This document shows positions 1-48,942 of a stretch of 48,942 nt of DNA, piece by piece. A program made the translations under genes and the position numbers. The notes under the pieces were generated by a model. The model did not search any database. It saw only the letters and a program-made list of their open reading frames with translations, and was not told where the DNA came from. Source of the stretch: Solobacterium sp. Its GTDB lineage: Bacteria > Bacillota_I > Bacilli_A > Erysipelotrichales > Erysipelotrichaceae. How positions within the stretch are numbered: the stretch's first letter is position 1; the number at the start of each line of letters is the position of its first letter. The stretch is taken from contig JAFRHT010000004.1 in NCBI GenBank assembly GCA_017433125.1, positions 1-48,942 on the forward strand, in the 5' to 3' direction.

Positions 1-78
1 ATATATACCCGATACAGATGTATATCCGTTCTGTGAAGTCCATTCCGTAATCAATTTTCCGTCACTGAACAACTGCAT
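1..78 (-). other. Possible start of an unidentified minus-strand gene, running off the window
   Basis: Reading leftward on the minus strand from an ATG at 76-78, the frame stays open for 26 codons to the window edge (MQLFSDGKLITEW...). The same frame is open further back through the left att repeat until a stop near 125. I do not recognise the peptide. The only upstream ribosome-binding hint is a weak GGAAATAAG. It could be an N-terminus, the tail of a gene cut by the element, or chance. Confidence 0.2.
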
Positions 79-97
79 CTTATTTCCGCTGATCGGA

Positions 98-112
98 GTG
101 CCGCTTGGCAGA
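98..112. repeat. Left attachment-site core (attL) of the integrated element
   Basis: GTGCCGCTTGGCAGA occurs here and again at 10384-10398, where it is the 3' end of a tRNA-Thr gene on the minus strand (3' half of the T-arm, acceptor 3' strand, discriminator and the first C of CCA). A tyrosine integrase gene lies just inside the right copy. An exact 15-bp match to a tRNA 3' end, one copy at each side of a mobile gene set, is the standard trace of tRNA-directed integration. Confidence 0.8.
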
Positions 113-678
113 GGACATAAAGGCTATTTTCGAATATCCTGCAATACCGTTTTTACGCATATTTATGCGGTTTTTCGCCTTATCATATCCTGCCATATTC
201 TGAAAAGTACAAACTTTTTACAAACCCCGAATACCGTACCAATAAGCATTGTATTTGGATATTGTGATACTAGTTGAGATTGTTTCTTTTATGATAAACA
301 ATGTTCTGTAATGATTCCTATAGGGAATCCTTAATAATACAGGAATAACAAATATAATCTATGATATTTATGCAGCAATCTCCAGTGGTTATTCCCCTCT
401 GTCTGGTTGATGAAATACGGAATAATACCTCTCGTCAGGCGGCTTCACCCATGTGTTTTTCCGCTCTGCCGTGTTATGATAAAAACAGTTATATTCCAGA
501 TTCCGGAACGCGGATTAAGCGTCACAGCACGTTTAATTCACAGTGGCAGCAATTGCAGTTTTCAGACACAAGGAAAGGAGACATCAACAGGCTGAAGTTG
601 CTGCGTCAGCGTTTTGCGGTCTATTACGTTTTATTAGTATTGAATAAATACGGCAATACGACAGGTGGAGGTGCATTT
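113..678. other. Element left end, non-coding (566 bp)
   Basis: I see no convincing gene here. A plus-strand open frame from 361 runs into the zinc-ribbon gene, but it lacks a ribosome binding site and its first 106 residues look random, so I treat it as leader. The stretch holds a short hairpin followed by T residues (156-175) and a copy of AAAAGTACAAACTTT at 203-217 that recurs near the right end. The promoter of the two zinc-ribbon genes should also lie here, but I cannot place it with confidence. Confidence 0.5.
203..217 (+). repeat. Candidate integrase arm-type site, left
   Basis: AAAAGTACAAACTTT at 203-217 is identical to 10305-10319 and in the same orientation. It lies about 90 bp inside the left core; its partner lies about 65 bp inside the right core. 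Both copies are followed within a few bases by CAAAC. Paired sub-terminal repeats of this kind often serve as arm-binding sites for tyrosine integrases; that role is inferred from position. Confidence 0.45.
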
Positions 679-1593
679 ATGAGCAAATACTGTCCTGAAT
701 GCGGAAAGCAGCTGCCGGATGATGCGTTGTTCTGTGATAATTGCGGAACTAAAATGCCTGATATGGGCAATAAAGCATCTTCTCCTAAAACAACCACAGA
801 GAATACCACGATATCAAATAAAACAGAAACCCGGACGAGTACACCCGGGAAGCGTTCATCCACAGGTACACTGGCGAAACTCGCTGTTTCTGCTCTCATT
901 CTTTTCGGCTTATTCCTGGGAGGAGGCTGGCTCTGGAACAAGTGGCATTACAATCCTGCACTGGACGGCGATGTTTATCCGGGAGATACCATTCAGAGCA
1001 GTGACGCTCTGACTCCGGTTATCGATGAAACGGAGCAGGAGGCAGCAAGTATCCCGGCAGATCATGACCAGTCATCCGTTCAGGCAGATGATCCTGTCAT
1101 CCGCAACGATTCCTATGATTTTGATGATGTCTCAAAGCTGCGTTTCGAAGACTTCGATAATCTCTACGGACAGATCACCTATGAAGGAACTCCCGCGGAT
1201 AAGGTGCTTGTGCCTTTAGGTAACGCCAACGGTGTATGGAAGTACAATCTGAAGATCCGCAGCGAAACCTCGTCAGGTATTTCTTATTTTGATGAATTGG
1301 GCTATGCGGAGATGTCCGTCCACAATAATGATGATCCCCCGGTGAGGATCATCCTCCATCCGCGGCTTGCGAGTGACGGGTATGAATCGTGGAGTGAAAC
1401 GGATGAAGAAGTAGGATATGAGCCTTTCGGGGGCAGATATGACGAAAATGATAATCTGAAACTCACCGGCAATGACTGCGTCCTGCTGCTTAAGGAATAC
1501 TATGCTTATGAAGGCCGGGAATACCTGATCGCGGAGCTGTGGATGTCGGAAGAAGAGCATGCGGACTTTTTGATGATGCGGGGACAGGAGTAA
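679..1593 (+). CDS. Membrane-anchored zinc-ribbon protein, element cargo
   Basis: The 304-residue protein starts with a four-cysteine zinc ribbon (CPEC at residues 4-7, CDNC at 19-22). A Thr/Ser-rich linker follows, then one transmembrane helix around residues 66-86 and an acidic domain of about 200 residues that should lie outside the cell. I chose the ATG at 679 because GGTGGAGG precedes it and the zinc ribbon begins at once; the longer frame from 361 has no such support. The gene is followed four bases later by a second protein of the same design, so the two form an operon. The acidic domain matches nothing I know. Cytosolic zinc ribbon plus external domain suggests a sensor or scaffold, but that is inference. 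Confidence 0.75.
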   Translation: MSKYCPECGKQLPDDALFCDNCGTKMPDMGNKASSPKTTTENTTISNKTETRTSTPGKRSSTGTLAKLAVSALILFGLFLGGGWLWNKWHYNPALDGDVYPGDTIQSSDALTPVIDETEQEAASIPADHDQSSVQADDPVIRNDSYDFDDVSKLRFEDFDNLYGQITYEGTPADKVLVPLGNANGVWKYNLKIRSETSSGISYFDELGYAEMSVHNNDDPPVRIILHPRLASDGYESWSETDEEVGYEPFGGRYDENDNLKLTGNDCVLLLKEYYAYEGREYLIAELWMSEEEHADFLMMRGQE

Positions 1594-1597
1594 CAGT

Positions 1598-4093
1598 ATG
1601 GCTAAGTATTGCATGAAATGCGGCGCAGAGCTGCGGCCAGGAGCCAAATACTGCCTAAAATGCGGAACACCGGTTCCTGAATACGATAATGAGAAAAAGA
1701 CTCCGCAGATTGAGCGGAATGATCCTTCTGCTGACATGCCTGCAGGTACTGCTGCGAGTGTTTCAGGTGTGAAACAGAAAAGGGGCATAAAGAAGAAAAC
1801 GGAACAGAACAAAACAACAGAGGCTTCTTTGAACAAGAAAGAAGCACCGGTCCCGGAAAAGAAGAAAAGCACCCGCGGTCTCACGAAACTCATCTGTTTT
1901 CTGCTGGCTGCTGCACTCGCATTCACCGGTTTTATCAAACCGGGTTTCTTCCTGAAGAACAGGAAAGAACCAGGACAGACCGGTTCCGATCTTCCTTTCA
2001 GCAATGAAGGATCTTCAAACACTTCATCCTCTTCCGGACTTCATATGACCGATACAGGGAAGCCTTCTCCGGATGCGGACAAAGTCACATTGACCGTTTC
2101 CGACTGCCTGATCGAAGAAGATGTGGAATACACAGTCACACCGTCGAATGTCAGAGAAGATAAAAACACCGGTGTCAAAGTCTATACATATGATGTTTCT
2201 TCAGATCAGATTCAGGGAACACTGAATGGTTTCATGGAGATCCGGGTGCCTTATGATGACGCTTTCTTTGATCCGGGGGAGGATCCGGGAGACTGTATTG
2301 CGGTACATGTCATCGATGAAAACGGCAAGCCTCAACTGGAACTATTTGAAGTTGATACAGAGAACAAGGAAGTCATTATCTATGCAGAACATCTTTCAAA
2401 AAGAGAGATATATCACTACAGGAATGCGCCTCTTCTGGAGAAATACGATCTGAGTTTCGGCAATACTTTCGTGGGAAATCTCTCATTCAAGGAATGTGCT
2501 GAACTGACAATGGATTTCATCAATGATATGGACGAGATGAGCGCAGCGGAAGAAGAAGCGTATTTCAATATAGAAGCCATCAGGATCATTGTTACCGCGG
2601 GAATGGGCGGGAAGCTGAACATCTTCCCGAAAACACTCAACAACTATATCAACGACACAGCGGGATGGCTCACGAATGCCGCGACGATCGTGGCTCTGGG
2701 AGGAGAATATACCCAGTCCTACATGGGATCGGGCCTGGAATCATTAAGCAAACTCGGCTTGTATACGTCCATGTGCAAGTTTTCCTATGCGATTTCTGAT
2801 CTTGCGTCACCATGGAGAGTAGGCTCTCCGCCCAGAGAAGAAGTACTGAATCTGTATAAGACTGCTTTATCTGCCGGACTTGACCGCATCAGTCAGTTTT
2901 TCTCAGGCGGCTGGATCGGTGCCAACTATGCGATGTGCATGTCCGGTGTCTTTGTTTTCACCATGCTGATCGATGCAATGTTTGAAGAAGCGATGTACCA
3001 GAAGATGTGGGACATGGCCGCAGTCTATGAATACTACGGCGATCAGTATACAGAAGGCAACTACAGGCCAAGGTCCAACAAGGAATGGTACGATCTTTTC
3101 CTTGATATCTTTGAAAGGTATACCAACGCAGGGAAACAGGATTATATCGAGGATGCGATCAACAAGGAAATCTATACATATGCGAAGAAATTCTGGGAGC
3201 TCAGCCCTGAGGAAGTAGCCAAGGTCACAGACGCCGCCGGGTACAAGCGCATGCCTTATCCGACCGAAGCGGAAATCGAGAAGATGACGGACGCATATAT
3301 AGAAAACCTGACTTACAGGCTTCATCCTATCATCCTGCAGTGTGAAAGAACAATGGCCAGAAGGGCTGAAGCAAGAGCCCTGAAATGGCTGCGGACCGCT
3401 TATAACAATCTCAACTACAAGGTGCCTCTCGAACTGAAAGACAGCCATGAAAAGGTCGAATACGCCGGGTATTACTACAGTTTTGATGATCTTGCCGAAA
3501 CAGCCGATATAAACATCTGGCAGGGACAGCTGGACAAGGATGGCAGGTTTGAAACAAAGTTCAGTTTCAATGACTGGGTCAATGCCGGTGTACCGACTGC
3601 AGTCAGCCTTTATGCCAGTGAGAAAGACAGAGATGAAGGAAGAAATGCCGTGGCTGCGGGCAGATTCGTTCCGGCAGCCAAGCCAACGGATGTTACAACG
3701 GTCGTGTTCGATGAACTGAACGGTGAATCCTGCGTGATCACGGTTTACAACTCGAAACTCGGATATACCTGTTACATTACCATAGAAGGTGCCCTGATTT
3801 ATCAGGACGCCGAAGGATGGATTGCCGGGCAGGTTAAACCGAACCAGAAAATAAGGATAACTATGGAAACAACCGACTGGGACAGGGTCGGCATTGGCGT
3901 AGGAGGTATTGAAGGTCACAAAGGCGGGGAAATCATATGGCTTGAGTCCGGCTCTCCTTATGATCTCGTTATATGTACAAGCATCAAACCGTATCTGTCG
4001 TTTCTGTCGTTCATTCCCGGTCCGGATATATTCTTCACTTCTGTAAATGAATATACCGAAAGCCCGGTGAGTACGTATACGTGGTCATATTGA
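1598..4093 (+). CDS. Large membrane-anchored zinc-ribbon protein, element cargo
   Basis: This 831-residue protein repeats the layout of its upstream neighbour: an N-terminal zinc ribbon (CMKC at 5-8, CLKC at 19-22), a Lys-rich linker, a transmembrane helix near residues 95-115 and then about 700 residues predicted outside the membrane. Its ribosome binding site (GGACAGGAG) overlaps the end of the previous gene and the spacing is four bases, so co-translation is likely. The outer part has an acidic N-terminal segment, a long helical middle section rich in Tyr, Trp and Met (about residues 290-610) and a beta-rich end. I recognise no catalytic motif or named domain. Within a mobilizable element it is cargo; surface interaction or defence are possible but unproven. 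Confidence 0.75.
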   Translation: MAKYCMKCGAELRPGAKYCLKCGTPVPEYDNEKKTPQIERNDPSADMPAGTAASVSGVKQKRGIKKKTEQNKTTEASLNKKEAPVPEKKKSTRGLTKLICFLLAAALAFTGFIKPGFFLKNRKEPGQTGSDLPFSNEGSSNTSSSSGLHMTDTGKPSPDADKVTLTVSDCLIEEDVEYTVTPSNVREDKNTGVKVYTYDVSSDQIQGTLNGFMEIRVPYDDAFFDPGEDPGDCIAVHVIDENGKPQLELFEVDTENKEVIIYAEHLSKREIYHYRNAPLLEKYDLSFGNTFVGNLSFKECAELTMDFINDMDEMSAAEEEAYFNIEAIRIIVTAGMGGKLNIFPKTLNNYINDTAGWLTNAATIVALGGEYTQSYMGSGLESLSKLGLYTSMCKFSYAISDLASPWRVGSPPREEVLNLYKTALSAGLDRISQFFSGGWIGANYAMCMSGVFVFTMLIDAMFEEAMYQKMWDMAAVYEYYGDQYTEGNYRPRSNKEWYDLFLDIFERYTNAGKQDYIEDAINKEIYTYAKKFWELSPEEVAKVTDAAGYKRMPYPTEAEIEKMTDAYIENLTYRLHPIILQCERTMARRAEARALKWLRTAYNNLNYKVPLELKDSHEKVEYAGYYYSFDDLAETADINIWQGQLDKDGRFETKFSFNDWVNAGVPTAVSLYASEKDRDEGRNAVAAGRFVPAAKPTDVTTVVFDELNGESCVITVYNSKLGYTCYITIEGALIYQDAEGWIAGQVKPNQKIRITMETTDWDRVGIGVGGIEGHKGGEIIWLESGSPYDLVICTSIKPYLSFLSFIPGPDIFFTSVNEYTESPVSTYTWSY

Positions 4094-4203
4094 TATAGAT
4101 TCATGACGATTCTTCTGCCGGGAGACAGCGCCAAAATAAGAGGGTTGTGGATGTTAAAAGGCTTCTGGTTTGTATAATTCCCACTATAACAAAGGCAGAT
4201 ATC

Positions 4204-4259
4204 AAAAAGGGGCTGTAAAAAAACCTCCGGTTAAAATTGGAAGTTTATGAGCCCCTTTT
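4204..4259 (+). terminator. Long-stem hairpin after the zinc-ribbon operon
   Basis: A-rich GGGGCT (4204-4214) pairs with AGCCCCTTTT (4250-4259), and the 35-base loop contains a second imperfect stem. A T-rich tract follows. It would end transcription of the zinc-ribbon operon. The GGGGCTGTAAAAAAA start also resembles an insertion-sequence end, so a tiny IS-derived relic is an alternative. Confidence 0.5.
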
Positions 4260-4275
4260 CCTTTTGTACTTATAG

Positions 4276-4494
4276 GAACTTTTCACAATTATATACAAAA
4301 CATCTCTTCTTACAGATGCCGGTATCAACAGAATCGCAAGGGATCTGACAGGCAATGCTGCGCAGGGAATGCAGGAGAATAGGTATTCAAAATATCTTCC
4401 TGATAATAACCGTGTTATAGCTAAAGAAAACACATTGAAATATGGCACAGATTATTTCAATGAAGCGAACCTTACAAAACAGAAAGATATATAG
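4276..4494 (+). pseudogene. Gene fragment of unknown origin
   Basis: A 72-codon open frame without its own start ends in TAG at 4492-4494 and encodes a plausible globular stretch (for example TDAGINRIARDL and LKYGTDYFNEANL). It begins inside a 34-bp sequence that recurs at 4549-4582 in another open frame. It is most likely the remains of a gene lost by deletion or recombination. I cannot name the parent protein. Confidence 0.4.
4282..4315 (+). repeat. 34-bp direct repeat, copy 1
   Basis: Thirty-three of 34 bases match 4549-4582. The two copies, 267 bp apart, bracket a gene fragment, which suggests duplication followed by deletion in this part of the element. Confidence 0.8.
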
Positions 4495-4544
4495 ATAATA
4501 AGGCATACAGTCAATATTCCATTACTGGTGATCATCATAACCGA

Positions 4545-4817
4545 ATGGTTCACAATTATATACAGAACATCTCTTCTTACAGCACATATCAATTGCCAAT
4601 AGGATTCTTTACATATATTGCCGGAGGATTTATCAGCACGATTGATAAGCAGATACAGTCAGAAGTGGATGAATGTGGCGTTTCCGGATCTGCTATCACC
4701 GTCGGAAATCTAATTAAATTGATTGAGCTTCATCAGGAAAATACATACTCACATAAAGAGCTGAGAGAAATATTTGGCTTAAACAAACAGGTTCTGCTGG
4801 CAGACTTTCGCAGATAA
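4545..4817 (+). pseudogene. C-terminal remnant of a probable restriction endonuclease
   Basis: The 90-residue product looks like the C-terminal part of a larger protein. It contains GGFISTIDKQIQSE, then AITVGNLIKLIELH, then a short helical segment SHKELREIFGLNKQVL. This pattern recalls the ends of AlwI-type restriction endonucleases, but the likeness is from memory and weak. The ATG at 4545 has no clear ribosome binding site and lies just before a 34-bp repeat shared with 4282-4315, so the 5' part was probably lost. The vsr gene 12 bases downstream supports an origin in a restriction-modification cluster. The fragment lacks any visible catalytic motif and is probably inactive. Confidence 0.4.
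4549..4582 (+). repeat. 34-bp direct repeat, copy 2
   Basis: Partner of 4282-4315 with one mismatch. Here it encodes the first residues after the apparent start of the endonuclease-like remnant. Confidence 0.8.
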
Positions 4818-4828
4818 CAGGATGGTTC

Positions 4829-5281
4829 ATGGCGGATAATCACACTCCCGAAGTCAGAAGCTATAATATGTCCCGAATCAGGAGCAAGGATACTAAGCCA
4901 GAAATCTGGCTTAGAAAACAGTTGTTTAAGAGAGGCTTCCGATACAGGAAAAATGTAAAGTATATACCCGGCAAACCAGATCTGTTCCTCCGGAAATACA
5001 ATACTGCTATTTTTGTTAACGGCTGTTTCTGGCATAGACATGCTGGATGTAAGTATGCATATACGCCAAAATCCAGAACGGAGTACTGGAACAGCAAATT
5101 TATCGCTAACGTTAAGCGAGATAAAGAGATTCAGAATCAATTGACCGGACTTGGCATCAAGTGGTTAATAATATGGGAATGCACTATAAATAAAATGAAC
5201 AGAAACGAAGAATATGCAGATGCGACATTAAAACAGATGGTTGATTTTCTGGTTTCTGATTCAATGAATGTGGAACTTTGA
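4829..5281 (+). CDS. vsr: Very-short-patch mismatch endonuclease (Vsr family)
   Basis: Vsr enzymes nick DNA 5' of the T in T:G mismatches left by deamination of 5-methylcytosine and so protect sites methylated by a C5-methyltransferase. The 150-residue protein has the family length and landmarks: RSYNMSRIRSKDT near residues 10-22, GKPD with the metal-binding Asp51, NGCFWHRHAGC (64-74) with zinc-ligand Cys and His residues, YTPKSRTEYW (78-87), and WLIIWEC near the end. Position 64 is Asn where the E. coli enzyme has a His (His64). A partner methyltransferase would be expected but none is in the window; only a restriction-gene-like scrap lies upstream. The ATG at 4829 is used with a weak AACAGGATGG leader. 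Confidence 0.9.
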   Translation: MADNHTPEVRSYNMSRIRSKDTKPEIWLRKQLFKRGFRYRKNVKYIPGKPDLFLRKYNTAIFVNGCFWHRHAGCKYAYTPKSRTEYWNSKFIANVKRDKEIQNQLTGLGIKWLIIWECTINKMNRNEEYADATLKQMVDFLVSDSMNVEL

Positions 5282-5286
5282 TTATT

Positions 5287-5334
5287 AAAACAGCCTGCAC
5301 TGCAGGCTGCTATCATTTTGGGGCAAATTGCCCC
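5287..5334 (-). terminator. Convergent terminator pair between vsr and the relaxase
   Basis: CAGCCTGCA-C-TGCAGGCTG (5291-5309) is a perfect 9-bp stem followed, on the minus strand, by a T-rich run; it should end the relaxase transcript. A second perfect stem, GGGGCAA-A-TTGCCCC, lies at 5320-5334. Both sit between convergent genes. Confidence 0.75.
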
Positions 5335-5341
5335 AATACCA

Positions 5342-6625
5342 TTATCGATACGTCCAGGTATTGTCGTATTCTGCTTCGTCAACGGCATCCTGGATCTCAT
5401 TCTTCGGTATCAGTCCGGAAATCATTTCTGTTGCTTCTTCTTTCAGATTCCGTGCCTCTGGATCATCCGATCGGATAGAGAAGAGGTGAATACTGGTATA
5501 AGTCTGCAGCAGTGTTTCTTTCATTTCCTGAAACTGTTTAATTATCGGATCTACGATCTTTCTGATCATATTCTGAATAACACCCATGACAGAACCGGAA
5601 GGCTGCTCCGGAACATTGCTGTAATCGATATCCGTCTGTACAGGTATTTCTTTCATGATCTCAGAGCCGATATTACCCGCAATGGTATGAATGTCATCCT
5701 GCAGCTTTTGAACGGCCTCATGCAGTTGAATGTTCTCCTCGTGAAGCTCTGCATATTCCTTTGCTGAAGAAGCACCTAATGCCTTTGCGGTGGCTTCAGT
5801 GATGTCCCGATCTGCTTTCAGATCTGCTTCTTTCTGCTGCAACTGACGAACCTTGTCATTGATGACTTTTGCACTTCCGGAAAGCCGCTGTTTCTCTGCG
5901 GTAATGGCTTCTTTTTCTATCCGGTACGCTATGCCGTCTGCCGCCAGATCCTGCAGTTTCTGGTTTTCTTCAGAAGAGTAGGTGGTATCTGAAGAAAGGA
6001 TCTTCTTCTTTCCCTGTGGCAGATCCTTCTTCAATGCAGTTTCTTCCTTCAGCTGGCTGATGGTTTTATTGCCTCCCTGAGCTGCAGTAATGCCGGATGT
6101 AATCGATATGTGGTAACCCATTGCCTCATCCATTGCTTTCTGCAGATCCTTGTGGAATGACTGCAATTCCTTCCGGTTGATTACTGCCTTGGCATTCAGT
6201 TTCTCCGTTCCGTCTTCCAATACTTCAACCGGAATGAAACAGAAGTGCATATGCGGCGTATTGCCGATCTCGTCCATATGGACATAGCAGGATACTGTAT
6301 TCTTCTTTCCGTACTTTTCGGAAAGGTAGGCATATGCCGCTGAGAAGAATCTATGGCTGTCCTCATCCTTTACATCCTGCGGCTGTGTAATGATCCAGTC
6401 ACAGACAACATTCTGATTCTTTCTGCCATTTGTTTTGAGCTGCTTCAGCCTGGAAGAGAGGAATGGATACTGTGGCAGCGGCTGATCCTGATCGGCGAGA
6501 TTGTAGTTCAGGTATGTACGGCTGGTATCGATGTCCTTGTTGGAAAGCGAATGTCCTGGACTGCGGTCATAGTGTATGAATAGTCCGGTGATATCTGCTT
6601 TGATATATTTTTCTACGTGTGCCAT
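5342..6625 (-). CDS. mobV: MobV-family relaxase (Mob/Pre)
   Basis: The 427-residue protein is the nicking enzyme that would start conjugative transfer of the element at oriT, using machinery from a helper element. The relaxase signature is HMDEIGNTPHMHF at 116-128 (HxDExxxPHxH-like, with metal-binding His and the Glu typical of MobV). The N-terminal Mob_Pre domain covers roughly residues 1-210. A charged coiled-coil (about 220-340) follows, and a C-terminal helical part. I start at the ATG at 6623-6625 (MAHVEK) because AAGGAGC precedes it; upstream in-frame codons pass through the oriT-like palindromes. No type IV secretion gene is present, so the element is mobilizable rather than self-transmissible. 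Confidence 0.92.
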   Translation of the reverse strand: MAHVEKYIKADITGLFIHYDRSPGHSLSNKDIDTSRTYLNYNLADQDQPLPQYPFLSSRLKQLKTNGRKNQNVVCDWIITQPQDVKDEDSHRFFSAAYAYLSEKYGKKNTVSCYVHMDEIGNTPHMHFCFIPVEVLEDGTEKLNAKAVINRKELQSFHKDLQKAMDEAMGYHISITSGITAAQGGNKTISQLKEETALKKDLPQGKKKILSSDTTYSSEENQKLQDLAADGIAYRIEKEAITAEKQRLSGSAKVINDKVRQLQQKEADLKADRDITEATAKALGASSAKEYAELHEENIQLHEAVQKLQDDIHTIAGNIGSEIMKEIPVQTDIDYSNVPEQPSGSVMGVIQNMIRKIVDPIIKQFQEMKETLLQTYTSIHLFSIRSDDPEARNLKEEATEMISGLIPKNEIQDAVDEAEYDNTWTYR

Positions 6626-6721
6626 GATGCTCCTTGTATTTGTTCCGCATGCCGAGTATCTCTGACAGAGATATGAGCAGCGGAAGATTGCCGACAGGCA
6701 GCTGAGCCCGTCCGGCAGGAC

Positions 6722-6802
6722 CCTCCGGAGGACAAGTGTAACCAACGCAGTTGGTGTAACTTGCTACACCAAGCATTGGTGTTTCTTCACCTCCTCCGGA
6801 GG
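6722..6802. other. Candidate origin of transfer (oriT)
   Basis: Directly upstream of the relaxase lie four dyads in 81 bp: CCTCCGGAGG (6722-6731), ACCAAC-GCA-GTTGGT (6741-6755), ACACCAA-GCA-TTGGTGT (6766-6782) and again CCTCCGGAGG (6793-6802). MobV relaxases usually nick next to such inverted repeats close to their own gene. I cannot identify the nick site. Confidence 0.5.
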
Positions 6803-6831
6803 TATTTTTGTTCAAATGACAGATTTTACCC

Positions 6832-7893
6832 TTATCGTTCCTTCGATTTATACTCTTCTACCATGATCTGACTGTCAATCTGTACCTCTTCAGCAGTAGG
6901 ATTGTAGTCATATGCTTTCATTGTCAGAATCTTCTTCTTTCCAACCTTGATATCCATTGTGACCGCAATATTCTCTGAAGCCAGGTAATTGATCTTCTTC
7001 CGGATCAATTTTCCCAAACTTTCGGCTGTGCGGTTCCCGGTACCATTTCTTGGAAAAAAAGTAAGTTCCTGCATTGTGCCGACAAATTGTTTTCTCGGCT
7101 GAGCAAACAAATATGTGATGACGGACGTGAGATCTTTATCGATTGTTTCTTCGTTAAAGGACTGTATTCTTTGTAATTTTCCGGTTTCGTAATCAACTTT
7201 GAATGCCAGTTCTACCGGTGCCATAGCATTGGATATCACGCTGATTTTCTTAACTTCATTCGTCTCTGAAGTGAAGTTAATCAATGCGTCAGGCTCAGCA
7301 CCAGTGCCGGCACTGCCGATATAGGTGTCAGCTGTCTTACGCTTATGAGATATCAGCAGGACAGTTATTCCCTGCATGGTGAGGTCTCTCAGTCTTTGAA
7401 TCTCATTCACCTCGGAATCATAATCGTGTTCCCGGCGACTGTCTCTGATTTTTGTGAAAGTATCAATGATAATCAGATTCGGTTTGAATTCAGTATCATG
7501 GATAATTGTTTTAACAAGATTTACAAACGAATCCATCGTGATCAGCGGACTGTTGTGGTAGGAATTACCCTGTATTATCAGCAGATGTTCTGTAAACAGG
7601 CGATAGTTGTATACAATACAGTATTCTTCGGCCAGCGAACTGAAGCGGTCATACAGGCTGGAATCTTTATCATCAAGTCCGAAATAGAGCACTTTTCTTT
7701 GTGATTCATTGTTGAATTCAAGGAACGGCTCACCAGATGAAATAGCTCGAGCCAGTTGTGCTGCGAAGAAAGACTTTCCGGATTTCTCACTTCCGTAGAG
7801 CAGAATAATTCCTGAAGGAAGGAAGCCAGGAATCAGATCATCGCAACACACCCCTGATTTCAGGTCAGAATGCTTTGGTAATGTAATCGTCAA
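6832..7893 (-). CDS. RepA-like RecA-fold ATPase (AAA_25 type)
   Basis: The 353-residue protein resembles plasmid RepA-type replicative helicases of the RecA/DnaB superfamily. It has a Walker A motif GSEKSGKS at 34-41, a Walker B strand LIIID at 140-144, and a motif ISHKRKT followed by GSAGTGAEPD near residues 190-215 that fits this family. The C-terminal 100 residues look like a winged-helix or DNA-contact domain. GAGGAGG precedes the ATG at 7891-7893. Iteron-like repeats lie immediately upstream, so the gene and repeats probably form a replication module that lets the excised circle replicate. It could instead act as an accessory processing helicase for the relaxase. Confidence 0.8.
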   Translation of the reverse strand: MTITLPKHSDLKSGVCCDDLIPGFLPSGIILLYGSEKSGKSFFAAQLARAISSGEPFLEFNNESQRKVLYFGLDDKDSSLYDRFSSLAEEYCIVYNYRLFTEHLLIIQGNSYHNSPLITMDSFVNLVKTIIHDTEFKPNLIIIDTFTKIRDSRREHDYDSEVNEIQRLRDLTMQGITVLLISHKRKTADTYIGSAGTGAEPDALINFTSETNEVKKISVISNAMAPVELAFKVDYETGKLQRIQSFNEETIDKDLTSVITYLFAQPRKQFVGTMQELTFFPRNGTGNRTAESLGKLIRKKINYLASENIAVTMDIKVGKKKILTMKAYDYNPTAEEVQIDSQIMVEEYKSKER

Positions 7894-7939
7894 AATATCC
7901 TCCTCAATCTATAAATAAGATAAATTAAGTACAAGTTGC

Positions 7940-8018
7940 GTAAGTTCCGCAGGTTCCGTAAGTTCCGCAGGTTTTTATATAGCCCCCCTGGAGGTGTGAA
8001 AAAACTTGCGGAACTTGC
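7940..8018. repeat. Iteron-like repeats and long dyad upstream of the RepA-like gene
   Basis: Two 18-bp direct repeats, GTAAGTTCCGCAGGTTCC at 7940-7957 and a near-copy at 7958-7975, are followed by an inverted copy at 8000-8018. The arms around 7960-7976 and 8000-8016 pair over 17 positions with one G-T. This is the expected form of a Rep binding site or origin; as RNA from the minus strand the same sequence could also fold as an attenuator ahead of the RepA-like gene. Confidence 0.6.
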
Positions 8019-8031
8019 GCAGAACCGAGTT

Positions 8032-8280
8032 TTAGTAATTCATTTCTGCATATTTCAGGATCCGCTTTTCAGGAATCTTTGCGAAGATGATAAATTCAGA
8101 TGTGTCAATCTGACCATCATACGGCGCAAAACCATATTTCTCAGTAAACCACTCTCGATAATGCTGAGCGGTTTCAGTTGCTCTGTTGCTGCCGCAGTCA
8201 AGAAGGATCTTCAGATCCTTTACACGCAGTACAGACTGCGCCAATACTTTTGCTTTTTCCTGATTTGTATGACACTTCAT
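8032..8280 (-). CDS. Small excisionase-like or helix-turn-helix protein
   Basis: An 82-residue basic protein. The segment VKDLKILLDCGSNRATE (20-36) reads like the start of a helix-turn-helix or excisionase domain. The rest (EWFTEKYGFAPYDGQIDTSEF) recalls, weakly, the small DUF3173-type proteins found beside integrases in Bacillota elements. Its ATG overlaps the stop of the upstream small gene as ATGA, so the two are translationally coupled and probably share one promoter with the RepA-like gene further down. Regulation of excision or of replication is the likely role; I cannot tell which. Confidence 0.5.
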   Translation of the reverse strand: MKCHTNQEKAKVLAQSVLRVKDLKILLDCGSNRATETAQHYREWFTEKYGFAPYDGQIDTSEFIIFAKIPEKRILKYAEMNY

Positions 8281-8471
8281 TTAAGCACCTCTCTTTCTTT
8301 TTTGTTTCGAATGTCTTTGATCATAATCAGCAGGCGCTGGATCTCAGCTTCCGGAAGATCATGCCGCAATCTTGCAGATAGAGTTCCAGGATGGATTTTC
8401 AAGGCATCTGCCAGTTCCCAGTATTTAATGTCTTCTTCACGTAAGGCATCTCTTATAATTTGGTTTGCCAT
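8277..8471 (-). CDS. Small helix-turn-helix protein
   Basis: A 64-residue protein with a clear Cro/XRE-like motif: YWELADALKIHPGTLSARLR at about residues 18-37. It starts at the ATG at 8469-8471, preceded by AAGGAGG at good distance; a longer in-frame start seven codons upstream lacks this. It is the first gene of the leftward operon (this gene, the excisionase-like gene, the RepA-like gene) and is divergent from the larger XRE regulator. A perfect palindrome lies in the shared control region. It probably regulates copy or excision functions of the element. Confidence 0.65.
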   Translation of the reverse strand: MANQIIRDALREEDIKYWELADALKIHPGTLSARLRHDLPEAEIQRLLIMIKDIRNKKEREVLK

Positions 8472-8520
8472 TTTTTCACTCCTCCTTGTCAAATCTGTTG
8501 TTAGCCTTTATATTATTGAT

Positions 8521-8538
8521 AGTAGCATTAATGCTACT
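8521..8538. promoter_or_regulatory. Palindromic operator between divergent element genes
   Basis: AGTAGCATTAATGCTACT is a perfect 18-bp palindrome in the 130-bp space between the leftward and rightward element operons, each of which begins with a DNA-binding protein. AT-rich promoter-like sequence (TATATTATTGAT) adjoins it. It is a good candidate for the switch operator. Confidence 0.55.
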
Positions 8539-8601
8539 GCCTACAAGATAGCAATTTTGACTGCAATTTACGACACTACCCCGCTAAAGGAGGACTAAGC
8601 T

Positions 8602-9234
8602 ATGGCTAATGTAAAAAAGAGTGTTCCGTTCAATCCGGAAATACTGGAAGAAGAACTGGCAGAAAAAGGAATGAGTCTAAATGAACTTGCATTTCAAATT
8701 GCAAAAAAGAACAACATAACTAAACAGGCAGAAATGACATCTCTTCGAAGGTACAAAAGGAATAAAGAGATTTCACTTTCTGCTCTTGAAGATATCGGAG
8801 AGATTCTTAACCTGGATCCAAATATATTCCGTAAAAAAGAGATTACCAGTGTGTATAAATGGAGAGAGAACCAGATTCGCCCGGCAAATGATTCCGATCA
8901 GACATATCAAAGATATCTGGAACGATCGGAGGCAGAAGATCAACTGAATATTACAGGTCTAATCAATAAAGAATCCCTTGATTCATTTCTGTCCACAACA
9001 CCGTTTTATATTGAAATACAGAAAATGGATGAACTGCATCATGATTATTATCTCTATCTGTTGTCGATTGAAATTCAGCGGTTAATGTACATAGCAATGA
9101 ATACCGAAGTGAAAAGAGAGCGTGTGGAGATTCAAGGAAAGACGACCCGTATTGAAGAACGATTCAAGGTAATCAATAAGCCAAAGGACTCGCTCCCACA
9201 TCCGGAGGATTACTATGTCAGTAAAAAAAGATAG
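8602..9234 (+). CDS. XRE-family regulator of the element
   Basis: A 210-residue protein with an N-terminal XRE-like helix-turn-helix (about residues 10-75; LEEELAEKGMSLNELAFQIA, then ALEDIGEILNLDPNIF) and a C-terminal helical domain of unknown type. AGGAGG lies nine bases before its ATG. The last 20 bases overlap the integrase start, so both are co-expressed. It faces the small helix-turn-helix gene across a palindrome. Its place directly before the integrase suggests that it controls integration and excision. Confidence 0.7.
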   Translation: MANVKKSVPFNPEILEEELAEKGMSLNELAFQIAKKNNITKQAEMTSLRRYKRNKEISLSALEDIGEILNLDPNIFRKKEITSVYKWRENQIRPANDSDQTYQRYLERSEAEDQLNITGLINKESLDSFLSTTPFYIEIQKMDELHHDYYLYLLSIEIQRLMYIAMNTEVKRERVEIQGKTTRIEERFKVINKPKDSLPHPEDYYVSKKR

Positions 9235-10273
9235 GAAAACCAGCAAATGGCAGGCGAGGTATTATGTCAGAAAAGATGATGGCAGTCTGAAATATGTCGT
9301 CAAAAAAGGATTTAAATCAGCAGATGATGCCAGAAACTGGGAAATCAGCCACAAACATGAATCAAATGCTGGAAACGACACCACCTTTGGAGCTTTTTTT
9401 GAGATGATGTCGCTTGCAAACAGAGCTAACGAGACCACAACAGAAACCCGCAGGCAGCGTTTGAAAACATATGCAGGCGAACTCTGGGATAAGCCCATGA
9501 AAAAGATCACAAAGAATGTCCTGCAGAAATGGAGGACGAAATTGGAAACTGCAGAAAAAAAGAACGGTGATCCACTGAAAACACAGACCAAAAATGACAT
9601 TATCGGTTATGTGAAGCAGGTTGGTAAATTCGCCTGGGAAAATTATGATATTCCAGATAACTGTAAAGTGCTTAAATCATTTCCTAAACAGTTGGATGAC
9701 TACAATGAGATGGTGATAATCAATTACGATGAATTCTGTGCACTGCAGAACGCGGAATCAGATGAAGTATTGAAGATCTTCTTTCAGTTTCTATATATGT
9801 CCGGTGCTAGAAAAGGTGAGGCAAGATGCCTGTTGAAGGAAGATTTTGACGGAACACAGGTACACATCTTCAAATCAATGAGGAGATATGAATCTTCGGT
9901 AAAAACGACAAAAACAGGTAACGCCAGATGGGTACCTCTTGATGATGACACAAGGAGTAAGCTCTTGTATCTGAAAAACCGTCCAGGAAAATACTTGTTT
10001 GGAGATGCGACACCGATCAGTCTCACAAAAATTGATGTACATTTCCAAAACGATCTTAAGGAAGCCGGTCTGCAACACATGCGCATTCACGATCTCCGGC
10101 ACAGCCATGTTTCAATGCTGTGGAATGCCGGCGTACCGGTTCCAGAGATATCAAAACGAATTGGTCATGCATCTCCCAAAGTCACTATGGAACGTTATGC
10201 TCACATTTTCGACAACAAGCAGTCAGCTTCACTGGCAGCGTTAAACAGCCTTGTAAAGAAGAAAAAGAAGTAA
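9215..10273 (+). CDS. int: Tyrosine recombinase / integrase
   Basis: The 352-residue enzyme would insert and excise the element at the tRNA-Thr 3' end. An N-terminal arm-binding domain (about 1-55, starting KWQARYYVRKDDGS) is followed by a SAM-like core-binding domain (about 55-155) and the catalytic domain. Catalytic residues can be read: Arg199 in SGARKGEA, Lys233, His292 and Arg295 in HDLRHSH, His318 in IGHAS, and nucleophile Tyr328 in MERYAHI. All are present, so it should be active. Its start overlaps the XRE gene, with GGAGG before it. It ends 109 bp from the tRNA gene that holds the right attachment site, the usual order for Bacillota elements. Confidence 0.95.
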   Translation: MSVKKDRKTSKWQARYYVRKDDGSLKYVVKKGFKSADDARNWEISHKHESNAGNDTTFGAFFEMMSLANRANETTTETRRQRLKTYAGELWDKPMKKITKNVLQKWRTKLETAEKKNGDPLKTQTKNDIIGYVKQVGKFAWENYDIPDNCKVLKSFPKQLDDYNEMVIINYDEFCALQNAESDEVLKIFFQFLYMSGARKGEARCLLKEDFDGTQVHIFKSMRRYESSVKTTKTGNARWVPLDDDTRSKLLYLKNRPGKYLFGDATPISLTKIDVHFQNDLKEAGLQHMRIHDLRHSHVSMLWNAGVPVPEISKRIGHASPKVTMERYAHIFDNKQSASLAALNSLVKKKKK

Positions 10274-10304
10274 TTATATGGCAACTCCAGAATGCTGAAT
10301 TTGA

Positions 10305-10319
10305 AAAAGTACAAACTTT
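10305..10319 (+). repeat. Candidate integrase arm-type site, right
   Basis: AAAAGTACAAACTTT, identical to 203-217. Here it is followed by a near repeat (CAAACTTTC, then CAAACTTTTC). It lies between the integrase stop and the right core. Confidence 0.45.
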
Positions 10320-10346
10320 CTGCAAACTTTTCGGCTGGTGATATCA

Positions 10347-10374
10347 AAAAATCCGCATTGTTATGCGGATTTTT
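10347..10374. terminator. Bidirectional terminator between integrase and tRNA-Thr
   Basis: AAAAATCCGCAT (10347-10358), loop TGTT, then ATGCGGATTTTT (10363-10374): a perfect 12-bp stem with A and T tails. It ends the integrase transcript in one direction and the tRNA-Thr transcript in the other. Confidence 0.85.
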
Positions 10375-10381
10375 GACTTCA

Positions 10382-10455
10382 TGGTGCCGCTTGGCAGAAT
10401 TGAACTGCCAGTTCAGCATTACCATTGCTGCGTATTGCCATTATACTAAAGCGGC
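10382..10455 (-). tRNA. tRNA-Thr (GGT), target of element integration
   Basis: The minus strand folds into a 74-nt cloverleaf: acceptor GCCGCTT/AAGCGGC, D-stem GTAT/ATAC, anticodon stem CAGCA/TGCTG with loop ATGGTAA (anticodon GGT), T-arm GGCAG-TTCAATT-CTGCC, discriminator A and encoded CCA. Its 3' end faces the mobile element and contains the 15-bp core repeated at 98-112, so the insertion preserved the tRNA. Confidence 0.88.
10384..10398. repeat. Right attachment-site core (attR)
   Basis: The exact partner of the repeat at 98-112, embedded in the 3' end of tRNA-Thr. The CCA that completes this tRNA is not fully contained in the left copy. Confidence 0.8.
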
Positions 10456-10504
10456 ATCAGGCTTAATAATAATAACAGAACTGCAGATAAAATCAATATG
10501 CAGA

Positions 10505-10533
10505 TGTTCAAATGGAACGGAAAGGCTTATAAT
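10505..10533 (+). promoter_or_regulatory. Likely promoter of fba
   Basis: A consensus -10 TATAAT at 10528-10533 lies 17 bp after a weak -35 (TGTTCA, 10505-10510) and 29 bp before the fba start. Confidence 0.55.
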
Positions 10534-10562
10534 ATAGGGCAGTGAAAAGGAGATTTGATATT

Positions 10563-11528
10563 ATGCCACTCGTAACATCAAAAGAAATGTTTGAGAAAGC
10601 GTACAATGGCGGTTATGCCATCGGTGCTTTCAATGTCAACAACATGGAAATCATTCAGGGTATTACTGAGGCTGCCAAGGAATGCAATGCCCCGGTTATC
10701 CTGCAGGTTTCCAAAGGCGCCCGTGCCTATGCCAACCGTACATATCTGGTCAAGCTGGTAGAAGCTGCCGAGATTGAAACCGGTCTGCCGATCGTCCTGC
10801 ATCTGGACCATGGCGACAGTTTTGAGACCTGCAAGTCCTGCATCGATGACGGTTTCACATCCGTTATGATTGATGCTTCCTCCAAGCCGTTTGAAGAGAA
10901 TATTGCCATCACCAAGCAGGTTGTTGAATATGCACATGCCCGTGGTGTTGTTGTAGAAGCAGAACTCGGTACTCTGGCTGGTGTAGAAGACGAAGTCAAT
11001 GTTGCGGCAGAGGATTCTTCTTATACCCGTCCGGAAGATGTCGAGGAATTTGTCAGAAGAACCGGCTGCGATTCCCTGGCTATTGCCATCGGCACAAGCC
11101 ACGGTGCATACAAGTTCAAGCCGGAACAGTGCACAAGAAACGAAGAGGGTGTCCTGGTTCCGCCGCCGCTGCGGTTTGACATTCTGGAAGAAGTTTCCAA
11201 GCGTCTGCCGGGCTTCCCGATCGTTCTGCACGGCTCCAGCTCCGTTCCGCAGGAATATGTCAAGATGATCAATGAAAACGGCGGCAACATGCCGGATGCT
11301 GTGGGCGTTCCGGAAGAACAGCTGCGCAAGGCTGCTGCCATGGCTGTCTGCAAGATCAACATCGACTCTGACCTGCGTCTGGCGATGACCGGTACAATCC
11401 GCAAGCATTTCCATGACCATCCGGCTGATTTTGACCCGCGTCAGTACCTGAAGCCGGCCCGGGCCAACATCAAGGAACTGGTCAAGCACAAGATCGTTGA
11501 TGTCCTCGGCTGCGACAACAAGATCTGA
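10563..11528 (+). CDS. fba: Class II fructose-bisphosphate aldolase
   Basis: This enzyme splits fructose-1,6-bisphosphate into dihydroxyacetone phosphate and glyceraldehyde-3-phosphate in glycolysis. The 321-residue protein shows the metal-dependent class II marks: LHLDHGDSFE near residues 78-87 with zinc-binding and catalytic residues, EAELGTLAG near 133-141, GTSHGAYKF with another metal-binding His, and a phosphate-binding LHGSSSVP. I start at the ATG at 10563 (MPLVTSKEMF), which follows AAAAGGAG; a start 21 bases upstream would fall in the ribosome binding site. It stands alone with its own promoter and a strong terminator and is the first chromosomal gene right of the element. Confidence 0.95.
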   Translation: MPLVTSKEMFEKAYNGGYAIGAFNVNNMEIIQGITEAAKECNAPVILQVSKGARAYANRTYLVKLVEAAEIETGLPIVLHLDHGDSFETCKSCIDDGFTSVMIDASSKPFEENIAITKQVVEYAHARGVVVEAELGTLAGVEDEVNVAAEDSSYTRPEDVEEFVRRTGCDSLAIAIGTSHGAYKFKPEQCTRNEEGVLVPPPLRFDILEEVSKRLPGFPIVLHGSSSVPQEYVKMINENGGNMPDAVGVPEEQLRKAAAMAVCKINIDSDLRLAMTGTIRKHFHDHPADFDPRQYLKPARANIKELVKHKIVDVLGCDNKI

Positions 11529-11539
11529 ACCTGAATAAG

Positions 11540-11568
11540 GAATGCTCCGTCAGGGGCATTCTTTTTTT
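11540..11568 (+). terminator. Terminator of fba
   Basis: GAATGCTCC-GTCA-GGGGCATTC stem followed by seven T. Confidence 0.9.
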
Positions 11569-11591
11569 GTCTGCAGGGAAAAACCGGCATA

Positions 11592-11600
11592 TGCTAGAAT
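11592..11600 (+). promoter_or_regulatory. Extended -10 promoter for the MBOAT operon
   Basis: TGCTAGAAT matches an extended -10 (TG-N-TANNNT) and lies 31 bp before the MBOAT start. No clear -35 is seen, which fits the extended -10 class. Confidence 0.45.
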
Positions 11601-11631
11601 ATGTAAATACCGGAAGAGGGAACGGATATCG

Positions 11632-12990
11632 ATGACTTTTAATTCCATGCTGTTTCTGTGGCTGTTCCTGCCGCTGTGCCTGGCTGGTTACTGGCTGTGT
11701 CACGGGAAGGGAAGAAAAGCGGCTCTGCTCGGACTGAGTCTTTTTTACTGGGCCTGGAATGATCCGTATCATGTCATCATTGTGCTGGCGGTCTGCCTGG
11801 CTGTTTACGGTCTGGCCCGGCAGATGGCGAATGCTGCGGGAAACAGCCGGAAGGCCTGGCTGGGGGCAGGTGTTGTCCTGAGCCTTGGCATGCTGGTGTT
11901 CTGCCGCTACGCGCCGCTCATGGACGGATCGAAACCCTGGCTGCTGGTGCCGGCCGGCATATCGTTCATTTCCTTCTCGCTGGTTTCCTTTCTGATGGAC
12001 CTTTACCGGGAACAGACGGAATGCCCCGTCAGCCCGGCAGACTTCATGATATATATTGCCTTCTTTCCGAAACTGCTCATGGGCCCGATTGCCTCTGCCC
12101 GTGATTTTTCCGCTGCTGTCAGCGAAGAGAAACATTTTGATACGGGACAGTTCGCCGGCGGGGTGCGGCAGTATGCTTTCGGACTGGGCAAGAAAGTGCT
12201 GATTGCGGATGTCCTGGCGCTGGTGGTGCAGCGGACGTTCGGGGATATTGCGGCATTGACAACCGGGGCTGCCTGGGCAGGCGCACTGTGCTATATGCTG
12301 CAGATCTACTATGATTTCAGCGGCTATTCGGACATGGCTCTGGGAATCAGCCGGATGCTGGGCATTGAACTGAAAAAGAATTTTGATTATCCGTATCTTT
12401 CGGGTTCCATCACCGAATTCTGGCGGCGCTGGCATATCTCCCTGGGTACATGGTTCCGGCAGTATCTCTATATACCGCTGGGCGGCAACCGCAGGGGGCA
12501 GGCCCGGACATATTTCAATCTGATGATGGTATTCCTGGCGACCGGGATCTGGCATGGCACGGGCATGAATTACCTGCTGTGGGGCCTGCTGAACGGTGTG
12601 CTGGTTGTCATCGAGCGCATGGGCCTGCTGCGGCTGCTGCAGAAATCCCGGCTTGCCGGCCGTCTGTATGCCGGGTTTGCCGTGCTGATGGGGTGGGTGC
12701 TGTTCCGGGCGGAAAATGCCGCGGCAGCCCTGTCTTATTACCGGAAAATGTTTCTGCCGTGTACCGGAACACTGACCGCTGTGCAGCTGCTGCAGCCGAA
12801 GGTCATCCTGCTGATGATCCTGGGTTTTGCCGGCAGCGGTTTCCTGCAGGAAGGTCTTTCCCGGCTGACCGGGAAGGAATATCCCGGGCTGGATCATGCC
12901 GTCAATTTCTTTGTTGTCATTCTGCTGGCGCTGAGCATCATGGGCATGGTGAGCGGCACATTCCAGTCTTTTATCTATGCCCAGTTCTAG
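11632..12990 (+). CDS. MBOAT-family membrane O-acyltransferase (AlgI/DltB-like)
   Basis: A 452-residue polytopic membrane protein that should pass acyl groups (usually acetyl) across the membrane for transfer to a surface polymer. It carries the MBOAT core: an FPKLLMGPI segment near residue 143, YYDFSGYSDMALG near 225, FWRRWHISLGTWFRQYLYIP near 263-282, and the catalytic-His motif ATGIWHGTGMNYLLWG near 303-318. Length fits AlgI. The ATG at 11632 is preceded by GAAGAGGG; the longer frame upstream runs through the fba terminator. The next gene, 12 bases on, encodes the extracellular DHHW partner, the usual pairing for polysaccharide or teichoic acid O-acetylation. Confidence 0.9.
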   Translation: MTFNSMLFLWLFLPLCLAGYWLCHGKGRKAALLGLSLFYWAWNDPYHVIIVLAVCLAVYGLARQMANAAGNSRKAWLGAGVVLSLGMLVFCRYAPLMDGSKPWLLVPAGISFISFSLVSFLMDLYREQTECPVSPADFMIYIAFFPKLLMGPIASARDFSAAVSEEKHFDTGQFAGGVRQYAFGLGKKVLIADVLALVVQRTFGDIAALTTGAAWAGALCYMLQIYYDFSGYSDMALGISRMLGIELKKNFDYPYLSGSITEFWRRWHISLGTWFRQYLYIPLGGNRRGQARTYFNLMMVFLATGIWHGTGMNYLLWGLLNGVLVVIERMGLLRLLQKSRLAGRLYAGFAVLMGWVLFRAENAAAALSYYRKMFLPCTGTLTAVQLLQPKVILLMILGFAGSGFLQEGLSRLTGKEYPGLDHAVNFFVVILLALSIMGMVSGTFQSFIYAQF

Positions 12991-13002
12991 AAAGGAGCCC
13001 GG

Positions 13003-14154
13003 ATGAGCAGAACCGCCGATAAACTGATGACAGTCATATTTGCCGGGATGATTACCGTGCCCTGGCTGCTGTATCCTTTTGTCCGCACACCCGGGCAGGA
13101 TACCGGTGAAAACCGTCAGCTGACGGCATTTTCAACGGTAATGGAAGCGTCTCTGCCGGAACTGCCGGACGCCTTCGAGGCTTATTACAATGACCACGTA
13201 CCGTTCCGTTCGGACCTCAAGAAACTCTGGAGCAACACCAATTACCTCCTGCTCGGCGAGGCGGTGGATGAGCGGGTGCTGGTCGGGAAGCGGGATCCGG
13301 ACCGGGCCCATGTCTGGCTGTTCTATCAGGCTGAGGAAGACGGCAACCCGCTGAAAGAGGCGCAGGGCATCAGCACCTACGATGAAACAGCCCGGGAAGA
13401 AATGTACGCCGTGCTGGCCGAAAATGAAAAGACCATGCAGGACTACGGCATGGAACTGTACTATTTTGCCGGGCCGAACAAGGAAAGCGTCTATCCGGAA
13501 TTTCTGCCAGGTTATCTGAAGCAGTACCGGCCGCAGAGCCGTCTGGCTGATTTCATTGCCTGGCTGCGGACAGAGCACGGCTATGACCGCTATATCTATC
13601 CGCTGGCGGAACTGCGCCGGGCATCAGAAGACGGGCAGACCTATTACCGCCAGGATATCCACTGGAATGCCTATGGGGCCTATATCGGCTATAAGGCACT
13701 GATGGCGGTAACCCATCCGGAACTCGATCCGGCCTTTACGGATGATATGGAACTGTCGTACGGACCGGACCAGTACCTGGATACCGATCTGATCCGGATT
13801 TCCGGCATCCGGGACCTGCTGCTGGATCAGCCGGCGGTTGTCCGCTTCCATGATGATTTCAAAGTGGAATACAACCACATGTTCAGCGATACGGTGCTGG
13901 AAACCCGCTGTGAACAGGCCCCGGTGGACCGTACGGTATTCCTGATCGGCGATTCCTTCCGGACGGATCTGATTCCCTACCTGGAAAGGACATACAAGCA
14001 CTGCTTCATCATGCACCGCTGGGATTACCGTACCATCTTTATTGACTGGTTCTGGCCGGATGAAGTGGTCATGCTGAGTGTGGAACGCTACGCTCCGGAC
14101 AACCTGAGCATCCGTCTTAAGCAGGAAGAAGAAACATACCCGCTGGATAACTGA
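13003..14154 (+). CDS. DHHW/AlgJ-like O-acetyl transfer partner protein
   Basis: A 383-residue protein anchored by an N-terminal helix (residues 7-28) with an SGNH-like extracellular domain. Visible marks are NDHVPFRSDL near 62-71 (typical of the DHHW family), RQDIHWNAYGAY near 216-227 with the Asp-His pair, and LIGDSFRTDL near 311-320 with the Ser nucleophile block. Such proteins finish acetyl transfer to the glycan after the MBOAT protein has moved the group across the membrane. AAAGGAG precedes the start. The two genes form an operon closed by a shared terminator. The substrate cannot be read from sequence; a teichoic acid or capsule is likely given the LtaS-like gene opposite. Confidence 0.85.
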   Translation: MSRTADKLMTVIFAGMITVPWLLYPFVRTPGQDTGENRQLTAFSTVMEASLPELPDAFEAYYNDHVPFRSDLKKLWSNTNYLLLGEAVDERVLVGKRDPDRAHVWLFYQAEEDGNPLKEAQGISTYDETAREEMYAVLAENEKTMQDYGMELYYFAGPNKESVYPEFLPGYLKQYRPQSRLADFIAWLRTEHGYDRYIYPLAELRRASEDGQTYYRQDIHWNAYGAYIGYKALMAVTHPELDPAFTDDMELSYGPDQYLDTDLIRISGIRDLLLDQPAVVRFHDDFKVEYNHMFSDTVLETRCEQAPVDRTVFLIGDSFRTDLIPYLERTYKHCFIMHRWDYRTIFIDWFWPDEVVMLSVERYAPDNLSIRLKQEEETYPLDN

Positions 14155-14155
14155 A

Positions 14156-14182
14156 AAAAACGATCTGTCAATGATCGTTTTT
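14156..14182. terminator. Bidirectional terminator between convergent genes
   Basis: AAAAACGATC-TGTCAAT-GATCGTTTTT is a perfect 10-bp stem. It serves the DHHW gene and overlaps the last codons of the LtaS-like gene on the other strand. Confidence 0.9.
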
Positions 14183-16033
14183 CTCTGCAAAGTAATCCAG
14201 TTTGAGAATCTTCCTGGCGATATCCCTCTTGTACATGGCCGCCTGCATCTCTTCTTCGGCTTCATCCAGATCGTAGTCTCCGTAATCGTAGAAATCGTCA
14301 TACATGAAGTCATAGGAGTAGTTGTCGGTTTTCCAGAATTCCCATTCGCTGAAATAGAAGCCTTTGTAATCCGGATCGAAGATATCCGTACCCAGGATGG
14401 TCCGGTTGTCGAACTTGAAATCCCACAGGTTGGCAATCGTCGGCAGCAGGTCCAGGGTAGTTGCCACTTTGGCATAGGTCATGGCCGGGGTGGCAGTATT
14501 GTAAATATACAGATCCGTGTACGCTTTCTCCGGACTCCATGTCTGGTCTGTCTCTTTGTAGAACGGGGCGGTGGAAGAGTAGTCCAGGCCCTTGACAATA
14601 TGATCACCGAAGAAGACGAAGACCACATCATCCAGTTTGCCGGCGTTCCGCAGTTCTTCCATCAGCGTGGCGAGGGAACGGTCCAGATCCATGTTCTTGG
14701 CAAGGAAGCTGACATAGGGATCTTCCAGGTCGGGATAGAGTGCCTTGATCCGGGCAACGTCTTCTTCGCTGACACCGAACGAATCAAGATCATACGGCTG
14801 ATGGCCGCTGAAAGTAATCCAGTAGGCAAGGAAGGGTTTTTCCTCATCCGTGAAAATCCATTTCATGATCTCCATGACGGCTGTATCCGGCTGGGAATCC
14901 GGCATCCTGAGATCTGTGCAGTCAAGGAATTCATCATAGCCGAAACCCGCCATGGTCAGGCTGCGGTTATAGTACTGCCGGTAATTGTTATGGAACGCGT
15001 AGGTGTAATAGCCGTGCTGATGAAACAGTTTCGGCAGGGTGGTGACATAGGTATTGTAGGGGAACTTATAGCAGACAGCATGACCTTCACTGCTGGGGAT
15101 GAGTGAGGTGTTGGCCATGAACTCCGTATCGCTGGTTGAGCCGGGCAGAGCGGGGGTGTTGAAGTTTTCGATCCGGATGGAATTCTGCTGCATCTGCCAG
15201 ATGGTCGGTGTCAGTTCCTTTGTGCAGGCCGCGTTGATGAATGATTCCGCCTGGATGAAGATGACGTTTTTGCCGGCCAGCAGACCGGTCATGTCATTCC
15301 GCTTATGCACCGGTCTTGCATTCATATAGGCGGCGATTTCCTGCCGGTCTTCTTCCGACAGAACCTCCGTAGTCAGGAAGGTTTCCGCATCCCGGTAGGC
15401 AAACGTCAGCAGGCCGAACTTATCGACAAACTGATTCGTGCTCGGGATGACTTCATAGACGTAATAATCGGTTTTGTTGATCTGGAAGGCATCTTCGGTA
15501 TTCTTGGTGCTTTCAATCTGATCCAGATACTGATAATAGAAATCCCGGCCCGGATAGAACAGCAGCAGGACAGCCAGCTTCAGCGGCAGCCGGTACAGCA
15601 GTTTGACGCAGCGGCGCTGCAGCAGGAAGTAGATAATTACAAAAACCAGGGTGATGCCCAGCAGTGCCAGGAAGGGATACAGGTCTTCCCGGACAATGAA
15701 TTCCATGGCACTTGCCCTGGCTGCGAAGGCATCCCCAAACAGATCCTGTACGGTGCTGAAGCGGTAATACTGATGGAATGCCCGCTTGTAGACATCCTGG
15801 GAAACCAGGTACAGGAAATAGACCGCGCTGTAGACCAGCACGAAGTATCTGTTCAGCATGGGACCGATGAACCAGATCAGCGCGATCAGTCCCAGGCACA
15901 GGATCATGAACAGGGAACGATCAAAAACCGTATCTACGGAATATGTCATCTGCATGTAATTGAAGAAATACAGCATGACTCCGGTGTACAGCAGTTCAAT
16001 TAGAAAATACCTTACGGCACGGACGATTTTCAT
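14168..16033 (-). CDS. LtaS-family polyglycerolphosphate (lipoteichoic acid) synthase
   Basis: LtaS enzymes polymerise glycerol phosphate from phosphatidylglycerol on the outer face of the membrane. The 621-residue protein has about five transmembrane helices in the first 160 residues and a sulfatase-fold extracellular domain. Metal and catalytic positions are visible: Glu263 in IFIQAESF and the nucleophile Thr300 in PGSTSDTEF, followed by HNNYRQYYNR (substrate pocket), ISFSGH-like TFSGHQPY and FFGDHIVKG. I start at 16033 (MKIVRAVRYF), behind AGAGGAA; the longer frame adds 12 residues without support. The acidic Tyr/Asp-rich C-terminus (about 590-621) is unusual. Next to O-acylation genes it suggests teichoic acid making and decoration in one locus. 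Other phosphoglycerol transferases of the family remain possible. Confidence 0.85.
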   Translation of the reverse strand: MKIVRAVRYFLIELLYTGVMLYFFNYMQMTYSVDTVFDRSLFMILCLGLIALIWFIGPMLNRYFVLVYSAVYFLYLVSQDVYKRAFHQYYRFSTVQDLFGDAFAARASAMEFIVREDLYPFLALLGITLVFVIIYFLLQRRCVKLLYRLPLKLAVLLLFYPGRDFYYQYLDQIESTKNTEDAFQINKTDYYVYEVIPSTNQFVDKFGLLTFAYRDAETFLTTEVLSEEDRQEIAAYMNARPVHKRNDMTGLLAGKNVIFIQAESFINAACTKELTPTIWQMQQNSIRIENFNTPALPGSTSDTEFMANTSLIPSSEGHAVCYKFPYNTYVTTLPKLFHQHGYYTYAFHNNYRQYYNRSLTMAGFGYDEFLDCTDLRMPDSQPDTAVMEIMKWIFTDEEKPFLAYWITFSGHQPYDLDSFGVSEEDVARIKALYPDLEDPYVSFLAKNMDLDRSLATLMEELRNAGKLDDVVFVFFGDHIVKGLDYSSTAPFYKETDQTWSPEKAYTDLYIYNTATPAMTYAKVATTLDLLPTIANLWDFKFDNRTILGTDIFDPDYKGFYFSEWEFWKTDNYSYDFMYDDFYDYGDYDLDEAEEEMQAAMYKRDIARKILKLDYFAEKNDH

Positions 16034-16146
16034 GGCGGTTCCTCTCAGTGTTATGGGTTGTAGATTCATTTATCTTATCACAGAAACCTTAATCCAAAGC
16101 GATCCAATCCGGGCAAGGAAGAACTTCTCTATATAGTGAATTATGA

Positions 16147-16152
16147 TATAAT
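16147..16152 (+). promoter_or_regulatory. -10 element of the cdaA operon
   Basis: TATAAT lies 27 bp before the cdaA TTG start. A TTCTCT about 16 bp upstream is a weak -35. The 146-bp divergent space to the LtaS-like gene contains this and presumably the opposing promoter. Confidence 0.55.
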
Positions 16153-16179
16153 CTTCAAGTACGAAGGGAGTGTTTTGCC

Positions 16180-17730
16180 TTGTCCGGATATGCAATGGGT
16201 CTGCCAATGGAGAACATCCGGGTCATCACAGTGATGATCCTGGATATCTTCATCATGTGGTTTTTACTATATTATGTTATTAAACTGGTTCGTAATAATT
16301 CCCGTACGATTCAGATATTCAAGGGGATCCTGCTGGTTATTCTGACTGACGGGGTAGCCAAGCTGATGGGCCTCAAGACGGTTTCTTATGTTACGGATAT
16401 CTTTATCAACTGGGGCTTTCTCGCTATTATCATTATCTTTCAGCCGGAAATCCGTTCCGTTCTGGAAAGGATCGGGAAATCCAACGCCTTTTCCCGTATT
16501 ACGACCCTGACCGGCAACGAAAAGGAGCACCTGGTGGACCAGATTGTTACGGCTGCCATGCTGCTGAGCAAGGATCAGACAGGAGCGCTGATTTCCATTG
16601 AACAGTCGCATTCCCTCGAAGATTTCATCGCGACCGGCACCCGGCTGAATTCGGATGTTACGGCTGAACTGCTGACTTCCATTTTCGTGACTTCCACACC
16701 GCTGCATGACGGTGCTGTCATTATTCAGGGTGACCGTATTGCCTGCGCGAGTGCCTATTTCCCGCCGACCAATCTGGAACTGCCGTCCCGTTACGGGGCC
16801 AGACACAGGGCGGCTATCGGTATTTCGGAAATCACCGATGCGGTAACCATTGTCGTTTCGGAAGAAACCGGCGCAATCAGCGTTACAGAAGGCGGCAAGA
16901 TCTATCAGTTCAACCGGAAAGAACTGCGTGACTACCTGCTGCGGGTGATTCTCGGGGAAGAAACCGAAGTCAAAACCAGCCGTCCGGATACAGTCCCGGC
17001 TGAGCTGGGCCGTGAAGTGGTCATTGACGACAAGGCCCCGGTCCAGGTTAAGGAGTCTTCCCGGCTGCGCGATAAGCTGGCGGTAAAGAAGCAGGATACC
17101 GGCAGAATGGAAAAGATTGAAGTCGAGGAGGTCACCCCGGCGGAACCGCTGTCTGAACCGGAAAACCTCCGAAAAGAGGATGCCCCGGACGATACGCTGA
17201 TGATCAAGCTGGAGGAAGAAGCGTCCGACATCAAACTCCCGCGCAAGAAAGAGAGACCGGCACCGAGTTATCCGCAGCATGCGGCCGGCAACCGGTTTGA
17301 AGAAGACAAACAGACCGTAAAGGCAAATGAAGAAGCCCCGGCAGATGTTCTGGTACCGCCGGAGGTTCCGGCTGCTGAGCCGGTTGTGGAAGAACCGGCA
17401 AAGCAGGAACCGGCTGCCCGGCTGACCTCGGAAGATATCAAGCGGATGCGCAACCAGCTGTATGCGCAGTATTCCAATGCCAATAAGGAACAGGAACCTG
17501 AGCCTGTGCCAGAACCTGTAACTGAGCCGCAGAAGCCGGCTGCCTCGCAGGCAGATGACATGCTGGCCCAGCTCCACCGTCCCACCGAGAGCGAAAAGAT
17601 GTTCGATACGACCAAACTGGATATTTCCAAGATCGTAGGACTGAACGATGATCTGGACGAAACATTTGAGATTCTGGATCAGATGCCGTCGGATAAACCC
17701 TCCGATCGTGACAAGGGAGGTGACCGGTAA
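16180..17730 (+). CDS. cdaA: Diadenylate cyclase CdaA with a long C-terminal extension
   Basis: CdaA joins two ATP into cyclic di-AMP, which controls potassium, osmotic and wall homeostasis. Three membrane helices (about 12-90) precede the DAC domain (about 105-262) with catalytic DGA at 177-179 (PLHDGAVII) and RHR at 208-210 (GARHRAAIG). Typical CdaA proteins have about 270-280 residues; this one has 516. The extra 255 residues are rich in Pro, Glu and Lys and look disordered, ending in a more ordered DTTKLDISKIVGLNDDLDET. The start is a TTG at 16180, chosen because AAGGGAG lies nine bases upstream and no ATG has such a site. The stop overlaps the cdaR start. First gene of cdaA-cdaR-glmM. 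Confidence 0.95.
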   Translation: MSGYAMGLPMENIRVITVMILDIFIMWFLLYYVIKLVRNNSRTIQIFKGILLVILTDGVAKLMGLKTVSYVTDIFINWGFLAIIIIFQPEIRSVLERIGKSNAFSRITTLTGNEKEHLVDQIVTAAMLLSKDQTGALISIEQSHSLEDFIATGTRLNSDVTAELLTSIFVTSTPLHDGAVIIQGDRIACASAYFPPTNLELPSRYGARHRAAIGISEITDAVTIVVSEETGAISVTEGGKIYQFNRKELRDYLLRVILGEETEVKTSRPDTVPAELGREVVIDDKAPVQVKESSRLRDKLAVKKQDTGRMEKIEVEEVTPAEPLSEPENLRKEDAPDDTLMIKLEEEASDIKLPRKKERPAPSYPQHAAGNRFEEDKQTVKANEEAPADVLVPPEVPAAEPVVEEPAKQEPAARLTSEDIKRMRNQLYAQYSNANKEQEPEPVPEPVTEPQKPAASQADDMLAQLHRPTESEKMFDTTKLDISKIVGLNDDLDETFEILDQMPSDKPSDRDKGGDR

Positions 17731-19154
17731 TGTCTGAAAACAAGAAGAAAAGAACCCGGGAAACAGCCGATAACGGGAAAACCGAACTGGCGAACCGCAT
17801 TGCCAGCCAGTCCCGCAAGGTGGCAAATACTTACCAGCATATCGGCGATAACCTGGTCCGGACCTTCCGATGGTTCTCCGGCTTCATTGACAAAACGCTC
17901 TTTAACCGGAAATACACAAGGGTGGTTGCCCTCGTGCTGGCGGTCATGATGTACGCGATTGTCAATCTCAACAGCAGCAACTCCATGAACATGTCCACGC
18001 TGAAGACCAGCAAGGACCTGTCCAATATCACCGTTACCGCCAAGTACAACGGCGACACGTTTGAACTGAGCGGACTGCCGGCGGAAGCTGACATTACGAT
18101 CAGCGGTGATGCCTCGGCGGTAACCGCCGCCTCCAACTCCAAGGGTGTGGTTGTAGCGGACCTTGAGGGTCTGACAGAAGGAACCCATAACGTCAAGCTG
18201 AAGACCGAAGGCTTCGGTGAGAATGTTACGATCCGGATTGATCCGTCCAATGTCATCGTGACCCTGAAGAAGAAAACCACCCAGCAGTTCGATCTGTCCT
18301 ATGACTATATCAACCAGGACAAGATGGAATCGATCTACAGCCTGGGTGTGCCGACCTTCGAATATACAAAGGTCAATGTCCGGGCGTCCAAGGATACACT
18401 GGATACTATTGCCTTTGTCAAAGCGCTGATCGATGTCAGCGGACAGACTGCTGATTTCACCCAGGAAGCGGCCCTGATTGCCTATGATGCCAGCGGCCTG
18501 CCGGTCAATGCGGATATCGTGCCGCGGACCGTCAATGTTTCCGTAGCCGTTACTTCACCGAACAAGACCGTGCCGATTGAGGTGGAAGTCAGCGGTGAAG
18601 TGCCGGAAGGCAAGGCCATCGAGACGATCTCGATTGATCAGCAGACCGTCACCGTATACGGGACAGAATCTGTTCTGGGCCAGATAGAAAAGGTAATTGT
18701 TACGCTGAACGCATCCACATTGACCAAGGATTCCTCTACAATTCTGCGGCCGATCACACTGCCGGCCGGGGTCAACTCCAGCAACATCAACCAGATCACC
18801 ATGAATGTTACATTGGGCGAGGGTGTGACGCGGACCATCGATGATGTCCGTATCTATTATCGGAACAATGTTAACAACTACAAGGCATCCCAGCCGGAAA
18901 ACAAGACAACAACCAGTGTTACGGTATTCGGCACTGAGAACAACATTGCGTCCATTACAGCCGATGATATTTCGGTTTATGTGGACCTGAAAGACGCCAA
19001 GCCGGGTCTGCAGGATTTCCAGCTGCAGGTAGACCAGCCGTCCGGCGGCCTGGTCAAGTATTCGCTGGTTGAATCGACTTATACGATGAACGTGCTTGGT
19101 GAAACCAATCCGGACAGTGAATCAGGAGAAGGGACAGGAACAAACAATGGGTAA
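17730..19154 (+). CDS. cdaR: CdaR/YbbR-domain regulator of CdaA
   Basis: CdaR is a membrane-anchored protein that binds CdaA and tunes c-di-AMP synthesis. The 474-residue product has a basic cytosolic N-terminus, one transmembrane helix near residues 66-82 (VVALVLAVMMYAIV), then four YbbR-type beta domains of about 85-95 residues outside the cell (for example the segments starting near 90, 180, 270 and 360). A short Ser/Gly/Glu tail ends it. Its ATG overlaps the cdaA stop (TAATG) and its last eight bases overlap glmM, so all three genes are tightly coupled. Confidence 0.92.
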   Translation: MSENKKKRTRETADNGKTELANRIASQSRKVANTYQHIGDNLVRTFRWFSGFIDKTLFNRKYTRVVALVLAVMMYAIVNLNSSNSMNMSTLKTSKDLSNITVTAKYNGDTFELSGLPAEADITISGDASAVTAASNSKGVVVADLEGLTEGTHNVKLKTEGFGENVTIRIDPSNVIVTLKKKTTQQFDLSYDYINQDKMESIYSLGVPTFEYTKVNVRASKDTLDTIAFVKALIDVSGQTADFTQEAALIAYDASGLPVNADIVPRTVNVSVAVTSPNKTVPIEVEVSGEVPEGKAIETISIDQQTVTVYGTESVLGQIEKVIVTLNASTLTKDSSTILRPITLPAGVNSSNINQITMNVTLGEGVTRTIDDVRIYYRNNVNNYKASQPENKTTTSVTVFGTENNIASITADDISVYVDLKDAKPGLQDFQLQVDQPSGGLVKYSLVESTYTMNVLGETNPDSESGEGTGTNNG

Positions 19155-20487
19155 ATACTTCGGAACAGACGGCATCCGCGGCAAAGCAAATGTGGATCTC
19201 GACGCCTACCGGGCTTTCCAGGTGGGCCGCTACATGGGTTACTACTACAGTCAGAACGGCAAACAGAACATTCTGATCGGCAAGGACACAAGACTGTCAT
19301 CGGATATGCTGGAACATGCCCTGGCAGCGGGTATCGCCGCGCAGGGCTGCGATGCCTATCTGGCCGGGGGATGCCCGACCCCGATGATTTCATACCTGAC
19401 AAGAACCGGGGATTTCGCAGCCGGGGCAATGGTGTCCGCCAGCCATAACCCGTTCTATGACAACGGCATCAAGATCTTCTCCAAGGAAGGCATCAAGCTT
19501 TCCGCGGATATCGAAGATCTGATTGAGAAATTCATCGACGGTGAAACAGAACTCGCATTCTGCACGGATGACAGGATCGGCAAGGTCATCGCATATCCGG
19601 AAGGCCTGGAAACATATCTTGACTGGCTGGAAAAAACATATCCGCTCGATCTTTCCGGCATGCATCTGGTAGTTGACTGTGCCAACGGGTCCAGCACCTT
19701 TACGGCAGAAGCACTGCTGAAGCGTCTGGGCGCTGAACTGACGGTTCTGAACAACTGCCCGGACGGCATCAACATCAATACGCACTGCGGATCCACACAT
19801 CCGGAGATGATGCAGGAAGCAGTCCGCAGCGGCACCTATGATCTGGGCTTGGCCTTTGACGGCGATGCGGACCGGATGATCATGGCGGCCCCCGACGGCG
19901 AACTGCTGACCGGTGACCATGTTCTGTACATTACCGGCAAGCGGTTCCGTGATATCGGCATTCTGAACAATAATAACGTTGTTACCACCGTCATGGCCAA
20001 CCTCGGCCTGTTCAAGGCCCTGGAGCGGGAAGGCATTACGGCTGTCGCAACCCAGGTCGGTGACAAATATGTTTATGAGCAGATGTGTAAGGAAGATGAC
20101 ATTGTCGGCGGAGAACAGTCCGGCCATATTATCTTCAAGCAGGTCGAAGCGACCGGTGACGGACTGGTAACAGCCCTTGAAATGCTGAAGATCATGAAGG
20201 AGACCGGCAAGGGAGCCATGGAACTCCGGGAAGGCCTCAAGATCTATCCGCAGCTGCTGGTGAATGTCCGGGTTACCGACAAGCACCTGGCCATGGAAGA
20301 TCCGGAGGTCAAAAAGGCCATTGATGAGGTCAATGAGAATCTGCACGGCAATGGCCGGCTGCTGGTCAGAGCCAGCGGTACAGAACCGCTTGTCCGGGTT
20401 ATGGCCGAAGCCGAAACAGACGAGATCTGCGCGGAAGAAGTGGAGAAGGTCGCCCGGATTGTACGGGGAAAATTCGGCATCGAATAA
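19147..20487 (+). CDS. glmM: Phosphoglucosamine mutase
   Basis: GlmM turns glucosamine-6-phosphate into glucosamine-1-phosphate on the way to UDP-N-acetylglucosamine and peptidoglycan. The 446-residue protein starts with the hallmark MGKYFGTDGIRGKAN, carries the phosphoserine loop MVSASHNPF with Ser99, the metal-binding loop DGDADRMIM near 238-246, the sugar-binding GGEQSGHI near 320 and the phosphate-binding RASGTEPLVRVM near the end. The ATG at 19147 follows GGAGAAGGGA and overlaps the end of cdaR; a longer frame from 19096 is not needed. GlmM is known to bind and inhibit CdaA in other Bacillota, which matches the operon. Confidence 0.96.
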   Translation: MGKYFGTDGIRGKANVDLDAYRAFQVGRYMGYYYSQNGKQNILIGKDTRLSSDMLEHALAAGIAAQGCDAYLAGGCPTPMISYLTRTGDFAAGAMVSASHNPFYDNGIKIFSKEGIKLSADIEDLIEKFIDGETELAFCTDDRIGKVIAYPEGLETYLDWLEKTYPLDLSGMHLVVDCANGSSTFTAEALLKRLGAELTVLNNCPDGININTHCGSTHPEMMQEAVRSGTYDLGLAFDGDADRMIMAAPDGELLTGDHVLYITGKRFRDIGILNNNNVVTTVMANLGLFKALEREGITAVATQVGDKYVYEQMCKEDDIVGGEQSGHIIFKQVEATGDGLVTALEMLKIMKETGKGAMELREGLKIYPQLLVNVRVTDKHLAMEDPEVKKAIDEVNENLHGNGRLLVRASGTEPLVRVMAEAETDEICAEEVEKVARIVRGKFGIE

Positions 20488-20510
20488 CTGATTATAAAGA
20501 ACAGATAAAA

Positions 20511-20537
20511 TCGTTCGGCCCAAGGCCGAACGGTTTT
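20511..20537 (+). terminator. Terminator of the cdaA-cdaR-glmM operon
   Basis: CGTTCGGCC-CAA-GGCCGAACG is a perfect 9-bp stem flanked by AAAAT and GGTTTTCTTTT. Confidence 0.9.
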
Positions 20538-20567
20538 CTTTTGGTTTCAGCGGGCATCAGCAGAAAG

Positions 20568-20627
20568 GGTAACGGATTCCCGGCGGAAATTAAAGTCACG
20601 TTACCGAATTCACGAACAAACTATGAT
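20568..20627 (+). promoter_or_regulatory. Control region of the two-component operon
   Basis: An inverted repeat GGTAACG (20568-20574) and CGTTACC (20599-20605) lies just upstream of a -10-like TATGAT (20622-20627). A regulator binding here, perhaps the response regulator itself, is possible. Confidence 0.3.
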
Positions 20628-20651
20628 AAGATGATAACTGAGGTTGAAAAA

Positions 20652-21311
20652 ATGAAAAAAGTCATAGGAATCGTTGAAGATGAGAAAGACCTGAACGAAC
20701 TGGTCAAGCAGTATCTTCAGAAAGAAGGATATGATGTACGCTCCTATCTGACATATGATGAAGCAGCCATTCATACAGCAGATGATGATGTGCATCTGTG
20801 GATTCTGGATATCATGCTCGGTGACAAGAGCGGCTTTGACCTGATTGAGGACATCCGCCAGCATGACGCGAATGTGCCGGTTATTTTCATGTCCGCGCGG
20901 GATAAGGAATTTGACCGGATTATCGGTCTGGAAAAAGGCAGTGATGACTATATCACCAAACCGTTTTCCCCAAAGGAACTGGTGCTTCGGGTCAACAATA
21001 TCATCCGGCGTACGTATAAGGATGCGGACACCCGCATGATTGTGGACGGCTATGAAATAGATGAGGATCAGCGGATGGTAACGGATCATGGCCGCCAGGT
21101 GGATCTGACCACCAAGGAGTTTGATCTGCTGATGCTGTTTGTGCGCAACCGCGGTACGGCTTTTTCCCGTGAGCAGATTCTCGAGCGGGTCTGGGAAACA
21201 AACTATTTCGGCAGTGACCGGGTAGTGGATGATACACTGCGGCGGCTGCGCAAGAAGCTTCCGGACCTGACCATTCATACGATTTACGGCTTCGGATACC
21301 GTCTGGGCTGA
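20652..21311 (+). CDS. OmpR/PhoB-family response regulator
   Basis: The 219-residue protein has a receiver domain (1-115) with the acidic pair Glu9/Asp10, phosphoacceptor Asp53 (ILDIML), Thr/Ser in FMSARD and Lys in ITKPFSPKE, followed by a winged-helix DNA-binding domain (about 125-219; LTTKEFDLLMLF, SREQILERVW, VDDTLRRLRKKL, YGFGYRLG). I start at ATG 20652 (MKKVIGIVEDE), the normal receiver start; an in-frame ATG at 20631 is a weaker choice. Its stop overlaps the kinase start as ATGA. Its targets cannot be read from sequence. Confidence 0.93.
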   Translation: MKKVIGIVEDEKDLNELVKQYLQKEGYDVRSYLTYDEAAIHTADDDVHLWILDIMLGDKSGFDLIEDIRQHDANVPVIFMSARDKEFDRIIGLEKGSDDYITKPFSPKELVLRVNNIIRRTYKDADTRMIVDGYEIDEDQRMVTDHGRQVDLTTKEFDLLMLFVRNRGTAFSREQILERVWETNYFGSDRVVDDTLRRLRKKLPDLTIHTIYGFGYRLG

Positions 21312-22705
21312 TGAAACGCATTTATCTCTGGATTCGTGAACTTAGTCTTACCCAGCAGCTGATAACCATTGTTATTCTGGTAATCGGCGTTTTCGGGGTC
21401 TTTTTGTCTGCTTTTCTGACTCCGTCAATTGACGGTTTTACCCGGAACGAGATGTACAGGATGCTTCACAGTACCCATGAAAGCGCTGTGTATTATCTGA
21501 ACCGCAATGCTGAACAGCACCCGTTTGTGAGCCCGGACAGCGGCATTATCCAGGGGATATATGACCCTGACGCGGACACTTTCCGGGTTTTTGACGGCGG
21601 TTCCTTTACAGAGGAAGAGATGCGCGATATCCGCCAGAACGCGTCACAGGCGGACAGTGAAATTACGGATTATATTCTGCGCGAGCGCAGTGGGACGACC
21701 GGCAATATCAGTAATGTACAGTACTCCGTAACCAGGCTGAAGGACGGCCGGCTGCTGATCAGCCTGCTGCCGGGGGCATACGAGGAACAGTTCCGGACGC
21801 TGCTGGTTAACAGTGTTGTCAATATGAATGTCGTGATTGCCGGCCTGCTGTTTTTCCTGCTGCTGCTCTGGGTGGCATCCCTGATTCATCCGCTGAACCA
21901 GATCCGCAACTACGCCAACCGGGTCAAGAACGATGAGGAAGCCGAACTGAATGTCAACCGCCGCGATGAGATCGGTGAAGTTGCGGAAGCCCTGCGGGAT
22001 ATGCAGGATGAACTGGAAAAGCAGAACCGGGAAAAAGAGGAGATGATCCAGAATATCTCCCATGACCTCAAGACCCCGATTGCCACGATCCGGTCTTATG
22101 GGGAAAGCATCAAGGACGGCATCTATCCATACGGGAGCCTTGAAAAATCGATTGATGTCATTATCGAGCACGCTGACCGGCTGGATAAGAAAGTCCGCAG
22201 CCTGATTACCCTGAACAAGATGGGCTATCTTCTGGATGACTGTCCGGAAGGGGATACCCTGAACATGAATGATGTCATTGACAAGGTCCTGCTGTCGCTG
22301 AAAGTCATCCGGCCGGAGATCACCTTCGAGCGGATCATGGATCCGGAAGTCTTTTTCCACGGCGATGAGGATCCCTGGCGGATCGCTGTCGAAAATCTGA
22401 TTGACAATGCTCTGCGCTATGCCAGAACCAGGATCAGCATCCAGCTCCATGATGCCGAGCTGATCATTTTCAATGACGGCAGGCAGATTGACCAGGCAAC
22501 GCTGAACAAGCTGTTCCAGCCGTATGAAAAGGGCACGGACGGGCAGTTCGGCCTGGGCCTTTCGATTGTCTACCGGGTCGTGACGACATACGGATACCGG
22601 GTGGAAGCCTCCAACCTCCCTGATGGTGTTCAGTTCAGGATCTGGAAAGAAATCAGCCGGAAGGAAAAACGGGAAAAGGAACGGGCCAGGGGAAACAGAA
22701 AGTAA
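21311..22705 (+). CDS. Sensor histidine kinase
   Basis: The partner kinase of the upstream response regulator has 464 residues: transmembrane helix 1 (about 16-37), an extracellular sensor region of about 130 residues, transmembrane helix 2 (about 170-190), a HAMP linker (about 190-240), HisKA with the phosphorylated His251 in NISHDLKTPI, and HATPase_c (about 350-455) with ENLIDNALRYA, FNDGRQI and GQFGLGLSIV. The ATGA overlap shows coupled translation. A Lys/Arg/Glu-rich tail ends the protein. The sensor domain matches no class I recognise. Confidence 0.93.
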   Translation: MKRIYLWIRELSLTQQLITIVILVIGVFGVFLSAFLTPSIDGFTRNEMYRMLHSTHESAVYYLNRNAEQHPFVSPDSGIIQGIYDPDADTFRVFDGGSFTEEEMRDIRQNASQADSEITDYILRERSGTTGNISNVQYSVTRLKDGRLLISLLPGAYEEQFRTLLVNSVVNMNVVIAGLLFFLLLLWVASLIHPLNQIRNYANRVKNDEEAELNVNRRDEIGEVAEALRDMQDELEKQNREKEEMIQNISHDLKTPIATIRSYGESIKDGIYPYGSLEKSIDVIIEHADRLDKKVRSLITLNKMGYLLDDCPEGDTLNMNDVIDKVLLSLKVIRPEITFERIMDPEVFFHGDEDPWRIAVENLIDNALRYARTRISIQLHDAELIIFNDGRQIDQATLNKLFQPYEKGTDGQFGLGLSIVYRVVTTYGYRVEASNLPDGVQFRIWKEISRKEKREKERARGNRK

Positions 22706-22717
22706 ACGATTTCCGGC

Positions 22718-22746
22718 TTAACGGCAGCGGAAAGATCGGGTACAAT
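22718..22746 (+). promoter_or_regulatory. Promoter very close to the hydrolase start
   Basis: TTAACG (22718-22723), 17 bp, then TACAAT (22741-22746). The ATG at 22756 is only nine bases after the -10, so the transcript would have almost no leader. Confidence 0.4.
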
Positions 22747-22755
22747 ATAGGACAT

Positions 22756-23520
22756 ATGACAGAATTTGCGGAATTTGCCGGCGTACGAACAGCTTTCCGG
22801 CACAGCGGCAGCGGCCGGGATGTGATCCTGCTGCATGGCTGGGGTCAGAATATGTATATGATGAGTGCAGTGGAAGAGCATCTGTGTTCTTCTTTTTCCG
22901 TATACAATCTTGATTTTCCGGGCTTTGGGGAAAGCAGTCTGCCGCCGGAGCCCTGGGGTGTGCCGGAGTATATGCGTTTTCTGGAAGAATTTATCGCTGC
23001 CAACGGGATTGAAGCACCGATTCTGATCGGACATTCATTCGGCTGCCGGGTGGCAATCCGTTATGCGGCAGTGCACCATGATGTACGCCGGATGTGCCTG
23101 ACCGGGGCGGCCGGCATCCGTCCGAAGCGGGACCTTGGCTGGCATCTGCGGACAAAGACGTTCAAGGCCGGTAAGTGGCTCCTGCAGGCCACCGGCAATG
23201 AAAAGAAACTGGCGGAGCTGCAGAACCGGGCCGGTTCGGAGGACTATCGGAATGTCAGCGGCGTCATGCGGGAATCCTTCGTCAAAGTGGTGAATGATGA
23301 TGTAACCCCGGTTCTGAAAGAAATCCGCTGCCCGGTGCTGCTGGTCTGGGGTGATATGGACGAAGCAGTACCGCTCTGGATGGGCCAGCTGATGGAAAAG
23401 GAAATCCCGGATGCCGGACTGGCGGTTTTCGCCGGCGATGATCATTTCGCCTACTGGCATCAGAGTGACCGTTTCAACCGGGTGCTGGATGTCTTTCTGA
23501 AAGAGGATATGAACAGATGA
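22756..23520 (+). CDS. Alpha/beta hydrolase
   Basis: A 254-residue alpha/beta-fold hydrolase. It has the oxyanion-loop HGWG at 27-30, the nucleophile elbow GHSFG with Ser94, a probable catalytic Asp in VWGDMDE (200-202) and catalytic His230 in GDDHFAYW. A helical cap (about 120-185) sits before the Asp. Substrate unknown; esterases and lyases share this outline. Its stop overlaps the start of the MurF-like gene (ATGA), and this arrangement suggests a wall-linked role, though that is inference. A faint TAGGA precedes the ATG. Confidence 0.85.
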   Translation: MTEFAEFAGVRTAFRHSGSGRDVILLHGWGQNMYMMSAVEEHLCSSFSVYNLDFPGFGESSLPPEPWGVPEYMRFLEEFIAANGIEAPILIGHSFGCRVAIRYAAVHHDVRRMCLTGAAGIRPKRDLGWHLRTKTFKAGKWLLQATGNEKKLAELQNRAGSEDYRNVSGVMRESFVKVVNDDVTPVLKEIRCPVLLVWGDMDEAVPLWMGQLMEKEIPDAGLAVFAGDDHFAYWHQSDRFNRVLDVFLKEDMNR

Positions 23521-25091
23521 AGATACTGACAATCATCGGAATATGCCTGTGGCTGACAGCGATGCTGGTGCCCGGCAAGCATGCCCTGCACATGTTCCAG
23601 CAGAACCGCTATGAATGTGCCCGCTTTACAAAATGGCTGCGGGAAAACGGTTTTGCCGGAAGTGCGCAGTATGTTCTGCCGGCCGTTCTTTCGGCTGTGA
23701 TTGCGGCGGCCGGGCTGCTGTGGGGGCAGGGGGCTGCGGCCCTGGCTGTTTCCGGCGCCGTGCTGACCGGTGTAAGAATCCTGCAGGAGCGGGGGAAGAA
23801 CTATATCAAACCGCTGGTCTATACCAACCGGGTCAAGCGGCAGATTGCCGTCATGACCGGATTGGCAGTGATCTGTGCCGCCAGACTGAACCTGGTGCCG
23901 GTGTTTTTCCGTATTACCGCGCCGCTGCTTTCCACCTGCCTGCCCTGGCTGCTGATCTACCCCATGGCTGTCATCACGGCACCGATTGAGAAGGCGGGCA
24001 GGACCCGTTATCTCAATGAAGCGAAGGATATCCTGAAGCAGCATGCGGATCTGATCCGCATCGGCATTACCGGCAGCTACGGCAAGACATCCACCAAGAA
24101 TGTCATCCAGTCTATCGTCTCCGAGCAGTATATGTCACTGATGACACCGGCTTCATACAATACGCCGATGGGCATTACCCGGACCATCCGGGAACTGCTG
24201 AAGCCGATCCACCAGGTTTTTGTCTGTGAAATGGGGGCAGACCATGTCGGTGATATTACCGAACTGATGAATTTCGTCCATCCCGCCATCGGGGTAGTGA
24301 CCTCCATCGGCCCGCAGCATCTGCAGACCTTCGGTTCCCAGGACAACATCACCCGGGAGAAGATGCAGATGATCGAACTGCTGCCACCGGATGGGACAGG
24401 TATTCTGAACTATGACAATGAACTGATCCGGACATATGAAATCAAAAACCCGGTCAGGATACAGACCTACGGGATCCGATGTGAAGATGTTGATTTCCGG
24501 GCCGTGGATATTGATTACGGTCCTTACGGTTCTTCCTTCACCGTGCAGGCCGAAGGGGAGAGTTACGCATTTGAGACAAAACTGCTGGGCGAGCTGAATA
24601 TCCTGAACATCCTGTCAGCGGTGGCGGTTGCCAGAACACTGGCCATTCCCTGGCCGCGGATTCAGCGGGCTGTCCGGGAAATGAAACAGGTGGAACATCG
24701 TCTGGAGAAAAAGATCATCGGCGGTTATTCGTTTATCGATGATGCGTTCAACGCCAATCCCAGCGGCGCCGCAATGGCCCTGGATGTACTGGCGAAGATG
24801 CCCGGTAAACGGATTATTGTCACCCCGGGCATGATTGAACTCGGGGAGCGTCAGGATGAAATCAACCATACGTTCGGAACCCGGATGAAAGGGTGTGCCG
24901 ACGAGGTTATCCTGGTTGGGGAGAAACAGGTTCACGCCATCCGGCAGGGCCTGGAGGATTCCGGCTATGATATGACGCATGTGCATGTGCTGGCTACAGT
25001 AAAGGAAGCGTTTGACTGGATCTGGAAGAACGCCACACCGGCCGATACCATCCTGCTGGAAAACGACCTCCCTGACGCCTTCAATCACTGA
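23517..25091 (+). CDS. murF: Membrane-anchored MurF-like ligase (UDP-MurNAc-tripeptide:D-Ala-D-Ala ligase)
   Basis: MurF adds D-Ala-D-Ala to UDP-MurNAc-tripeptide in the cytosol. The 524-residue protein has a standard Mur-ligase core from about residue 160: P-loop GSYGKTSTKN (187-196), EMGADHVGDI and TSIGPQHLQTFGS in the central domain, LLGELNILNILSAVAVA, and the DDAFNANPSGA motif typical of MurF. The first 155 residues hold about four hydrophobic helices instead of the usual soluble N-terminal substrate-binding domain. Canonical MurF has about 450 residues. It may tie the reaction to the membrane or act on another substrate. It overlaps the hydrolase gene by four bases. Confidence 0.85.
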   Translation: MKILTIIGICLWLTAMLVPGKHALHMFQQNRYECARFTKWLRENGFAGSAQYVLPAVLSAVIAAAGLLWGQGAAALAVSGAVLTGVRILQERGKNYIKPLVYTNRVKRQIAVMTGLAVICAARLNLVPVFFRITAPLLSTCLPWLLIYPMAVITAPIEKAGRTRYLNEAKDILKQHADLIRIGITGSYGKTSTKNVIQSIVSEQYMSLMTPASYNTPMGITRTIRELLKPIHQVFVCEMGADHVGDITELMNFVHPAIGVVTSIGPQHLQTFGSQDNITREKMQMIELLPPDGTGILNYDNELIRTYEIKNPVRIQTYGIRCEDVDFRAVDIDYGPYGSSFTVQAEGESYAFETKLLGELNILNILSAVAVARTLAIPWPRIQRAVREMKQVEHRLEKKIIGGYSFIDDAFNANPSGAAMALDVLAKMPGKRIIVTPGMIELGERQDEINHTFGTRMKGCADEVILVGEKQVHAIRQGLEDSGYDMTHVHVLATVKEAFDWIWKNATPADTILLENDLPDAFNH

Positions 25092-25101
25092 GCGGGAAAA
25101 C

Positions 25102-25130
25102 GACCCGGACCATTATGGCCCGGGTCTTTT
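25102..25130 (+). terminator. Terminator of the hydrolase-murF operon
   Basis: GACCCGG (25102-25108) pairs with CCGGGTC (25120-25126), followed by TTTTC. Confidence 0.85.
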
Positions 25131-25234
25131 CAGATCTCTCAGTCTTTGCCGTGAACATGATACTGTTTGTTTCCGGCATGGTAATTTCTGCCTTGTTCAC
25201 GGCACTATACAATCACACGGATAAACGTCAATGA
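25115..25234 (+). CDS. Possible 39-residue membrane peptide
   Basis: An open frame of 39 codons with one clear hydrophobic helix (MILFVSGMVISALFTALY) and a charged end (NHTDKRQ). Its ATG lies inside the terminator loop, and no ribosome binding site is seen; a GTG at 25157 would leave just the helix. It may be a true small protein or chance. Confidence 0.2.
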   Translation: MARVFSDLSVFAVNMILFVSGMVISALFTALYNHTDKRQ

Positions 25235-25251
25235 TGAGACCGGAAATGAAA

Positions 25252-25277
25252 AGAACCTGTTGCCAGGTTCAGTTTTT
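25252..25277 (-). terminator. Terminator of the zinc-ribbon gene
   Basis: On the minus strand GAACCTG-GCAA-CAGGTTC is followed by TTTT; the plus strand also has a T run, so it may work both ways. Confidence 0.8.
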
Positions 25278-25886
25278 TTATTTCAGCCGTTTGCCGCAGA
25301 ACGGACAGAAGGTTTCGTCACCTTCCAGAACAGCGTCACATTCAGGACATTTCACAACCGGCTTGACCAGCTTTTCACCGCATTCCCGGCAGAAGATTGA
25401 ACCGATCCGGTTGGCGGCCCCGCACTTCGGGCAGAGCATGACTTCCGGTTTTTCAGCCGGTACGGAACGCTCTGGAACGACTTTTTCAACCGGTTCCACA
25501 CCAAGGAAATCCTCAATGAAGCGGAAGATATCCTGCGGCAGGGTAGCCTGACGCAGTGCCCCGATCCCGGCGGTGATCAGCAGCGGCTGGAAGAAGATTG
25601 AACCGACGGCCGCGATGCCGAGCTTTTCCACCCATTTATCGGTGCCGATGACAACGGTGAGTTCATCATCAATCTGGGTCATCGCGACGGACAGGGCAGC
25701 GTCCATGCCGATGTATTTCGTCCATTCGGCCGTTGCGTCCCCCTTGCACTGGACAGTATAGCCATTGCGGGTCCGCATGGTCTGGGTGATCATGTTCTTC
25801 TCTACATCAAGGTATTCGGCCAGCGCGTAGGCAACTGACTGGGCAGAGCTGTCATAGGGGAGAATATATGTACGAGTAGTTTCCAT
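25278..25886 (-). CDS. Zinc-ribbon protein of unknown function
   Basis: A 202-residue protein whose N-terminal half (about 1-115) is an alpha/beta domain without a motif I know, with a hydrophobic stretch near 88-108 (GIAAVGSIFFQPLLITAGIG) that may be a membrane segment or buried helix. The C-terminal part has two zinc ribbons: CPKC/CREC and CPEC/CPFC. I start at ATG 25886 because AAAGGA lies nine bases upstream. It is a single gene with its own promoter and terminator. It is not related to the element's zinc-ribbon proteins beyond the ribbon itself. Confidence 0.7.
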   Translation of the reverse strand: METTRTYILPYDSSAQSVAYALAEYLDVEKNMITQTMRTRNGYTVQCKGDATAEWTKYIGMDAALSVAMTQIDDELTVVIGTDKWVEKLGIAAVGSIFFQPLLITAGIGALRQATLPQDIFRFIEDFLGVEPVEKVVPERSVPAEKPEVMLCPKCGAANRIGSIFCRECGEKLVKPVVKCPECDAVLEGDETFCPFCGKRLK

Positions 25887-25914
25887 TGTATTCAGTCCTT
25901 TCATAACTGTATCT

Positions 25915-25945
25915 ATGATAGCACAAATAATTGACCCGTGGTCAA
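25915..25945 (-). promoter_or_regulatory. Promoter with dyad for the zinc-ribbon gene
   Basis: On the minus strand TTGACC (25940-25945) is followed after 19 bp by an extended -10, TGCTATCAT (-10 at 25915-25920). An inverted repeat TTGAC-CCGTG-GTCAA (25931-25945) overlaps the -35 and could be a repressor site. Confidence 0.45.
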
Positions 25946-25970
25946 ATCACTTAATTTCACATAAAGACAT

Positions 25971-25993
25971 AAAAAAACTCCCCATTCGGGAAG
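25971..25993 (-). terminator. Terminator of the tRNA cluster
   Basis: On the minus strand CTTCCC-GAAT-GGGGAG is followed by seven T, just after tRNA-Gly. Confidence 0.85.
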
Positions 25994-26004
25994 GAATAGG
26001 CTGA

Positions 26005-26078
26005 TGGAGCGGCTGAGGGGAATCGGACCCCCGTGTCCACCTTGGCAAGGTGGCGTTCTACCATTGAACTACAGCCGC
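26005..26078 (-). tRNA. tRNA-Gly (GCC)
   Basis: A 74-nt cloverleaf on the minus strand beginning GCGGCTGTAGTTCAATGG, with anticodon loop TTGCCAA (anticodon GCC) and ending TCCA. Last of three tRNAs transcribed leftward. Confidence 0.95.
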
Positions 26079-26084
26079 AAAGAA

Positions 26085-26160
26085 TGGCGGTTCCGACGAG
26101 GATCGAACTCGCGATCTCCTCCGTGACAGGGAGGCATGTTAGCCACTACACCACGGAACC
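26085..26160 (-). tRNA. tRNA-Asp (GTC)
   Basis: A 76-nt cloverleaf on the minus strand: acceptor GGTTCCG/CGGAACC, anticodon loop CTGTCAC (anticodon GTC), discriminator G, encoded CCA. Middle of the cluster. Confidence 0.95.
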
Positions 26161-26165
26161 GTTAC

Positions 26166-26256
26166 TGGCGAAGAAGGCGGGATTTGAACCCGCGCGCCGG
26201 TTTCCCGACCTATGCCCTTAGCAGGGGCACCTCTTCGACCTCTTGAGTACTTCTTC
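26166..26256 (-). tRNA. tRNA-Ser (GCT)
   Basis: A 91-nt tRNA with the long variable arm of tRNA-Ser, acceptor GAAGAAG, anticodon GCT in the loop CTGCTAA, and encoded CCA. First of the cluster after the promoter. Confidence 0.93.
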
Positions 26257-26289
26257 AGTCAGCCAGCACTCATATCAGTGCGCTTTCAT

Positions 26290-26318
26290 AATATACCACA
26301 CGATATGTTGTAACGCAA
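26290..26318 (-). promoter_or_regulatory. Promoter of the tRNA-Ser-Asp-Gly cluster
   Basis: On the minus strand TTGCGT (26313-26318), a 17-bp spacer and TATATT (26290-26295) lie 34 bp before tRNA-Ser. Confidence 0.65.
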
Positions 26319-26327
26319 CAATTATTT

Positions 26328-27035
26328 TTACTCAGCAGCCTCCAGGGCAATTTTCATCATGTTGGTAAATGATTTCTGTCTTTCTTCCGGGGTAGTGATT
26401 TCCGGATAGACGAAACTGTCGGAAATTGTCACTACGCAGGCTGCGTTTTTGCCTAGAATAGCAGCGTTGTGGAACAGGGCATAGCTTTCCATTTCGCAGG
26501 CGACACAGCCCCGCTGGTCGCGCACGGTTGTCCAGTCAAAGTTATCCCGGTAGAAGACATCACTGCTGTGAATCACGCCTTCATGAAGCGGAATTTCCAG
26601 TTTGACAGCCGCATCCCGCAGGCGCTGGTTGAGTTCTGCGGACGGCAGCAGGGTATCCGGAACATCATGCCCGCACTGGGTCTTTGCAAAAGTGGACTCG
26701 GAATAGGCCGCCGAAGCCAGAACTACATCATACAGCTTCAGATCAGCGGAGTAAGAACCGGCAGAGCCGACCCGGATGATATTGTCCACATCATAGAACT
26801 TGAACAGTTCATAGGAATAGATGCCGATGCTCGGCATACCCATGCCGGAAGCCATGACAGATACTTTCTTTCCATTATATGTTCCGGTATAGCCGTAAAC
26901 ATTACGGACCGAAGTGATCAGCTCGGCATTCTCAAGGAATGTATCGGCAATGAATTTTGCCCGCAGGGGATCACCCGGCATCAGGACGGTTTTGGCAAAC
27001 TGCCCGGGAGTGCCGCTGTTATGAGGAGTAGACAT
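26328..27035 (-). CDS. deoD: Purine nucleoside phosphorylase, DeoD type
   Basis: DeoD cleaves purine (deoxy)nucleosides with phosphate to the free base and (deoxy)ribose-1-phosphate in nucleoside salvage. The 235-residue protein has the hexameric-family features: HNSGTPGQFAKTVLMPGDPLR at the start with the phosphate-binding GDPLR, SGMGMPSIGIYS, RVGSAGSYS, the nucleoside-binding EMESYALF and the catalytic Asp in TISDSF near 205. GAAGGT lies before the ATG. It is read leftward, upstream of the tRNA cluster, and downstream of ddl on the same strand. Confidence 0.95.
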   Translation of the reverse strand: MSTPHNSGTPGQFAKTVLMPGDPLRAKFIADTFLENAELITSVRNVYGYTGTYNGKKVSVMASGMGMPSIGIYSYELFKFYDVDNIIRVGSAGSYSADLKLYDVVLASAAYSESTFAKTQCGHDVPDTLLPSAELNQRLRDAAVKLEIPLHEGVIHSSDVFYRDNFDWTTVRDQRGCVACEMESYALFHNAAILGKNAACVVTISDSFVYPEITTPEERQKSFTNMMKIALEAAE

Positions 27036-27082
27036 ATTATATTACCTTCACTTTCTGCCCTAATTATATCATGCCCGGATAT

Positions 27083-27109
27083 GAAAAAAGCGGAAGCTTA
27101 CTGCTTCGC
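27083..27109 (-). terminator. Terminator of ddl
   Basis: On the minus strand GCGAAGC pairs with GCTTCCGC (one bulged C) and TTTTTTC follows; it overlaps the ddl stop. Confidence 0.65.
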
Positions 27110-28312
27110 GCCTTTTGCACCCTTGGCACTGTTTTCCGAATAGGAAGCCAGCAGGTTGGTATCGTAGGAGAAAGTCATGCGTGAGCGCCGGCGGGCCCGG
27201 TCAAGTCCCAGCTGGATCAGCTTGTCCATCAGGACCCGGAACGGCACATCCGTCGCTTCCCAGAGATAGAAGGCCAGGCTGCCGGGAATCGTGTTGACTT
27301 CATTGACATAGATGGTCTTTGTTTCGGCATCCATCATGAAGTCGATCCGGCAGACCCCGCTCATGCCAAGGACCTTGAAGGTCTTCAGGGCATATTCCTG
27401 GATCTGCTTTGTCTGGGCATCGGTCAGCGGGGCCGGGACAATGCGGGCCGTGCTGGCCATGCCCTTGGAGGGCTGGCTTCCGGCCCCCTTGGCGTTCTTG
27501 CCGCCGCCCATGTACTTCTTGTCAAAGGAAAGAATTTCCTCATTGTTGTTCTTGTTGACTTCCTCCAGAACGGAAGGGAAGGCTTCAAAGCTGTCACCGG
27601 CAACAGAGCAGTTGATCTCACGCATCGGCTTGACGACTTTTTCGGTGATGATCTTCAGGTCATACTGCCGGGCCTCCTCGAAAGCCTGCAGGTATTCTTC
27701 ATCATTGTGGGCAATCGAGATGCCGACGCTGGAACCGGTGCAGGCCGGCTTCAGGATGACCGGATAGATCAGCTTGTGCACCTGGCGGAGAATCTCTTCC
27801 TTACGTGTATCCATCTCGCTGCCGTAAACCCAGAACCAGTTGGTGATCGGCAGACCGTTGTCATGCAGGATGTGCTTCTGCAGTACTTTATCCTGGCCGA
27901 CGGCTGCGGCATACAGGTCCGGCCCGGCGTAAGGAAGTTTCAGCATTTCCAGATAACCCTGGATGGAGCCGTCCTCACCGTTGGTCCCGTGCATGACCGG
28001 CACGGCGATGTCGATGGTGCCGAGAACCTTTTTGCCGAACAGAGAATCCCTGACCGGCTTGATGATTACCTGGTTGTCCACGTTGGCCAGCACAACCTGT
28101 TCACAGCGGCTGGTCAGATCCTCCAGATTCGTATAATTCCTGATATCCCGCAGCAGCTCGGAATAATAAAACTTGCGCTGCTTGGAAATATAGAGCGGGA
28201 TGACATTATATTTTTCCGGATCAAGCGCATTCATTGCCTGATGGGCGGAAATCACACTGACTTCATGTTCAACGGTTTCACTGCCGAAGATGACGGCTAC
28301 ATTGAGTTTCAT
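27098..28312 (-). CDS. ddl: D-alanine--D-alanine ligase
   Basis: Ddl makes the D-Ala-D-Ala dipeptide that MurF adds to the wall precursor. The 404-residue ATP-grasp protein has the N-terminal FGSETVEHEVSVISA, MHGTNGEDGSIQGYLEML, the ATP-binding PVILKPACTGSSVGIS, the loop segment ILSFDKKYMGG and the metal-binding DFMMDAETKTIYVNEVNTIPG. The segment GGKNAKGAGSQPSKGMAS within the mobile loop is longer than usual, and the C-terminus ends in a repetitive SAKGAKGAKQ tail. Enzymes making D-Ala-D-Lac share the fold, but the KY pair in the loop fits D-Ala-D-Ala. Ribosome binding site GGAGG-like (TCGGAGGTATT) precedes the start. Confidence 0.92.
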   Translation of the reverse strand: MKLNVAVIFGSETVEHEVSVISAHQAMNALDPEKYNVIPLYISKQRKFYYSELLRDIRNYTNLEDLTSRCEQVVLANVDNQVIIKPVRDSLFGKKVLGTIDIAVPVMHGTNGEDGSIQGYLEMLKLPYAGPDLYAAAVGQDKVLQKHILHDNGLPITNWFWVYGSEMDTRKEEILRQVHKLIYPVILKPACTGSSVGISIAHNDEEYLQAFEEARQYDLKIITEKVVKPMREINCSVAGDSFEAFPSVLEEVNKNNNEEILSFDKKYMGGGKNAKGAGSQPSKGMASTARIVPAPLTDAQTKQIQEYALKTFKVLGMSGVCRIDFMMDAETKTIYVNEVNTIPGSLAFYLWEATDVPFRVLMDKLIQLGLDRARRRSRMTFSYDTNLLASYSENSAKGAKGAKQ

Positions 28313-28483
28313 AGGAAATACCTCCGAAAAACATTATACCCGAAACAGCGCTTCAGAGGGGAATGATATATGCGCTGATTTACGCAGCGTGATACAATGG
28401 CCGGGCAGGAAGCAGACCGATTACAGGTTGAATGTAAGGCGGAGTATCTGATATTCTGCAGAAGAAAGATACAGGTAAGTGAT

Positions 28484-29014
28484 ATGATCAGAGCAGCAGT
28501 GTTTGAAAAAGTATCATATGACCGCTTTGCGGCAGACTGGGAAAAGAACTTTCCCGGTACCGCAGCGGAAGAAACAGCCCGGATTTATGCGGATATCCGC
28601 ATGCCGCGGCGGGCAACGGCAGGTTCTGCCGGCTATGATATCTGTGCCCCGGTCGACATCGAACTGGCGCCGGGAAAAGAAATTCTGATACCGACCGGCC
28701 TGCGGGTGCGCATGCGGGAGGATTATGTGCTTATGCTGTTTCCCCGCAGCGGGCTGGGTTTCAAATACCGCCTGCAGATGAACAATACCGTTGGTATTAT
28801 CGACAGTGATTACTATGGTGCCGATAACGAAGGACATATCTTCTGCAAGCTGACCAATGACAGCCGCCAGGGCCGGACGGTACTGATCCGGAAAGGGGAC
28901 GGCATGGTACAGGGAATATTCGTCCCTTTCGGCATTACGGAAGATGATGACGCAGCCGGTATACGGACCGGCGGGTTTGGCAGTACGACAGAAAGTGAGC
29001 AGAGACATGAGTGA
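28484..29014 (+). CDS. dut: dUTP diphosphatase
   Basis: dUTPase hydrolyses dUTP to dUMP, keeping uracil out of DNA. The 176-residue trimeric-type enzyme has the five family motifs: AGYDICAP, PRSGLGFK, GIIDSDYYG, GDGMVQGIF and the C-terminal RTGGFGSTT. I start at the ATG at 28484 (MIRAAVFEKV); an upstream in-frame ATG at 28397 overlaps promoter-like sequence and has no ribosome binding site. The stop overlaps the map start by eight bases, making the first step of a dut-map-pyrophosphatase operon. Confidence 0.93.
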   Translation: MIRAAVFEKVSYDRFAADWEKNFPGTAAEETARIYADIRMPRRATAGSAGYDICAPVDIELAPGKEILIPTGLRVRMREDYVLMLFPRSGLGFKYRLQMNNTVGIIDSDYYGADNEGHIFCKLTNDSRQGRTVLIRKGDGMVQGIFVPFGITEDDDAAGIRTGGFGSTTESEQRHE

Positions 29015-29855
29015 GATAGATGAGATTTTTGCCCGGGAACCGATTCCCGCACATATTCTGGAACGGATGGAGCAGTGCCGGAAACGGCGGATGATCGTGC
29101 CGGATGAACGACTGATCAAGCGGCCATCGCACATCGAGGGTATCCGGGCATCCAGCCGGATCAACACCGGGGTGCTTGATGAAGTGGCAAAGCACATCAA
29201 GGCCGGCATGACAACCCAGGATATCGATGACATTGTCAGGGAATATACCAACAGCCACGGGGCGGTATGCGCGCCGTATCATTTTGAAGGTTATCCGAAG
29301 AGTGTCTGCACATCCATCAACGATGAGGTGTGCCACGGCATTCCGAGCCGGCTGCGGAAACTGCATGACGGTGATATCGTCAATGTGGACGTTTCTACTA
29401 TCTATAATGGATATTACAGTGACGCCAGCCGGATGTTCATGATCGGTGAAGTCAGCCCGCAGCGGAAGCACCTGGTGGAAGAAACAAAGCGCTGTCTGGA
29501 AATCGGCATGGAAGCTGCCCAGCCCTGGAATACCGTCGGTGATATCGGCTACGCCATCTCGAAATATGCCAGGTCCAGGGGATATTCCGTTGTCCGGGAA
29601 CTGGGCGGTCACGGGGTCGGCCTGGAATTTCACGAAGATCCCTTTGTAGCGCACATCGGCCGGAAACATACCGGCATGGTACTGGTGCCGGGCATGATTA
29701 TCACGATTGAACCGATGATCAACGCCGGCCGGGCCGGGGTTGTCCTGGATCCGTACAATGACTGGACTGTTTCGACAGCGGACGGATCCGACAGCGCCCA
29801 GTGGGAGCACAGCATTCTGATTACGGAAACCGGAAACGAAATCCTGACATACTAA
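29007..29855 (+). CDS. map: Type I methionine aminopeptidase
   Basis: Removes the initiator Met from new proteins. The 282-residue protein has an N-terminal extension of about 40 residues (with a CRKRRM basic patch) before the pita-bread catalytic domain. Metal ligands can be read in VNVDVS (Asp), YYSDASRMF (Asp), LGGHGVG (His), TIEPMI (Glu) and WEHSIL (Glu); the substrate-contacting His is in CHGIP. The start at 29007 overlaps the dut stop. The start of the next gene is 12 bases downstream with AAAGGAGAG between. Confidence 0.95.
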   Translation: MSEIDEIFAREPIPAHILERMEQCRKRRMIVPDERLIKRPSHIEGIRASSRINTGVLDEVAKHIKAGMTTQDIDDIVREYTNSHGAVCAPYHFEGYPKSVCTSINDEVCHGIPSRLRKLHDGDIVNVDVSTIYNGYYSDASRMFMIGEVSPQRKHLVEETKRCLEIGMEAAQPWNTVGDIGYAISKYARSRGYSVVRELGGHGVGLEFHEDPFVAHIGRKHTGMVLVPGMIITIEPMINAGRAGVVLDPYNDWTVSTADGSDSAQWEHSILITETGNEILTY

Positions 29856-29867
29856 AAGGAGAGAAAT

Positions 29868-31496
29868 ATGAAACCGATTTATATAACCGGGCACAAGAAT
29901 CCGGATACAGATTCAATCTGTGCCGCGCTGACAATGGCTGCCCTGCAGGAGCAGCTGGGCAATCAGGCGATTGCCTGCCGGCAGGGGCCGCTGAATGAAG
30001 AAACAAAATTTGTCCTGAAGCGTTTTCACCGGGAGAACCCGTTTCTGCTGACTGACGCCAGGCTGACCCTGGGTGATATCGAACTCGATGAACCGGTACT
30101 GCTGCCGAAGGATGCCACGGTCCATGAGGCATGGCGGGCCATGAAGCAGTCGCAGTACCGCTCCCTGTTTGTCATGGACGAGGGGAAACTGTGCGGGGCT
30201 GTCACGACTTCGGATCTGTCCGTTTACCGTCTGCAGACGGCAGAACAGCGCAGCGTCCTGATGGCCACGGCAACCCTGGATCAGATTGCCCGGACGGTCA
30301 AGGGGACCGCGGTGGTTGTGCCGGAAGACTTCACTACCAACGGGTATGTCCATGTCATCACCCTGGAAGAGACGGAAGCCCGCAGATACAACCTGCAGGG
30401 CGGCATTTCCATTCTTTCCGGCGGCAGTGAGAAACACGAGATGCTGATCCGCATGGGGGTCAAATGCCTGGTGATTACCTGCGGAGTAAAGACAGACGAA
30501 CGTGTGCGGCAGCTGGCTGCCGAAGCCGGATGTGCTGTCATTGAAACCGACCAGGATACGATGTTCGCAGCTGAATTCATCACCGAATCCTATCCGGTTG
30601 AAGAAATCATGGCTGAAAATATCATCACGTTCGGGGCCGATGAGTTCGTCAATGAAGCTGCCGTCAAGATCAACAAGTCCCGGATCCGCAGTTTCCCGGT
30701 CATTGACAGGGAAGGAACAATCATCGGGGTTGTTTCGCGCTACCATGTGCTGAACTATGACCACCGCAAGGTGATCCTGGTAGACCACAGCGCCATGAAC
30801 CAGACCCTGAATCATATTGAAGACGCAGATATCCGGGCAATCATTGACCATCACCATATCGGCGGCATTCAGACGGATCACCCGATTTATTACCGCAACG
30901 AACAGATCGGCTGCACCTGCACGATCATCGCCAATATGTACCAGGAAAAGGGCCTGACCCCGGATGCGGATATCAGCGGCCTGCTGCTGTCGGCGATTCT
31001 GTCCGATACACTGAACTTCAAGTCGGCTACTACGACCGACCGGGACCGGACAACCGCTGCCTGGCTGGCGGGACTGGCCGGGATTACCGACATTGATGAC
31101 TATGCCCGGGAGATGCTCGGCGCCTCCGTGGCCCTGAAGGATTCCACACCGCATGAGATTCTCAACCGCGACCTGAAGGCGTACCGGATCGGTGATTATT
31201 CCTTTGCGATCGGGCAGACAAACTACAGCCGGATGGAAGAAATCCAGAAACTCCTGCCGGAGTTCCGCGAGAACCTCCGAAAGGAACAGGAAGAGGGCCA
31301 TTACGACCTGCTGGTGATGCTGTTTACCGATGTCATGGGCGAGGGTTCCATGTTTGTCTATGAGGGACCTCTTTCCTACGTGTTTAATGATATTCTGGAA
31401 ACAGTGTTTGATGAACATGCCGGTTATGACACCAAGATCATTTCGCGCAAACAGCAGCTTATGCCGAAACTGTCGGAAATCATCAAGGCGCTCTGA
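29868..31496 (+). CDS. ppaC: Manganese-dependent inorganic pyrophosphatase with CBS and DRTGG domains
   Basis: This family II enzyme splits pyrophosphate and pulls biosynthetic reactions forward. The DHH catalytic domain begins GHKNPDTDSI (8-17) with metal-binding His9, Asp13 and Asp15; an inserted regulatory region follows (CBS about 70-120, DRTGG about 130-245, CBS about 250-305); the DHH domain resumes with VDHSAMNQ and IDHHHIGG and ends in the DHHA2 part with SRKQQLMPKL. CBS-type pyrophosphatases are regulated by adenine nucleotides. At 542 residues it has the normal length of this class. GGAGAG precedes the start. Confidence 0.95.
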   Translation: MKPIYITGHKNPDTDSICAALTMAALQEQLGNQAIACRQGPLNEETKFVLKRFHRENPFLLTDARLTLGDIELDEPVLLPKDATVHEAWRAMKQSQYRSLFVMDEGKLCGAVTTSDLSVYRLQTAEQRSVLMATATLDQIARTVKGTAVVVPEDFTTNGYVHVITLEETEARRYNLQGGISILSGGSEKHEMLIRMGVKCLVITCGVKTDERVRQLAAEAGCAVIETDQDTMFAAEFITESYPVEEIMAENIITFGADEFVNEAAVKINKSRIRSFPVIDREGTIIGVVSRYHVLNYDHRKVILVDHSAMNQTLNHIEDADIRAIIDHHHIGGIQTDHPIYYRNEQIGCTCTIIANMYQEKGLTPDADISGLLLSAILSDTLNFKSATTTDRDRTTAAWLAGLAGITDIDDYAREMLGASVALKDSTPHEILNRDLKAYRIGDYSFAIGQTNYSRMEEIQKLLPEFRENLRKEQEEGHYDLLVMLFTDVMGEGSMFVYEGPLSYVFNDILETVFDEHAGYDTKIISRKQQLMPKLSEIIKAL

Positions 31497-31521
31497 AAAA
31501 ACGCAGATACAATCTACAGAT

Positions 31522-31553
31522 AAAGATCCGTTCCGGCTGGACGGATCTTTTTT
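31522..31553 (+). terminator. Terminator of the dut-map-ppaC operon
   Basis: AAAGATCCGT and ACGGATCTTT form a 10-bp stem followed by TTT. A second dyad, CCGGACA (31554-31560) with TGTCCGG (31571-31577), follows without a T run. Confidence 0.9.
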
Positions 31554-31642
31554 CCGGACACGGGGAGAAATGTCCGGGCACAGAGACGGAAACAAGTGTA
31601 AGCGATTCCATCTGAAACAAAGCGTGTAAAATTTACGAAAAA

Positions 31643-31694
31643 GTTTTCATTCTATGAAAACGACATTGCATTTTCGCGGCAGAAAATATACAAT
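31643..31694 (+). promoter_or_regulatory. Promoter and operator of the opp operon
   Basis: TTGCAT (31666-31671), 17 bp and TACAAT (31689-31694) make a good promoter 99 bp before oppB. Immediately upstream lies a perfect dyad, GTTTTCAT-TCT-ATGAAAAC (31643-31661), the likely binding site for a regulator. The leader also contains GAGCGG-CTGCA-CCGCTC (31744-31760), which could fold in the RNA. Confidence 0.6.
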
Positions 31695-31792
31695 CGGAGT
31701 TATCCCGGGGTTATGCCCGGGCCGGTACACGGGGATAAAACGGAGCGGCTGCACCGCTCTTTGTGTTACCGGGTTGGAAAGGAAGCGTGACC

Positions 31793-32728
31793 ATGTCAAA
31801 ATACATCACGAAACGTCTTCTGATCAGTCTTGCCACATTGCTGGTGATCATCTTTGTCCTGTTTGTCATGCTGGACATGATGCCGGGTTCACCGTTCAAT
31901 GATGAAAAACTGACAGAAACGCAGAAAGCCCTGCTGTATGCAAAGTACGGACTGGATCAGCCGTTCTTTGTGCGGTTCGGCAAATATCTGATCAATATGC
32001 TGAAAGGGGACCTGGGTGTCTCCTATGTCCTGAACAAGAACAGGGCAGTTTCCGATATGCTGACAGGACCGCTCGGCTTATCGATCAGAATCGGCGCAAA
32101 AGCCATGGTCATCGGTTCGATTTTCGGCCTGCTGTTCGGTATTCTGGCCGCCCTGAACCACAATACATGGATTGACTCGCTGTTCTCACTGATATCCATC
32201 ATCGGGGTCAGTGTGCCTTCATATGTATTCGCGCTGCTGCTGGCGTACTTTATCGGTTTCAAACTGAAAATGTTCCCGATTCTTTACAACGCTTCCAATC
32301 CCGGAGCTTCCACGGTACTGCCGACAATTGCCCTGAGCATGTTCCCGATTGCGAATATCTCACGATTCACCCGGTCGGAAATGATCGATGTCCTGGGTTC
32401 GGAATATATCCTGCTCGTTGAATCCAAAGGGGTCAGGGAGAAAGACCTGATCCTGCGGCATGCGCTGCGCAATACGCTGATTCCGATCGTTACCATCATG
32501 GGCCCGCTGCTGATCAACCTGCTGACAGGTTCCATGGTCGTTGAAAAGGTCTTTGCCATTCCCGGTATCGGCCAGCTGATGATGCAGGCAATCCAGAACA
32601 ATGACTACAATGTCGTCATTGCCTGCGCGTTTGTCTATTCAGCCCTGTACATCGGCATGATGCTGGTTGTCGACATCCTGTACGGCATTATTGACCCGCG
32701 GATCCGGGTTGCGAAGGGGGCAGACTGA
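31793..32728 (+). CDS. oppB: Oligopeptide ABC transporter permease OppB
   Basis: The 311-residue protein is one of two membrane subunits of a peptide (or nickel) importer. It has the six-helix OppB layout: an N-terminal helix (about 8-30), an extracellular segment with AKYGLDQPFFVRFGKYL, and the binding-protein-dependent-permease domain with the cytoplasmic EAA-type loop ESKGVREKDLILRHALRNTLIP near residues 205-226. The start at 31793 has GGAAAGGAAG upstream. The stop overlaps the oppC start. Confidence 0.93.
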   Translation: MSKYITKRLLISLATLLVIIFVLFVMLDMMPGSPFNDEKLTETQKALLYAKYGLDQPFFVRFGKYLINMLKGDLGVSYVLNKNRAVSDMLTGPLGLSIRIGAKAMVIGSIFGLLFGILAALNHNTWIDSLFSLISIIGVSVPSYVFALLLAYFIGFKLKMFPILYNASNPGASTVLPTIALSMFPIANISRFTRSEMIDVLGSEYILLVESKGVREKDLILRHALRNTLIPIVTIMGPLLINLLTGSMVVEKVFAIPGIGQLMMQAIQNNDYNVVIACAFVYSALYIGMMLVVDILYGIIDPRIRVAKGAD

Positions 32729-33756
32729 TGAGCGAGATTAAAATGAATCAGGTCCCGCAGGACAGTTTTACAGAGGAAGATTTCCGTTTTGTTCAGCTGG
32801 ATGAGCGCCTGATGGACAAAACATACGCAGCCACGTCTTTCCTGAAAGACGTCTGGATGCACTTCAAGAAGAACAAGGGCGCGGTTATCGGTCTGGTGAT
32901 CATCTGCATCATCATCCTGATGGCCCTGGTCGGACCCCTGATCTCCGGCTACAAATACGATGAAATCGTCCTGACCCAGCAGAGTCTGCCGCCGCGGATC
33001 CCGGGAATTGAGAAACTCGGCATCTTCAATGGTGTGGAGAAAGGGAAGAACGTCTATCTGGATAAGGGATTTGCTGATCTCTATCACTGGTTCGGAACGG
33101 ATACCAACGGCCGCGACATGTTTACCCGGGTCTGGAAAGGCACCCGAGTTTCCCTGCTGATTGCTTTTGTGGCCGTCATTATCGATATCGGCATCGGCAT
33201 GTCCTACGGTCTGATCTCCGGCTACTTCGGCGGCCGCATCGATATCGTTATGCAGCGTTTCGCGGAAATCCTCAACGGCATCCCGACCCTGGTCGTGGTC
33301 ACGCTTCTCGGCCTGGTCCTGCCGCAGGGTATTCCCTCGATTATTTTCACCTTAATGATTACCGGGTGGATCGGCATGTCCCGGATTGCCCGGGCAGAAG
33401 TGCTCAAGCTCAAGGAAAGTGAATACATTCTGGCTTCCCGGACACTGGGCGCGAAGAACTTCTCGATTATCTTCAAGGACATCATGCCGAATATCTTCGG
33501 GCAGCTGATCATCATGTCCATGTTCTCGGTTCCGAATGCGATCTTTACGGAAGCGTTCCTGTCCTTTGTCGGTCTGGGCATCCAGCCGCCGAATGCGTCC
33601 CTGGGTTCGCTGATTTCCGACGGATACAAGTCCCTGACAATCCATCCGTATATGATCATGTGCTCGATTACGGTTCTGGCCCTGCTGATGCTGAGCTTCA
33701 ACCTGTTTGCAGACGGTATCCGCGACGCGTTTGACCCGAACCAGAAACAAGGCTAG
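32728..33756 (+). CDS. oppC: Oligopeptide ABC transporter permease OppC
   Basis: The second permease has 342 residues. An N-terminal cytosolic segment and a helix near 50-73 precede an extracellular part and the core domain from about residue 135 (WFGTDTNGRDMFTRVWKGTR just before it). The EAA-type loop is ASRTLGAKNFSIIFKDIMPN. It overlaps oppB by one base and is followed by oppD after 10 bases with AGGAGGAG. Confidence 0.93.
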   Translation: MSEIKMNQVPQDSFTEEDFRFVQLDERLMDKTYAATSFLKDVWMHFKKNKGAVIGLVIICIIILMALVGPLISGYKYDEIVLTQQSLPPRIPGIEKLGIFNGVEKGKNVYLDKGFADLYHWFGTDTNGRDMFTRVWKGTRVSLLIAFVAVIIDIGIGMSYGLISGYFGGRIDIVMQRFAEILNGIPTLVVVTLLGLVLPQGIPSIIFTLMITGWIGMSRIARAEVLKLKESEYILASRTLGAKNFSIIFKDIMPNIFGQLIIMSMFSVPNAIFTEAFLSFVGLGIQPPNASLGSLISDGYKSLTIHPYMIMCSITVLALLMLSFNLFADGIRDAFDPNQKQG

Positions 33757-33766
33757 GAGGAGAATC

Positions 33767-34858
33767 ATGACAGCGAAAAAAGATAAGAAGGACCGTGTAT
33801 TATCGGTCCGCGACCTGAATATCTCCTTCGAGACCGCCAGCGGTACGGTGCGGGCAATCCGCGGTGTCAGGATGGACCTGTTCCGGGGCGAAACGATTGC
33901 CATCGTCGGTGAATCCGGTTCCGGCAAGTCGGTTACCGTCAAGACCATCATGGGGATCATGGCCAACAACGGCAAGATCGAAAGCGGCAGGATCGACTAT
34001 ACGTTTACAAATGAAAAAGGTGAGCGGGAAACGGTTGACCTGACCAAACTGTCACAGAAGGAAATCCGTTACCGCTTTAACGGCAAGCACATTGCCATGG
34101 TATTCCAGGATCCGATGACTTCACTGGATCCCACCATGATTATCGGCAAGCAGATCATGGAAGGCATGATCCTGCACGAAAAACTGTCCAAGGCTGCGGC
34201 TAAGGAGCGGGCCATCGACCTGCTGCGCAAAGTCGGCATCGAGAACCCGGAGAAACGTTTCCACGAATATCCGCACCAGCTGTCCGGCGGTATGCGGCAG
34301 AGAGTTGTCATCGCCATTGCCCTGGCCTGCAATCCGGATATTCTGATCTGTGATGAACCGACAACCGCCCTGGATGTCACCATCCAGGCCAAGATTCTTG
34401 AACTGATCAAGGAACTGCAGCGGGAAACCGGCGTATCGGTTATTTACATCACGCACGACCTGGGGGTTGTGGCCAAGGTGGCGGATTATGTTGACGTCAT
34501 GTATGCCGGCCGGATTGTCGAGAAGGGCAGCATTGATGAAATCTTCTATGATCCGCGTCATCCGTATACATGGGGCCTGCTCGCCTCCATGCCGGATACC
34601 GACACGAACTCAAAGCGGCTGTTTGCCATTCCGGGCACCCCGCCGAACCTGCTCGAAAAGATTGACGGCGATGCCTTTGCCCCGCGGAATCCGTTCGCGC
34701 TGGCCATTGACTACAAGACCGAACCGCCGATGTTCAATGTCGGCGGCCAGCACCGGGTAGCGAGCTGGCTCTGTGATCCCCGGGCTCCGAAAGTGGAAAT
34801 GCCGGACCAGTTGAAAGAACGCATGGAAAAGATGAGGAAGGAGAATGAAGGTATATGA
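33767..34858 (+). CDS. oppD: Oligopeptide ABC transporter ATPase OppD
   Basis: A 363-residue ATP-binding subunit. It shows Walker A GESGSGKS near residue 47, Q-loop AMVFQDPMTSLDP, signature LSGGMRQRV, Walker B ILICDEPTTALD and switch-His in YITHDLGV. A C-terminal oligopeptide/dipeptide extension holds PGTPPNLL and a Cys (WLCDPRAP) as in OppD iron-sulfur-type tails, though the usual Cys cluster is incomplete here. The last four bases overlap oppF. Confidence 0.94.
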   Translation: MTAKKDKKDRVLSVRDLNISFETASGTVRAIRGVRMDLFRGETIAIVGESGSGKSVTVKTIMGIMANNGKIESGRIDYTFTNEKGERETVDLTKLSQKEIRYRFNGKHIAMVFQDPMTSLDPTMIIGKQIMEGMILHEKLSKAAAKERAIDLLRKVGIENPEKRFHEYPHQLSGGMRQRVVIAIALACNPDILICDEPTTALDVTIQAKILELIKELQRETGVSVIYITHDLGVVAKVADYVDVMYAGRIVEKGSIDEIFYDPRHPYTWGLLASMPDTDTNSKRLFAIPGTPPNLLEKIDGDAFAPRNPFALAIDYKTEPPMFNVGGQHRVASWLCDPRAPKVEMPDQLKERMEKMRKENEGI

Positions 34859-35802
34859 CCCAGACAGAAGCACGTGAACCACTTCTTCATGTTGAAAACC
34901 TGAAACAGCACTTCCGCATCAATCGGAACTATACCACCAAGGCGGTGGACGGCATCAGTTTTGATATTTACCCGGGTGAAACGTACGGCCTGGTCGGTGA
35001 ATCCGGTTCGGGAAAGTCCACAACCGGGAGAGCCCTGATCCGCCTGTATACCCCGACAGCCGGGAAGATTATCTTCGACGGCCGTGACATCAGCGGCAAT
35101 ATGAAGCCGGAGGATGAGGAATATCTGCGTACGAATATGCAGATGATCTTCCAGGACCCGATGGCCTGCCTGAATCCCCGCAAGAAGGTCAAGGAGATCA
35201 TTGCCCAGGGTCTGGAAATCCATCACATGTATAAAGACCAGGCAGATCTTGATGAGAAGGTGAATACCATTCTTGAAAAGGTCGGTCTGTCACGGGAACA
35301 CGCAACCCGCTACCCGCAGCAGTTCTCCGGCGGCCAGCGGCAGCGGATCGGCATAGCCCGGGCGCTGGTGCTGAACCCGAAACTGGTTATCGCGGATGAA
35401 GCGATTTCCGCGCTTGACGTCTCGATTCAGGCCCAGGTTGTCAATCTGATGAAGGACCTGCAGGATGAGCTTGGCACCACCTATCTCTTCATTGCCCATG
35501 ATCTGTCCATGGTCAAGTACATCTCTGACCGGATCGGGGTCATGCACCTGGGGCACCTGGTGGAAACAGGCACGACCGATGAAATCTTCAAGAATCCCGT
35601 GCATCCGTATACGAAGTCACTGCTGTCGGCAATTCCGAAGCCGAATCCGCGGGTCGAAAAGAGCCGGATTGCCCTGACATATGACAAGAAAAAGGAAGGC
35701 GTGGACTACACCGCCGGCACAGCGCATCAGCTGACTGAGACACACCAGGTTCTGGCTACGGACGAAGAGTTCGAACGCTGGATCAAGGATACAAGTTATT
35801 AA
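34855..35802 (+). CDS. oppF: Oligopeptide ABC transporter ATPase OppF
   Basis: The partner ATPase has 315 residues: Walker A GESGSGKST, Q-loop QMIFQDPMACLNP, signature FSGGQRQRIG, Walker B LVIADEAISALD and switch region FIAHDLSM. The C-terminal PYTKSLLSAIPKPNP is standard for OppF. It closes oppBCDF. No oppA-type binding protein is found before, within or after the operon, so the lipoprotein that gives specificity must be encoded elsewhere. Confidence 0.94.
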   Translation: MTQTEAREPLLHVENLKQHFRINRNYTTKAVDGISFDIYPGETYGLVGESGSGKSTTGRALIRLYTPTAGKIIFDGRDISGNMKPEDEEYLRTNMQMIFQDPMACLNPRKKVKEIIAQGLEIHHMYKDQADLDEKVNTILEKVGLSREHATRYPQQFSGGQRQRIGIARALVLNPKLVIADEAISALDVSIQAQVVNLMKDLQDELGTTYLFIAHDLSMVKYISDRIGVMHLGHLVETGTTDEIFKNPVHPYTKSLLSAIPKPNPRVEKSRIALTYDKKKEGVDYTAGTAHQLTETHQVLATDEEFERWIKDTSY

Positions 35803-35805
35803 TGA

Positions 35806-35832
35806 ACAAAAGGCGGGAATTCCGCCTTTTGT
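35806..35832 (+). terminator. Terminator of oppBCDF
   Basis: ACAAAAGGCGG-GAATT-CCGCCTTTTGT is a perfect 11-bp stem ending in TTTTG. Confidence 0.9.
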
Positions 35833-35840
35833 GCTAGTAT
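35832..35840 (+). promoter_or_regulatory. Extended -10 directly before a start codon
   Basis: TGCTAGTAT (35832-35840, reading T-G-C-TAGTAT) is an extended -10 that ends six bases before the ATG at 35847, so transcription would start at or next to the start codon. Confidence 0.4.
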
Positions 35841-35846
35841 GGTGAT

Positions 35847-36131
35847 ATGAAACTGTCAGAAATCAAAAAAGAACTGGAAGACGAACAGGAAGAAGAAAAC
35901 AGCCGGCCGCAGCCGCCGGATCCGGAAACCCTGGCTGAAATCAACCGGCAGACAAGAAAACGCCTGCAGTATTTCCGCACGATGTACTATACGCTTGGTT
36001 CGGTCTTCATGATCGCCGGCATCCGGTTCTTTATTGTCAAGGAGCCGGTCACCGGATTGATCTTTCTGGCCTTGAGCTCGGTGATCTCCCTGTTCGGAAG
36101 GATCTGTGAATCAGCCCTGAAGGGTATCTGA
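35847..36131 (+). CDS. Small membrane protein of unknown function
   Basis: A 94-residue protein with an acidic, Pro-rich N-terminus (about 1-35), a basic segment RQTRKRLQYFRT and two hydrophobic helices (about 50-64 and 69-84). I do not recognise it. There is no GGAGG-type site before the ATG, and the promoter -10 is six bases away, so the mRNA may be leaderless. It stands alone between the opp terminator and its own terminator at 36131-36152. Confidence 0.6.
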   Translation: MKLSEIKKELEDEQEEENSRPQPPDPETLAEINRQTRKRLQYFRTMYYTLGSVFMIAGIRFFIVKEPVTGLIFLALSSVISLFGRICESALKGI

Positions 36132-36152
36132 AAGCAGCTTTGCCTGCTTTTT
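36131..36152 (+). terminator. Terminator of the small membrane protein gene
   Basis: AAAGCAG and CTGCTTT form a 7-bp stem (36131-36137 with 36144-36150) and a T-rich tract follows. Confidence 0.75.
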
Positions 36153-36164
36153 CTTTTGCCGGTA

Positions 36165-36365
36165 TCAGTCTTCCGGATCGGCTCCCTGGTAATAGATATC
36201 GGAGACGATCGGCAGGCCGTCTTCGCCGAGCAGCGGGGTCAGGCCGCCGGCATAGCCGCTGGCATGAAACAGATAGTTCACGCCGGTTTCCTTATCAACC
36301 CAGATTTCCATTACAGTCATGGTTCCCTGTGAATAGATCTTTTCAAATCTTTTGTCATCAAACAT
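36165..36365 (-). CDS. DUF6440-like small protein
   Basis: A 66-residue protein with the characteristic VDKETGVNYLFHASGYAGGL core followed by TPLLGEDGLP, which I associate with the DUF6440 family of short Bacillota proteins of unknown role. The ATG at 36365 has GGAGG eight bases upstream; a longer in-frame start at 36401 does not. It is read leftward toward the terminator shared with the membrane-protein gene. Nothing in the neighbourhood indicates its job. Confidence 0.7.
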   Translation of the reverse strand: MFDDKRFEKIYSQGTMTVMEIWVDKETGVNYLFHASGYAGGLTPLLGEDGLPIVSDIYYQGADPED

Positions 36366-36410
36366 AATTTCAGCCTCCGCATAAATTACAGCTGAATCCA
36401 TTATACAAAA

Positions 36411-36433
36411 AAACAGGACTGCTGCAGTCCTGT
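36411..36433 (-). terminator. Terminator of tRNA-Ala
   Basis: A perfect 10-bp stem, ACAGGACTGC-T-GCAGTCCTGT (36413-36433), is followed on the minus strand by seven T. Confidence 0.88.
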
Positions 36434-36443
36434 CTGCTGTCCA

Positions 36444-36519
36444 TGGTGGAGCTGATGGGATTCGAACCCACGACCCCCTGATTGCGAACCAGGTGCTCTC
36501 CCAGCTGAGCTACAACCCC
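36444..36519 (-). tRNA. tRNA-Ala (CGC)
   Basis: A 76-nt cloverleaf on the minus strand: acceptor GGGGTTG/CAGCTCC containing the G3-U70 pair that identifies alanine tRNAs, anticodon stem CCTGG/TCAGG with loop TTCGCAA (anticodon CGC), encoded ACCA. A dedicated tRNA for GCG fits the GC-rich codon use of the chromosome. Confidence 0.92.
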
Positions 36520-36557
36520 GTCAGATGCGCATAGATATTCTAGCACATCAGATATGG

Positions 36558-37541
36558 TTATTCACACAAAAATTTCAGCTCAGCCCGGCCGTTTTCATAG
36601 GTCAGGTCCAGAAGGGCGCCGCAGATCATGGTCAGGCACGGCTTGGTGTGGCCGATATCCGCTTCATAGAAGACGGGAATATCGCTGAACACACGGCTGA
36701 CGGCTTCCTCATAGGTCATGCCGGTGTCGGAAGACGGGAAACAATGCCGGCCGATGATAATGCCGTTGGCATGTTCAAACCATCCGGCGTACTGCATCTG
36801 CAGCAGGGTGCGGTAGAAACCCTCGGCTGACAGGGCATAGTTGTCAAAGAACCAGATCAGCCCGTCCTGCCGGTAACGCCTGATAAAGGAAGTAACCGCG
36901 TCATACGGGGTGCCGATCAGATCCTTGAGCACATCGATACAGCCGCCTGCACAGCGGCCGCTGATCTCAGCCGACAGCACGTTGCTCTGCCAGCGGGCGG
37001 GTCTGCCCAGTTCCAGGGGGACATCGGCATACGGCTCATGGCTGTCGATATGGTCAAAACTCTTCTGCACTACCGCTTCACCGCCGAGGATACGCAGACT
37101 GTCTTTTACAAAACGGAAACGGGAGCTGACATCAAAACTGCCGGCATTCATACCGTAAATCGTGGCAATGTCATACTTCATCGTCAGCGGAAACAGCAGG
37201 CCGGTCGGATCAGAAGCGCCCCATACCCATTTCGGATGCTGTGCAAACAGGTCCCAGTCACAGCAGGGCAGGATTTCATACAGGAAGTCACCGCCGGTAG
37301 CGGCCATGATGGTATTCACGGAATCATCAGCGAACAGTTCAGCCAGTTCATCAGCCCGCTTTGAAGCTTCGGCGCTGCGGATACCGTCCACCCGTACACT
37401 GGCTGTCTCCCTGATGCGGTAGCCGGCTTTCTTCAGATTTTTAACGGCCAGATCGAACTCTTCCGGTTTGTGTCCGACTCCGGCACTGGGGGCACAGATG
37501 CCCAGTACATCACCTTTTTTTGGAAATGACGGATAGATCAT
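36558..37541 (-). CDS. S66-family LD-carboxypeptidase-like protein
   Basis: S66 peptidases cut the L-Lys/mDAP-D-Ala bond of muropeptides in wall recycling, or act as self-immunity enzymes in the MccF branch. The 327-residue protein has the start GDVLGICAPSAG, the nucleophile Ser110 in WGASDPTG, a middle block with a probable catalytic Glu and the catalytic His in ADIGHTKPCLTMICGA near residue 300. The length and the SDPTG motif fit the MccF-like branch somewhat better than LdcA, so the substrate is open. GGGAGGA precedes the ATG. Confidence 0.85.
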   Translation of the reverse strand: MIYPSFPKKGDVLGICAPSAGVGHKPEEFDLAVKNLKKAGYRIRETASVRVDGIRSAEASKRADELAELFADDSVNTIMAATGGDFLYEILPCCDWDLFAQHPKWVWGASDPTGLLFPLTMKYDIATIYGMNAGSFDVSSRFRFVKDSLRILGGEAVVQKSFDHIDSHEPYADVPLELGRPARWQSNVLSAEISGRCAGGCIDVLKDLIGTPYDAVTSFIRRYRQDGLIWFFDNYALSAEGFYRTLLQMQYAGWFEHANGIIIGRHCFPSSDTGMTYEEAVSRVFSDIPVFYEADIGHTKPCLTMICGALLDLTYENGRAELKFLCE

Positions 37542-37606
37542 AATTGTTCCTCCCTCAGAAAAATCATAACATGAAGATTACCGGGAAACGGATCGGAAAT
37601 CATATA

Positions 37607-37615
37607 TGCTATAAT
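37607..37615 (+). promoter_or_regulatory. Extended -10 promoter of the CcdA-thioredoxin gene
   Basis: TGCTATAAT is a consensus -10 with the TG extension, 53 bp before the ATG. It lies in the 127-bp divergent space to the S66 gene. Confidence 0.6.
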
Positions 37616-37668
37616 ATCCGTGTTTTGAAAAATAACCGGAAATCAATACTGTTCCGGGTTGGAGGCAT

Positions 37669-38871
37669 ATGACAGAAACACTTGGCTTCGGCAGTCTGTT
37701 TCTCGAAGGACTGCTGGGATTCTTCTCACCATGCGTGCTGCCGCTGATCCCGCTGCTGTTCGGGTATCTTACCTCGGGCATGCAGGAGGCTTCGGACAGC
37801 CAGCGCCGCATCCGTACGCTTCTGAGGACATTGTTCTTTGTCCTTGGAATCTGTTCGGTCTTTTTCCTGATGGCCCTGGGTTCGTTTGCCTTCGGCATGT
37901 TTATCCAGAACCATGCCCGGCTCTTCCAGATGTTCGGCGGGATGTTCCTGATCGTGTTCGGGCTGCACGCAGCCGGGCTGATCCAGATTCCTGCCCTGGA
38001 AAAAGAACACCGGATTGAGCGGATGCAGAACGGCCCGATGAACCTGTTGCAGGCTTTCCTGATGGGTTTCTTCTTCAGTTTTGCCTGGACCCCGTGCAAC
38101 GGCCCGCTGCTGGCCTCCGCCATTGTCATGGCTTCCACTGCTGCCAGCCGTATGACGGGCATGCTGTATATTGCGTCGTTCTGTGCCGGCTTCATCCTGA
38201 TGTTCCTGCTGATCGGTCTGTTTACCGAAGAAGCACTGGCATTCCTCGGCAGGCACCGGGATGTGGTCAAATATACACAGAAGCTCGGCGGGGCGCTGAT
38301 CATCTGCATGGGTTCGTATATGCTGTGGCAGACAGCCCGGGAAATCAATCAGATTGAGCAGGCTGTTAATACTGCCTCCGCCGGCTCGCAGCCCCAGCAG
38401 GGCGGCGCATCATCCGTACAGGCAGAAGGAACAGATCTTGAAAAGTACGGCTTTACCCTGCCGGACAAAGACAACAATCCCGTGAACATCAAGGATTATT
38501 CCGGCAAAACCATTGTGGTTACATTTTTCGGTACCTGGTGCCATTACTGCAATGAACTTCTGCCGGATCTGGAAACCGTAAACAATACCCGGGAGGATGT
38601 GCAGATCGTGCTGGTCGCGACACCGAACCTCGGCTCGGAAGGGAACGTGGAGTATATCGAAAAATACATGGCTGACAAGGGTTATGATATGCAGATTGTC
38701 TATGACAGCACCTATGAAATGACCCAGTTCTACGGAGTCAGCGGTTATCCGACAACGTTTATCTATCAGCCGGATGAAACCATGTTCGGTTATGTCCCGG
38801 GATACATAACGGCGGAAACGCTGAATGAATATCTTGACCGGGCAGCCAGCAACGAGCGGCAGGTACAGTAA
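37669..38871 (+). CDS. CcdA-type thiol-disulfide transporter fused to a TlpA-like thioredoxin
   Basis: CcdA/DsbD-type proteins carry electrons across the membrane to extracytoplasmic thioredoxins. Residues 1-225 form a six-helix CcdA domain with the redox Cys pair Cys22 (FFSPCVLPLIP) and Cys143 (AWTPCNGP). A Gln/Ala/Gly linker (about 226-255) leads to a TlpA/ResA-like domain (256-400) with active site WCHYC (Cys291, Cys294) and cis-Pro in GYPTTF. The fusion joins donor and acceptor in one chain of 400 residues. Likely substrates are methionine sulfoxide reductases or surface thiols; none is adjacent. GGAGG lies before the ATG. Confidence 0.92.
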   Translation: MTETLGFGSLFLEGLLGFFSPCVLPLIPLLFGYLTSGMQEASDSQRRIRTLLRTLFFVLGICSVFFLMALGSFAFGMFIQNHARLFQMFGGMFLIVFGLHAAGLIQIPALEKEHRIERMQNGPMNLLQAFLMGFFFSFAWTPCNGPLLASAIVMASTAASRMTGMLYIASFCAGFILMFLLIGLFTEEALAFLGRHRDVVKYTQKLGGALIICMGSYMLWQTAREINQIEQAVNTASAGSQPQQGGASSVQAEGTDLEKYGFTLPDKDNNPVNIKDYSGKTIVVTFFGTWCHYCNELLPDLETVNNTREDVQIVLVATPNLGSEGNVEYIEKYMADKGYDMQIVYDSTYEMTQFYGVSGYPTTFIYQPDETMFGYVPGYITAETLNEYLDRAASNERQVQ

Positions 38872-38876
38872 AACCC

Positions 38877-38898
38877 AAAACGGTCCATGGACCGTTTT
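38877..38898 (+). terminator. Terminator of the CcdA-thioredoxin gene
   Basis: AAAACGGTCCATGGACCGTTTT, a perfect palindrome followed by CATTTT. Confidence 0.88.
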
Positions 38899-38944
38899 CA
38901 TTTTCCCGGAAGGCATTTTTACATGCATGATATTGTGTTTAATA

Positions 38945-38950
38945 TATAAT
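38945..38950 (+). promoter_or_regulatory. -10 element of the MATE gene
   Basis: TATAAT in the AT-rich 38930-38965 stretch, 127 bp before the start. No clear -35. The rest of the leader shows no obvious structure. Confidence 0.4.
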
Positions 38951-39077
38951 AAAGAAGTTATATAGCATCATAGTGTTTCAGATGTTCAGGCAGACGGAAG
39001 GGTCTGCTGTGCTGTGTTTTTTGGAAACACCGGGAAACATCTCACAATGCCGCAGTATCACACAGAGAGGGACGGCT

Positions 39078-40556
39078 ATGAGTGTGCAGAGAAGGATGAT
39101 CCGGACGTACCTGGATCAGGCTGAGTGGGGAACAGAGGAGTTCCTGGCTCAGGAGGAAAAGAAAAGCAAGAAAGAACTCAGAAAGCTTCCGGAGGGCTGC
39201 CACAGCAGGGTGCTTTACGGTGATATCATGAGAATCGCCTGGCCGTCCCTGCTGGAACAGCTGCTGACAAGCCTGGTAGGCATGGCGGATATGATCATGG
39301 TCGGTTCCATGGTCAACGGGGATGACGCGATTTCGGCCGTCAGCCTGGCCAACCAGCCGAAGTTCATTTTCGTTTCGCTGATGATTGCCCTCAATGTCGG
39401 AGTTACGGCAGCGGTGGCCAGAGACCGTGGAGCCCAGCGTCATGACAGTGCCAACCGGATGCTCCGGCAGGGCCTGTTCATGTCATTTCTGGTCTGCGTA
39501 TTCGCTTCGGTTATGGGCTTTACCTTTTCCCGGCCGCTGATCCGGTTCATGGCAACCGGGGCGCTCAGTGAAGAAATCGTGGATATGGGCACGACGTATC
39601 TGAAGATCCAGATGGCCGGTTTCCTGACCATGGGCATTACGGCAACCCTGACTGCAGCCCTGCGCGGGGTCGGCAATTCCCGCTCGCCGATGATCTATAA
39701 CATCACGGCCAACCTGGTCAATATTGTCGGTAACTATCTGCTTATTAACGGACATTTCGGTTTTCCTGCCATGGGCGTGGCCGGAGCTTCGCTGGCGACC
39801 GTGATCGGCCAGGGTGTCGGTCTGCTGATAGCCCTGCGGGTTGTCGGCTCCGGCAATCATTATTTCCATGTGACCCTGCCGTCATTCATAAACGATTTCC
39901 GGCCGGACACTGCTGCCATCAGCCGGATTGTCAAAGTCGGTATTCCTTCACTGATCGAGCAGGCCATCATGCGGGTCGGCATCATCCTGTTCTCCAGACA
40001 GGTCGCTTCGCTTGGCCAGCCGTATTTCGCAACCCACCAGATCTGCATGAATGTACAGTCGCTGTCTTTCATGCTGGGTATGGGCCTGGCGGTCAGCTCG
40101 ACCACGCTGGTCGGACAGAGCCTTGGCAAGAAACGTCCGGATATGGCCGAGCATTATTCACGCCGCTGCATGCGGGTCGGTCTGGCCATGTCGGTGGCCA
40201 TGGGCCTGTTCTTCGGCTTCTTCGGCAAATACGTCGTCGGCCTTTACAGTGATACACCGGCGGTGATCGCGGCTTCTATTCCGGTCATGGCCGTAGTCGG
40301 TTTCCTGCAGCCGGCCCAGATTCCGCAGTTTATCCTGTCCGGCAGCCTGCGCGGCGCAGGGGCTACGAAAGCCACCGCCGTCATTACCCTGGTCGGCGTG
40401 CTGCTGATGCGTCCGGTCGTGGCACATATCGCGATCAACATCCTGCAGTGGGGCCTGATCGGTGCCTGGATTGCCATCGCGTTCGACCAGGTATCCCGGT
40501 CGGCACTGGTAATTGCCATCTACAATGCCGGCAAATGGAAAAAAATCCAGGTTTAG
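39078..40556 (+). CDS. MATE-family efflux transporter
   Basis: A 492-residue multidrug and toxin extrusion protein of about twelve helices that exports organic cations or metabolites using a Na+ or H+ gradient. It has an N-terminal cytosolic stretch of about 50 residues, then IAWPSLLEQLLTSLVGMADM (family start), GAISAVSLANQ-like motif DAISAVSLANQP, LRGVGNSRSPM in the first half and IPSLIEQAIMRVG plus LRGAGATKAT in the second. AGAGAGGGA lies before the ATG at 39078; a longer frame upstream is unsupported. Its stop overlaps the stop of the next gene on the other strand. Confidence 0.92.
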   Translation: MSVQRRMIRTYLDQAEWGTEEFLAQEEKKSKKELRKLPEGCHSRVLYGDIMRIAWPSLLEQLLTSLVGMADMIMVGSMVNGDDAISAVSLANQPKFIFVSLMIALNVGVTAAVARDRGAQRHDSANRMLRQGLFMSFLVCVFASVMGFTFSRPLIRFMATGALSEEIVDMGTTYLKIQMAGFLTMGITATLTAALRGVGNSRSPMIYNITANLVNIVGNYLLINGHFGFPAMGVAGASLATVIGQGVGLLIALRVVGSGNHYFHVTLPSFINDFRPDTAAISRIVKVGIPSLIEQAIMRVGIILFSRQVASLGQPYFATHQICMNVQSLSFMLGMGLAVSSTTLVGQSLGKKRPDMAEHYSRRCMRVGLAMSVAMGLFFGFFGKYVVGLYSDTPAVIAASIPVMAVVGFLQPAQIPQFILSGSLRGAGATKATAVITLVGVLLMRPVVAHIAINILQWGLIGAWIAIAFDQVSRSALVIAIYNAGKWKKIQV

Positions 40557-41119
40557 CACCCGGATTTTCCGTTCAGCAAGTCAGCCATATTATCGGCTAC
40601 GGCATTGATGACCGTGTGATAGCGGTCATTTTTTTCTTCCGTCATGGCCATGGTCAGGGTCGGGAACCCGATCCCGCTGACAATCGGCATCTGACAGGTG
40701 GAGAAATAACGGTAGATGCCCATCAGGGCTGTTTCAGCCCCCATGGTATTGCATACGGTAATGGCGCCGGCCGGTTTGCCCCTGAACAGCTGGTTTTTGA
40801 CCGTGCGGGAATAGAAGATCCGGTCAAACGCATTGCACAGGGCACCATTGGGACCGCCGAAGTAAACCGGGGCACAGACGATAATCCCGTCAGCCTCGAT
40901 CATCTTTTCCGCCAGTGCATTGACACAGTCGGTTTCCTGCACACAGCGGTCAATTTCCAGGCAGCGGTAACATGAAAGACAGCCGCGGATATCCCCCTGG
41001 CCCAGCCAGAAGATTTCACTTTCGATCTGATATGTGTTCAGCCGGGCGGCCAGATCCCTGGCGGCACAGGCGCAGTGTCCATTCTGATTCGGACTGGAAT
41101 TGATCAGCAGTACTTTCAT
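40553..41119 (-). CDS. Flavodoxin-like NADPH-dependent FMN reductase with a Cys cluster
   Basis: A 188-residue flavodoxin-fold protein. INSSPNQNGH near the N-terminus binds FMN phosphate, and APVYFGGPNG forms the flavin loop. A cysteine-rich segment (GCLSCYRCLEIDRC, about residues 46-59) resembles the iron-sulfur flavoprotein branch of the family, which suggests an electron-transfer role under anaerobic conditions. GGAGGA precedes the ATG. It converges on the MATE gene with a four-base overlap and no clear terminator between. Confidence 0.85.
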   Translation of the reverse strand: MKVLLINSSPNQNGHCACAARDLAARLNTYQIESEIFWLGQGDIRGCLSCYRCLEIDRCVQETDCVNALAEKMIEADGIIVCAPVYFGGPNGALCNAFDRIFYSRTVKNQLFRGKPAGAITVCNTMGAETALMGIYRYFSTCQMPIVSGIGFPTLTMAMTEEKNDRYHTVINAVADNMADLLNGKSGC

Positions 41120-41198
41120 ATTGTATGTCCTCCGGATTAACTATACGGCATCCTTGATATCTGTACAAATGCCGGGTTGCTTGTTGTCAAATTATATA

Positions 41199-41207
41199 TG
41201 TTAATAT
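41199..41207 (+). promoter_or_regulatory. Likely promoter of the channel-TIR operon
   Basis: TGTTAATAT is an extended -10 that lies 32 bp before the first gene; TTGCTT (41177-41182) and TTGTCA (41184-41189) are possible -35 boxes. This AT-rich patch contrasts with the GC-richer genes around it. Confidence 0.45.
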
Positions 41208-41239
41208 AAAACTATCAGATATTAATGGAGGTGGAGGGA

Positions 41240-43120
41240 ATGCTGTCCTTCGGGGTAATAACAGTTACCGGACTGCTGTTCCTGCTGGTGCTCATTTCGC
41301 TGGGATTCCAGCCGAAACTGACGGTTAAATTCAACGGGCTGATGATCTTCCTGACGGCCCTGGCCGGGGCATGTATTTACGGTTACGGTTACTCGGTTCT
41401 ATTCAGCAGTTTTCTGCAGGCAATCATGCGGTCACTGTTTTCGGTTTTCTGCATGTTTCTGGGAAGAAACGAAATCAGTGCGGTCAGTGCCGCCCCGGCC
41501 CTGCAGGCCCCGGGCATCCAGGTGGTAATATACTTTGTCCATATGATGGCCCTGTACTGCACAGCCAGCGCTGTTCTGGCCTCCATCGGCACCAGGCTGC
41601 TGCGGGTGATGAACCTGGCCCTGATTCGCCGGAATGAACTGCACCTGATCTACGGTGCCAGTGAAGAGTCGATCCGGCTGGCGGAAGAACTGCAGCAGGA
41701 GCACACGGTCATCTTTGTGGACCGGGGTCCCGGCAGTGTGTTTGACGACCGCATCCTGCGGATGGGAAGCATCCTGTTTACGGATGATTCGGCCTGTCAT
41801 CCCCGGCCGTCCTTTCTGAAAAAAGCCGGCATCACCAACAGCCGGAAGGGCATAGCTGTCTATTGCCTGGATAATTCGGCAGCCGCGAATATCCGTTTTG
41901 CGGCAGACCTGGCAAAGGCCATGCAGGCGGCCGGCATTGCCCCTGAAAAAACACGGATTACCGTAATTGCGGATGGGGAAGATGAAGGCCATGTGAAGCA
42001 GGCCGGCGGGGAACAGTACGGCTACGGGTCAGTATTTTCATTCAACCGGGCTGAACTGGTCAGCCGTCTGATGATCAGGGAGTATCCGCCCTGTGACACA
42101 ATGTCATTCGATCAGGAAGGCCGGGCCCTGGAGAACTTTGAAGCAGTAGTGATCGGCTTCGGCAGCCTCGGCCAGGCAGCCCTGCGCGCTTTGATCATGA
42201 ACGGTCAGTTCTGCGGCAGCCGCTTCCATGCGGTTGTGACAGCTGACTCATTCAGCCGGCAGTCAGGCAGTTTCATGTACCGGTATCCCGGTATCCGGGA
42301 AAACTGCAACGTGGAATTCCGTGAAGATAATGCCCGCAGTATTGGATTCTATGAATATCTTTTCTCCATCCGGGAAACATTGAATTATGTTGCTGTCTGC
42401 ACCGGCAATGAAAAGGAAAACGCGGAGATCGCAGCCGAGCTGACCGGTTTTCTCAGGAAGGCAGGATCCAAGGCCGTCATCATACAGTGCACCAATGAGG
42501 GGATCAGCCGGCTCTCCGGTTCGACCGGCCTGACGGAGACAGTCAAGCTGTATTCCGAAGACCTGCTGAACAGCAGCCGGATTGACCGGCTGGCAATGAT
42601 TGTGAACCAGCAGTATCACGCAGCCAACGGGAAAACCGCGGCTGAAAACTGGAAGGACTGTGATTACTTCAGCCGGATGAGCTGTCGGGCCGCGGCTGAC
42701 TATATGCCGGCTGTCCTGAAAGCCTGCGGTGTATCGGCACAGGATATCCTGGCCGGAAACTGGCAGCCGGATGAAACGACACTTGAGAATCTCGGCATCA
42801 TGGAACATCTGCGCTGGTGCGCGTTCCATTACTGCATGGGTTACCGGCAGATGAGCCGGGAAATATTTGCCGAACGGGTCAGACAGTACAGTCAGGAGGT
42901 CCGCGCGCATGGCCGCAGCCGCATCCGGGTGACGAAGGATGCGGAAAACAGACTGCATGCATGTCTGGTTGACTGGGATGAACTGGATGCCCTGGCGGAC
43001 CTTGAAGAAAAACTGAGCGGGATCAGAAAAGATTACAAGGATATGGATAAGGATAATATCCGGATGATACCGGCGATGCTGAAAGAGGGATATGATAATT
43101 CCACAGGCATCCGCCAGTAA
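41240..43120 (+). CDS. Channel-like membrane protein with two Rossmann folds and an RyR-like C-terminus
   Basis: A 626-residue protein. Three or more hydrophobic segments in the first 125 residues resemble a two-helix potassium-channel unit. Two TrkA-N-like Rossmann folds follow: LIYGASEESIRLAEEL (about 140-155) and VVIGFGSLGQAALRAL (about 305-320), the latter with a clean GxGxxG. Near residue 515 the text NLGIMEHLRWCAFHYCMGY, then later CLVDWDELDALADLE and NIRMIPAML, matches the layout of bacterial RyR domains, which bind nucleotides. I start at ATG 41240, since the in-frame ATG at 41225 is part of the ribosome binding site (ATGGAGG). It leads a four-gene operon and may open or close in response to a nucleotide ligand; that is inference. 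Confidence 0.7.
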   Translation: MLSFGVITVTGLLFLLVLISLGFQPKLTVKFNGLMIFLTALAGACIYGYGYSVLFSSFLQAIMRSLFSVFCMFLGRNEISAVSAAPALQAPGIQVVIYFVHMMALYCTASAVLASIGTRLLRVMNLALIRRNELHLIYGASEESIRLAEELQQEHTVIFVDRGPGSVFDDRILRMGSILFTDDSACHPRPSFLKKAGITNSRKGIAVYCLDNSAAANIRFAADLAKAMQAAGIAPEKTRITVIADGEDEGHVKQAGGEQYGYGSVFSFNRAELVSRLMIREYPPCDTMSFDQEGRALENFEAVVIGFGSLGQAALRALIMNGQFCGSRFHAVVTADSFSRQSGSFMYRYPGIRENCNVEFREDNARSIGFYEYLFSIRETLNYVAVCTGNEKENAEIAAELTGFLRKAGSKAVIIQCTNEGISRLSGSTGLTETVKLYSEDLLNSSRIDRLAMIVNQQYHAANGKTAAENWKDCDYFSRMSCRAAADYMPAVLKACGVSAQDILAGNWQPDETTLENLGIMEHLRWCAFHYCMGYRQMSREIFAERVRQYSQEVRAHGRSRIRVTKDAENRLHACLVDWDELDALADLEEKLSGIRKDYKDMDKDNIRMIPAMLKEGYDNSTGIRQ

Positions 43121-43162
43121 TCACTACTTAAATGAGCCGGAGGCAGCGGCAAAGGAGATTTT

Positions 43163-45829
43163 ATGAGAGCATCCAGAAAGCGATTCACAGCAGGTTTGAG
43201 CATCATGCTTTTCCTGCTTGCCGGCCTGCCCGTAAAAGCAGAAGAAGCCAATGAACCGGCCGGTGCGTCAGGATCCGGCAAAGTTTCAATCGGAACAGTT
43301 ACATTCAATACAGGTGATGATGTTGTATCGGGCTGGAACAGCGATTTCGGAAGCGGCTGGAAAAACGTGGCCGGCGAATATGTGGCGATGGTCAACTATG
43401 ACGGTTCGGGTGCTTCACTCGTTTCGGAAACAGATAATCTGACGATTGTCGCGGCAGGACTGAACCGGCTTAAACGGATTTCCGGCAGCGGGAATATCAA
43501 CCTGGCTGGAACCGGTATTCTTCTGGTTGATGAGATTGAACTGAGCGAAGGCAGCAAATTCAGCCTGTATCCGTACGGAACAATTTACAGCAGCGGCAGC
43601 GTTGCGGTGTTTCTGAAAGAAGCGGGGACGGAGAACAGTTACAGGATGATCAACGGGGCATTGGTTGATGGTGTTCTGGATGAACGGTATGTCATTCCTG
43701 CCGGAATCAAACTGATCGTTCCGGCAAATGCTGTTCTGCGGCTTGAAACAGTTATGGCCGTCTTCCAGGAAGATGAAGGCGGGGAACAGGATGAAACCCC
43801 GGAGTATTACACCGCGCAGGACAAGATAAAAGACCCTGACACAATCGATCAGGCGAGAACTGTGATTACCACCGGCAATCTGACCATACCGGAGAATACA
43901 TCTCTGGTGATTGAAACCGATGGTGAAATCAGGATGAGTTCAATATTCAGCACTGACCATTATGTTTCGTCGCTGACAGTCAACGGAAACCTGACAAACA
44001 ACGGCAAAATCAGAAACGGTATCGTGGAAACAGGCGGTTCTGCCTCCGTCAGCGGAACCGGAGCCATTGTCGGAGCAGAGGCGAGGATCAGCAATCCGGC
44101 TGCCATTTCAGATTCTGTTGCATTTGATTCCTCGCAGATCATCGTTGCCGACTGCGGCTCCGCCTGCTCCGGCAGTTTTACCCTGAATGACAGCACCCTG
44201 CTGACCGGTGTAAACACAGTTATCGACCGGCTGAATGTATACGGTGAATCAGTGCTGGAATATGAGTATGACGTTGCGGTGAACAGCATTTCTATTGCGG
44301 ACGACGCAGTCCTGGATGTCTGCGCCACGGACTACTTCCAGAGAACGGCGCTGGCCATCAGTAAAGCCCTGCGCGGCGGGACACTCAAGGTTCTGTCGGG
44401 ACATATGGTTCTGGCTGAAGCGCTGACTGCTGAAAATACTGTCATCGCGTTTGATGAAAATGACTGCATTATGGAAAACCGCAGCAGCATGCCGCTGTCG
44501 GCGTCCTTTGCCCCGCTGGTGTTTACACCGGAAGAAGCACTGGAAAGCATCGGGGATGACACTGTCCCGGTTGTTTTCGTGAAACTGAACATAACAAGAA
44601 GTGCCGGTGTATTCGGTTTTATGACAGTCAGGCATGATGGTGCGGCAGCGGAGCAGACACCGGTTTCCCGTACCGGGTATTATTCATTCTCTGATCTGGT
44701 TATGGATGGGGAAAACTATAAATCATATATCAAGGAAGCGCAGCCGGATTATCCGAATGTCGAAGTGGAAATATACCGGATCGCCGCTGACGGAACAGTA
44801 TCCGTAACCGTACTGGATAAAAACAATGGAAATGCGGGAGCTGTTGAAGACGCATTCCTGATCAGAATCATAGCGTATACGAACTTTAGCGATGTCCTTG
44901 GCGGCGGTACTGTCACGGACACAACGACAACCTATACCGGCACCGGCGCCCTGGGCTCCGGGTCGGGAAATGTCCGGATTGGGACAAACGGAGAATCCAT
45001 TTTCTCCGGCACGGGACTGACCAGTCCGGATCCAGCACCGTCGTCAAGTCCACAGCCAACTGCCGGTCCAACAGCACAGCCAACTGCCGGACCAACTGCA
45101 CAGCCGACTGCCGGACCAACAACGCAGCCAACCGCTGCCCCGTCTGCACAGCCGACAGCCAGACCGGCACAGACAGCCGCTGCGACAGAAAACAGGGTTA
45201 ATAACAACGCATATGCCGGCCGGGCATCGGCGGCATTGACCGCGCGTACAACAGGGGCTGACCAGCCGGGAACGGGCATTCGGAAACAGATCCCATATCG
45301 GCTGCCGGAAACCCTGAAGGAGAATAACAGTGCAGTTTCCAGTACATTTTTCGCAGTATTCAGCAATCCGGAAGGACAGCTGGCATTTGTACCGGCTGAC
45401 TATGACCCGGTTTCCTCGTCATTGTCATTTACAGGCGGCGGGGCGGATAAATATGCAGCCATGGCAGTGAGTCTGGAACAGGTTGAATTCACCGCGTACA
45501 ATACCGGGCTGCGGTCTGCCAGGAAAAACGGCCGGATCCGCTGGCTGGAGCTGACGATGCATGCAGAAGATGAATGGTTACACATACCGGAAGGAAGCAC
45601 GGTCCGGCTGGCATTGGACTATCCGGCCGGCAGAACCGGAATGCATGTTTTCTATGAGGATGAATCCGGTATGCTGCATGACACCGGGGCGGAGTATGAT
45701 GCATCTGCCGGGATCCTGACACTGGATGTCCCGTCCGGCGGCCGCCTCTTCACTGTCACCGGCGCAGACCGTGTCAGCGCGGCAGATCTGGCGGAACTGC
45801 ATCGCTTTATGGCAGACCGCGCGCAATAG
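43163..45829 (+). CDS. Large secreted protein with PT-rich repeats
   Basis: The 888-residue protein has a classic signal peptide (basic MRASRKRF, hydrophobic core, likely cut near residue 28 at VKA-EE). The next 600 residues are rich in beta strands with many short Gly/Asn/Ser turns, like a right-handed helix or adhesin (for example LTVNGNLTNNGKI and AVNSISIADDAVLDVC). A Pro-Thr-rich linker (about 630-670) with QPTAGPTA repeats leads to a C-terminal domain of about 170 residues. No LPXTG motif, lipobox or C-terminal membrane helix is visible, so attachment to the cell is unclear. AAAGGAG precedes the ATG. It sits between the channel-like gene and the TIR genes. Confidence 0.75.
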   Translation: MRASRKRFTAGLSIMLFLLAGLPVKAEEANEPAGASGSGKVSIGTVTFNTGDDVVSGWNSDFGSGWKNVAGEYVAMVNYDGSGASLVSETDNLTIVAAGLNRLKRISGSGNINLAGTGILLVDEIELSEGSKFSLYPYGTIYSSGSVAVFLKEAGTENSYRMINGALVDGVLDERYVIPAGIKLIVPANAVLRLETVMAVFQEDEGGEQDETPEYYTAQDKIKDPDTIDQARTVITTGNLTIPENTSLVIETDGEIRMSSIFSTDHYVSSLTVNGNLTNNGKIRNGIVETGGSASVSGTGAIVGAEARISNPAAISDSVAFDSSQIIVADCGSACSGSFTLNDSTLLTGVNTVIDRLNVYGESVLEYEYDVAVNSISIADDAVLDVCATDYFQRTALAISKALRGGTLKVLSGHMVLAEALTAENTVIAFDENDCIMENRSSMPLSASFAPLVFTPEEALESIGDDTVPVVFVKLNITRSAGVFGFMTVRHDGAAAEQTPVSRTGYYSFSDLVMDGENYKSYIKEAQPDYPNVEVEIYRIAADGTVSVTVLDKNNGNAGAVEDAFLIRIIAYTNFSDVLGGGTVTDTTTTYTGTGALGSGSGNVRIGTNGESIFSGTGLTSPDPAPSSSPQPTAGPTAQPTAGPTAQPTAGPTTQPTAAPSAQPTARPAQTAAATENRVNNNAYAGRASAALTARTTGADQPGTGIRKQIPYRLPETLKENNSAVSSTFFAVFSNPEGQLAFVPADYDPVSSSLSFTGGGADKYAAMAVSLEQVEFTAYNTGLRSARKNGRIRWLELTMHAEDEWLHIPEGSTVRLALDYPAGRTGMHVFYEDESGMLHDTGAEYDASAGILTLDVPSGGRLFTVTGADRVSAADLAELHRFMADRAQ
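45053..45160 (+). repeat. 24-bp tandem repeat coding for QPTAGPTA units
   Basis: At least three imperfect copies of a 24-bp unit (CAGCCAACTGCCGGACCAAC and variants) encode the Pro-Thr linker of the secreted protein, followed by more divergent copies. Such repeats can change copy number by slippage. Confidence 0.75.
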
Positions 45830-45844
45830 AAATGGAGGTACATG

Positions 45845-46690
45845 ATGTCCTGGGATTTATATATGACAGCCGTCAGGGCAGATGCTGAAACAGCAGAACA
45901 GCTGGCAGACAGTATCCGCAGCTACCGGCTCCCAAAAGGTGTCACACTGCCTGATTCCGGACTTGATTACCGGCAGGTGTTTGTGGACGCATCTGATGAA
46001 CCGCTGGATGACAGCCGGAAAGAACAGCTGCAGCAGAGCCGTTTTCTTGTGGTGGTCTGCTCTCCGGCAACCCGGACAAGTGCGGCAGTCGGTGAGCGTC
46101 TGGCTGTTTTCCTGAGCAGTCATGATAAAAACAGCATCATTGCCGTCATAGCATCCGGAGAACCGGCAGAGTCCTTCCCGGCAATATTCATCGAGCATCA
46201 GACTGTACGCCACATCATGCCTGACATGACTGTCATCGAAAGAGAAGAGACGATCGAACCGGTGGCGGCCGATCTGCGGGCAAATACCCCGGCAAGAAGA
46301 AAGCAGCTGCTGCGCTATGAAACTGTCCGGATTACCGCGTCAGTTCTGGGCCTGCATCCGGATGATCTCGAACAGCGGCACCGGAGCCGGGAAAGAAAGA
46401 CGGCCCGGACAATCATTGCCGGCGCGGCAGCAGTGTGCCTCTCGGCAGCGGCACTGTTTCTGCGGCTTGGCTATGTAGCCCGGAAAGAGGGGCAGATTGC
46501 TGAACAGCAGACAGCGCTCAGTACGGAAATCGCCGCACGGACCATGCATGAACTGCCGGAACTGTTCAAAGATGATCCGGAAGCACTGGCATATATCGGA
46601 GAAGCAGTCACCCATGCCAGGGAATCACTGAGCGAACTGGGACTGGATGATCTGCTCGAAGACGGCGGACAGGAGGATACAGGATCATGA
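45845..46690 (+). CDS. Degenerate TIR-domain protein with one membrane helix
   Basis: A 281-residue paralog of the next gene. The N-terminal 155 residues keep the shape of a TIR domain: SIRSYRLP (24-31), FLVVVCSPATR (67-77) and ESFPAIF match NMVESYRLP, CLIVVCSTDTP and TSFPPSL in the neighbour. The SEWVDRE catalytic segment is replaced by SAAVGER, losing the Trp and moving or losing the Glu, and the first strand SYRH is TAVRA. A membrane helix follows (about 190-210), then a short acidic tail with no tetratricopeptide repeats. It probably lacks NADase activity and may regulate or hetero-oligomerise with the intact protein. I start at 45845, six bases after GGAGG. ATGA overlap with the next gene. 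Confidence 0.7.
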   Translation: MSWDLYMTAVRADAETAEQLADSIRSYRLPKGVTLPDSGLDYRQVFVDASDEPLDDSRKEQLQQSRFLVVVCSPATRTSAAVGERLAVFLSSHDKNSIIAVIASGEPAESFPAIFIEHQTVRHIMPDMTVIEREETIEPVAADLRANTPARRKQLLRYETVRITASVLGLHPDDLEQRHRSRERKTARTIIAGAAAVCLSAAALFLRLGYVARKEGQIAEQQTALSTEIAARTMHELPELFKDDPEALAYIGEAVTHARESLSELGLDDLLEDGGQEDTGS

Positions 46691-48750
46691 GTTATACGTA
46701 TGATGTATTCTTCAGTTATCGTCATAAACCGCTGGACGGTGAAATCACCGAAAAGCTCTTCAATATGGTTGAAAGCTACCGGCTGCCTGACACACTGCGG
46801 GCCAGGGGCTGCCAGGATGTGCACAGAGCGTTCCGGGACACGGAAGAACTGGCAGTCAGCCGGATTCTGACAGATACCATTGACAAGGCCCTGCACGGCA
46901 CCAACTGCCTGATTGTCGTATGTTCTACGGATACACCGTCATCGGAGTGGGTTGACCGGGAAGTGGCAACATTCATCGAACTCGGCAAGGCAGACCGGAT
47001 CTTTCCGCTGCTGATTACCGGTAACCCGGAAACGTCCTTTCCGCCTTCCCTGAAGCGCATACCGGATATTGCGGCACGCACCATGGATATCCGGATTCCG
47101 GGGAATCCGGTGAAGGCAATGCTTGCCAAAGCAGAGACCGAACTGCTTAAGGTTATTGCAGTAATCGCCGGCTGCACGGAAGCAGAACTGCAGCGGGAAC
47201 ATAAACTGCGCCGGAACCGGCGTCTGGTACAGAGAACGGCCGCGGCGGTGGCTGTGCTGGCTGCGGTCAGCGGTATATCGTTCCTGCTCATGAACCGGGC
47301 GCGGTCTTACCGGGAAACAGCATACCTGCACGAACAGGCATCCATGCAGATCCTGAACCGGCTGACTTATGAACTGCCGGATCAGCTGACCAATGTGACC
47401 GGTGCCTATAGCCGTATTGCCGAACTGCTGCAGCGTAATACTGAGGATATCAACGCGATTGTCCGGCTGTCGGCAGATAAGGAAAACGCGGAGTATGAAG
47501 CGGCTGCGAACTATGAAAAACTGGGGCATGCCTACAGCGTGCTGGGCAGTTATGATGATGCCCTGGCAGCAGAGCAGAAGGCAGTTGATCTGTTCAGCAT
47601 GCTTGTGGAAAACGGATATGCAAAGGGCGGTCCGGCGCTGGTTTCCGCCTTCAGCAACCGCGGCAATATCTGCCATTCTGCCGGGCGTTATGCCGACGCG
47701 GCACAGAGTTACAGTGATGCTCTGCAGCTGATGGATCAGACAGCCGGAATGGATGACGTAACCGCGGCTGTGATCTGCTACAATGCCGGTGCCAATGCCG
47801 TCAGTCTTGGTGATCCGGAGGCCGCGTCCCTGTACTTTGACCGGGCGCTTGCCAGGCTGGCGGATACGGCGCGGACGAATGAATCAGTATCTGCTTCCGC
47901 GGCAGCTGCGTACAACTACGGCGTTATGCTGTACCGTACCGGACAATATGCTGCAGCTGAAGAAAAACTGGCAGCGGCAGAAGCCGATTATGCCTGGCTG
48001 CTCGAACAGGATGATTCGCGCATTAACCGTATGAACCATGTCCGGGCGGTTTCCATGCAGGCAGCCTGCCTGATGGATGAAGGACAGTTTGCGGAAGCGG
48101 ATGCGGCGTTTGTCCGGGGAATTGCGGCTGCGGAAGTCTTCGCCGAAGACCGTGAGAACATGGAATGCCAGCAGCTGCTTGCAGAACTGTACAACAACCA
48201 GGGCCTGTGCTTCAACATCCAGGGCAGATATGAGGAGGCAGACCGCTGTTATGGCCTGGCGGCTGAACGGTATGAACTGATCAGCCGGAAAACCGGCAGT
48301 GATACAGCGGCCGCGGTATACGCACTGGCTTTGCTGAACCGGGGAGAAAACGCGTTCAAAGCCGGGACATATGAAGAATCCAGGCAGCTGTTTGAAGAAG
48401 GTCTGCGGGAATATGAAAAAGTCTATGCGGCGCTGGGGGATTTCCATGCCGCCCAGTATTATGCCTGGCGGTCTTATTACGAATTGATTCATCAGCGGGA
48501 TCCGGATGCGGCCCGGCAGGCAGCCAGGGAGGCATGCCGCCGACAGCCGGATCATGTGCTGGCAAACCTGAACCTGGCCTATGCCGAACTGTACTGCGGG
48601 AACTATGCCGAATGTGACCGGCTGTTTGCCCTGATCGCATCACTTGGGGAAGGGCAGGCCGAGACCATTCGCGCGGACCTTGCGGCCCAGCAGAAAGCCG
48701 GGCTGGAGAGCAGCCATATCCCGGATGTACTTAACCTGATCGGCGGATAG
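46687..48750 (+). CDS. TIR-domain membrane protein with tetratricopeptide-like repeats
   Basis: The 687-residue protein has an N-terminal TIR domain (about 1-155): YDVFFSYRHKPLDG (first strand and BB-like region), HRAFRDTEELAVS, CLIVVCSTDTPSSEWVDREV with Trp88 and the putative catalytic Glu92. A basic juxtamembrane segment (LRRNRRLVQR) precedes one helix (about 183-202). Residues 255-680 are helical repeats of about 34-42 residues with tetratricopeptide signatures (AANYEKLGHAYSVLGSYDDA, YNNQGLCFNIQGRYEEADRC), predicted outside the cell. Bacterial TIR domains can hydrolyse NAD or make cyclic ADP-ribose signals on activation. Membrane TIR-repeat proteins of this type occur in gut Bacillota without a settled function. 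Coupled to the degenerate paralog by ATGA. Confidence 0.82.
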   Translation: MSYTYDVFFSYRHKPLDGEITEKLFNMVESYRLPDTLRARGCQDVHRAFRDTEELAVSRILTDTIDKALHGTNCLIVVCSTDTPSSEWVDREVATFIELGKADRIFPLLITGNPETSFPPSLKRIPDIAARTMDIRIPGNPVKAMLAKAETELLKVIAVIAGCTEAELQREHKLRRNRRLVQRTAAAVAVLAAVSGISFLLMNRARSYRETAYLHEQASMQILNRLTYELPDQLTNVTGAYSRIAELLQRNTEDINAIVRLSADKENAEYEAAANYEKLGHAYSVLGSYDDALAAEQKAVDLFSMLVENGYAKGGPALVSAFSNRGNICHSAGRYADAAQSYSDALQLMDQTAGMDDVTAAVICYNAGANAVSLGDPEAASLYFDRALARLADTARTNESVSASAAAAYNYGVMLYRTGQYAAAEEKLAAAEADYAWLLEQDDSRINRMNHVRAVSMQAACLMDEGQFAEADAAFVRGIAAAEVFAEDRENMECQQLLAELYNNQGLCFNIQGRYEEADRCYGLAAERYELISRKTGSDTAAAVYALALLNRGENAFKAGTYEESRQLFEEGLREYEKVYAALGDFHAAQYYAWRSYYELIHQRDPDAARQAAREACRRQPDHVLANLNLAYAELYCGNYAECDRLFALIASLGEGQAETIRADLAAQQKAGLESSHIPDVLNLIGG

Positions 48751-48758
48751 AATAACGG

Positions 48759-48786
48759 AACGTCCGGCTGCGGCCGGACGTTTTCT
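48759..48786 (+). terminator. Terminator of the channel-TIR operon
   Basis: AACGTCCGG-CTGCGG-CCGGACGTT is a 9-bp stem followed by TTTC, nine bases after the last stop. Confidence 0.9.
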
Positions 48787-48802
48787 TGGCAAAGCCATTA
48801 AA

Positions 48803-48823
48803 ACCCCCGGATAGTCCGGGGGT
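48803..48823 (-). terminator. Strong GC hairpin, likely terminator on the minus strand
   Basis: ACCCCCGGA-TAG-TCCGGGGGT is a perfect 9-bp stem. On the minus strand it is followed by TTTTAATGG; on the plus strand by CCAAAAA. It could stop antisense transcription or insulate the next gene. Confidence 0.6.
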
Positions 48824-48851
48824 CCAAAAAGCTTAAGCGAAGAGATCATGA

Positions 48852-48920
48852 AAAAAGCCTCCTGGCATATAAATCGTGTGTGGTCTGCGAAACTACAACG
48901 AAGAATAAGAGGAGGTTTTT
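48852..48920 (+). promoter_or_regulatory. Inverted repeat covering the ribosome binding site of the last gene
   Basis: AAAAAGCCTCCT (48852-48863) can pair with AGGAGGTTTTT (48910-48920), which includes the ribosome binding site of the gene starting at 48924, with one bulged G. In RNA this would hide the site. Confidence 0.45.
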
Positions 48921-48923
48921 ATC

Positions 48924-48942
48924 ATGGCATACACCGATGACC
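48924..48942 (+). CDS. Start of an unidentified gene, cut by the window end
   Basis: ATG at 48924 follows AGGAGG at eight bases and opens a frame reading MAYTDD before the window ends. Six codons are too few to name it. The ribosome-site hairpin upstream is a feature often seen in transposase genes, but this is only a hint. Confidence 0.5.

What the first reader, a model, noticed from the sequence alone, without database searches (positions are those of the whole stretch)
41240..48750. Four-gene operon joining a nucleotide-binding channel-like protein, a secreted protein and two TIR membrane proteins
Four same-strand genes with gaps of 42 and 15 bp and an ATGA overlap share one plausible promoter and one terminator. 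Seen in sequence: two Rossmann folds plus an RyR-like C-terminus in gene 1, a signal peptide in gene 2, and TIR plus one membrane helix in genes 3 and 4. Known: bacterial TIR domains can cleave NAD, Rossmann folds bind NAD(H), and RyR domains bind nucleotides. Inference: the TIR pair makes or depletes a nucleotide that gates the channel-like protein, with the external repeats or secreted protein as sensor. I know of no described system with this set.
Basis: partly seen in the sequence, partly recalled or inferred. Interest (0 to 1): 0.8.

Follow-up and report, generated by a model that had tools for sequence, protein, structure and literature searches.

The report
TIR receptors beside ryanodine-receptor-domain ion channels
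A gut bacterium carries an operon in which a membrane receptor with an NAD-cutting TIR enzyme sits beside an ion-channel-like protein ending in the small-molecule-binding domain of animal ryanodine receptors; the pairing recurs in dozens of related gut bacteria and suggests a bacterial signal-to-ion-channel pathway that nobody has yet tested.

Summary
Gene 1 (41240-43120) is a 2TM, tandem-RCK channel-like protein (model pLDDT 85; LjCASTOR gating ring Z 14.7, GsuK Z 14.3) ending in a RyR domain. Its pore lacks the K+ filter TVGYGD and has a conserved MFLGRN. The RyR ligand residues (H, W, H, D of phage RyDEP) are essentially invariant in 77 homologues. Gene 2 is secreted. Gene 3 is a TIR fold with the catalytic Glu replaced by Arg in all seven orthologues, so only gene 4 (TIR-TM-TPR) looks enzymatic. 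TIR genes lie within 3 kb of gene-1 homologues in 42 of 79 loci; 19 of 19 tested genomes without a neighbouring TIR carry one elsewhere; 21 of 21 gene-1 genomes in the family have it, against 31 of 252 others. The gene order recurs across families. Best reading: a surface receptor's TIR makes an ADPR-type nucleotide that RyR domains sense to gate channels. Ligand, gating and biological role are untested. A new variant of TIR nucleotide signalling.

The parts
41240..43120 (+). Gene 1 (G1): 2TM + tandem RCK + C-terminal RyR channel-like protein, 626 aa
41411..41485 (+). Pore helix and filter-position loop of gene 1 (aa 58-82); conserved MFLGRN (aa 72-77, nt 41453-41470) in place of TVGYGD
41633..42574 (+). 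Tandem RCK-like Rossmann domains of gene 1 (about aa 132-445); the second keeps GFGxxGQ
42662..43102 (+). RyR domain of gene 1 (about aa 475-621); ligand-site codons H523 42806-42808, W526 42815-42817, H573 42956-42958, D603 43046-43048
43163..45829 (+). Gene 2: secreted 888-aa protein (signal peptide aa 1-26, Pro-Thr linker about aa 631-666), fast-evolving; homologue in L086 carries a C-terminal membrane anchor
45845..46690 (+). Gene 3: TIR fold with Arg (R86 counted from ATG 45842, codon 46097-46099) at the catalytic Glu position, one TM (46412-46468)
46687..48750 (+). Gene 4: TIR (about 46699-47064; catalytic E92 codon 46960-46962) - TM (47236-47292) - TPR repeats predicted outside
48759..48785 (+). 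Hairpin plus T-rich stretch, likely terminator (the scanner lists it only on the - strand)

Best explanation
The operon joins a sensor/TIR module (genes 2-3-4) to a channel module (gene 1, normally with a K+ channel partner). An outside cue is read by the extracytoplasmic TPR part of gene 4, helped by secreted gene 2 and by the catalytically dead TIR of gene 3. The cytosolic TIR of gene 4 then converts NAD+ into an ADP-ribose-type nucleotide (most likely a 2' or 3' cyclic ADPR). This ligand binds the RyR domains hung on the RCK gating rings of gene 1 and of the K+ channel and opens them, so ions flow and the cell depolarises or stops growing, probably as a protective response. Shown by sequence and structure prediction: the architecture, the conserved RyR pocket, the catalytic and dead TIRs, the genomic association, and topology by hydropathy and charge. 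Inferred: NAD+ chemistry, ligand identity, gating, ion selectivity, action in trans of the K+ channel on another contig, and the biological purpose.
For: RyR pocket: E522, H523, R525, W526 and H573 make up five of the seven columns invariant in 28 divergent G1 homologues; in 77 homologues H/W/H are 77/77 and D603 76/77. In the partner K+ channel the residues are spaced 3/25/17, exactly as RyDEP H75/W78/H100/D117, which contact the ADPR product of 3'cADPR (PMC13232231; six of eight phage homologues bound cADPR isomers). Channel fold. K+ channel partner with TVGYGD and RyR above Pfam cut-off next to G1 in 63/79 loci, often overlapping. TIR within 3 kb in 42/79; with full flanks 27/44, of which 24 within 500 bp. 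Genome co-occurrence: 21/21 vs 31/252 (TIR), 16/21 vs 1/252 (K); 19/19 genomes without a neighbouring TIR have one elsewhere. Catalytic Glu kept in all partner TIRs except the gene-3 type. Topology: 47 of 49 TIR partners have a predicted TM helix soon after the TIR domain, with more positive charge before it. Five-gene order G1-K-g2-g3-g4 or g2-g3-g4-G1-K in other families; K-TIR-G1 in the isolate Butyrivibrio sp. AE3009.
Against: No biochemistry exists for these proteins. In this operon the K+ channel is absent and gene 1 lacks the canonical filter, so gene 1 may not conduct. Some genomes have genes 3-4 without G1 or K (G017, G021, G023; two of the three are under 85% complete), and 31 family genomes have a related TIR without G1. 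RyR domains can also degrade or merely bind the signal. Co-occurrence counts ignore shared ancestry. The more distant TIR neighbours of the L059 type have no membrane helix.
Confidence: 0.58

Rival explanations
1. The RyR domain is an off-switch: the membrane protein binds or hydrolyses the TIR product (as RyDEP does) to limit signalling, and the NAD+ loss caused by gene 4 is itself the effector.
For: The RyDEP catalytic dyad equivalents (H523 and D603) are conserved along with the pocket; phage RyR proteins degrade or sequester cADPR.
Against: A sponge or hydrolase needs no tandem RCK gating ring or 2TM pore, and the usual partner K+ channel carries the same domain with an intact selectivity filter. 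The RyDEP homologues tested beside RyDEP itself did not hydrolyse.
Confidence: 0.17
2. An envelope or osmotic physiology sensor: the TIR/RyR link regulates K+ or other ion flux in normal life, with no role against phages or competitors. (This concerns purpose and can be true together with the main mechanism.)
For: In several lineages the G1-K pair sits between housekeeping genes with the TIR elsewhere; window neighbours are core genes; sensors are extracytoplasmic; two homologues fuse G1 to a predicted outside papain-like peptidase domain.
Against: Patchy presence (21 of 273 family genomes) and fast-changing secreted and sensor parts look like conflict genes; bacterial TIR/cADPR systems characterised so far are mostly defence systems (general knowledge, and the papers).
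Confidence: 0.3
3. The RCK domains, not the RyR domain, are the sensor: the channel answers to NAD(H) or ADP levels that fall or rise when the TIR acts.
For: RCK2 keeps the glycine motif GFGxxGQ; GsuK, one of the best structural matches, is activated by ADP and NAD+ (abstract of PMC3510474).
Against: Across distant homologues the RyR pocket is what stays invariant while the RCK motifs drift.
Confidence: 0.15
4. Chance or hitch-hiking neighbours with no functional link.
For: The window lacks the K+ channel and the order varies between lineages.
Against: About 1-2% adjacency is expected from about 4 TIR genes per 2.2 Mb genome against 61% seen in loci with full flanks; rotated but complete gene sets; same association at 16-20% identity and for other RyR proteins.
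Confidence: 0.03

Closest known systems
Thoeris anti-phage systems (ThsB TIR + ThsA effector)
   Same: A catalytic TIR gene next to a gene with a probable ADPR-nucleotide-binding domain; gene 4 TIR belongs to Pfam ThsB_TIR/TIR_2
   Different: No ThsA by family search; the candidate effector is a RyR-RCK channel; TIR is membrane-anchored with an outside sensor; a dead TIR and a secreted protein are added; no defence data
Phage RyDEP and bacterial RyR-like proteins (PF02026; PDB 3nrt, 4n05)
   Same: Same ligand-site residues; identical spacing in the K+ channel partner
   Different: RyDEP is a phage anti-defence protein acting as glycosidase or sponge; here RyR caps RCK channels in bacterial genomes
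RCK channels GsuK, MthK, Slo1 and plant CASTOR/DMI1
   Same: 2TM plus tandem RCK gating ring; like CASTOR, gene 1 lacks TVGYG
   Different: Added RyR domain; a different filter-position motif MFLGRN; TIR neighbours
Toll-like receptors (by analogy only)
   Same: Outside sensor, one membrane helix, cytosolic TIR
   Different: TIR is N-terminal; sensors are TPR or beta-propeller; predicted enzyme, not adaptor scaffold; no claim of descent

Membership tests
Thoeris | TIR protein with catalytic glutamate (ThsB) | tested here: met
   Gene 4: Pfam ThsB_TIR 34.5 bits over cut-off 21.2, E92 conserved; activity not tested
Thoeris | ThsA effector gene (SIR2-SLOG, Macro-TM or other described type) | tested here: not met
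   No ThsA-type, SIR2, SLOG or Macro family in genes 1-3 in Pfam, NCBIfam or PADLOC
Thoeris | Protection against phage through a cADPR-type signal | not testable with these tools
   Needs an assay
RyR domain (PF02026) | Profile match over curated cut-off | tested here: inconclusive
   Gene 1: no Pfam hit but its family profile finds RyR chains in PDB at 1.6e-6 and 0.013; the own-genome K+ channel passes (31.3 vs 27.4 bits)
RyR domain (PF02026) | Ligand residues equivalent to RyDEP H75, W78, H100, D117 | tested here: met
   Gene 1 H523, W526, H573, D603, nearly invariant in 77 homologues, though with longer spacing between them; K channel with identical spacing
RCK-gated 2TM channel | 2TM pore domain plus RCK gating ring fold | tested here: met
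   Model m795a02c37e27: CASTOR gating ring Z 14.7, GsuK Z 14.3 covering aa 25-454
RCK-gated K+ channel | Selectivity filter TVGYG | tested here: not met
   Gene 1 has MFLGRN at the filter position; the partner K gene has TVGYGD
TIR NADase | Catalytic glutamate in gene 3 | tested here: not met
   Arg86 in all orthologues
TIR domain | TIR fold in gene 3 | tested here: met
   Best Foldseek matches are mostly TIR domains, probability near 1 but E only 4e-3 to 0.1; homologous to gene 4 at about 1e-10

The most novel reading that the evidence does not exclude
A bacterial receptor-to-ion-channel pathway: single-pass TIR receptors with outside sensors make a cyclic ADPR-type messenger that opens RyR-domain channels, a bacterial counterpart of the cADPR-ryanodine receptor link of animals and the first TIR systems whose effector is a ligand-gated ion-channel pair.
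Probability: 0.4. Interest if true: 0.92.

Novelty: new variant of a known kind. Interest (0 to 1): 0.76.

Why it matters
Whether cyclic ADP-ribose acts directly on ryanodine receptors is an old open question in animals. Here a family of small bacterial channels carries the same domain with its ligand pocket intact, encoded next to TIR enzymes of the class known to make cyclic ADPR isomers, so the link can be tested with purified parts. It would also add a membrane-receptor, ion-channel branch to TIR signalling, and it gives a clear role to test for a consistently dead TIR partner.

Tried and rejected
Looking for the system in viruses: no relatives of gene 1 or of the K+ channel in viral contigs, none of the K+ channel on plasmids. 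Pfam, NCBIfam and PADLOC gave no known defence system for the four genes. Gene 2 relatives gave no Pfam family, so its fold is unknown. A profile from 28 distant G1 sequences was too diverse for the contig scan; the narrower A2 worked. Literature searches found no held paper that describes TIR plus RyR-channel operons; Burroughs and co-workers 2015 (NAR), which from memory may predict RyR/TIR nucleotide links, is not held, so an earlier prediction cannot be excluded. The idea that both TIRs are enzymes was rejected. A promoter upstream of gene 1 could not be confirmed.
Full report
WHAT WAS CHECKED. The window is one contig (G000:C102) of a 2.18-Mb, 142-contig genome, 96.8% complete. Its nearest named relatives are gut Solobacterium MAGs from ruminants, with gene 1 at 93-94% identity. 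The promoter could not be confirmed. A strong hairpin with a T-rich stretch follows gene 4.

GENE 1. A 28-sequence alignment gave a confident model (pLDDT 85.1): long TM helices with a shorter helix at the pore position between them, two Rossmann units and an all-helical end. Structure comparison places it with tandem RCK channels: LjCASTOR gating ring Z 14.7 (rmsd 4.0 over 293 residues), GsuK Z 14.3 with the pore part included (rmsd 10.3 over 352), KtrA, TrkA, MthK, Slo1. By sequence the family profile finds RyR domains of animals and of Bacteroides-type proteins (E 1.6e-6 and 0.013) and, weakly, TrkA. In 28 homologues, some sharing only 16-20% identity with gene 1, the only invariant columns are A452, E522, H523, R525, W526, H573 and L582, with D603 nearly so. 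In 77 homologues H523, W526 and H573 never change and D603 changes once. These match the residues that hold the ADPR ligand in phage RyDEP (H75, W78, H100, D117; PMC13232231), though in gene 1 the last two are farther apart in sequence. The pore position of TVGYGD reads MFLGRN, conserved in its own way, so gene 1 is not a canonical K+ channel. Plant CASTOR, a Ca2+ channel, also lacks TVGYG but has a different filter (PMC6697748).

THE MISSING GENE. In most relatives gene 1 is followed or preceded, often with overlap, by a ~515-aa protein with a true K+ channel pore (Ion_trans_2 8e-14, TVGYGD) and a C-terminal RyR domain over Pfam's cut-off. It is adjacent in 63 of 79 loci. In it the four ligand residues are spaced 3/25/17, the same as in RyDEP. 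In the window's own genome this gene is on contig C57, beside a second TIR receptor with a beta-propeller. The two channels may act together or apart; not tested.

TIR GENES. Gene 4 has a TIR domain (Pfam), one TM helix and TPRs. Among 49 TIR proteins (47 neighbours counted as having one) nearly all have a predicted TM helix soon after the TIR with more positive charge on its inner side, so the TIR is predicted inside and the TPR, propeller or other sensor outside. The Glu that TIR NADases need (E92) is kept in all of these except the gene-3 type. Gene 3 has Arg there in all seven compared orthologues, near-duplicates included, though its predicted fold is TIR-like (pLDDT 75.9; best matches MyD88, SPARTA and Roq1 TIRs, E 4e-3 to 0.1). 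Gene 3 therefore most likely regulates gene 4.

CONSERVATION. Across 79 loci from Erysipelotrichaceae, Lachnospiraceae, Oscillospiraceae and other Clostridia and one Synergistales MAG, 42 have a TIR gene within 3 kb; of 44 loci with both flanks of at least 3 kb, 24 have it within 500 bp and 27 within 3 kb; the only hits farther off (3 loci) are the second TIR gene of the same cassette. About four such TIR genes per 2.2-Mb genome would put one that close by chance in about 1-2% of loci. Genomes whose gene-1 locus lacks a TIR were searched whole (one genome with a linked TIR, L069, was added as a control): all have one, all but one at E below 1e-57. In 273 genomes of the family, TIR is in 21 of 21 with gene 1 and 31 of 252 without; the K+ channel in 16 of 21 and 1 of 252 (Fisher p 1.5e-17 and 1.2e-20; relatedness not corrected). 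The order gene1-K-gene2-gene3-gene4 is found in L072, L073 and, at about 40% identity, in L112; L086 has gene2-gene3-gene4-gene1-K. An isolate, Butyrivibrio sp. AE3009, has K-TIR-gene1, so this is not a binning artefact. More distant RyR-ended proteins lie beside divergent TIR genes, and in a sample of 295 genomes of the phylum only 7 had a Pfam RyR match, of which own, G516, G556 and G530 have a TIR gene close by.

MECHANISM. The most economical account is receptor -> TIR -> ADPR-type nucleotide -> RyR domain -> channel. Shown here: architecture, residue conservation, association. Taken from literature: TIRs make cADPR isomers and RyR proteins of phages bind them (PMC13232231). Inferred: everything about gating, ion, trigger and benefit. 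The chief rivals are that RyR removes the signal rather than senses it, that RCK is the sensor, and that the function is envelope or ionic physiology rather than defence. The confidences of the rivals are not exclusive: the physiology rival concerns purpose and can be true together with the main mechanism.

NOVELTY. It cannot be filed as Thoeris: a described ThsA is missing. It works in the Thoeris manner if the mechanism is right. No held paper describes it; an older prediction of RyR/TIR links may exist and could not be read.

Noticed in passing
G000:C57 (L054:5400-10149): The same genome carries a second set: K+ channel-RyR gene (497 aa) next to a TIR-TM-beta-propeller gene (1079 aa); a third TIR-propeller gene lies on C56 (L186).
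   Followed up: partly
L127:5130-8696 and L137:9001-12423: Gene-1 homologues of 1188 and 1140 aa are fused, after the RyR domain, to a membrane helix and what reads like a papain-type cysteine peptidase domain (QGxxGTCWxH) predicted outside; a TIR gene lies directly upstream of each.
   Followed up: partly
window 48780-48942: The contig ends in a sequence repeated at 92-98% at or near the ends of contigs C96, C98 and C36: probably a mobile element that broke the assembly.
   Followed up: partly
window 5345-6745 and 9215-10273: A MobV family relaxase and a tyrosine recombinase lie in the first 10 kb, a sign of an integrated element upstream of core genes (cdaA, glmM, murF).
   Followed up: no
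L202:13775-15279 and L198:6144-9628: In other families of the phylum a stand-alone 95-aa RyR protein and a 777-aa RyR protein each sit directly beside a TIR gene, so the TIR-RyR link is wider than the channels.
   Followed up: partly
L178, L179, L180 (G017, G021, G023): Genes 3-4, with a gene-2-like neighbour in L179 and L180, occur without gene 1 or K in these genomes, so the sensor/TIR module can be separate or use another partner.
   Followed up: partly
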